From assembly GCA_947303855.1 (NCBI GenBank), contig CAMYZO010000031.1, positions 1 through 34,397 of the forward strand: 34,397 nt of DNA, in the 5' to 3' direction. The notes under the pieces were generated by a model that saw only the letters and a list, made by a program, of their open reading frames with translations, made no database searches and was not told where the DNA came from. The DNA comes from an uncultured Prevotellaceae bacterium. Its GTDB lineage: Bacteria > Bacteroidota > Bacteroidia > Bacteroidales > Bacteroidaceae. Numbering within the stretch: position 1 is the first letter of the stretch; each line of letters begins with the position of its first letter. This document shows, piece after piece, positions 1-34,397 of this stretch. Both the position numbers and the translations under genes were made by a program.

Positions 1-202
1 TTAGCATCTCGGTTTGATTATAGGGCGTTTGATACCGAGAGGCTGGCATAGACACAAAATCTTGCCTTTGTTGTTGCTTTGCTTCCTCTTTTTGGTTAGA
101 AGTACATGCAGAGACTAACAAAGCAATGAATTGAAAGAGGACAATAAAGCAATTGTCTCTCAAAATGTATAAATCCTTATGTTGGAATAACTTGTGTTCC
201 AT
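1..202 (-). CDS. Putative lipoprotein, 5' part only
   Basis: An open frame runs from an ATG at 202 off the left edge (67 complete codons). After a rather long N-region it has a hydrophobic stretch (FIVLFQFIALLVSAC) ending in a lipobox-like LVSAC, then a polar, Gln/Lys-rich start of the mature part (TSNQKEEAKQQQ). That suggests a signal-peptidase-II lipoprotein anchored in an envelope membrane. The start codon lies 18 bases after the comM stop, with a purine-rich AAAGGTGA about six bases upstream, so the gene is probably cotranscribed with comM. The fold and function cannot be seen from this fragment and I do not recognise the family. Confidence 0.55.
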   Translation of the reverse strand, partial: MEHKLFQHKDLYILRDNCFIVLFQFIALLVSACTSNQKEEAKQQQRQDFVSMPASRYQTPYNQTEML

Positions 203-220
203 TTTTTCACCTTTTATATA

Positions 221-1789
221 TTACACCCCTCTCTCTGCCCAGTCGCCGCGGTCAAGATTGCGGTAGCCGATGGCTTCGGCGATGTGCTGCGTCTGCACTT
301 TCTCCGAGCCTTCGAGGTCGGCGATGGTGCGGGCCACCTTCAGGATGCGACTGTAGGCACGGGCAGAGAGTTTCAGGCGTTCCATCGCTATACGGAGCAT
401 GTCGAGGCTCTGAGCATCGGGCTCGGCAAACTGATGGAGCATCTTCTCCGTCATCTGGGCGTTGCAGTGGATAGCCCCCCTCGGTCCCCCCGAAGGGGGG
501 AGGTTACTGAAGCGCTTCGTCTGGATGTTTCGCGCCTTGATGACGCGTTCACGGATTTTTTCTGACGGCTCGCCGGGCTGCATCTGACTCAACTGGGCAA
601 AGGGCACCGCTTGGATTTCGCAGTGGATATCGATGCGGTCGAGCAGAGGACCCGAGATCTTGTTCATATATCTTTGAATCTGGCCAGGGGTGCAGACGCA
701 GTGGTGGGTGGGGTCGCCATAGTAGCCGCAGGGACAGGGGTTCATGCTTGCCACGAGCATGAAGGAGCAGGGGTACTCCACATTGTACTTGGCACGGCTG
801 ATGGTAATCTTGCGGTCTTCCAACGGCTGGCGCAGCACCTCAAGGACGCTGCGTGACAGCTCGGGCATCTCGTCGAGGAAGAGTACGCCGTTGTGGGCCA
901 GCGAGATTTCGCCCGGCTGGGGGTTGCTGCCACCGCCGACGAGAGCCACCTGCGAGATGGTGTGGTGGGGGGCACGGAAGGGACGCTGGCTGATGAGACT
1001 GGTGTCGCGGCTCAGCTTGCCTGCCACAGAGTGTATCTGCGTCGTCTCCAGGCTCTCTGCCAGCGACAAGGGCGGCAGGATGCTGGGCAGGCGCTTGGCC
1101 AGCATCGACTTGCCGGAGCCCGGCGGCCCAATCATGATGAGGTTATGGCCACCGGCGGCAGCCACCTCCAGGGCTCGCTTCACGCTCTCCTGTCCGCGGA
1201 CGTCGCTGAAGTCGAGGTCGAACTGGCCCTGCTGCTCATAGAACTCCCGGCGGGTGTCGATAACCGTCGGCTGGTAGGAGGTGTCGCCGTTGAAGAAGTT
1301 GACGACGTCCAGGAGCGTCTCCATGCCATAGATACTGACATTGTTGACGACAGCGGCCTCGCGCACGTTCTGTACAGGCACGATAAGCCCCTCATAGTGC
1401 TCGGCACGGGCCCTAATGGCGATGGGCAGAGCACCGCGGACGGGCTGCAGGCGGCCGTCCAGCCCCAGTTCGCCCACCATCATAAAGCGCGACAGTCGTG
1501 AACTGTCCACGTTACCGGCGGCTGCCAGTATGCCAACGGCCACCGGCAGGTCGTAGCCCGACCCTTCTTTCTTGATGTCGGCGGGCGCCATGTTGACCGT
1601 TATTTCCATCATAGGCATCTTGAAGCCATTGTTCACCAGGGCGGCCTTGATGCGGTCGTAGCTCTCGCGGACGGCGGTGTCGGCCAGTCCTGTCAGGTGG
1701 AACTGCACGCCACGCGACATGCTTACCTCTACGGTGACAGTGGTGACCTCAAGTCCGTTGACGGCAGCGCAATATGTTTTTACTAGCAT
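221..1789 (-). CDS. comM: YifB/ComM-family Mg-chelatase-like AAA+ ATPase
   Basis: The 522-residue protein has the full ComM layout: an N-terminal Lon-protease-like fold (residues 1-165), a Mg-chelatase-type AAA+ domain with Walker A GPPGSGKS (221-228), the FRAPHHT signature (271-277), Walker B VLFLDE (302-307), a Cys-rich loop (PCPCGYYGDPTHHCVC, 351-366) and a C-terminal helical domain. ComM is a hexameric helicase known from other bacteria to promote branch migration during integration of transformed DNA. The MLVKT start is typical of the family. One oddity: about ten residues (NLPPSGGPRG, 429-438) sit between the RF and the IHCNAQM motif that are nearly adjacent in other members. They are encoded by a GC-rich palindromic repeat, so the protein is slightly longer than usual. 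Low-complexity AT repeats precede it and no strong promoter was found. Confidence 0.95.
   Translation of the reverse strand: MLVKTYCAAVNGLEVTTVTVEVSMSRGVQFHLTGLADTAVRESYDRIKAALVNNGFKMPMMEITVNMAPADIKKEGSGYDLPVAVGILAAAGNVDSSRLSRFMMVGELGLDGRLQPVRGALPIAIRARAEHYEGLIVPVQNVREAAVVNNVSIYGMETLLDVVNFFNGDTSYQPTVIDTRREFYEQQGQFDLDFSDVRGQESVKRALEVAAAGGHNLIMIGPPGSGKSMLAKRLPSILPPLSLAESLETTQIHSVAGKLSRDTSLISQRPFRAPHHTISQVALVGGGSNPQPGEISLAHNGVLFLDEMPELSRSVLEVLRQPLEDRKITISRAKYNVEYPCSFMLVASMNPCPCGYYGDPTHHCVCTPGQIQRYMNKISGPLLDRIDIHCEIQAVPFAQLSQMQPGEPSEKIRERVIKARNIQTKRFSNLPPSGGPRGAIHCNAQMTEKMLHQFAEPDAQSLDMLRIAMERLKLSARAYSRILKVARTIADLEGSEKVQTQHIAEAIGYRNLDRGDWAERGV
475..503. repeat. GC-rich palindromic repeat (family A) inside comM
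   Basis: A six-base C/G stem around CGAA (CCCCCC-CGAA-GGGGGG, 485-500) is flanked by a second C-run at 475-480. On the minus strand this gives the same arrangement as the copies near ispF: stem-loop, short spacer, then a G-run. It stays in frame and adds about ten residues to ComM. It is more diverged from the other copies than they are from each other. Confidence 0.6.
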
Positions 1790-1795
1790 CTAATT

Positions 1796-1830
1796 AATTT
1801 ACAAATTGACGATTTACAATTTACGATTTC
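1796..1830. repeat. Short AT-rich direct repeats upstream of comM
   Basis: Overlapping near-copies of TTTAC and ACGATTT (AATTTAC, GACGATTTAC, AATTTACGATTT) lie just ahead of the comM start. They look like a low-complexity interspersed repeat. No clear TAnnTTTG promoter is visible in the 95-base gap, so comM may depend on the upstream gene. Confidence 0.4.
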
Positions 1831-1884
1831 AGTTTTTCCGGCAATGAATCCGAATTATTATGAATTTGCCTGAATTCTGGAGGT

Positions 1885-2559
1885 TTATATCAACTGCAGT
1901 AGCTGACTGAAACGGTCAATCTTCGTCAGGCGCGGATGGTCAAAGTCCTCAAAGTGCTCCAGTTGCCACGTTACATGGAAGGGGATGTGGACAGCCCAGG
2001 CACCGATGGCCAGGGCCGGTGCACAGTCGCTCTTCAGCGAGTTGCCCACCATGAGCAGTTCAGAGGGGTGGATGTCCTGGTGGTCGCAGAGGGCCAGGAA
2101 CTCCTTCTGGCCCTTGTCGCTGGTAATCTCCACGTCGTCAAAATACTTGAGCAGCCCTGAGCGGTGCAGCTTGTTTTCCTGGTCCTGTAACTCGCCCTTG
2201 GTGAAACACACTTTCCGGTAGCCGTCAATCTGAGCCAGCGTCTTTTCAACACCCGGCAGTGGTGTGGCTGGCAGCTGCAGTAACTGTTTGCAGTGCGACA
2301 GCAGGGTAGAGAGTTGGTTGGCAGCGATGTGGCTGCCGCCAACTCTAAGAGCCGTCTCTATGATGGATATCGTAAAGGCTTTGCAGCCATAGCCCAGGTC
2401 GGCCATGTTGCCGCTCTCGGTACGGAACAGCTCCTGGGCAGGATTGTCGCAATAGGGTGCTATCAGCGCATAGAGGCGGTTCTCGACCGCCTCAAAGTGC
2501 GACTGACAGTCCCATAGGGTATCGTCAGCGTCGAACGCTATAATCTTCCAGTTTTTCAA
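1885..2559 (-). CDS. HAD-family hydrolase (phosphatase)
   Basis: This 224-residue protein has the haloacid dehalogenase core. Motif I is FDADDTLW (nucleophile Asp10, acid/base Asp12), motif III is the Lys in ITSDKGQKE, and motif IV is MVGNSLKSDC with its acidic Asp. A helical cap lies between motifs I and II. Family members hydrolyse small phosphorylated metabolites in the cytoplasm; the substrate cannot be deduced. It starts only four bases after the stop of the upstream PafA-like gene and probably shares its transcript. The downstream neighbour comM is about 95 bases away. Confidence 0.85.
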   Translation of the reverse strand: MKNWKIIAFDADDTLWDCQSHFEAVENRLYALIAPYCDNPAQELFRTESGNMADLGYGCKAFTISIIETALRVGGSHIAANQLSTLLSHCKQLLQLPATPLPGVEKTLAQIDGYRKVCFTKGELQDQENKLHRSGLLKYFDDVEITSDKGQKEFLALCDHQDIHPSELLMVGNSLKSDCAPALAIGAWAVHIPFHVTWQLEHFEDFDHPRLTKIDRFSQLLQLI

Positions 2560-2563
2560 TGTC

Positions 2564-4078
2564 TCAATCTTTTGTTACCTCAACAATAGCCTCGCCCACA
2601 CAGGCGTTGGGCTGCTGGATGTGCAGCATCTGGCAGACGGTAGGGGCGATGTCGGTGATGTGAACCTCGCGCGAGGTGGCGCCGTGGTTCACCTTCCAGC
2701 CATAGAACAGCAGGGGGATGTGGGCATCGTAGGGATTCCACTCGCCATGGGTGGTGCCCACCGGCGACGAATAGTGACCGAAGGTGTAGTAGCCCGGCTC
2801 GGTGACCACCAGGATGTCGCCTGAACGACGGTAGTGATAACCCATCAGGGCACGGTCGCGGATGATGGCGGGCAGGCTCTGCTGGGCAGCACGCTCAAAG
2901 TCAACGACAAAGCACACGTGGGGCTGCTGCCGCAGGTGCTCAATGGCCACGGCCTTCACCTGCTCGTAGTCCAGCTGCTGTTCGGCAATAGCCTTGCGGT
3001 CGAGGAAATAGCGGTAGTCCATCTCGGCGGCCACCACTGGGCGCGTGTTGCCGAAGCGCTTGCTGATGGCCTGCTCCACACCTTTGCGCATGTCAGGGTC
3101 TGGCCACTTGCCGGCCGGCATACCGTGGTCCTGCATGTACTGGAAGTTATGGGCACCGCCGTGGTCGGCCGTCAGGAACAGCAGGTAGTTACCCTTGCCC
3201 ACCTGTTCGTCAAGGGCGCTCAGCAGTCGGGCCAGGTCACGGTCCAGCTGCAGGTAGGCGCCGTCGGTATGTTCGCCACGGGTGGCCCATTTATGGCCGA
3301 TGACGTCGGTCTGCGAATAGCTGACGCAGAGCATGTCGGTCTGCTGGCCACGCCCTAACTGCTCACCCTTCAGGGCAGCAATGGCCATGTCGGTGGTGAT
3401 GGCGCCGCACTCCGGGTAGAGTCCGATGTCCTTTCCTACGCGCTTGAACACCTCGTTCTTCTTCAGCAGTTTGTTCTGCTCCACGGCCCATGTCGGCAAC
3501 TCCTTCATATAATAAGTAGAGGTGATAAACTGCCGGTTCTTCAGGTCGAGCCAGTAGGCAGCCGTGGCCGAGTGGCCGGCAGGCAGGATGGCACCACGGT
3601 CCTTATAGCTGACGCCGATGACCTTCGACGTGAAGTCGGTATGCAGGCGCAGCTGGTCGCCGATGGTGGTAGAAAGCATGTTACGAGGCGACATAGCCCC
3701 CTTCTCGCGGTTGTCGGTGCCCACGACGTCGACTGTTGTGTCGGTGGTGCAGTAGGTCTTCCGGCCGTCGATGTAAAAATTGTTGCCACAGATGCCATGG
3801 AAGGCCGGCGTGGTGCCGGTATAGACCGACGTGTGGCCGATAGCCGTCACCGTAGGCACATAGTTGATGAGACAGTTATCGCAGGAGTAACCTCCGTCAA
3901 TCAGCCGCCTGAAGCCGTCGTCGGTGAACTTGTCGTAATAGCGCGACAGGTAGTCCCAGCGCATCTGGTCGACCACGATGCCCACCACCAGCTTCGGCTG
4001 CTCGCCGAACTGCGGTTGTGCTGCCACCCACGTTGCCAGCAACGGCAGCAGCATGATGCTCAATAAAGTCTTTCTCAT
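2564..4078 (-). CDS. PafA-like alkaline phosphatase / phosphodiesterase family protein
   Basis: This 504-residue protein starts with a signal peptide (MRKTLLSIMLLPLLATWVAA) and belongs to the alkaline phosphatase superfamily. Visible landmarks are the first metal aspartate in VVDQMRWD (Asp37), the Thr nucleophile in PTVTAIGHTS (about Thr78), the TDVIGHKW metal site, the ADHGGAHN metal pair and the late TTHGEW histidine. The Thr nucleophile and the order of sites fit the periplasmic PafA group of Bacteroidota, which release phosphate from phosphomonoesters. A phosphodiesterase activity cannot be excluded. It lies between the PL11-type lyase and the HAD gene with gaps of 17 and 4 bases, so the three look like one operon of exported and cytosolic hydrolases. 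Confidence 0.88.
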   Translation of the reverse strand: MRKTLLSIMLLPLLATWVAAQPQFGEQPKLVVGIVVDQMRWDYLSRYYDKFTDDGFRRLIDGGYSCDNCLINYVPTVTAIGHTSVYTGTTPAFHGICGNNFYIDGRKTYCTTDTTVDVVGTDNREKGAMSPRNMLSTTIGDQLRLHTDFTSKVIGVSYKDRGAILPAGHSATAAYWLDLKNRQFITSTYYMKELPTWAVEQNKLLKKNEVFKRVGKDIGLYPECGAITTDMAIAALKGEQLGRGQQTDMLCVSYSQTDVIGHKWATRGEHTDGAYLQLDRDLARLLSALDEQVGKGNYLLFLTADHGGAHNFQYMQDHGMPAGKWPDPDMRKGVEQAISKRFGNTRPVVAAEMDYRYFLDRKAIAEQQLDYEQVKAVAIEHLRQQPHVCFVVDFERAAQQSLPAIIRDRALMGYHYRRSGDILVVTEPGYYTFGHYSSPVGTTHGEWNPYDAHIPLLFYGWKVNHGATSREVHITDIAPTVCQMLHIQQPNACVGEAIVEVTKD

Positions 4079-4095
4079 TTCTGTTGTATCTTTAG

Positions 4096-7000
4096 TTATT
4101 TGGTTAGTGTTATTTTCTTTCCATTCACAATGTATATGCCTGCGGGCAGACCTCGAAGAGCCTCTTGCCAGACGACGGCAGTGCGCAGCTTCGTGCCGTC
4201 TGGAGAATAGACATCCACGGGCTGGTTGGGCGATGCCACACCACGCAGACCAGTTGCCGTGCCTGTAACACGGAGCGTACCGTCGGTGAGCATCGATGAG
4301 GTGTCGAACTCATAGTCGGCGGTCTCGGAGACCACTTTCAGCGCGAAGTCGCCCGTCTGTGAGCCGGCAGAGAGCACGCTGATGACGTCGCCGACATGCA
4401 GTGTGCGGCTGGCGGGAATGTCGATGAGGATGGTGTCGCCCTGGTGTGTCACCTTGCTGCTAACCACCAGTTGACTGTTGCTGCTGGCTGTCAGACGGCA
4501 CAGCAGCGTCGAGCCGCCGGCCAGCGTCAGGTTGCCGCCGAGGCGCAGTTTGCCTGTCATTGTGGCAATGCCGCCGGTGATGGTGCCACCCTTGTTGACG
4601 ATCACCGTCTGCGCCATGCCGTTGCCTCTGAGCGTGGCACCGTTGCCAACGGTAATGGTGCCGCTGGTCATGGCGGTGGAGGCGGTGTTGCTGAGTTCCA
4701 GCGTGCCGCCGCTGACGGTGATGGGCGAGGTGTGGCCGGCGCTGCGCAGTGTCAGCACCCCAGTGCCCGTCTTCGTGATGCGGGCTGCCTGCAGCAGTCC
4801 GCTGAACGTGGTGTTCTCGCCCAGGGCTCCCACCTCATAACTGCTTGCCGAGCCACCCAGCACGCCGTCGGCAGCCGTGCCCTCCAAGGCACCAATCTTC
4901 GTTGTGACCGTGGCGGCATTGTTGCTGCCGCCGGCAAAGTGGGCCACGGTGGTGCCGGCCCCGATGACCAGATGCGCCTTCGACAGGTCGGTCACGTTCG
5001 ACATCAGGCGGAAGTTACCGCCGTTGCCCTTTGCCGTCAGCGTCCCCTCAAACTGGCTGAAGTCGGCGCCCACGTCGCAGCGCACATAGCGGGTCTCGAT
5101 GGTGAGCGCCCCCTTGCCGCTGAACGAGCCGTTGATACGGCCGCGCGATGAGCCCACAATCCTGTTGACGGTGCCCTCCTGCACGGTGACGGCATGGTTG
5201 AAGGTGGGTACGGCCGTCGTAGAGTTGACATCTATCTGGTGAACCTCGCCGCCAGCCAAAAGCATGGGCGAGCCGCTGCGGCCGAAGGTGCTGTTCCATG
5301 CTCCCTGCGCCACGATGCCTTTTCTGACGATGAGTCCGGCAAAGTTGTTCGTCCCTGCGTAGGTAAAGTTCAGCTGTCCGCTGCCATCTTTCACCAGGTA
5401 GCCCGTGCCGCTGACCATGCCCTTTAGCGAGAGCGAGCTGCTGGCCTGCTGTATGCTGATGGTGGCGGTATCGGTGACGGTCAGTTGGCGGTTGGTGCTC
5501 ATGTTGTCGCGACTCAGCACCAGCGTGCCGCCGTTCAGCATGAGGTTGCCCTTGTCGGCAGTGGCGGCTCCCAGCGCACTCTTCTGTCCGCCGTCGTAGA
5601 AGTTGGGCACGGTCAGCTTACCACCGTTGACGATGGTAGCACCCGTATAGTCGCTGTATTTCATGTTGAGTGTCACGTCGGCATTGCGGTTGACGGTGAT
5701 GCCGCCCGTGCCGCTGATACCGCCCTCGCCGGTAAGGGTGTATTTACCGGTGTCGAAGGTGACGCCGCTGACGACCATCATATCGTTGAGCGTGACGGTT
5801 TTTTGCAGGGGATGCTCGTTGAAGATGACGGCATCGCCGGCAACGAAGGTCGTCTGCGTCTCAGCGGCAAAGCTGCCGAGGGCGAAGTTCGGGGTCTTGT
5901 AGTCCCACAGGCCCGACTGGTCGCCCGTCCACACCACATCACTCTGCGGGGCGCGTGTGGCATGGATCTTTAGCACCAGTTTCTGGTTGTCGACCACGAC
6001 GAGGTCGTAGTTGATGCCCTCCAGGCCGCGTGTCTTCAGCTGCGACGGGTCACAGGTCAGCGTGCCGGTACACTCGGCTATCACGTAATCGGCGGCATCC
6101 GGCGTGGCCAGGTTCACGGTGATGTAGTTGGTGTTCCGGAAGGTCAGGTCGCCCTCCACCACGAGGCGGCCGTTGGTAAACAGCGGGGGACAGTCCATAC
6201 ATTCGGGGTGCAGACAATCGGTCTTCACCTCCATATAGACGTCGCCGGGCAGGGTCATGCTCTTCTTCGACAGCATGACGCCGCTGGGGATGTCCTCCCC
6301 GCCAGGCATCAGCCGGCAACCCTCGTAGTTCAGGGCTCCCTCAAAGACGACGGTGTCCTGCAGCGTGATGTTGCCGGCCAGCGTGCCCTTGGCACGCAGT
6401 TCCACAGGACCGCTGACGGTGCCGTTCACCGCGAGCGTTCCCTCACTGATAATCGTCGTGCCCGTATGGCCCAGGTCGCCGTTGACCGTGACCGTGCCCA
6501 GCATCGACTTGATGAGCTGTCCGCTGCCCGCCGTGGCCGTGCCCCTGAAGGTGTAGTCGTGGCCGAGGGGGGTCATCAGGTAGAGCACCGAGGGCTTTAG
6601 GGGTGATGCCAGCGTGATGGGCGACGCGTTGTCGCCCGACAGGTCGAACATGATACTGCGGCCGTCGGTATATGGGGTGGGGGCGGTCATGTCGAAAGTG
6701 GTAAAACCACTTTCCACACTGGTGCCGCCGCGCCAGCGCAGGTCGGCCTCGAAGACCGGCGGCAGTGGGGGCAGGGGCATGCCGACGCCTAAGTAGAACG
6801 ATGTGTTGGGGTGCTGGTAGTAGCCACGGGTGGTACAGTCGCCACGGTAGTGAGGGTCTTGCTGCAGGCAGTAGATGCTGTAGTCGGTAGGTATATGGGT
6901 GGTGTAGCCCACCAGTCCTGTGCTGCCATTGTCGTTCTGACTGGCCAGGATGACCTCCTCGCGCCAGTCGCCGGTGATGTCGCCCATGAAGGCCGGGCGC

Positions 7001-8745
7001 GTACCGTTGGCAGCATGGGTGGCCCAGTCAGACTCCTGCGAGAACTCTATCAGGCGTGCTTTGTTCAGCACTTGGGTCACCATCAGGTTCGTGCCCCAGC
7101 CCGAGCCGCCGGGCGACGACAGTTCCTCGCGCAGCAGGTCGCCATTCCACCACACCCCCTCGAATATCTGCTTGATGCCACAGCCCGAGCGGGTGTAGGC
7201 GGTCTTCTCGCCCTTACAGTCGTAGATGTAGTCGTCGGCATGGCTGTAGAGCTCGTAGCCCTTGTGGGCAGGATCCACGTCCATGCAGGTGCCGCGCCCC
7301 ACATCGTAGAGCGACGGCAGATACCATTCTTTAATACGCTCGCCTGTGCGCGCGTCGTAGACGAGTTGGCCCAGCAGGTCGCTCTGCTGTATGGCAAAGA
7401 CCTCCATGCCAGGACGGTCGGGGTCGATGTCGCTCATGACGTGGCGGTCGCCATGACCTATGCCCGGACTCAGGAACCAGCCCGTCAGGGGGTTCACCGA
7501 ATAGCCGCCCTGCACCATCTCGTCGCGGCCGTCGCCATCGACGTCGGCCACCCTCAGCTGGTGGAACTCCGCCGGCCAGGGCTTCTTGTCGTTACGGCTC
7601 CAGGTGGCGCTGTGATGCCAGTTAGCCGGTTGTCCGCCCGTCCAGTCGTAGTCCCAACTGAATACATAGTTATGGTGTGTCTTGTTGGGCTCACGGTCTA
7701 AGCACTCCATGACCAGCGAGGGGTGGATGCCGTCGAGATAGCAGATGCAGAAATGACCGTCCATGGCAGCATAGCCGTCGCTCATATAGCTGGCGCGGTT
7801 GTTGCGTGTATAGGCATCGGTGCCGTCGGTCACCTCGTCGTACTTCAGTTCGCTGCAGGCTATCTCTGCCCCCGTCTCACCGTCAATCACGCTGACGTAG
7901 AAGGGACGGTTGCGTACCGTCTGGGTGCGGTAGTCTACAATGCCGTCGCCGTCAACGTCGGCCACGTCGCTGCCCATGGCATATTTGCCCCATGTGTTCT
8001 GCTGCTTGTCCCAGAAGCGGGTGCCGTCGCTCGACTTGATTATCACCTCGCAGCGGCCGTCGCAGTTGATGTCCCAGGCTACGACCATGTCGTTCTGGCC
8101 GCCGCAGATGTTGACGTTAGGCCCCATGTCGACCGTCCAGAGCAGTTCGCCCGTCAGCCGGTAGGCCTGAATCTTGTGGGTGGTCGTGGCACTGTTCTCC
8201 GTGTTGTCGGCATCGTCGCTGACAGCACTGGCATACAGACGGTCGCACACCATGGCGTCCACCTCGCCGTCGCCGTCAAGGTCCATGGGCCATACGAACT
8301 TCGTGCGGTAATCGTCGCGCCGGATGACCTTGTCGTCAAAGTCGAACTTGAACCACACATTCTGCCACGGTTGCGTCTTGTAGAGGAAGGGGGTGCTCTT
8401 CTCGCTCTCTACACCGTCGGGGCTGATGGCTGTCACGGCATACTCCGTATTGCTGGTTACCGACGTCAGCTTGTAGTTGGTAGTCGTCAACGGCTCCTTG
8501 TTCACCTTGACATAGTTCTGGCTTCCGGCCGTCATGCGATAGAGATTGTAGGTGGTGCCCTCAGGTTCCTGTGCCAGTTTGCGCCACGACACCAGCGCAC
8601 CCGTGCCTGCTGTCGAGGTTACACTCCGGCCGCCGGTGCGGTTGGTCACTACCACGGCGCGTCCCAGTTTCTGCTGCAGGCGCTGTGCATGGGATGTTGT
8701 GGGCAGCAACAGACAGCCTAAAACGATGGCGATAAATTTATTCAT
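4096..8745 (-). CDS. T9SS-secreted rhamnogalacturonan lyase (PL11-type) with autotransporter-like repeats
   Basis: 1549 residues. A signal peptide (MNKFIAIVLGCLLLPTTSHA) is followed by a fibronectin-like segment and a beta-propeller catalytic region with many Ca-binding loops (DLDGDGE, DVDGDG, DVDGDGRDE) and the PL11 hallmarks GHGDRHVMSDIDPDRPG and GDWREEV (within residues 1-700). Family PL11 cleaves the rhamnogalacturonan I backbone of pectin by beta-elimination. The second half (about 700-1470) is rich in Gly/Thr/Asn and carries autotransporter-associated beta-strand repeats (for example DGSGQLNFTYAGTNNFAG). The last 60-70 residues (VDVYSPDGTKL..., LPAGIYIVNGKKITLTK) form a type A T9SS sorting domain. 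The protein is therefore probably exported by T9SS and displayed or released at the surface; PorU and PorV are encoded about 4 kb away. It has its own -7 box upstream. Confidence 0.88.
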   Translation of the reverse strand: MNKFIAIVLGCLLLPTTSHAQRLQQKLGRAVVVTNRTGGRSVTSTAGTGALVSWRKLAQEPEGTTYNLYRMTAGSQNYVKVNKEPLTTTNYKLTSVTSNTEYAVTAISPDGVESEKSTPFLYKTQPWQNVWFKFDFDDKVIRRDDYRTKFVWPMDLDGDGEVDAMVCDRLYASAVSDDADNTENSATTTHKIQAYRLTGELLWTVDMGPNVNICGGQNDMVVAWDINCDGRCEVIIKSSDGTRFWDKQQNTWGKYAMGSDVADVDGDGIVDYRTQTVRNRPFYVSVIDGETGAEIACSELKYDEVTDGTDAYTRNNRASYMSDGYAAMDGHFCICYLDGIHPSLVMECLDREPNKTHHNYVFSWDYDWTGGQPANWHHSATWSRNDKKPWPAEFHQLRVADVDGDGRDEMVQGGYSVNPLTGWFLSPGIGHGDRHVMSDIDPDRPGMEVFAIQQSDLLGQLVYDARTGERIKEWYLPSLYDVGRGTCMDVDPAHKGYELYSHADDYIYDCKGEKTAYTRSGCGIKQIFEGVWWNGDLLREELSSPGGSGWGTNLMVTQVLNKARLIEFSQESDWATHAANGTRPAFMGDITGDWREEVILASQNDNGSTGLVGYTTHIPTDYSIYCLQQDPHYRGDCTTRGYYQHPNTSFYLGVGMPLPPLPPVFEADLRWRGGTSVESGFTTFDMTAPTPYTDGRSIMFDLSGDNASPITLASPLKPSVLYLMTPLGHDYTFRGTATAGSGQLIKSMLGTVTVNGDLGHTGTTIISEGTLAVNGTVSGPVELRAKGTLAGNITLQDTVVFEGALNYEGCRLMPGGEDIPSGVMLSKKSMTLPGDVYMEVKTDCLHPECMDCPPLFTNGRLVVEGDLTFRNTNYITVNLATPDAADYVIAECTGTLTCDPSQLKTRGLEGINYDLVVVDNQKLVLKIHATRAPQSDVVWTGDQSGLWDYKTPNFALGSFAAETQTTFVAGDAVIFNEHPLQKTVTLNDMMVVSGVTFDTGKYTLTGEGGISGTGGITVNRNADVTLNMKYSDYTGATIVNGGKLTVPNFYDGGQKSALGAATADKGNLMLNGGTLVLSRDNMSTNRQLTVTDTATISIQQASSSLSLKGMVSGTGYLVKDGSGQLNFTYAGTNNFAGLIVRKGIVAQGAWNSTFGRSGSPMLLAGGEVHQIDVNSTTAVPTFNHAVTVQEGTVNRIVGSSRGRINGSFSGKGALTIETRYVRCDVGADFSQFEGTLTAKGNGGNFRLMSNVTDLSKAHLVIGAGTTVAHFAGGSNNAATVTTKIGALEGTAADGVLGGSASSYEVGALGENTTFSGLLQAARITKTGTGVLTLRSAGHTSPITVSGGTLELSNTASTAMTSGTITVGNGATLRGNGMAQTVIVNKGGTITGGIATMTGKLRLGGNLTLAGGSTLLCRLTASSNSQLVVSSKVTHQGDTILIDIPASRTLHVGDVISVLSAGSQTGDFALKVVSETADYEFDTSSMLTDGTLRVTGTATGLRGVASPNQPVDVYSPDGTKLRTAVVWQEALRGLPAGIYIVNGKKITLTK

Positions 8746-8775
8746 TTCCTTGTGAGCCTTTTAAAAAGTTTGCTG

Positions 8776-8783
8776 CAAATATA
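8776..8783 (-). promoter_or_regulatory. -7 box for the lyase operon
   Basis: TATATTTG on the minus strand, about 30 bases ahead of the lyase ATG, fits the Bacteroidota -7 consensus TAnnTTTG. No TTG is seen at the ideal 20-base spacing, so the -33 side is weak. Confidence 0.55.
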
Positions 8784-8854
8784 CTCAAAATTTTGGAATT
8801 ACGGTTGCAATTAGCTGATAAAAGTAACAATGAAGACAAAAAAGCACGTTTTTC

Positions 8855-8885
8855 TTGGTTTTTTCGTTTTTTTACTGTACCTTTG
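8855..8885 (+). promoter_or_regulatory. Bacteroidota-type promoter for the histidine kinase-porU run
   Basis: TTG (8855-8857), 20 bases, TACCTTTG (8878-8885) gives an ideal -33/-7 pair. The first ATG is 45 bases downstream. It is divergent from the lyase promoter and is the only strong promoter seen ahead of the plus-strand run that ends with ispF. Confidence 0.7.
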
Positions 8886-8929
8886 CAAGGTAAAAGTAAT
8901 GTCCTTTATTCTAATAGTTTGATTTTGAT

Positions 8930-9754
8930 ATGGTTACAGTGATTTTGACAGTTGTTGTTCTGATAGCCGTTGCTGTTTGTTTCCTGGTATTGAAGCGTCG
9001 TTACGAAAGGCAACTGGATGTGGCTGTGAGGCGTGCCCAGAAGAGCGAACAGCTGAAGTCGGTATTCATTGACAATATCAGCCGCACGCTCCGCATGCCT
9101 TTGAACGCCATCGCCGACTTTAGCAATAAGATTCTTGAGGAGAACGACGAGAACATGATGTCGGCACAGGTGAGAAAACTGGTGACTGACATTTCTGACT
9201 ATTCAAAGGATTTGGTGGAGTACATTGAGCAGCTCCACGAAATGTCAAAGTTCGAGGGCATTACTCCGTCGTTCACGTTTATTGAGGTTAACCTCTCTGA
9301 ACTCATGGCCTCCTATCGGCGTGAGGCCATGAACTATACCAAGCCGGATGTGGCCGTCCGCGTCACTACAGACCTCTCACCTCACTGCAGGGCCGTCCTT
9401 GACACCAACCTTATGCACCAGCTGATGATGCATTTGCTGTCAAACGCTGCCCGTCATGTTACGCAGGGCGACATCTTCATCAGGTACAGTTGTGAGCGCA
9501 GGGGGCTGAAGGTCTCTGTCTGCTATGCAAGCATGGTGCAGCCTGAACTGACGGATGCCGATATTATTTCCATCCTCCAGAAGGACGATGCCTTGAAGGA
9601 TGCCGCCAAGTCCTCTGTTCTGGGTCTTGCTATCTGTAAGGCCATTGTCGACATGTTCGGCGGCGAGATCTACATGGACTCGGAGGACAATAATAATACC
9701 GTCGCTACCTTCTGGTTCCCTTGCGAGATGAAGGATATTTATAAGGATTTATAA
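8930..9754 (+). CDS. Degenerate membrane histidine-kinase-like protein
   Basis: 274 residues: one N-terminal membrane helix (about 3-22), a HisKA-like helical pair (40-110) and an HATPase_c-like domain (about 145-270). The H-box reads DNISRTLRMPLNAI, whereas active kinases have NIS-H-E-L-R-T-P-L; position 52 is Arg where the phosphorylated His should be. The N-box (LLSNAARH) and the GLAICK lid remain, but the DxGxG nucleotide-binding box between them is not recognisable (the region reads CYASMVQPELTD). Autophosphorylation is therefore unlikely. It may be a pseudokinase that regulates or scaffolds a partner. No response regulator is adjacent. It is first in the run that leads to porU/porV/ispF, 19 bases before the SGNH gene. 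Confidence 0.75.
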   Translation: MVTVILTVVVLIAVAVCFLVLKRRYERQLDVAVRRAQKSEQLKSVFIDNISRTLRMPLNAIADFSNKILEENDENMMSAQVRKLVTDISDYSKDLVEYIEQLHEMSKFEGITPSFTFIEVNLSELMASYRREAMNYTKPDVAVRVTTDLSPHCRAVLDTNLMHQLMMHLLSNAARHVTQGDIFIRYSCERRGLKVSVCYASMVQPELTDADIISILQKDDALKDAAKSSVLGLAICKAIVDMFGGEIYMDSEDNNNTVATFWFPCEMKDIYKDL

Positions 9755-9773
9755 CACACCATCTGCATCAGCG

Positions 9774-10922
9774 ATGACAGAGAATACCAAATGGGTGGCT
9801 TGTTGGGGAACCGCCACCTCTATCACCGACCGTCGTGAGGCTGTATATGCCAAAGACCTCACGCTGCGCTATCCCCTAAGGATGTGTTTCAGTGGCAGTA
9901 TGCTGCGTTTCCGTTTCTCAAACCTCACGGGCACAGAGCCTGTCACACTCAACAAAGTCTTTGTAGGCCACACGCCCGTCACCTTTGGCGGTGGTGCCTC
10001 TGTCACCCTGATGCCTGGCACGGAGACGGAGAGCGATGCCGTCAGCTACGCCGTACACTGCGGCGACACGATAGAGGTGAGCTTCTATCTGGCCGGTTAC
10101 ACACAGATGAACAGCGGCACGCTGGTTACGGGGCCGTTGTCACGGGGCTATTATGCCTACGGCGACTATGCCGAGGCCGATGAGCTGCCGCTGAACCTGA
10201 CCCGTCATACCAACTGGTTCTACTTCCTCAACACCGTCGACGTGTTTACCGCAGCCGAGAATCATGCCATCATTTGTTATGGCGACTCCATCACCGCCCA
10301 GTCATGGCCTGACTATATGGCACAGCAGGCTTTCGGCACCAATGCCTCCATCATACGGCGTGCCGTCAGTGGCACCCGCATCCTGCGCCAATACGACTGC
10401 ATTACCTATCAGGCATACGGTCTGAAGGGTGCTACCCGTTTCCCCATCGAGATGAACGTGGCAGGTGCCACCGATGTGATTATCCAGCACGGCATCAACG
10501 ACATCATCCATCCCGTAGGCACCGATGTCAACCCCTTCCGTCCGTGGAGCGACCTGCCTACGGTAGAGGAGATGCAGCGGGGTATCGAAGACATCTATGT
10601 CAGGCCAGCCAAGTCGATGGGACTGAAGGTGTGGAGTGGCACGCTGCTTCCTATATACGGTTGGCGCACCTATAATGAGGAGCGCGAGCAGATGCGCCAG
10701 TCTTTCAACGAGTGGCTGCGCACATCGCCAATCTTCGACGGCTGCATAGATTTCGATGCGGCGGTACGTAGCGTTACCAATACAAAGGCTTTTGCCGAAG
10801 GCTTCGACAGCGGCGACCACCTGCATCCCAGTGAGCGTGCCTATGACGCCATGGCGCAGGCTGCCGTACACAAGTTGATACGCTATATGCCCCGGTACGA
10901 CCATGAAGAGAAGTTTTTCTGA
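9774..10922 (+). CDS. SGNH/GDSL-family hydrolase (esterase)
   Basis: The 382-residue protein has an N-terminal beta-rich accessory domain (about 1-165) and a C-terminal SGNH domain. Block I is YGDSIT with catalytic Ser172, block II has the Gly of SGTRIL, block III is GINDI (Asn242) and block V is DHLHPS (Asp348, His351), so the full catalytic set is present. Such enzymes remove acyl groups from carbohydrates or lipids. I see no convincing signal peptide, so it may act in the cytoplasm. Its last 20 bases overlap the start of the next gene, which implies translational coupling to the phosphoethanolamine-transferase-like protein and perhaps a shared role in envelope glycolipid modification (inference). 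Confidence 0.85.
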   Translation: MTENTKWVACWGTATSITDRREAVYAKDLTLRYPLRMCFSGSMLRFRFSNLTGTEPVTLNKVFVGHTPVTFGGGASVTLMPGTETESDAVSYAVHCGDTIEVSFYLAGYTQMNSGTLVTGPLSRGYYAYGDYAEADELPLNLTRHTNWFYFLNTVDVFTAAENHAIICYGDSITAQSWPDYMAQQAFGTNASIIRRAVSGTRILRQYDCITYQAYGLKGATRFPIEMNVAGATDVIIQHGINDIIHPVGTDVNPFRPWSDLPTVEEMQRGIEDIYVRPAKSMGLKVWSGTLLPIYGWRTYNEEREQMRQSFNEWLRTSPIFDGCIDFDAAVRSVTNTKAFAEGFDSGDHLHPSERAYDAMAQAAVHKLIRYMPRYDHEEKFF

Positions 10923-12486
10923 GCGCGTCCGGCCCATCTCGCTTTTCAGGTTTTCGTGCATCGTCAGCATAGCCACGCTGCTTCTCTACAACATACCGTT
11001 CTTCAGTTATGTTGCCGGCAATACCAACGAAGGTGCAGCCGGAAAACTGTTGCTGCTGGCATCGTTGGCAGTCCTCATGCTCGTGCTCAACTTCATGATG
11101 ACCTATCTCACGGTGTTTCTCATGAGACGTGTGGGCCGTTTCCTGCTGGCCCTCCTCTCGCTCATCAATGCCACAGCCGTCTATTTCATCGTGACCTACA
11201 GCGTGATGATAGACCAGACCACCGTAGAGAACGTTTTCAACACCCGTTACTCCGAGGCATCGGGCTTTTTCAGTCCGTTGCTATGGCTGTCGATGGCTGT
11301 CTTTGGTCTGCTGCCCGCCCTCTATTGTCTGCTGCGGCCGGTAGCCGTCGGCAAGGCACGGCAGTTAGGCGTCAGCTGTGGCGTTTCACTGGCCATTATC
11401 CTTGTCGTGGCCTTGGCAAACATCCGGCAGACACTGTGGATAAGCCAGCACGACACCGAACTGGGCGGGCTGCTGCAGCCATGGTCCTATCTGGTGAACA
11501 CCATCCGTATGGTGAGCAGTCAGCACGACCAGCAGGCCGAGGAGATCAAACTGCCCGACGGTCATGTCCGGGACAGCGCGAAGACCGTCGTGGTGCTCGT
11601 CATCGGCGAGTCGGCCCGCAAGGCCAACTTCCAGCTCTACGGCTACAGGCGCGACACCAACCCGCTGCTGTCAAAGCAGGCAGGACTGAAGGTCTATCAG
11701 GCCACCTCATGTGCCACCTACACCACCGCCGGCACCAAAGCCATCCTTGAACCCGTTGACACGGACGACCTCTATGAGCTGCTGCCCAACTATGCCTACC
11801 GCTGCGGTGTCGACGTGTCGTGGCGCACCTCCAACTGGGGTGAGCCGCCCATCCACATCGGCGAATATCTGACAAACGAGGAGTTGGGCGACCTTTACCC
11901 CGGCGAGAACGTCTACCATGACGGCATCCTTCTGGCCGGCCTCCGTGAGCGTATCGAGTCGGGCAGTAAGCACAAGGTGCTCATCGTGCTGCACACCAGC
12001 ACCAGCCACGGTCCGAAGTATGCCGACAAGTATCCCGATGCCTTCGAGGTCTACCGTCCTGTGGCCAGAAGCGTGGAGGAGGGCGAGAAGAACGTCGACA
12101 GGCTCGTCAATGCCTACGACAACACCATCCGCTATACCGACTTCCTGCTTGACAGTCTTATCAACACCCTGCGTGCCATGACGGATTGGCAGAGCGCTAT
12201 GATTTTCATTTCAGACCATGGCGAGTCGCTCGGCGAGAACAAGGTCTTCATGCACGGGCTGCCCATGCGGCTGGCCCCGCGGGTGCAGTATGAGATACCG
12301 TTCCTGGTATGGGTTTCCGACCATTTCAGAGAATACAAGGCTGACGACCAGTTGCCGGCCGTCCTTGAGCAGCATCACATCTTCCACTCGGTGCTCAACC
12401 TGTTGTCGATACAGTCGCCCGCCTACAACGGCGACTTTGACCTGTTCAAGGCCGAGAGCGACGGGGTGGGAGAGAACAGCAACTAA
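10903..12486 (+). CDS. Phosphoethanolamine transferase-like (EptA-type) inner-membrane protein
   Basis: 527 residues with about five N-terminal membrane helices (to about residue 190) and a periplasmic sulfatase-fold domain. Visible sites are VIGESARKANFQLYGY (first metal/substrate loop), SCATYTTAG (candidate nucleophile Thr272, in place of the usual CGTST), and SDHGESLGEN with the downstream HG metal histidine. Family members move phosphoethanolamine from phosphatidylethanolamine to lipid A or other glycolipids. The nucleophile loop differs from the classical SVPCMF continuation, so the acceptor may differ. It overlaps the SGNH gene by 20 bases and is followed by the FAH gene after 12 bases. 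In T9SS organisms cargo is anchored to a special LPS, so an LPS-modifying enzyme upstream of porU is a plausible functional neighbour (inference). Confidence 0.82.
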   Translation: MKRSFSERVRPISLFRFSCIVSIATLLLYNIPFFSYVAGNTNEGAAGKLLLLASLAVLMLVLNFMMTYLTVFLMRRVGRFLLALLSLINATAVYFIVTYSVMIDQTTVENVFNTRYSEASGFFSPLLWLSMAVFGLLPALYCLLRPVAVGKARQLGVSCGVSLAIILVVALANIRQTLWISQHDTELGGLLQPWSYLVNTIRMVSSQHDQQAEEIKLPDGHVRDSAKTVVVLVIGESARKANFQLYGYRRDTNPLLSKQAGLKVYQATSCATYTTAGTKAILEPVDTDDLYELLPNYAYRCGVDVSWRTSNWGEPPIHIGEYLTNEELGDLYPGENVYHDGILLAGLRERIESGSKHKVLIVLHTSTSHGPKYADKYPDAFEVYRPVARSVEEGEKNVDRLVNAYDNTIRYTDFLLDSLINTLRAMTDWQSAMIFISDHGESLGENKVFMHGLPMRLAPRVQYEIPFLVWVSDHFREYKADDQLPAVLEQHHIFHSVLNLLSIQSPAYNGDFDLFKAESDGVGENSN

Positions 12487-12498
12487 ATAGACAACGAT

Positions 12499-13116
12499 AT
12501 GAAAATATTCGCCATTGGCATGAACTATGCCGCACATCATCAGGAACTTCACGGAACACTGAAGCGTCCTGACAGGCCCGTCATCTTCACCAAGGCCGAC
12601 TCCGCACTGCTGAACCAGGGCAAACCCTTCTTTGTGCCTGACGACATGGGGCGCATCGACTACGAGGGCGAGGTGGTGGTGCGCATCTGCCGCCTGGGCA
12701 AGAATATCAGCGAGCGTTTCGCACACCGCTATTACGATGCGCTGACAGTCGGCATCGACTTCACCGCTCGCGATTTGCAGCGCCAGGCCAGCGAGGCCGG
12801 TCAGCCGTGGGCCATCTGCAAGGGGTTCGACGGGTCGGCAGCCATTGGCGAGTGGGTGCCCAAGGAGAAGTTCCTGGATGTGCAGCGTCTGCAGTTCCAC
12901 CTCGACATCAACGGGCAGACCGTGCAGGTAGGGCGTACCAGCGACATGCTCTATTCGGTGGACGAAATCATCAGCTATATTTCCCGCTTCTTCACCCTGA
13001 AGACGGGCGACCTGCTGTACACCGGCACGCCTGCCGGCATAGGCCCCGTTCACATTGGCGACCACCTGGAAGGCTGGCTCGAAGAGCGCAAAGTGCTTGA
13101 CTTTCATTGCCGCTAA
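12499..13116 (+). CDS. Fumarylacetoacetate hydrolase (FAH)-family protein
   Basis: 205 residues, the short single-domain FAH form. It begins MKIFAIGMNYAAHHQEL, and has the metal-binding acidic set around DYEGEVVVRI, the VGIDFTARDLQ segment and the GDLLYTGTPAGIGPV signature near the C-terminus. Family members hydrolyse or decarboxylate C-C bonds in oxo-acids (for example acylpyruvates) using Mg2+. The exact substrate is unknown. It sits 12 bases after the Ept-like gene and 36 bases before porU. From memory the FAH-porU-porV-ispF order is also found in Porphyromonas gingivalis, so the link to porU is old, though no role in secretion is established. Confidence 0.85.
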   Translation: MKIFAIGMNYAAHHQELHGTLKRPDRPVIFTKADSALLNQGKPFFVPDDMGRIDYEGEVVVRICRLGKNISERFAHRYYDALTVGIDFTARDLQRQASEAGQPWAICKGFDGSAAIGEWVPKEKFLDVQRLQFHLDINGQTVQVGRTSDMLYSVDEIISYISRFFTLKTGDLLYTGTPAGIGPVHIGDHLEGWLEERKVLDFHCR

Positions 13117-13152
13117 GGCAATAAAGGCGGCACCATCAGCGTTATATTACCG

Positions 13153-16100
13153 ATGGAACGAGTCCGCAGACTCTTTTTTAGTATGGTTCTCCTGCTGACG
13201 TGCCTGGCTGCACAGTCGCAAGAGTTCTTCAACTTGACCGCCCAACAGGTCAAGGTTGATTCCCTGCTGCCACTCTTTACCTATACCCAGGAGCTGGGAA
13301 CCGGCTACGCTGACTCCGTTTACACGGTTTCCATCGACTATCCCGAATTTATCGACATGAGCGAGAGCGACGTGGAGCGCCTGCACCGGATAACCAGTGT
13401 GGCGCTGCCCGCCATGCCCCAGATACAGCAATATATCGGTGTGTCGCGCCGCCGTGGCACCCTCTATGTGGCTTTCGTGCCCATCGTCTTCCGCGACGGA
13501 CGCTACCAGAAGCTGGTCAGCTTCAAACTGACGGTCACGGGCAGTGCCCCCGCCCGGGCACGTTCCTTGGTCTCTTCTGCCGCCACCAGCCGCTATGCCG
13601 CCCATTCCGTGCTGGCCACAGGTCGCTGGGCAAAGATCCGTGTGCCCTCCTCCGGTGTCTATGAGCTGACCGATGCCCTCATCCGCCGCGCCGGCTTCTC
13701 CGACCTGAGCAAGGTGAAGGTCTATGGCTATGGCGGTGCCTTGCAGCCCGAGAAGCTGACGGGCGACTACCTGACAGCCACTGACGACCTGAAGCAGGTG
13801 GCCACCTGCACCGTCGGCAGTCGCCGCCTGTTCTATGCTGCCGGTCCCGTCAGCTGGAGCAGCAATACCGCCGCTACCCGTACCCGCAATCCCTATAGCA
13901 GCTACGGCTACTATCTGCTGACTGAGAACGACTCCACCGCCCTGACGGTGAGCGAGGCCGACTTCAAGGCCGCCAACTATCCGCTGCCGCCGGACTGCCA
14001 TTCGCTCTATGAGGTTGACGACTATGTCTGGTTCCACGGAGGCCGCAACCTCTACGACAGTCAGCTCTACGGCGTCGGCACGTCGCGTACCTACAACCTC
14101 TCTGCCACCGCCGGGTCTGCCGGACAGCTGACGGTGTCGCTCTCGTATGATGCCTCCTTCGGGGCCACCGTCACCGTCAACGGCACCGCCGTGGGCACCT
14201 TTGCCGTCACCGCCTCGCTCGACAGGTACACCAATGCCGCCGTCGCCACCAGGACCTTCAGTGTGGCCGAACTGCAGGTCAGCAACACCGTCACCATCCA
14301 GCAGACGTCGGGCGGCAACGTCCGCCTGGATTATATCTCACTGCAGTACGACGAGCCACAACCCTGGGCCGACCTGTCAACGGGTACGTTCCCCGTGCCG
14401 GAATACGTCCATAACATCACCAACCAGGACCATCATGCCGACAGCACGGCCGACATGGTCATCATCATCCCCACGTCGCAGAAGCTCATGGCACAGGCGC
14501 AGCGTCTGGCGCAGTATCACCGCCAGTACGACTCGCTGCGTGTCAGCATCGTTCCGGCCGACGAGCTCTACAATGAGTTCTCCAGTGGCACCCCCGATGC
14601 CAATGCCTACCGCCGCTATCTGAAGATGCTCTACGATCGTGCTGAGCGCGACGAGGACATGCCCCGCTACCTGCTCCTCTTCGGCGACGGTGCCTGGGAC
14701 AACCGGATGCTCACCTCGGGCTGGAAGAACTATTCCACCGACGATTTCCTGCTGTGCTACGAGAGTGAGAACTCCTTCAGCGAGATTGACTGCTATGTTT
14801 CCGACGACTACTTCTGTCTGATGGACGACGACGAGGGCGGCAGCATGCTCGTCAGCGACAAGACCGACGTGGCCGTGGGACGCTTCCCCGTGAGCACGGC
14901 CGACGCCGCCAAGACAATGGTCGACAAGAGCATCAGCTATATTCAGAACACCAGCGCCGGGGCATGGCAGAACACCATCTGCATGATGGGCGACGACGGC
15001 GACTCCAACCGTCACATGAGTGATGCCGATGCCGTGGCCCGCCAGGTGGCAGAAAACCATCCGGCCTTCAATATCAAGAAGATATACTGGGATGCCTATG
15101 AGCGCCAGTCGTCGTCAACGGGCTACAGCTATCCTGAGGTGACACAGCTTATCCGGCAGCAAATGAAGAGTGGAGCGCTGGTGATGAACTACAGCGGCCA
15201 CGGCGCACCTTACACGCTATCGCATGAACAGGTGATTCATTTGGCTGACTTCAATGCGTCGGCCTCAGGACGGCTGCCGCTGTGGCTGACGGCCTCGTGC
15301 GACATCATGCCCTTCGACGGTCTGGAGGAGAACATCGGCGAGACCGCCCTGCTCAACCCTCAGGGCGGTGCTGTGGCCTTCTATGGCACTACGCGCACCG
15401 TCTATGCCCACTACAACGGCTATATGAACCGTGCCTATACCCGCTATGTGCTGGGCAACGATCAGAGCGGTAACCGCTGCACCATCGGCGAGGCTGGCCG
15501 TCTGGCCAAGAATCTGCTGATGACGCCCACGTCGCAAGGTAATGATATAGGTATGGACCAGACGGCCAACAAACTGCAGTTCACCCTGCTGGGCGACCCT
15601 GCCCTTAGGCTGGCCGTGCCTACCCTGAAGGTGGTGGTCGACAGCATCAACGGTCATGCTACTGCCACGAGCACAACCCTGGCGGTAGGGCAGACCGTGA
15701 CGGTGAGAGGCCATGTCGAAGGAGCCACGGCTTTCAGTGGGGTGGTGACCGTCACCGTGCGCGACATAGAGCAGCAGATTACCTGCCGTCTGAACGATGA
15801 GGCTGAGGCTTCGACGGCCTTCACCTATACCGACCGTCCCAACGTCCTGTACACCGGCAGCGACAGTGTCAGGAACGGGCAGTTCACCCTGCGTTTCGTG
15901 CTGCCGAAGGATATCAGCTATAGCGATGGCACCGGACTCATCACCCTCTATGCCATCAGCGCCGACAAACGCAGCTCTGCCCATGGCTACACCACGAGTT
16001 TCACCATGAAGGCCGGAAGCCAGACGGCTGACGACGGCGTAGGTCCCAGCATCTATTGCTACCTGAACAGCAGCGCCTTCGTCAACGGCGGTACGGTGAA

Positions 16101-16695
16101 CGCCACACCCATGTTCCATGCCGAACTCTACGATAAGGACGGCATCAACGTCTCCGACGGCGGCGTAGGTCATAACCTGGAACTGACAGTCGACGGACAG
16201 ATGGCACGCACCTATGTGCTGAACGACTATTTCCAGTTCGACTTCGGCGACTACCGCAGCGGCAGCGTCAACTACAGTCTGCCGGCACTCTCGGCCGGTC
16301 AGCACCGTCTGCTGCTGCGTGCCTGGGATGCCCTGAACAACTCGTCAACAGCCGAACTACAGTTCCAGGTCGCCAGTGGCTTAGAGCCCAGCATCTTCAG
16401 CGTCGACTGCACGCCGAATCCTGCCAGCACGTCGACGACGTTCATGGTCAGCCACGACCGTCCCGGCTCGTCGGTCGATGTGCAGATAGATGTCTTCGAT
16501 ACCTCCGGACGCCAGTTATGGCGCCATACGGAGACAGGTGTGCCCGCTGACCAGTCGTACACCGTCAACTGGGATCTCACTACCAGCGGCGGCCACCGCC
16601 TGCAGACGGGTGTCTACCTCTACCGCGTCCTGCTGAGCAGCGACGGCAGTTCGCAGGCTTCGCAGGCCAAGAAACTGATTATATTAAAGAAATAA
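13153..16695 (+). CDS. porU: T9SS C-terminal signal peptidase / sortase PorU
   Basis: 1180 residues with a signal peptide (MERVRRLFFSMVLLLTCLAA) and a gingipain-type C25 peptidase domain in the middle. The His of the catalytic pair lies in NYSGHGAP (His683) and the Cys in LTASCDIMPFD (Cys716), both intact. The C-terminal 90 or so residues form a T9SS-type domain with VFDTSGRQLW and LQTGVYLYRVLL. PorU is an outer-membrane cysteine protease that removes C-terminal sorting domains from T9SS cargo and joins the cargo to anionic LPS in P. gingivalis; it keeps its own C-terminal domain. The length matches the family. porV follows 21 bases later. The lyase at 4096-8745 is an obvious candidate substrate. 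Confidence 0.95.
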   Translation: MERVRRLFFSMVLLLTCLAAQSQEFFNLTAQQVKVDSLLPLFTYTQELGTGYADSVYTVSIDYPEFIDMSESDVERLHRITSVALPAMPQIQQYIGVSRRRGTLYVAFVPIVFRDGRYQKLVSFKLTVTGSAPARARSLVSSAATSRYAAHSVLATGRWAKIRVPSSGVYELTDALIRRAGFSDLSKVKVYGYGGALQPEKLTGDYLTATDDLKQVATCTVGSRRLFYAAGPVSWSSNTAATRTRNPYSSYGYYLLTENDSTALTVSEADFKAANYPLPPDCHSLYEVDDYVWFHGGRNLYDSQLYGVGTSRTYNLSATAGSAGQLTVSLSYDASFGATVTVNGTAVGTFAVTASLDRYTNAAVATRTFSVAELQVSNTVTIQQTSGGNVRLDYISLQYDEPQPWADLSTGTFPVPEYVHNITNQDHHADSTADMVIIIPTSQKLMAQAQRLAQYHRQYDSLRVSIVPADELYNEFSSGTPDANAYRRYLKMLYDRAERDEDMPRYLLLFGDGAWDNRMLTSGWKNYSTDDFLLCYESENSFSEIDCYVSDDYFCLMDDDEGGSMLVSDKTDVAVGRFPVSTADAAKTMVDKSISYIQNTSAGAWQNTICMMGDDGDSNRHMSDADAVARQVAENHPAFNIKKIYWDAYERQSSSTGYSYPEVTQLIRQQMKSGALVMNYSGHGAPYTLSHEQVIHLADFNASASGRLPLWLTASCDIMPFDGLEENIGETALLNPQGGAVAFYGTTRTVYAHYNGYMNRAYTRYVLGNDQSGNRCTIGEAGRLAKNLLMTPTSQGNDIGMDQTANKLQFTLLGDPALRLAVPTLKVVVDSINGHATATSTTLAVGQTVTVRGHVEGATAFSGVVTVTVRDIEQQITCRLNDEAEASTAFTYTDRPNVLYTGSDSVRNGQFTLRFVLPKDISYSDGTGLITLYAISADKRSSAHGYTTSFTMKAGSQTADDGVGPSIYCYLNSSAFVNGGTVNATPMFHAELYDKDGINVSDGGVGHNLELTVDGQMARTYVLNDYFQFDFGDYRSGSVNYSLPALSAGQHRLLLRAWDALNNSSTAELQFQVASGLEPSIFSVDCTPNPASTSTTFMVSHDRPGSSVDVQIDVFDTSGRQLWRHTETGVPADQSYTVNWDLTTSGGHRLQTGVYLYRVLLSSDGSSQASQAKKLIILKK

Positions 16696-16716
16696 CATAA
16701 CATCACACCACTCACA

Positions 16717-17898
16717 ATGAAGTATAGCAGCAGATGGGCGAAAGCCTTAGTAATTGTATCCTCATTATCATTTAGCGCTAATGCAACGGCCGACGATGGT
16801 GACAAGCTCAACACCTTCAACCCCGTGGAGCACGCCATCATCTCAGAGACCATCGCCCCCGATGCCCGCGCTGCCGGTATGGGCGACGTGGGTGCCGCCA
16901 CCGACCCCGACGTCAACTCCCAGTACTGGAACCCCGCCAAGTACCCATTCTGCATCAGCCGCGCCGGCGTAGCCCTGAACTACACGCCGTGGCTGCGACA
17001 GTTGGTGAACGACATCGACCTGGCTTACGTGGCGGGCTACTACCGCATTGGCGACTATTCGGCCATCTCTGGCTCGCTGCGCTACTTCTCGCTCGGTGAG
17101 GTCTATACGGACTATGGCAACAGCGACATGACCGTCAAGCCCTACGAGATGTCGATTGATGCCGCCTACTCGCTGATGCTCAGCGAGACATTCTCCATAG
17201 CCGCTGCCATCCGCTGGATCTACAGCGACCTGCGCTTCGACTATTCTGAGGACTCCAAGCCCGCCTCGGCCTTTGCTGCCGACCTGGCCATGTACTACAA
17301 TAACTATGTCATGCTGGGACAGCGCGAGTGCCAGCTGGGTCTGGGTATGAATATCCGCAATATCGGTTCCAAGATTTCGTTCTACGGCGACGAGGAGAGC
17401 CAGTTCATACCGGCTAACCTGCGTCTGGGCGCCTCGCTGATGGTGCCTGTCGACGAATACAACCGGTTCACCATCACTGCCGATGCAAACAAACTGCTGG
17501 TGCCCACCGTGCCCCGGCAGAACGAGGGCGAGAGCAACTCGGAATACCAGGACCGTGTGCGCCGCGAATACAGCGACGTAGGCTCCATCAAGGGTATCTT
17601 CCAGAGTTTCAGCGACGCCCCCGGCGGCTTCAAGGAGGAGCTGGAGGAGGTGCAGTGGTCGGTGGGTGCCGAGTATGTCTATCACGACCAGTTCTCGCTG
17701 CGTGCCGGCTATCACCATCAGGCTGAGTCGAAGGGTAACCTGAAGTACTTCACCATCGGCGGCGGCTTCCGCATGAGTGTCTTCTCGCTCGACGTGGGCT
17801 ACGTCATCTCCACGGCCCGCAGCAATCCCCTTGACCAGACCCTGCGTTTCACCCTGGCGTTCGATATGGACGGCATCAAAGATTTGTTTAGGAAGTAA
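16717..17898 (+). CDS. porV: T9SS outer-membrane shuttle protein PorV
   Basis: 393 residues with a signal peptide (ending near FSANATA) and an alternating amphipathic pattern of a FadL-like 14-strand beta-barrel. The family motif ARAAGMGDVGAATDPDVNS-QYWNPAKY lies near the N-terminus, and GSIKGIFQSFSDAPGGFKEEL marks the extracellular loop region. PorV carries T9SS substrates from the translocon to the PorU attachment complex. The stop codon is followed two bases later by a GC-rich palindromic repeat that marks the left edge of an inserted DUF559 cassette. Confidence 0.95.
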   Translation: MKYSSRWAKALVIVSSLSFSANATADDGDKLNTFNPVEHAIISETIAPDARAAGMGDVGAATDPDVNSQYWNPAKYPFCISRAGVALNYTPWLRQLVNDIDLAYVAGYYRIGDYSAISGSLRYFSLGEVYTDYGNSDMTVKPYEMSIDAAYSLMLSETFSIAAAIRWIYSDLRFDYSEDSKPASAFAADLAMYYNNYVMLGQRECQLGLGMNIRNIGSKISFYGDEESQFIPANLRLGASLMVPVDEYNRFTITADANKLLVPTVPRQNEGESNSEYQDRVRREYSDVGSIKGIFQSFSDAPGGFKEELEEVQWSVGAEYVYHDQFSLRAGYHHQAESKGNLKYFTIGGGFRMSVFSLDVGYVISTARSNPLDQTLRFTLAFDMDGIKDLFRK

Positions 17899-17900
17899 TA

Positions 17901-17933
17901 CCCACCCCCAGCCCCTCCCGTGCGGGAGGGGAG
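17901..17933 (-). repeat. Palindromic repeat family A, left border of the DUF559 cassette
   Basis: Read on the minus strand: CTCCCCTCCC, loop GCAC, GGGAGGGG, spacer CT, GGGGGTGGG. It begins two bases after the porV stop and faces away from the DUF559 gene, so with the copy at 18343-18376 it forms an inverted pair around that gene. The stem could also form a hairpin between porV and downstream genes. Confidence 0.85.
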
Positions 17934-17951
17934 TTTAAATAGCAATTTGGT

Positions 17952-18890
17952 ATGAGAAATAATAGGTTTGAGACAACGGATGCTTCTACTTATCAGTTAC
18001 TGCTGGATAAGGCAAGAGAGATGAGAAAAAATCCCACAGAGGCAGAGTCTGTTTTGTGGAGTTATTTATCTGATAATAAGTTAGGTGTCCACTTTCGCCG
18101 ACAACATCCTGTTTATGACTATATACCCGATTTCGTTAGTCTCAAGAACAAGTTGATTATTGAGATTGACGGCGGTTATCATTTTGAGGATGAACAGCCG
18201 GAAAAAGATGCTGAAAGAACAGCGTACCTGAATCAGGTTGGGTTTCTTGTCCTTCGTTTTACCAACGAACAGGTATTAGGTGATATAGATACAGTACTTG
18301 AAGAAATAACCAATGCATTAGAAGACGCTGAGGCTATCCAGACTCCCCTCCCGTATGGGAGGGGTTTGGGGGTGGGTTCCCGAGTCGGCTTCGGCTACGA
18401 CGTTCACCGCATTGTTGAGGGCCGCGAACTCTGGATGGGTGGCATCAAGATACCATTCAATCTCCCCTCCCGTTCGGGAGGGGAAGGGGGTGGGTTCGTT
18501 GGCTTTGGACTGCTTGGTCACAGCGATGCCGACGTGCTGATACATGCCATCTGCGACGCCCTGTTAGGGGCTGCCAACATGCGCGACATTGGCTACCACT
18601 TCCCCGACACGGCGGCCGAGACCGACGGCATGGACAGCAAGATAATCCTCAAGGAGACCATGGCGCTGATAGCTACGAAGGGCTACCGCTTCGTCAACCT
18701 TGACGCAACCATCTGTGCCGAGCGCCCGAAGATGAATCCTCACATCCCGCAGATGCAGCAGTGTCTCGCCGACATTATCGGTACCGACCCCGACAACGTC
18801 AGCATCAAGGCTACCACCACCGAGCGTCTCGGCTTCACCGGTCGTGAGGAGGGCATCTCGGCCTATGCCGTTGTGCTGATAGAGAAATAG
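17952..18890 (+). CDS. ispF: DUF559 (Vsr-like nuclease) domain fused to MECDP synthase IspF
   Basis: A single 312-residue frame. Residues 16-122 are a DUF559 domain (LRxN-TEAE type start REMRKNPTEAESVLW, FRRQHPVYDYIPDF, IIEIDGGYH, DAERTAYL, VLRFTNEQVL), related to Vsr and restriction-type endonucleases. Residues 131-141 are encoded by a palindromic repeat. Residues 142-312 are IspF, which cyclises CDP-methylerythritol 2-phosphate in the MEP isoprenoid pathway: metal ligands Asp150, His152 and His190 (GHSDADV), YHFPDT and TTTERLGF are intact. A second repeat inserts about 16 residues (roughly 170-186) just before the His190 loop. A GTG at 18372, seven bases after GGGAGGGG, could start IspF separately. 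Normal IspF is about 160 residues. dxr of the same pathway lies at the right edge. Confidence 0.9.
   Translation: MRNNRFETTDASTYQLLLDKAREMRKNPTEAESVLWSYLSDNKLGVHFRRQHPVYDYIPDFVSLKNKLIIEIDGGYHFEDEQPEKDAERTAYLNQVGFLVLRFTNEQVLGDIDTVLEEITNALEDAEAIQTPLPYGRGLGVGSRVGFGYDVHRIVEGRELWMGGIKIPFNLPSRSGGEGGGFVGFGLLGHSDADVLIHAICDALLGAANMRDIGYHFPDTAAETDGMDSKIILKETMALIATKGYRFVNLDATICAERPKMNPHIPQMQQCLADIIGTDPDNVSIKATTTERLGFTGREEGISAYAVVLIEK
18343..18376 (+). repeat. Palindromic repeat family A, fusion joint of DUF559 and IspF
   Basis: CTCCCCTCCC, loop GTAT, GGGAGGGG, spacer TTT, GGGGGTGGG. It is translated as TPLPYGRGLGVG and joins the DUF559 domain to IspF in frame. Its GGGAGGGG-N7-GTG could also act as a start site for IspF alone, although Bacteroidota seldom rely on such sequences. 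Confidence 0.85.
18462..18494 (+). repeat. Palindromic repeat family A inserted in frame within ispF
   Basis: CTCCCCTCCC, loop GTTC, GGGAGGGG, spacer AA, GGGGGTGGG. Translated as LPSRSGGEGGG. IspF proteins normally pass from IP(Y/H)xKG directly to LLGHSDADV; here about 16 residues intervene. The reading frame is kept. Confidence 0.85.
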
Positions 18891-18903
18891 ACCATTGTTG
18901 TTT

Positions 18904-18930
18904 GACACAGGGGGACAGACCCCGTGTGTC
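18904..18930. repeat. Palindromic repeat family B, copy 1
   Basis: A 27-base imperfect palindrome, arms GACACAGGGG and CCCCGTGTGTC around GACAGA-type centre, 13 bases after the ispF stop. An identical 27-mer occurs at 20678-20704. It resembles the GACACAGGGG...GTGTC repeats linked with REP-associated tyrosine transposases in many bacteria (from memory). It could act as a terminator hairpin between the convergent ispF and ATPase genes. Confidence 0.75.
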
Positions 18931-18958
18931 CTCGCATTACGCAGCACTTGCCTGATGC

Positions 18959-20386
18959 TTACGTTTCAAATAATCCGTCCAGCCCCACTTGGCTCTGTAT
19001 CATCTCTGCGTATTTCCCGGGGGCTATGCCTTCTGTGGTAATCATCGTCAGCCAGGGAGTATGGCGAAGCCCTGTTTCTTGGATAAAGGCATTCTTGCGC
19101 TTGCACATCTTGTCGTATTCTTCCTTTTCCAGTTTATACGCTTCCTGACTGTATTTCACCTCACAGATGTTGACAATCCTGTCAGCCCGCTCAATGATGA
19201 TATCTATCTGGGCAGCGGGTGTTGTCGTCCTGCTTCGCCAGGAATAGCTGAGCGTAGATATGGCATCTATGCGCAAGGCGTGCTTAATCTGTTGGATGTG
19301 GGCCATGCAAATCTGTTCGTATGTGAGCCCCATCCACGCGTTGACTTCAGGTGTGTTGATATGGTGTGCCCAGTATTGCAGTTCCACCTCTGCCCTGTCA
19401 ATAAAGGTAAGGTAGAACAGACTGAAGAAATCGCAAAGCTGGTAAATGGCGTCTTTCCGCTTGATTTCCTTCTCACGGACGATATTCTTACGTATCAGGT
19501 CACACCATACCAGGTCTTCCAGCCGCTTCCCCAGATGCCCGTTGTTTGCACACTTCAGCACCCCTGCAAGTTCCTCGCGCGTCAGACCTCTGCGGCTTTT
19601 GCTCAACGCCTTGACGATGTCGATGTATTTATCGGGATTCTTGTATAACGTGTTGAAAAGCCGGCGAAACTCGCGGCGCATCTGCATGTCCTGGCTGAAA
19701 AACAGGCGGTCAACATTCTGTACCAGACTTTCTTCATGATCCAACAGACTCAGATAATACGGTATGCCGCCAAAGACCATATAAGCCTGAAGTATCATCT
19801 GGCGGCTCCATACGAACCGTTTGTCATCAAGATATTCCTCTGCCTCTTTGAGCGTAAAGGGATGAATGGGCATTTCAACGGTGATGCGGTCGTGCAGTCC
19901 ACCCTTACTGTCAATCACATTGGTTATCATCCAACTGGTGGCACTGCCACAGATAATAAGCACTATGTTATCGTATTGGCTGGCCCAGTTGTTCCAGAAA
20001 TAACCAACGGCACTGGCTACGTTCGAGCCTTCAACGTCCATGGCAGGCAATTCATCGATAAATATGACACAACGTTCGCCACTGCTCACTTTCTGCTTCA
20101 GTGCATTTTTCAGCATGATAAAAGCCGTCATCCAGTCTTTTGGCTGCTCAGACATGCCGTAGCCGTAATCATACATCGCGTCGGCAAATGCCGTGAACTG
20201 GTCTTTCTGTGTTCCTTCGATAACGCCAGTCATTTTAAACGCGAACTGGTTTTTGAAAAACTGATGAACCAGGAATGTTTTGCCTACACGCCTGCGGCCG
20301 TAAAGTGCTATAAACTCGGCGCGCGCGCTATTGACTGCTGCCGTCAGTCTTTTCATTTCCACTTGTCTTCCAATAATAGTTTCCAT
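18959..20386 (-). CDS. AAA-family ATPase with C-terminal DUF234 nuclease-like domain
   Basis: 475 residues from the METIIGRQ start. That start was chosen because a promoter lies just upstream and would place a longer N-terminus before the transcript. Residues 1-210 are an archaeal-type STAND/AAA ATPase: Walker A YGRRRVGKTF (about 29-38), Walker B CVIFIDELP. A winged-helix region follows (SRRGLTREELAGVLK). The C-terminus is DUF234, with a PD-(D/E)XK-like pattern: Asp395 in AQIDIII, Glu409 and Lys411 in ICEVKY. Family members are thought to be ATP-regulated nucleases with unknown biology, common in accessory regions. The gene stands alone, convergent with ispF, and is bracketed by two identical family B repeats. 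Confidence 0.85.
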   Translation of the reverse strand: METIIGRQVEMKRLTAAVNSARAEFIALYGRRRVGKTFLVHQFFKNQFAFKMTGVIEGTQKDQFTAFADAMYDYGYGMSEQPKDWMTAFIMLKNALKQKVSSGERCVIFIDELPAMDVEGSNVASAVGYFWNNWASQYDNIVLIICGSATSWMITNVIDSKGGLHDRITVEMPIHPFTLKEAEEYLDDKRFVWSRQMILQAYMVFGGIPYYLSLLDHEESLVQNVDRLFFSQDMQMRREFRRLFNTLYKNPDKYIDIVKALSKSRRGLTREELAGVLKCANNGHLGKRLEDLVWCDLIRKNIVREKEIKRKDAIYQLCDFFSLFYLTFIDRAEVELQYWAHHINTPEVNAWMGLTYEQICMAHIQQIKHALRIDAISTLSYSWRSRTTTPAAQIDIIIERADRIVNICEVKYSQEAYKLEKEEYDKMCKRKNAFIQETGLRHTPWLTMITTEGIAPGKYAEMIQSQVGLDGLFET

Positions 20387-20410
20387 TGTAGCATGCTTCT
20401 TGATAACACC

Positions 20411-20442
20411 GCAAAAATACAACAATCTTTTGAAACAGGCAA
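20411..20442 (-). promoter_or_regulatory. Promoter of the DUF234 ATPase gene
   Basis: On the minus strand TTG (20440-20442), 20 bases, TATTTTTG (20412-20419) followed by C at 20411. Transcription would begin near 20405 and give a leader of about 18 bases before the ATG at 20386. This supports the shorter start. Confidence 0.7.
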
Positions 20443-20449
20443 GCAATTC

Positions 20450-20537
20450 GGGCGAAATCTATCTGTTTTTAGGTAGATTTCGCCCGAAATCTGTTTGTTG
20501 TGGGCGAAATCTATGGCTTTTTGGGTAGATTTCGCCC
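20450..20537. repeat. Two tandem perfect hairpins (GGGCGAAATCTA arms) upstream of the ATPase promoter
   Basis: Four alternating copies of the 12-mer GGGCGAAATCTA and its complement: 20450-20461 with 20474-20485, and 20502-20513 with 20526-20537, each pair around a 12-base loop. They end eight bases before the -33 TTG of the ATPase promoter. They could be paired operator sites, a repeat element or a hairpin block. The second hairpin also encodes the last residues and stop of the Rpn remnant. Confidence 0.85.
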
Positions 20538-20663
20538 GATCCATGAAATCCTCAGGCTCTCGTCATACTCCCGGCGTTCGTCCTTCGTCATGGAGCCCAC
20601 CTCGGCAATCTCCGACAGGCGCTTGAACACAGCATCCTGGGCCAGGAAGGGCATGCGTTTCAG
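20511..20663 (-). pseudogene. Remnant of an Rpn-family (PD-(D/E)XK) recombination-promoting nuclease
   Basis: About 50 codons remain: LKRMPFLAQDAVFKRL, SEIAEVGSMTKDERREYDESL. This matches the region near the C-terminus of Rpn/YhgA-like transposase proteins of Bacteroidota (typical text: ...DPVFxKLxEIAxxxxMTKEExxxYDxSLK). The catalytic N-terminal part is missing and the frame runs into the hairpin block, where it stops. A well-formed minus-strand promoter survives 70 bases upstream (20734-20764), separated by family B repeats that replace the deleted 5' part. Confidence 0.7.
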
Positions 20664-20664
20664 T

Positions 20665-20704
20665 GACACAGGGGGATGACACAGGGGGACAGACCCCGTG
20701 TGTC
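20665..20704. repeat. Palindromic repeat family B, copy 2 with a partial duplicate
   Basis: 20678-20704 is identical to the 27-mer at 18904-18930. It is preceded by an extra half unit GACACAGGGGGAT at 20665-20677. It lies between the surviving Rpn promoter and the truncated Rpn tail, as if insertion or recombination at the repeat had removed the gene's front part. Confidence 0.8.
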
Positions 20705-20733
20705 AGTGTTTCAGGCTTTCTGTCTTCAGTTTG

Positions 20734-20764
20734 CAAATATACTTTAATTCTTTGAATTGTCCAA
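20734..20764 (-). promoter_or_regulatory. Orphan promoter of the lost Rpn gene
   Basis: On the minus strand TTG (20762-20764), 20 bases, TATATTTG (20734-20741), an ideal spacing. It now reads into family B repeats and the 3' remnant. Confidence 0.65.
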
Positions 20765-20993
20765 ACAAAAGATTAACTTTCTTGACAACCTTCTTCACTC
20801 ATCAAAGCGCATGCGCGCGTACAGGAAAAATTCATAAAAAGGGTGACAGGGTGACAAAACCTCCTGCCACAAAGGGTTTGCACCCTTTTTCATGGGTGCC
20901 AAGGGTGACAGAAGGGTGACAGGCTGTAATACCCTAGACAGGCTGCTTCTCAGGGTAGACGTTGCCTGTATGGCTACTCCGAAAGGCGATATA

Positions 20994-21023
20994 ACCCGCA
21001 AATTCTCTCGAGAATTTGCGGGT
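20994..21023. repeat. Perfect 14-bp palindrome with TC centre
   Basis: Arms ACCCGCAAATTCTC and GAGAATTTGCGGGT around a 2-base centre. The core AATTCTC-TC-GAGAATT recurs at 21065-21080. The tight spacing argues against an RNA hairpin and suggests a recombination or protein-binding site. Confidence 0.8.
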
Positions 21024-21064
21024 ATAAAGCCACTTCGTACCGCTCCGGAAGCTTCTGACGGTCA

Positions 21065-21080
21065 AATTCTCTCGAGAATT
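21065..21080. repeat. Second copy of the AATTCTC-TC-GAGAATT palindrome
   Basis: A seven-base-arm version of the palindrome at 20994-21023, 42 bases after it, within a looser GTCAA...TTGAC inverted repeat (21061-21092). Confidence 0.7.
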
Positions 21081-21159
21081 CGGGAGCTTGACGGCCTGTG
21101 TCCAAGCGCTGACAGCCTTCTGCACGCATGATCCTGCTCCTTGCTGTTGTAATTACTGA

Positions 21160-21195
21160 CCCCACCCCCGACCCCTCCCCTACAAGGGAGGGGAG
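21160..21195 (-). repeat. Palindromic repeat family A, solo copy
   Basis: Read on the minus strand: CTCCCCTCCC, loop, GGGAGGGG-like arm, then GGGGGTGGGG. It has the same layout as the copies at porV/ispF and lies nine bases outside the right arm of the inverted-arm element. Here it is not in a gene. Confidence 0.75.
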
Positions 21196-21313
21196 TGCCT
21201 GCGAGCCTGTCACCCTTCTGTCACCCCTGTCACCCTCTGAAAAGGGTGCAAACGCCCTGTACATCGGCGTTCTGTCACCCTTGCACCCTTTTTCACGAAA
21301 AATCCTATACAGG

Positions 21314-21639
21314 TGCGTTACTGCTCACCCACTATGCGAGTCACTTTGGCTTCGCCGAAGATAGTAGCACTCGGAAAAGAAATAGAAAAAAACCGTTTTT
21401 TTCTTTTTCTTTTCTCTCGTTTTTTCGTAACTTTGTAGAAATCCTCAGGATTTCTTTAAATAAAGGCAGTCTGGGGAATTGAGTAAAAACAAGGTTACGA
21501 ATTGGAGACCGTACTCAATTCCACGTTCTGCTATAAATTGCTTCAATGATCACCCGATGAAAAGCCACCAGCCGTTTTATGACTCAACATCGGATGCAAA
21601 GGTAATCATTTCTTCTGAATCCTCCAAATGCTTTGCCAA
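21314..21639 (+). other. Gene-free stretch with a promoter-like box and small hairpins
   Basis: No credible gene. TAACTTTG at 21428-21435 fits a plus-strand -7 box, without a good TTG upstream, and is followed at once by a 7-bp hairpin (GAAATCC-TCA-GGATTTC, 21438-21454). A second inverted repeat has arms GGAATTGAGT (21475-21484) and ACTCAATTCC (21513-21522). Together these could be a short noncoding transcript or the leftover leader of a lost gene. Confidence 0.35.
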
Positions 21640-22656
21640 TTATTCGCCATCAAAAGGCAACTCGCCCAGATATTTGTCAAAGTCGCTCTGGAATAGACGG
21701 TCTTGTACTATGCGATATTTCTCGAACTCTGTTTCAGCGTGTTCCTTTGCTTCTTCGGCTGACACGCTCCCTGCTGTCTGAAGTACCTCATTGCCGCCTG
21801 CCGCTAAGATGGTGTCAATCTGTTTAGCCCAATCTTCCATTGTCATCGGGATATGGCGTTTAGCCATTCGCTCTGCCAATTCAAGAACACCATTTACCAG
21901 TTGCCCCATATCAGCCAGTTCCATCTCTTTCAGATAGTTCTTGGCTATCGACACATCCGTCTTGACTATCTTCCCATCAGGTGCATTCTCCCAAGTTGTT
22001 AGTCCCATGTGCTCCTGTTCAGCATCAGCACGTTCAACTATCAACTCTGCGGCTGTTCTGCCATGCACGGCATAATGCATCTTATTCTGCATCATCTTGA
22101 AGAAAAGTCTTGTCGTTGGCGCATCGCGATTGTAATCAATTGCTGTGGCGTAGATATCCGTCAGTTTCTGATAGAATCGTCGTTCTGACAAACGTATCTC
22201 ACGAATCTCTGCCAACAGGTGCTCAAAGTAGTCCTCATCCAAGAATGTGCCATTCTCCATACGTTTCCTATCCAGCACATAGCCACGAATAGCATATTCT
22301 CGCAGTACACTTGTGGCCCACTGCCGGAACTGAGTAGCCCGAATGCTATTGACACGATATCCCACGCTGATAATCGCATCAAGGTTGTAAAACTGCGTCA
22401 TATAGTTTTTCCCATCAGACGCAGTTGCCGAGATTTTCTCGGTAACTGACTCCTTTATCAACTCTCCTGATTTGAAGATGTTCTTTAGGTGCAGTCCTAC
22501 GTTGTCTGGAGTACAGTCGAACAACATACCCATTGCTTTCTGGGTACACCACACAGTTTTGTCCTTATAGTACACCTCCACGCCCTGTTCCTTCCCTTCA
22601 ATCTGGAAAATAAGGAACTCAGCCGTACTGTTTCTTATTTCTCGACGTTTTGCCAT
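21640..22656 (-). CDS. RhuM-family protein
   Basis: 338 residues, typical length for the family. The N-terminal half has the RhuM/Bro-N-like order: VEVYYKDKTVWCTQKAMGMLF, then NIFKSGEL, a YNLDAIISVGYRVNSIRATQFRQWA segment in two parts, and VLREYAIRGYVLD. The C-terminal half is helical (FYQKLTDIYATAIDYNRDAPTT, FFKMMQNKMHYAVHGRTAAELI). The family was named from a Salmonella pathogenicity island and is common in accessory and defence regions; its biochemical role is not known. It has its own -7 box (22714-22721) and stands alone between repeat elements. The coding part is AT-richer than the core genes, which fits acquisition by transfer. Confidence 0.85.
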   Translation of the reverse strand: MAKRREIRNSTAEFLIFQIEGKEQGVEVYYKDKTVWCTQKAMGMLFDCTPDNVGLHLKNIFKSGELIKESVTEKISATASDGKNYMTQFYNLDAIISVGYRVNSIRATQFRQWATSVLREYAIRGYVLDRKRMENGTFLDEDYFEHLLAEIREIRLSERRFYQKLTDIYATAIDYNRDAPTTRLFFKMMQNKMHYAVHGRTAAELIVERADAEQEHMGLTTWENAPDGKIVKTDVSIAKNYLKEMELADMGQLVNGVLELAERMAKRHIPMTMEDWAKQIDTILAAGGNEVLQTAGSVSAEEAKEHAETEFEKYRIVQDRLFQSDFDKYLGELPFDGE

Positions 22657-22713
22657 AATTTACCGATTCCATATATGTCATTTTATGTAGCGATGACTCT
22701 ATAAATCAATGGA

Positions 22714-22721
22714 CAAAGGTA
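22714..22721 (-). promoter_or_regulatory. -7 box of the RhuM gene
   Basis: TACCTTTG on the minus strand, 57 bases before the RhuM ATG. The -33 position lacks a clear TTG. Confidence 0.5.
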
Positions 22722-22828
22722 CGAAAGTTTTTTGTAAAATCATCCATAATGATTGCTCTTATACAAGGTTTTATACAAAAATTATATAAAAATCACATTA
22801 ACATGAACGTAAATACCAGGATTTTTGT

Positions 22829-22836
22829 TATCTTTG
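22829..22836 (+). promoter_or_regulatory. -7 box ahead of the small-ORF element (left copy)
   Basis: TATCTTTG 29 bases ahead of the ATG of the 118-residue ORF. The right-hand homologue of this element also has a -7 box about 38 bases before its ATG, which supports both. Confidence 0.5.
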
Positions 22837-22864
22837 CAATGTCTTTCCGTATGCAGAAAGCCCT

Positions 22865-23221
22865 ATGGGCAATCACTTGCGGCGAGATACAGACATATTA
22901 AAGGCGTTTTCTGGACGCTTTGGGTTTGACGGCCTAAGAATCTCGCAAATTCAAACTGTTAGTCAAGACCAAAGCAACGGGAACGCCCCAAGAGGTGTAA
23001 TTATTGTACCCATCTCGATGGTGGGCTATGGTATATACATCGGCGTGGGGCTTTCAGCGTTGCTCGGTTCGACTAACAGGGCAGTGCGAGAGCCTTTAGA
23101 CCGTGGACCGGGCACAGAGCTGGCTCCACGTTTTTTATATGTATGTAGTAAACTTGAAACCATAACGTCTGCATTGGGGGCTAGATGGCAGAGTAAAAAC
23201 AGAAGAATATGGCAGAAATAG
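22865..23221 (+). CDS. Small protein of unknown family (left copy of a paired element)
   Basis: A 118-residue frame with its own -7 box. I do not recognise a domain. A diverged homologue lies on the opposite strand at 26530-26839 and shares the order of features: an N-terminal DILKAFSGRFGF-like stretch, a GNA segment, a central GYGIYIGVGL motif, and a late PRFLYV segment. That two copies keep similar peptides favours a coding role over pure RNA. The C-terminus is basic and Trp/Lys-rich (ARWQSKNRRIWQK). It points inward towards the polysaccharide genes and lies antisense to the end of the broken acyltransferase. It may be a decayed or mobile small gene. Confidence 0.4.
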   Translation: MGNHLRRDTDILKAFSGRFGFDGLRISQIQTVSQDQSNGNAPRGVIIVPISMVGYGIYIGVGLSALLGSTNRAVREPLDRGPGTELAPRFLYVCSKLETITSALGARWQSKNRRIWQK

Positions 23222-23941
23222 ATAATCCTGGATATCACTTTATCAAGTTTACAACTATAGCCAGATAAGCCTGACAAAAATGACATTGTAACTTTCACTG
23301 GATTATTGCATATATAATCAGGCGTTATCTTGGATTCATATTCTGCATTACCAGTTATAGCCAAACAGAAAAACATTATAATTGAAATACATGTAATGAC
23401 ATTGGAATAAGGCTCTAGTAATTTATTGTATTTGTTATAGAGAATGCCTATAAAGAAGAATAGAAACATAAAATTCAGTTTTAATATTCCTCCATAAGGA
23501 ATGAGGAATAATAGAATCAGAAGTAATCCCCCCCCCATACTTTAAACCTGTTTTCCATACAAGGAAACACAGCAAGTAACATACGAACAATACTTTAAGG
23601 AACCATACACCGCCAACTATTTCATCTCTTAAGAAATCTCTATTCCCCCACACATACAAAAGAATACATGAGACAAGTATACAACTTATAGTTGGTAATA
23701 TAAACTGAATTGTTTTCTGTTTTATAAATGAAAGAAAGGGACGGGAAAAAGATCGAACAGCAAAGTAACCACTAATGAAAAAAAACAATGGCATATGAAA
23801 TGAGTAAATAACTGCTCTTAACTGACTTTGCCATCCTAATGTCAGAAAGTATGAATGGCCTATTACGACCAGACACATGGCCACATATTTTGCAAGGTCA
23901 AAATATAATATTCGCTCTTTGTTCTCCAAGCTTATAACCAT
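23026..23941 (-). pseudogene. Membrane acyltransferase (acyltransferase 3 type), split at a G9 tract and lacking its C-terminus
   Basis: The first frame (23941 to 23435) encodes an acyltransferase-3 start: LYFDLAKYVAMCLVVIGHSYF with the conserved His, then FHMPLFFFISGYFA, and several membrane helices. At the G9 tract (23528-23536) the frame turns into a short tail and stops. With eight Gs it would continue as YGGGLLLILLFLIPYGGILKL and further helices (the frame 23538 to 23026). Real homology fades after FLSGLSGYS near 23250; from about 23220 the sequence is the antisense of the neighbouring small-ORF element. About 100 C-terminal residues of a normal family member are thus missing. The ATG overlaps the stop of the FkbH-like gene by ten bases. 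Its role would be acylation of a surface glycan. Confidence 0.72.
23528..23536 (-). repeat. Nine-base G tract within the acyltransferase frame
   Basis: Nine consecutive Gs on the coding strand. Loss of one base joins the two halves of the acyltransferase in frame. Such tracts are typical slipped-strand phase-variation sites, but a sequencing error is also possible. Confidence 0.8.
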
Positions 23942-25668
23942 TTAGTTCTGTCTTGAATTTCCACGATTGCTGGGTAGTGTTCTTTATAGACATGTCTATA
24001 AACAACGTATTGTTCATTTTCTGAGGGCTGTTCCATTCCCAATTCTTCGACAGTCTTAAACATTGGTCCATTCAGGGATGTTTTTTTATAATGGAAATAA
24101 ACATGTCCGCCATATTTATCGGCTAAGCAATTTACGACTGACGGCTCGATTTTTTTGTTGGCGACTCGACATGAAATAACAAAATCTGTAATATGTGCAC
24201 CGTCTTCTTTCTTTTCAACAATCATAAAGCCAACAATACCATAATCACCGAACTTGTCGGAAGAATTCAATACATAGCTATCGTGATCAACTGATGCTAC
24301 AATGTCGCAAACTTCATCAAGCGAAAGTCTTCTACCAGAAGAGTTGAGCTGGTTTGTTCGCTGTAACAGTTCATAACATCTCATGATATTATCTTCTGTT
24401 GGTGTTGACAATTGAACCTTTATATTACAGCTTTTAAGAAAATCGTCAATATCACCATCCCATGCTTCTTCTTCTATTTTCAACGATTCTAACATTTTAT
24501 AAGTATTGCGTCTGCTCTTGGAATCTTCCGTAACAACCACATTAAATCGCTTACACTTGGAAAACTCCATCATTTCTGAAGGGTCTATACATGTCAAGCT
24601 TGGATGTACAAGTGATACTTCATTCCGCTCAAATGGATTATCATCTACAAATACAATAGTATTGGGATTGATGTTCATCTGGCGGATGGTCTTGGATATG
24701 TTTATGCTCTTCGGATCCCAATTAACTTTCTTGAAGACAAAATAGTCATCGATTCCGAATTCTCTCAGTTTTGCATTCACCTCTTCCTGATTGTTCTTTG
24801 AGACAATACTGTTGATAATACCACAACTGTCCAAATGCTTAATCAAGTCCACAAATTCCTGCTTAGGTTTAACCTGTTTGTCTTCTATCAACACCCCTTT
24901 CCATAAGGTATTGTCTAAATCCCATATCACACATTTGATTTTCTTTCCTTGTGTGATGTCAGTAGGCACAAGTTGCAGTTGCTCAAATGCCAATATCACA
25001 TGTTGCTCTGCATTCGCAGGGTGGATATTGATAAAAAACAATGTGTCCTTATCCTCATAAGCAGGAATTGGTACGCTGAATATTGTTTTACCCAAAGGGA
25101 TATTAACAGCTTCACGAAAAAGTAACTTGGATGGGCTTTTAACATCTATCAGCAATGTCAATTGCTGGTCTTTGTTCTGTACCATTCCATATAACGAAAG
25201 TCGTTCCTGTTTCTTGCTGTTCCGAATAAGATAGTTGATATATTTCTGACGGTAACTGAACCATCCGTCGTAAATGAATTTAGACACATTGTAAACCGGA
25301 ATCCATCTTGCCAGTCTATCAAAGAAATACCCTAACCATGTGATAAAGGTATATGCCTGGGCGTATTGATTCCCGGTTAATGTTGATACCTTGAGTTGAG
25401 ACTCCAATTTGGCCCATGTGCGGAACTCCACTTTTGTCCATAGCTGTTTGTCCTCTATTACAGGCATAATTCCTTTCGCAATCCTCACACAATTACCATC
25501 TTTTCGCCTTTGATACCTCGGACAGGTGCCATAGCATTTCGGGGCAGCGCACTCCACACAATGCTCTGTCCACAAAAGTGGTACACATTCCTTTTCCTGC
25601 TGATATTTCTTTCGGATATATCGGCCAACATGTGAAATCCTTTCATTTGAATAGATAAACTCGAACAT
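23932..25668 (-). CDS. FkbH-like HAD-IIIC protein with N-terminal Cys cluster and GNAT-like C-terminus
   Basis: 578 residues. The N-terminus has a cysteine cluster C37-x2-C40-x4-C45-x3-C49 plus C28 and C60, suggesting a metal site. A middle region (90-235) is of unclear fold. Then the HAD-IIIC domain follows: IWDLDNTLW with Asp250 and Asp252, SKNNQEEV (motif II) and VFVDDNPFERNEV (motif IV). Residues 400-560 resemble a GNAT-type domain (GDYGIVGFMIVEK). FkbH proteins load glyceryl units from 1,3-bisphosphoglycerate onto carrier proteins in secondary metabolism. In surface-polysaccharide clusters homologues may modify sugars, but the substrate here is unknown and no acyl carrier gene is nearby. 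It starts two bases after the stop of the deacetylase gene and overlaps the acyltransferase by ten bases, so the three form one operon. Confidence 0.8.
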   Translation of the reverse strand: MFEFIYSNERISHVGRYIRKKYQQEKECVPLLWTEHCVECAAPKCYGTCPRYQRRKDGNCVRIAKGIMPVIEDKQLWTKVEFRTWAKLESQLKVSTLTGNQYAQAYTFITWLGYFFDRLARWIPVYNVSKFIYDGWFSYRQKYINYLIRNSKKQERLSLYGMVQNKDQQLTLLIDVKSPSKLLFREAVNIPLGKTIFSVPIPAYEDKDTLFFINIHPANAEQHVILAFEQLQLVPTDITQGKKIKCVIWDLDNTLWKGVLIEDKQVKPKQEFVDLIKHLDSCGIINSIVSKNNQEEVNAKLREFGIDDYFVFKKVNWDPKSINISKTIRQMNINPNTIVFVDDNPFERNEVSLVHPSLTCIDPSEMMEFSKCKRFNVVVTEDSKSRRNTYKMLESLKIEEEAWDGDIDDFLKSCNIKVQLSTPTEDNIMRCYELLQRTNQLNSSGRRLSLDEVCDIVASVDHDSYVLNSSDKFGDYGIVGFMIVEKKEDGAHITDFVISCRVANKKIEPSVVNCLADKYGGHVYFHYKKTSLNGPMFKTVEELGMEQPSENEQYVVYRHVYKEHYPAIVEIQDRTKWL

Positions 25669-25670
25669 CC

Positions 25671-26465
25671 TTATTTCCTTGTTTTCAATAATTCATATGC
25701 TTTCTGCGATGTAACAACTTCCATTTGCTCCTGCTGCTGCATCACAGATAAGTAATGGCAGAAGCTTTCGAACTTAGACTTCTCATAGTCCCAGTTATCA
25801 CGAACCATTCCATCTTCTACTATACTATGCAGCATCAGAATGCACACTTTTTTATGCTTAATTGCATAGGATATAAGGGCTTTTAGCTGGGAGACAGATA
25901 TGGAAGACAACACAGGTACACTGTACACGATACCATCTTCAACCGTGTCCATCAAAGTATCTTGATAAGCCAGACGATACAACATGGGAAATGATAGAAC
26001 CCGGCTAACCTTCCTGATAAATGTCTTGATATGCCGATTGGACAGATAACGTAAGGACAACCTGATATACTCAATACCATAATCAGAAAGTTCCTGTTTA
26101 TGTTCATGATAATAACTCATATCCAATCCTGTCCCAGGACTCGCAAAGCCATTAATTGCACCTTCTGGAGCATTTAGATGATATTTTAACTCCGTAATAC
26201 CTTGAGCAATATCTTCAACGGTATTCATATGCCAATAGCCATGACCTGCAATTTCCAAATGATGGTCATGGAAGAGTTCTGTAACCATTTGCATGTTCAT
26301 CGGATCAGCATAGGTCAGACGACCTTTCTGAAACTTGCCTTCTACATAACCCGTCGTAATATTAAAAGTAGCAGGTAGCTGATACTTCTTTAAAATAGGA
26401 TAGGCGATGGTATAATTATCTATACGACCATCATCAAAACTAAAACAGACATATGCTTTCTGCAT
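25671..26465 (-). CDS. Polysaccharide deacetylase (NodB-like, carbohydrate esterase 4 family)
   Basis: 264 residues without a signal peptide. The NodB motifs are present: CFSFDDG with catalytic Asp11 and metal Asp12, metal histidines in GHGYWH (His75, His79) and the FASPGTG segment with the conserved Pro/Gly. The enzyme should remove N- or O-acetyl groups from sugar residues of a glycan or glycolipid precursor in the cytoplasm. It is the first gene of the three-gene polysaccharide set. A promoter 400 bases upstream (26877-26907) would give it a long leader that includes a decayed small ORF. Confidence 0.88.
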   Translation of the reverse strand: MQKAYVCFSFDDGRIDNYTIAYPILKKYQLPATFNITTGYVEGKFQKGRLTYADPMNMQMVTELFHDHHLEIAGHGYWHMNTVEDIAQGITELKYHLNAPEGAINGFASPGTGLDMSYYHEHKQELSDYGIEYIRLSLRYLSNRHIKTFIRKVSRVLSFPMLYRLAYQDTLMDTVEDGIVYSVPVLSSISVSQLKALISYAIKHKKVCILMLHSIVEDGMVRDNWDYEKSKFESFCHYLSVMQQQEQMEVVTSQKAYELLKTRK

Positions 26466-26529
26466 AGGTTATCATTATATCTTCCTGACAGATACCCTAT
26501 GTCAGATTAATTATCCTAATCTCTGATTA

Positions 26530-26839
26530 TTACATAAAGAAAAGCGGGGTATCTGGCCTCTGCCTGTTCGTCGTTAAGGTCCTAGGAAAACCTGTAGAAT
26601 GAACAGAGCAGAATTTGACACCCACGCCGTTGGTATATATAGTGCGCCCCATAAAGGTGTGCGTGACGACATGGTTAGCCGTCGGCACACCGACGGGGCG
26701 GTATATACCTACCCGTAGTATCCACCTCTGCATTGCCTTTGATTCTACGTTTGAATTTCCTAGGTTCTAACGACCAAAAACAAAGCGTTAGCAAACACTT
26801 CTCAATATGTAGTGCTCCCTCCCTATAGCCGCTCCGCAT
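26530..26839 (-). pseudogene. Decayed right copy of the small-ORF element, in the leader of the deacetylase operon
   Basis: From the ATG at 26839 the frame gives HIEKCLLTLCFWSLEPRKFK and later KGNAEVDTTGRYIP, then stops at 26675. The homologous continuation (GRTIYTNGVGVKFCSV and TPLFFM) lies in another frame, open from 26733 to 26530. This matches the order of the 118-residue ORF at 22865-23221 with a frameshift between. Shared DNA blocks include AAATTCAAAC and GGCGTGGG. It may now work only as an RNA leader. A 6-bp hairpin (CTGACA/TGTCAG, 26485-26505) lies between it and the deacetylase. Confidence 0.55.
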
Positions 26840-26876
26840 CCTTAAGAGGATTTGGCTCAGCGTGAGTTAGCGCCTG

Positions 26877-26907
26877 CAAAAGTACAAAATTTATGCGAAC
26901 AAACCAA
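26877..26907 (-). promoter_or_regulatory. Promoter of the right small-ORF element and polysaccharide operon
   Basis: On the minus strand TTG (26905-26907), 20 bases, TACTTTTG (26877-26884), the ideal Bacteroidota spacing. It is the only good promoter seen for the deacetylase operon, 412 bases ahead of its ATG. Confidence 0.7.
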
Positions 26908-27372
26908 AAATGCGAACCTAATTCTGTTTATATTTGCGTATAAAAGCAGTTTTCAGGCAAAAGGTTTGCATTTCATTTGCCGCATTCATGTCTCCTGAAC
27001 ATCGTGTGCTGGGAGTCGCCCGTATTCCAGATGGGCTGTATTTTCCTTACCTCCTCACTCTCTGCGGCCTTTTCAGGCCTGCTCTATCATGCTACTGGTG
27101 TCGATGTACGTCATGGTAGACTGTATGCACCTGTGCCCCATCGTCCGCCCTACACTGTAACAATGCAGGACGAAGCGTGACGAATGGCTGAAGCATAAAG
27201 GACTGACAAACTAACCGAGGAGGTCGGACGGACGAAAATTCCGCCCGACTGCTTTCTTTCATGAGCATGGGAAGGGGCGAGAAAGAAAGAAGCAAAGAAA
27301 CCCGTGTTTCCTTCTTGCTAAAGGCTACATTGATAAAAATTGGGGATTTTGGAATATTTGGTGCTATAAAAT
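26908..27372. other. Gene-free stretch, probable mobile-element debris
   Basis: No credible gene on either strand; the open frames of 60-67 codons lack recognisable motifs. TATATTTG at 26929-26936 is a plus-strand -7 box, divergent from the operon promoter, without a matching TTG. A GC-rich part (27205-27310) has short inverted pieces such as GGCGAGAAAGAAAG against CTTTCTTTC. The tone of the sequence resembles intergenic DNA beside mobilisation genes of Bacteroides conjugative elements (from memory, weak). Confidence 0.35.
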
Positions 27373-27403
27373 TTGGGGATTCTGGAAATCTTACTTAATT
27401 TTG
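27373..27403 (+). promoter_or_regulatory. Promoter of the gutted DUF4143 ATPase
   Basis: TTG (27373-27375), 20 bases, TAATTTTG (27396-27403), with the ATG 22 bases later. The promoter is intact although the gene is not. Confidence 0.7.
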
Positions 27404-27424
27404 CACCCAAAACATAGATATATT

Positions 27425-27668
27425 ATGTCAGATATAAGGATTTTCAAACGGAAGATATACGACCGGATGCTCCAATGGAAGCAGGAGCGTGACGGCAAGA
27501 CGGCACTTTTGGTCAAGGGTGCCCGACGGGTAGGCAAGTCCACCATTGTGGAAGAGTTTGCACGTCAGGAGTAATCGAATCAGCAACCGTTACCTTATTT
27601 ATACCAAAGACCTTAGGAAAGACGAGGCAACAACACTCCTGCCAGTATTCATGACCATTTTCCTATAG
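27425..27668 (+). pseudogene. Internally deleted AAA ATPase (DUF4143 / AAA_14 type)
   Basis: The first 49 codons (MSDIRIFKRKIYDRML..., Walker A VKGARRVGKST) match the start of ATP-binding proteins with a C-terminal DUF4143 domain. A stop follows at 27572. A few bases later, in another frame, comes NRYLIYTKDLRKDEA and LPVFMTIFL before a stop at 27666, which matches the typical last residues of the same family. So about 350 central codons are lost and only the two ends remain. Confidence 0.7.
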
Positions 27669-27697
27669 TAGATACCGCTTTTGGTAGTTTTTTTTCG

Positions 27698-27705
27698 TAA
27701 CTTTG
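27698..27705 (+). promoter_or_regulatory. -7 box immediately before the helicase start
   Basis: TAACTTTG ends five bases before the ATG at 27711. If it is used, transcription starts at or next to the start codon and the mRNA is almost leaderless. Confidence 0.55.
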
Positions 27706-27710
27706 CACTC

Positions 27711-30700
27711 ATGACAGTAGAGGAATTGTTTGGACGCTGCCAGGAATTGGCCGAACAGGAGCCTTCGGTGGCAGCCAACCGTTTTATGCATGAGACACTG
27801 GTGCTGTGCTGCGCCGAGGGGCTAAGGGCTGTGGGCACTGGCTTCGGTAACTTGTTTTCGCAGGTGGACTATCTGTGTAAGCACTGCGGCATGCGGACGG
27901 CAGAGCGTATGGCGGTGCAGCAGATGCGCCGGCGCTCAAACCATGTGGAGGTGTCCGACCGTCAGCAGTGGATGCAGGATGTCAGGACGCTGGCGCTGTT
28001 TGTGTCGGCAGTCTTCAAGGCAGACATCCCGGACAGTCTGGTACGCCTCATCCCGCACCATTCCGATTCCCAGCAGGCTGTGCCGACGGTGAATGCCCGC
28101 TATCTGCGCTGCATCGTCAGCGAGTGGGACGAGCGGCTGATACAGGCAGAGACGGCTGACGGCAGTCCTATAGCCATAGACTATTCGGAACATGCGTACC
28201 TGAAGAAGATGCTGCGGCAGGGCTTGCAGCTGAACCTCCTGGACTGCCATCTGACACAGGAGACGGTGACACCGGGACTGGTGGTCGTGGAGCCCGACTT
28301 CCTGGTGGACATCTCGGCCGTGGCCCGCTGTTTTCAGGCGGAGTACGGTCACCACCCGCTGCTCTATACCATTGAACGGCTGAAGCCCCGCGCCAACACA
28401 CAGGCGATACTCTTAGGAAATTTTGCCGGAGCGGCACTCGACGACATCATCAATAGCACTGCCTATGACGAGAGCGTCACAATCAACCGCTTCTTCCGGG
28501 AGCAGGCCCTGCAGTTTACGACCTGTGACGACTTCGACGCCACGCGCTTCATGACCGATGCCCGGCAGCAGTCGGCCAATATCAAGGAGGCGGTGGCGGC
28601 ACTGTTTGACAAGGACTACGACCGCCGGAAAGCCCTGCTGGAACCGTCGTTCGTCTGCGAGCGCTTGGGGCTGCAGGGACGTGTCGACCTGATGACCAGC
28701 GACATGCGGCTGCTGGTGGAGCAGAAGTCGGGCAAGAACTACGGCATAGAGCGCGGTGCTACAACCTATCATAAGGAAGACCACTACGTGCAGCTGCTGC
28801 TCTACTACGGCATCCTGCGCTATAACTTCGGACGGACGGACACGCAGGTGGACATCCGCCTGCTCTATTCACGCTATCCGGCCGCCAAAGGTCTGCTCTA
28901 CGTCAACTTCTACCGCGAGCTGTTCCGCGAGGCCATCCGTCTGCGCAACCAGATAGTGGCCACGGAGATGCTGATGGCCCGCGAGGGCTTCGGCCGCGTG
29001 CTGCCCCTGCTGAGGCCAGATGTCGTCTACCACGGTGTCAAGACCGATGACTTCTTCAAGCGCTATATGGAGCCGCCACTCCGGGCCCTTGCCGGTCAGC
29101 TGGCTGCCGCAACACCCCTTGAGCAGGCCTACTTTGAACGGATGATGACCTTCGTCTATAGCGAACAGCTGTTGCAGAAGGTGGGACGGCAGGAAGGACA
29201 GGGCGGAGCCTCCAGCGACCTGTGGAACATGCCGCTGACGGAGAAGATGGAGACGGGCAACATCATCCTCTCAGGCCAGTTCTCGCCAACGCTGAACTTC
29301 CGCCGGGGCGACATGGTCTATCTCTACAACTACGACGGCGAGGAACCCGATGCACGGCATGCCATATTATATAAAGGTACGCTCGAAGCGGTAGGCCCTG
29401 AGGGTGTCAGCGTGAAACTGAACGAAGGCGTGAGTGCCGACGAGGTGATGAGTCAGGGGCAGTGGGCCATAGAGCATGCCGGCAGCGACCTGAACACCAC
29501 AAGTGCCGTGAAGAGCCTCTACCAGTTTGTGACCGCTAATATCGACAGGAAGGCACTGCTGCTGGGGCAGCGTCCGCCGCGCCGTGACGAAACGCTCTGC
29601 CTGTCACGCAGTTATAACCCCAACTATGATGACATGCTGCTGCGCGCTAAGCAGTCTCGCGACTACTACCTGCTGGTGGGTCCGCCGGGAACGGGCAAGA
29701 CCTCGATGGCACTCCGCTACATGGTGGAAGAGGCTGAGGGCGACCTGCTGCTGATGAGCTATACGAACAGGGCCGTGGACGAAATATGCGGCATGCTCGA
29801 CGAGGCCGGGCGCGACTACCTGCGCATAGGCAACGAGACGTCATGCCATCCGAGGTTCAAGGGCCATCTGTTAGACAGCAGGCTCGGCGCCAAACCGAAG
29901 CTCAACGACATCCGGCGCCTGATTGCCGAGATGCCCATCATCGTCGGCACCACGTCGATGCTGCAGGCACGTCCGTATATCTTCCAGCTGAAACATTTCT
30001 CACTCTGCATCGTCGACGAGGCTTCACAGATTCTGGAGCCGGGACTCGTAGGACTGCTCAGCAGTCCCCGCATCAGCCGCTTCATCCTTGTAGGCGACCA
30101 TAAGCAACTGCCTGCCGTGGTGCAGCAGACGGAGCAGGAGTCGGCGGTGAACGACCCGCTGCTGACGGCTATCGGCATCACCAACTGCCGGCGCTCTCTC
30201 TTTGAAAGGCTGCTGGGCTGGGAGCAGCACTGCGGACGCACGCAGTTTACGGGCATCCTGCGCAAACAGGGCCGCATGCACCCCGACATTGCAGCCTTCC
30301 CCAACGAGATGTTCTACCGCCGCGAACAGTTAGAGCCGGTGCCGCTGGAACACCAGCTGGACACGTCGCTGCACTATGACCTGCCGTCGCAGGACAGCCT
30401 TGATGACGACCTGAAGCAGCTGCGTGTGCTCTTCCTGCATGTCAGCAAGCCCAAGAGTACGCAATTCTCTGACAAGGTGAACCCTGCCGAGGCACGGCTT
30501 GTGGCCGACCTGCTGCGCCGCATCTACCGCTTTTATGGTAACCGTTTCGACGGGCAGAAGACGGTCGGTGTGATTGTGCCCTACCGCAACCAGATAACCA
30601 TGATACGCGAGGAGATAGCACGCCTTGACCTGCCGGCACTCAGCGACATCACCATCGACACCGTTGAACGCTATCAGGGGTCGCAGCGCGATGTCATCAT

Positions 30701-30905
30701 CTACTCGTTCACCGTCAGCCGTCCCTACCAGTTGGACTTCCTGACATCGAACTGCTTTGAGGAGGACGGATGCGTGATTGACCGCAAGTTGAACGTGGCC
30801 TTGACGCGGGCACGCAAGCAACTGCTGATGACCGGAAACGCAGAAATTCTACGACAAAACCGCATTTTTGCACAGCTGATTGCACGCTATCAGAAAAAAA
30901 TGTAG
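27711..30905 (+). CDS. Dna2-like nuclease-helicase (superfamily I, Upf1/Dna2 type)
   Basis: 1064 residues from the ATG at 27711; an earlier TTG at 27681 in the same frame would overlap the -7 box and is less likely. The N-terminal half carries a Cas4/RecB-type PD-(D/E)XK pattern, GRVDLMTSDMRLLVEQKSGK (about residues 323-343). The helicase domains follow: Walker A GPPGTGKTS (about 657), YTNRAVDEI (motif Ia), Walker B LCIVDEASQI (about 766), GDHKQLPAVV (motif III), IDTVERYQGSQRDV (motif V) and LNVALTRARKQL (motif VI, about 1027). Such proteins process DNA ends or replication intermediates. The gene stands alone and is GC-rich like the core genome, so it probably marks the right edge of the accessory block. 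Confidence 0.88.
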   Translation: MTVEELFGRCQELAEQEPSVAANRFMHETLVLCCAEGLRAVGTGFGNLFSQVDYLCKHCGMRTAERMAVQQMRRRSNHVEVSDRQQWMQDVRTLALFVSAVFKADIPDSLVRLIPHHSDSQQAVPTVNARYLRCIVSEWDERLIQAETADGSPIAIDYSEHAYLKKMLRQGLQLNLLDCHLTQETVTPGLVVVEPDFLVDISAVARCFQAEYGHHPLLYTIERLKPRANTQAILLGNFAGAALDDIINSTAYDESVTINRFFREQALQFTTCDDFDATRFMTDARQQSANIKEAVAALFDKDYDRRKALLEPSFVCERLGLQGRVDLMTSDMRLLVEQKSGKNYGIERGATTYHKEDHYVQLLLYYGILRYNFGRTDTQVDIRLLYSRYPAAKGLLYVNFYRELFREAIRLRNQIVATEMLMAREGFGRVLPLLRPDVVYHGVKTDDFFKRYMEPPLRALAGQLAAATPLEQAYFERMMTFVYSEQLLQKVGRQEGQGGASSDLWNMPLTEKMETGNIILSGQFSPTLNFRRGDMVYLYNYDGEEPDARHAILYKGTLEAVGPEGVSVKLNEGVSADEVMSQGQWAIEHAGSDLNTTSAVKSLYQFVTANIDRKALLLGQRPPRRDETLCLSRSYNPNYDDMLLRAKQSRDYYLLVGPPGTGKTSMALRYMVEEAEGDLLLMSYTNRAVDEICGMLDEAGRDYLRIGNETSCHPRFKGHLLDSRLGAKPKLNDIRRLIAEMPIIVGTTSMLQARPYIFQLKHFSLCIVDEASQILEPGLVGLLSSPRISRFILVGDHKQLPAVVQQTEQESAVNDPLLTAIGITNCRRSLFERLLGWEQHCGRTQFTGILRKQGRMHPDIAAFPNEMFYRREQLEPVPLEHQLDTSLHYDLPSQDSLDDDLKQLRVLFLHVSKPKSTQFSDKVNPAEARLVADLLRRIYRFYGNRFDGQKTVGVIVPYRNQITMIREEIARLDLPALSDITIDTVERYQGSQRDVIIYSFTVSRPYQLDFLTSNCFEEDGCVIDRKLNVALTRARKQLLMTGNAEILRQNRIFAQLIARYQKKM

Positions 30906-30913
30906 TAACTTTG
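30906..30913 (+). promoter_or_regulatory. -7 box for the ABC ATPase-cobD pair
   Basis: TAACTTTG starts at the base after the helicase stop codon, 21 bases before the ABC ATPase ATG at 30935. The nearest TTG upstream is 23 bases away, a little long. Confidence 0.5.
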
Positions 30914-30934
30914 CGGCCATACTCAGAAAGACTT

Positions 30935-31726
30935 ATGGAGCGAGAAGACGTAGAACTGCGGCAACTGACCATTGGCTATCAGACCAAGAACCATGTCAAG
31001 ACGGTGGCAGAAGGCATCAACGCTACGATCAGACGGGGACAGCTGACCTGCCTGTTAGGAGCCAACGGCGTGGGCAAGTCTACCCTGCTGCGCACGCTCT
31101 CAGCCTTCCAGCCTAAACTCAGCGGCAGCATCTTCTTGGCCGGACGCGAGATTGACGACTACACTGCGGCTGAGTTGAGTCGGATGATAGGCGTGGTGCT
31201 GACGGAGAAGCCCGACGTCAGGAACATGACCGTCAGCGAGCTGGTGAGCCTGGGACGCTCGCCCTATACGGGCTTTTGGGGAACCTGCTCCAAGGAGGAT
31301 ATGACCATCGTCCAAGATGCCTTGCGGCAGGTAGGCGTGAGCGCCTTGGCCGAGAGACTCATTGACACACTCTCTGACGGCGAGCGGCAGAAGGTGATGA
31401 TAGCCAAGGCGTTGGCACAGCAGACACCCGTCGTCTACTTAGACGAGCCTACGGCCTTTCTCGACTTCCCCAGCAAGGTAGAGGTGATGCTGCTGCTGCG
31501 GCACATCTGCCAGGAGTCAGGAAAAACCATCTTCCTTTCTACCCATGACCTGGAGTTAGCACTGCAGATTGCCGACTGCCTGTGGCTGATGGACCGCAGT
31601 GAGGGACTCAGCATCGGCACGCCTAAGGAACTGGCCGACCGTGGTGTCCTGAGCCGCTTTGTTGAGCGGCGCGGCATCAGTTTCGACCGTCGTACACTAA
31701 CGATTAAAATTGACAGGACGGCATGA
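30935..31726 (+). CDS. ABC transporter ATPase of the BtuD/FecE type
   Basis: 263 residues. Walker A is GANGVGKST (42-50), the Q-loop lies near VVLTEKPDVRNM, the signature is LSDGERQKVMIAKALA, Walker B is VVYLDEPTAFLD, and the H-loop is STHDLELA. The ATG at 30935 was preferred over an in-frame TTG at 30911, which overlaps the -7 box. It most resembles ATPases that drive import of cobalamin, haem or iron-siderophores. No permease or binding-protein gene is in view, so its membrane partner must be encoded elsewhere. The ATGA overlap with the next gene couples it to the CobD-like enzyme and points to corrinoid uptake (inference). Confidence 0.85.
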   Translation: MEREDVELRQLTIGYQTKNHVKTVAEGINATIRRGQLTCLLGANGVGKSTLLRTLSAFQPKLSGSIFLAGREIDDYTAAELSRMIGVVLTEKPDVRNMTVSELVSLGRSPYTGFWGTCSKEDMTIVQDALRQVGVSALAERLIDTLSDGERQKVMIAKALAQQTPVVYLDEPTAFLDFPSKVEVMLLLRHICQESGKTIFLSTHDLELALQIADCLWLMDRSEGLSIGTPKELADRGVLSRFVERRGISFDRRTLTIKIDRTA

Positions 31727-32745
31727 TCTTCGGACACGGTGACGATGCTTTCAACTATGGCAGCCGGGTTAGGATGAATTTTAGTTCCAACCTGCCGGGC
31801 TTTGCTGACCTGACAGGGCTGAAAGTCCATCTGGCCGCACGGTTGGATGTCATCGGCTCCTATCCCGAGCCGGAGGCCACGGCCCTGGAGGCTATGCTGG
31901 CCAGCGAACTGGGTGTACCCCAGAACACGGTGATGGTGACTGCCGGGGCCACCGAGGCCATCTACCTTATAGCACAACTCTATCGGGGCTGGGCCTCTAT
32001 CATTCCGCAACCGACGTTCAGCGAGTATGCCGATGCCTGTAAGATGCACGGCCACATCGTCTCTTATTATGACAACGACGATATGGAGACGCTGCCTGAC
32101 AACCGTATCTACTGGCTCTGTAACCCTAACAACCCCACGGGCAACGTTATGTTGAAAGCCCTGATGAGTCATGTCATCAGGGAACAGCGCAACCACACTT
32201 TCGTTGTTGACCAGTCGTATGAGGACTACACGCTGAAAGCCATGCTTCAGCCCCGGGAGATGCTTGACTGCCACAATCTTATCCTGATACACTCCATGAC
32301 GAAGAAATACTGCATACCGGGGTTGCGGCTGGGCTATGTCACGGCTTCGCCCGTCATCATCGACCGCCTGCGCCAGTTACGCCAGCCCTGGACTGTCAAT
32401 GCGCTGGCCATTGAAGCAGGAAAATATCTTGTGGAGAACCATGTGCAGGTGATAGCCGACAAACAAGGCTACCTGCAGGAGGCAGCACGGCTGCATGCGG
32501 AGCTGAGTAAGATTGACGGGCTGATGCTGATGGACAGCAGTGCCAACTTCATGCTGGCCTATATGGAAAAGGGGAAGGCCCCGAGACTAAAGCAGTGGCT
32601 CCTTGAGCACTATGGCATACTGATTCGTGATGCCTCCAACTTCCACGGCCTGAACAGCCACTGCTTCCGTGTGTCGGCGCAGAAGCGCGAGGAGAACGAT
32701 GCGCTTCTGGCCGCCATCAGGGAATATCTGAAAGACAAATTTTAA
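31723..32745 (+). CDS. cobD: CobD-like threonine-phosphate decarboxylase (PLP aminotransferase fold)
   Basis: 340 residues, fold-type I PLP enzyme. An N-terminal GHGDD...MNFSSNLPG segment and GSYPEPEA are typical of the CobD branch. Further sites are TAGATEAIY (cofactor phosphate loop), CNPNNPTGN, VVDQSYEDY, and the Schiff-base lysine in SMTKKYCIPGLRLGY (Lys194). CobD makes (R)-1-amino-2-propanol phosphate for the nucleotide-loop branch of cobalamin synthesis. A histidinol-phosphate aminotransferase cannot be fully excluded, as the two are close relatives, but coupling to a BtuD-like ATPase favours CobD. No cobalamin riboswitch was recognised upstream. Confidence 0.8.
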   Translation: MIFGHGDDAFNYGSRVRMNFSSNLPGFADLTGLKVHLAARLDVIGSYPEPEATALEAMLASELGVPQNTVMVTAGATEAIYLIAQLYRGWASIIPQPTFSEYADACKMHGHIVSYYDNDDMETLPDNRIYWLCNPNNPTGNVMLKALMSHVIREQRNHTFVVDQSYEDYTLKAMLQPREMLDCHNLILIHSMTKKYCIPGLRLGYVTASPVIIDRLRQLRQPWTVNALAIEAGKYLVENHVQVIADKQGYLQEAARLHAELSKIDGLMLMDSSANFMLAYMEKGKAPRLKQWLLEHYGILIRDASNFHGLNSHCFRVSAQKREENDALLAAIREYLKDKF

Positions 32746-32765
32746 ACTCAAGTTGAGGAGTAAAT

Positions 32766-32868
32766 GGAGTTAAGGAGTTAAGACAATAGTTATGCGGCTC
32801 CGTTTCCAGCACCCCTTAGGGGAAACAGGGGAAAGACATACGTCTTTAACTCCTTAACTCCTTAACTC
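32766..32868. terminator. Inverted repeat of GGAGTTAA units between convergent genes
   Basis: The left arm GGAGTTAAGGAGTTAAGAC (32766-32784) pairs with 32842-32861 with one extra T, followed by another TTAACTCC unit up to the rseP stop. The loop contains a small GC-rich hairpin (CCCCTTAGGGG, 32813-32823). It lies between the convergent cobD and rseP genes and could serve as a two-way terminator, although it lacks a proper U-tract. The repeated 8-mer suggests an interspersed repeat origin. Confidence 0.5.
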
Positions 32869-34254
32869 CTACATGTAGCCCAGCCAACGCAGGATGTCGT
32901 TCAGGTTGGCAAAGACCATGAGCAGGATGAGGATGCCGAAGCCCACGTACTCGGCGCGTATCATGAACTGCTCCGACGGTTTGCGGCGGGTGATCATCTC
33001 ATAGACGAGGAACAGCACGTGGCCGCCGTCAAGTGCCGGTATGGGCAGGATGTTCATGAAGGCAAGGATGATAGAGAGGAAGGCCGTCATCTTCCAGAAC
33101 ATATACCAGTCCCACATCGGGGGGAACAGTGAGCCGATGGCTCCGAAACCGCCAAGCGACTTGGCACCGTCGGCGGTGAAGATGTACTTCATGTCGTCGA
33201 CATAGCCGGCCAGCACGTTCCATCCGTATTTGATACCGGCAGGGATGCTCTCCAGGAAGCCGTACTCAATGGTGACGGGCTTGTAGATTTTTGTCAGACT
33301 CTGACCGTAGAAACCCAGCGTGAGTTCGGGGGTGAGTACAACGTCGGCAGTGTCGGTCTGTTCGCCACGGGCAAAGACGATGGTAGCCTGGCGCACCTTC
33401 ATGCTGTCCTCATGGGTGGTGGCCACAGCCATGACGTCGCTCAGACGCGCTATCTGGTTGGTGTATTCGTTATAAGAGTCGACGGCCTTGCCGTTGATGG
33501 CCAGGATGCGGTCGCCCTTCTGCAGACCGGCGGCAGCGGCCGGTGTGTCGGCCACGATGCTGTCGATGACGGCAGGGATAAGCGGACGTACGAAGGCAGG
33601 GTCGGCCTTGAGCATGCCTAACAGGTTGATGTCGCCGGGCAGCGAGATGGACATGGGCTTGCCGTCGCGTACGATGTCTACGCGGTGAGCCTCACTAATC
33701 TGACGGAACAGGTCGGCTGAGAAATCCTTGAACTCGCCCTCCTCCGTGCCTATCAGGATGTCGCCGTCTTGGAAACCGTATGACTTGGCCTCGGCATTGA
33801 ATTTCATACCCTGCGTCATGTCCTTCAGGGGGATGTAGGTGTCGCCCCAGTGGAACAGTATCATGGCATAGATGAACAGTGCCAGGAGGAAGTTCACCAG
33901 CACGCCGCCAATCATGATGAGCAGGCGCTGCCAGGCCGGTTTTGAGCGGAACTCCCAAGGCTGCTGGGGCTGTTTCATCTGCTCGGTGTCGAAACTCTCG
34001 TCAATCATGCCGGCAATCTTGCAGTAGCCGCCCAGTGGCAGCCATCCTACGCCGTACTGTGTATCGCTTCCCTTGGGCTTGAACTTAAAGATGCTGCCGT
34101 CCCACTTCCAGATGCTGGGGTCGAAGAACAGGTAGAACTTATCGACGCGCACACCGAAAAGCTTGGAGAAGAAGAAGTGACCGCCCTCGTGGAGGAGTAC
34201 CAGCAGCGAGATGGCCAGCATGAACTGTATCAGTCTTATCAGAAATATTTCCAT
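32869..34254 (-). CDS. rseP: Site-2 zinc metalloprotease RseP (M50 family)
   Basis: 461 residues with four or so membrane helices. The zinc site HEGGH (22-26) lies in the first helix, and the third ligand in PALDGGH near residue 400. A PDZ domain between them is visible at about 225-275 (AAAGLQKGDRILAINGKAVDSY). RseP cuts membrane-spanning anti-sigma factors and remnant signal peptides within the membrane, and so helps to trigger envelope-stress responses. It starts 17 bases after the dxr stop; dxr-rseP is a common Bacteroidales pair. Confidence 0.95.
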   Translation of the reverse strand: MEIFLIRLIQFMLAISLLVLLHEGGHFFFSKLFGVRVDKFYLFFDPSIWKWDGSIFKFKPKGSDTQYGVGWLPLGGYCKIAGMIDESFDTEQMKQPQQPWEFRSKPAWQRLLIMIGGVLVNFLLALFIYAMILFHWGDTYIPLKDMTQGMKFNAEAKSYGFQDGDILIGTEEGEFKDFSADLFRQISEAHRVDIVRDGKPMSISLPGDINLLGMLKADPAFVRPLIPAVIDSIVADTPAAAAGLQKGDRILAINGKAVDSYNEYTNQIARLSDVMAVATTHEDSMKVRQATIVFARGEQTDTADVVLTPELTLGFYGQSLTKIYKPVTIEYGFLESIPAGIKYGWNVLAGYVDDMKYIFTADGAKSLGGFGAIGSLFPPMWDWYMFWKMTAFLSIILAFMNILPIPALDGGHVLFLVYEMITRRKPSEQFMIRAEYVGFGILILLMVFANLNDILRWLGYM

Positions 34255-34271
34255 AATCTTTTTACCTAGAA

Positions 34272-34397
34272 TTATAATAACTCAGATGCTATGCGACGTG
34301 CCTCGGCATCGGTCTTGATGTATGTGTCGTAGTCGGGCTGTTTGTCGAAGGTGGCACGCTGCATGGTCTCGGCAATGATGTCGCCCATCTGCAGGAA
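34272..34397 (-). CDS. dxr: 1-deoxy-D-xylulose 5-phosphate reductoisomerase, C-terminal end
   Basis: The last 41 codons enter from the right edge: FLQMGDIIAETMQRATF, then YDTYIKTDAEARRIASELL. This matches the C-terminal helix bundle of Dxr (the usual ATDxEARRxAxE ending). Dxr makes methylerythritol phosphate, the first committed step of the pathway in which IspF (in this window) acts later. The catalytic part is outside the window. Confidence 0.8.
   Translation of the reverse strand, partial: FLQMGDIIAETMQRATFDKQPDYDTYIKTDAEARRIASELL

What the first reader, a model, noticed from the sequence alone, without database searches (positions are those of the whole stretch)
17901..18376. A DUF559 nuclease gene bracketed by inverted palindromes, spliced into the porV-ispF junction
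Seen: a DUF559 frame with a family A palindrome on each side in opposite orientation; the right one is translated and fuses DUF559 to IspF. The same repeat occurs alone three more times in the window (475-503, 18462-18494, 21160-21195), two of them in frame within genes. Known: REP palindromes are mobilised by RAYT (Y1) transposases whose genes are flanked by inverted REPs. Inference: DUF559, a Vsr-like endonuclease family, may play the RAYT-like role for family A palindromes, making a second type of domesticated or mobile palindrome system.
Basis: partly seen in the sequence, partly recalled or inferred. Interest (0 to 1): 0.85.

Follow-up and report, generated by a model that had tools for sequence, protein, structure and literature searches.

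The report
Nuclease genes riding inverted palindromes
A small nuclease-family gene bracketed by two inverted palindromes sits in frame at the start of, or inside, housekeeping genes in many Prevotella-type and other bacteria, and it is likely a mobile element whose nuclease spreads its own matching palindromes, a second and unrelated counterpart of the known REP-RAYT system.

Summary
Window 17900-18377 is a 478-bp element: DUF559 (PF04480) between inverted palindromes, reading without a stop into ispF. It is not a one-off. In 120 genomes of the genus, 111 of 126 DUF559 genes examined have matching inverted palindromes within 400 bp, against 1 of 118 about 1 kb further out and 0 of 20 at ispF loci without DUF559. 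Genomes with DUF559 hold a median of 36.5 palindromes, those without a median of 0. DUF559 clades carry their own palindrome sequence and orientation, even between different genomes and sites. The known alternative, Y1/RAYT, was not found in this (82% complete) genome, does not track these palindromes, and carries other repeats. Elements have sharp edges, sit at different sites in different genomes, and have DUF559-free relatives. They lie in frame at the start of gmk, argC and ispF, often supplying a new start codon, or in mid-protein (LeuRS, DegT, ABC-F). The arrangement recurs outside Bacteroidota. The predicted fold is Vsr / I-Bth0305I type. Best reading: a mobile element whose Vsr-type nuclease acts on its own palindromic ends. 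Mobilisation by DUF559 is inferred; no cleavage or movement was observed. Ten searches of an open-access library found no description.

The parts
17900..17943 (-). Left terminal inverted repeat: tail ACCCACCCCC (outermost), palindrome CCCCTCCCGTGCGGGAGGGG (17912-17931), inner AGTTTAAATAGC
   Evidence: boundary from alignment with the element at another gene in G062
17952..18338 (+). DUF559 (PF04480) nuclease-family frame; domain 18006-18320; runs on in frame into ispF. Conserved E30, D58, E69, D71 (invariant) and H75 (at least 90%) in the numbering of alignment A1
18333..18377 (+). Right terminal inverted repeat: palindrome CCCCTCCCGTATGGGAGGGG (18345-18364) and tail GGGGGTGGGT; in-frame reading TPLPYGRGLGVG; holds an in-frame GTG at 18372
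17900..18377 (+). Whole element (478 bp) inserted at the porV-ispF junction; the ispF start ATG seen in unoccupied relatives is missing
18381..18890 (+). ispF (YgbB) host gene, in frame with DUF559
18462..18494 (+). Solo palindrome in frame inside IspF (NLPSRSGGEGGGF); an insert at the same loop is seen in relatives G027, G041, G083, G106
475..503 (-). Solo palindrome of the C1/argC-element subfamily, in frame in a Mg-chelatase (ComM-type, name recalled) gene
21160..21196 (-). Solo palindrome of the CCCCTCCC subfamily; gene context uncertain
16717..17898 (+). porV, upstream neighbour, ends just before the element
27681..30905 (+). AAA_11/AAA_12 gene whose homologue in G030 (44-57% identical on either side) carries a DUF559 element in frame; this copy is the unoccupied form

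Best explanation
The 478-bp unit is one copy of a widespread element in which a Vsr-type nuclease gene (DUF559) lies between inverted palindromes of its own subfamily, and it is likely a mobile element whose nuclease would act on those palindromic ends to move or copy it. Shown: inverted palindromes bracket most DUF559 genes examined in the genus and recur in other phyla; DUF559 lineage and palindrome subfamily and orientation go together; elements of one lineage sit at unrelated sites with sharp edges; two-palindrome units without DUF559 and single palindromes exist; most elements are open in frame into downstream genes or lie within proteins, often with a new start codon inside the element. 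Inferred: the nuclease nicks or cuts its cognate palindromes (hairpin or duplex), the element is copied into a target by host repair, and read-through plus start-codon capture make insertion into essential genes tolerable and precise loss costly. Predicted but untested: catalytic activity, cut site, and which step is homing-like and which is transposition.
Against: No cleavage or movement was observed. No target-site duplication was recognised in the edges read. 15 of 126 genus loci and 18 of 48 wider loci fall under the threshold for an inverted pair. Ten of 58 genomes without full-length DUF559 hold >=10 palindromes, G101 (73% complete) as many as 86. Eight DUF559-positive genomes hold 0-2 copies of the one pattern scanned; the arms seen for them do not fit that pattern. 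The palindrome-count test is not corrected for phylogeny. Site fidelity may partly be vertical inheritance (host and DUF559 identity correlate at gmk 0.65 and ispF 0.68, not at argC 0.16). DUF559-free pairs are tails-out in 6 of 7 cases in this genome but mixed in other genus loci. In 28 of 104 loci no downstream frame spans the right repeat (24 with no fusion, 4 fused on the left only). A published DUF559 protein, Caulobacter VsrA, is proposed to be a repair nuclease (PMC12907096, passages seen), and the E. coli locus had no flanking palindromes.
Confidence: 0.68

Rival explanations
1. Free-standing homing endonuclease: DUF559 cuts the unoccupied host gene at a fixed site and is copied in by homologous repair; the palindromes only shield or mark the ends.
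For: The closest functionally named fold is the homing endonuclease I-Bth0305I. The same sites are occupied in many genomes (gmk 11, argC 10, ispF 8) and DUF559 tree and site largely agree, 29 changes over 83 rows and 21 sites (no shuffled control was run).
Against: Related DUF559s sit at unrelated sites. Palindrome subfamily follows DUF559 even between different sites. Solo palindromes and DUF559-less pairs lie elsewhere. One site (argC) is reached by several clades.
Confidence: 0.17
2. Passenger: an unidentified transposase or a replication process spreads the palindromes, and DUF559 is cargo or a repair helper carried between two of them.
For: Palindromes persist in some genomes without full-length DUF559. 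No activity is shown here for DUF559.
Against: The DUF559 frame fills most of the element, commonly 440-650 bp long; cognate pairing and orientation by clade. Y1/RAYT was not found in this genome and its presence does not track these palindromes (p 0.09 for any Y1, 0.52 for strong matches), while Y1 genes carry other repeats. Other transposase families were not tested.
Confidence: 0.11
3. Domesticated repair nuclease whose flanking palindromes are terminators or regulatory hairpins.
For: Caulobacter VsrA is proposed to be a repair nuclease (PMC12907096, passages). G+C-rich hairpins can terminate transcription (general knowledge).
Against: A downstream reading frame crosses the right palindrome in 76 of 104 loci, and palindromes lie inside LeuRS, DegT and IspF. 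The arms match each other by subfamily and the elements have TIR-like edges.
Confidence: 0.04

Closest known systems
REPtron (REP palindromes with RAYT/TnpA-REP, Y1 HUH nuclease)
   Same: A single nuclease gene flanked by palindromes, repeat-specific nuclease genes, inverted pairs and many dispersed copies (PMC3733652 section 16 and passages; PMC8266576 passages).
   Different: The enzyme is PD-(D/E)XK/Vsr type, not HUH; the arms read show a G-rich tail (GGGGGTGGGT) and no evident GTAG/CGTC tag; commonly in frame with the host gene. Y1 genes in this genus carry other repeats (10 of 15 complete loci).
EDxHD/Vsr-like homing endonucleases (I-Bth0305I)
   Different: No splicing domain around the mid-protein inserts scanned; flanking palindromes; dispersed DUF559-less derivatives. 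Introns were not searched for.
Rickettsia palindromic elements (RPE)
   Same: Palindromes inserted in frame in protein genes (cited in PMC3733652, passage).
   Different: No nuclease partner is mentioned in the passages read; sequences were not compared here.
IS elements with TIRs and MITEs
   Same: Inverted ends; forms with and without the nuclease gene.
   Different: The only gene seen is a lone Vsr-type nuclease of about 125 aa; no target duplication recognised; insertion often in frame.
TnsA of Tn7
   Different: TnsA works with other Tns proteins (recalled); no such partner lies in these short elements.
CGTC-tagged REPs
   Same: A palindromic repeat class without any associated transposase (PMC3733652 section 16).
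   Different: No CGTC tag was noticed in the arms read here; a link to DUF559 was not tested.

Membership tests
DUF559 / PF04480 | Profile score above the curated cut-off | tested here: met
   118.2 bits v 20.6
PD-(D/E)XK, Vsr-like fold | Fold and conserved acidic residues | tested here: met
REPtron / RAYT | Y1 HUH transposase (PF01797) | tested here: not met
   No PF01797 match in this 82% complete genome; the enzyme in the element is PF04480
REPtron / RAYT | Nuclease gene flanked by inverted palindromes of a repeat-specific family | tested here: met
   111 of 126; cognate pairing
REPtron / RAYT | GTAG or CGTC tag at one end of the palindrome | tested here: inconclusive
   Arms read show a G-rich tail instead; no systematic scan for the tag was run
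Homing endonuclease | Cuts the unoccupied allele and is copied into it | not testable with these tools
   needs biochemistry or crosses
Intein | Splicing domain around the endonuclease | tested here: not met
   No splicing domain in seven whole ORFs with mid-protein DUF559 (Pfam, E<=1e-6)
IS element / transposon | Terminal inverted repeats with sharp element edges at different sites | tested here: met
IS element / transposon | Target-site duplication | tested here: inconclusive
   None recognised by eye in the edges; no systematic test
IS element / transposon | Nuclease-dependent movement | not testable with these tools
   needs an in-cell assay
Vsr repair endonuclease | Nicks T:G mismatches at cytosine methyltransferase sites | not testable with these tools
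   activity not assayed
Rickettsia palindromic elements | Sequence membership in RPE families | not tested
   no RPE sequence was compared

The most novel reading that the evidence does not exclude
Bacteria have a second, independently evolved class of palindrome-mobilising nucleases: lone Vsr-type (DUF559) enzymes that move their own cognate palindromic ends, insert in frame into essential genes, capture their start codons so that loss becomes costly, and seed genomes with DUF559-free palindrome pairs and solo copies. The same class may be the missing enzyme behind other orphan palindromic repeats, such as the CGTC repeats and in-frame RPEs.
Probability: 0.5. Interest if true: 0.93.

Novelty: categorically new. 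Interest (0 to 1): 0.87.

Why it matters
If true, it gives a domain of unknown function, seen here in several phyla, a testable role as the enzyme of a mobile-element class, and shows that the nuclease-plus-cognate-palindrome design arose twice with unrelated enzymes. It may explain in-frame palindromes inside proteins, for which no mover is named in the passages read, and suggests an insertion strategy, start-codon capture and read-through, by which a non-splicing element can live at or inside genes such as gmk, ispF and leuS. It also warns annotators that a DUF559 'domain' fused to an enzyme is probably an insert, not a functional partner.

Tried and rejected
Known REP-RAYT as the cause: rejected, no Y1 gene found in this 82% complete genome and no tracking of palindrome number. 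The Y1 loci served as positive control for the flank test: 10 of 15 complete loci have inverted repeats, of other sequence; 5 of 20 loci were dropped as incomplete. Palindromes simply dense everywhere: rejected by the far control (1 of 118) and ispF loci (0 of 20; 4 of 24 listed loci dropped as too short). Assembly artefact: unlikely, the single-contig genomes G016 (3 matches) and G117 (5 matches) carry elements, and the isolate records Prevotella jejuni DSM 26989 (L202, score 65) and Prevotella sp. KH2C16 (L212, 27, under the threshold) hold DUF559 loci. Intein: rejected, no splicing domain. LeuRS of G043 and G089 as cleanly reciprocal empty sites: first read so, then corrected; G043 holds a DUF559-less element at the G089 site, while G089 lacks the G043 insert.

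Limits: 128 of the 150 PF04480 matches listed were analysed; 22 weak or partial rows (E 2e-20 or worse) were dropped and the listing itself was cut. 126 of 128 had full 400-bp flanks; arm, orientation and read-through tests use the 104 with score >=36. The two clades of the orientation test were read off the deepest split of a quick tree of 107 columns. Site labels are mine: gmk, argC, argG, purT and argB fit Pfam, as do AMP-binding ('acyl') and PALP ('trpB'), 'korB' is a TPP enzyme, 'mmdA' is an acyl-CoA dehydrogenase, the 'rnhA' representative had no match at E<=1e-10, 'rapA' is AAA_11/AAA_12, and the remaining labels were not checked. Genus loci and overlap in part (L198 and G106, L199 and G062 look the same). 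In this genome 50 of 82 palindrome places were listed, and pairs were counted only in the loci held.

Full report
OBSERVATION. The window belongs to contig C31 of a 3.44-Mb, 82% complete genome. At 17900-18377 an inverted pair of palindromes with outward G-rich tails brackets a DUF559 frame, which runs without a stop into ispF. The upstream neighbour is porV. The palindrome core occurs 82 times in the genome, 0 times in the reversed control. Three PF04480 genes were found in the genome and all three are bracketed: the window copy, one between HlyD-like and ABC-ATPase genes on C34 (these two names are read off the sequence by eye), and one before argC on C1, with a different palindrome subfamily. 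That second subfamily is the one of the solo copy at window 486-503.

GENERALITY. In 120 genomes of the genus 71 have PF04480. I analysed 128 of 150 listed matches, from 62 genomes, dropping 22 weak or partial rows. Local alignment of the 400-bp left flank to the reverse complement of the right flank scores >=30 in 111 of 126 loci with full flanks; 31 of 126 for direct repeats; 1 of 118 for flanks 1050-1450 bp out; 344 of 1260 for left and right flanks from different genomes, the last reflecting shared repeat families. IspF loci without DUF559: 0 of 20. Among 48 loci fetched from named genomes 30 score >=30, far control 2 of 46; of 14 outside Bacteroidota or unplaced 10 do (four Sphingomonas of five rows plus an Erythrobacteraceae genome are among the Alphaproteobacteria; also Rickettsiales, Helicobacter, Peribacterales and one Oscillospiraceae row); some of these rows (L230, L235, L239) also score as high or higher for direct repeats. 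In the plasmid collection 6 of 8 loci fetched, out of 36 matching records, do (Deinococcus twice, Sphingomonas, Picosynechococcus, Azospirillum, Qipengyuania); Synechocystis and the E. coli locus do not.

PRESENCE TEST. Palindrome number has median 36.5 in 62 genomes with full-length DUF559 and 0 in 58 without (p 8e-14); among genomes at least 90% complete 27 of 30 against 3 of 28 hold ten or more; rho with DUF559 copy number 0.72. Ten of 58 genomes without full-length DUF559 hold ten or more. No phylogenetic correction was made. Y1 transposase genes, the known REP movers, were not found here; their presence elsewhere does not track these palindromes (p 0.09; strong matches 0.52), and 10 of 15 complete Y1 loci carry their own, different inverted repeats.

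COGNATE PAIRING. The DUF559 tree splits into two deep groups (quick tree, few columns). In one the tails point inward (15 of 16), in the other outward (84 of 88, the four exceptions being ties or differing by one base); Fisher p 1.2e-13. Over 5126 pairs from different genomes and different sites, DUF559 similarity and arm similarity correlate at 0.49; the best of 1000 permutations gave 0.18. Pairs with DUF559 similarity above 0.6 (139 pairs) share arms (score >=40) in over 91%, against 0.4% below 0.3 (944 pairs). In 138 pairs of same-site elements the two arms of one element are more alike than the corresponding arms of its counterpart in 117: the ends change together.

MOBILITY AND FORMS. Elements of one lineage at four different sites (G000, G105, G062, G110) align from repeat to repeat and not recognisably outside. 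G034 and G072 copies are 87% identical with no flank match. In this genome six of seven palindrome pairs within 250 bp that I could read are in the same tails-out arrangement without DUF559; in other genus loci such pairs are mixed (11 tails-out, 20 tandem, 3 tails-in, 1 unclear), so this is not general. In LeuRS of G043 an element with DUF559 and one without it sit in the same gene with near-identical linkers; G089 carries DUF559 at the second of these places and lacks the insert at the first. The AAA_11/AAA_12 gene of this very window (27681-30905) is the unoccupied form of a G030 gene with DUF559 in frame.

HOST GENES. 40 of 128 DUF559 frames run at least 80 aa on. Of 104 elements with clear arms, in 37 the downstream reading frame has an ATG inside the element and crosses the right palindrome, in 23 DUF559 itself is in frame with it, in 5 both sides are open, in 11 the frame crosses without an inner ATG, in 4 only the left side is open, in 24 none; a reverse-strand control spans in 28. 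In 15 of the 37 the first such ATG overlaps the DUF559 stop at the same offset (-5). Four further loci without clear arms are open far on both sides (G028 ABC-F, G043 LeuRS, G001 DegT, G055 epimerase). At ispF, of 29 relatives read, 24 have an ATG just before the conserved start of the protein; the four occupied ones and one remnant (G092) have none there. gmk is hit in 11 genomes, argC in 10, ispF in 8. At argC several DUF559 clades abut the same codon or its neighbour, so either the site is preferred or only that place is tolerated; at gmk and ispF host and DUF559 identity correlate, which suggests inheritance there.

ENZYME. The predicted structure (pLDDT 88) matches 3hrl (NGO0050, also a strong match to the DUF559 profile), the homing endonuclease I-Bth0305I and Vsr; I-Bth0305I also by sequence (E 7e-8). 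T27, E30, D58, E69, D71 and others are invariant in 35 proteins. Caulobacter VsrA, a DUF559 protein, is proposed to be a repair nuclease (PMC12907096, passages seen).

MECHANISM AND NOVELTY. I read the unit as a mobile element whose nuclease acts on its own palindromic ends; cutting, copying and target choice are inferred. It works like a REPtron but is not one, since the enzyme is not HUH. PMC3733652 (section 16 and passages seen) says CGTC repeats are not associated with transposase genes and cites RPEs in frame within genes; whether DUF559 explains those was not tested. Ten searches found no description; most subscription journals and all bioRxiv preprints are outside that library, so prior description elsewhere cannot be excluded, and the novelty label stands only within that search.

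Noticed in passing
window 20450-20539: Two 89% identical copies, 52 bp apart, of a hairpin-like GGGCGAAATCTAT...TAGATTTCGCCC at the start side of an ATPase_2/AAA_14 gene (18959-20446); a different palindrome from the one studied.
   Followed up: no
window 18903-18930 and 20677-20704: An exact 28-bp direct repeat (TGACACAGGGGGACAGACCCCGTGTGTC), itself hairpin-like, lies on both sides of the ATPase gene 18959-20446.
   Followed up: no
window 20836-20925 and 21204-21293: A 90-bp inverted repeat, 79% complementary, 278 bp apart, enclosing a solo palindrome; it may be a further short element.
   Followed up: no
L244-L261 (Y1 loci): Y1/RAYT-type genes in the same genus have their own repeats (for example CCCAGGGCACCGCCCTGGGT, L260) in inverted pairs, so two palindrome systems coexist in the genus.
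   Followed up: partly
L127 and L137: Leucyl-tRNA synthetases with in-frame DUF559 elements, plus extra palindrome-coded inserts; whether these enzymes work with the insert is open.
   Followed up: partly
L262 and L265: In two Deinococcus plasmids the DUF559 element sits at different junctions of the same hpa catabolic gene cluster.
   Followed up: partly
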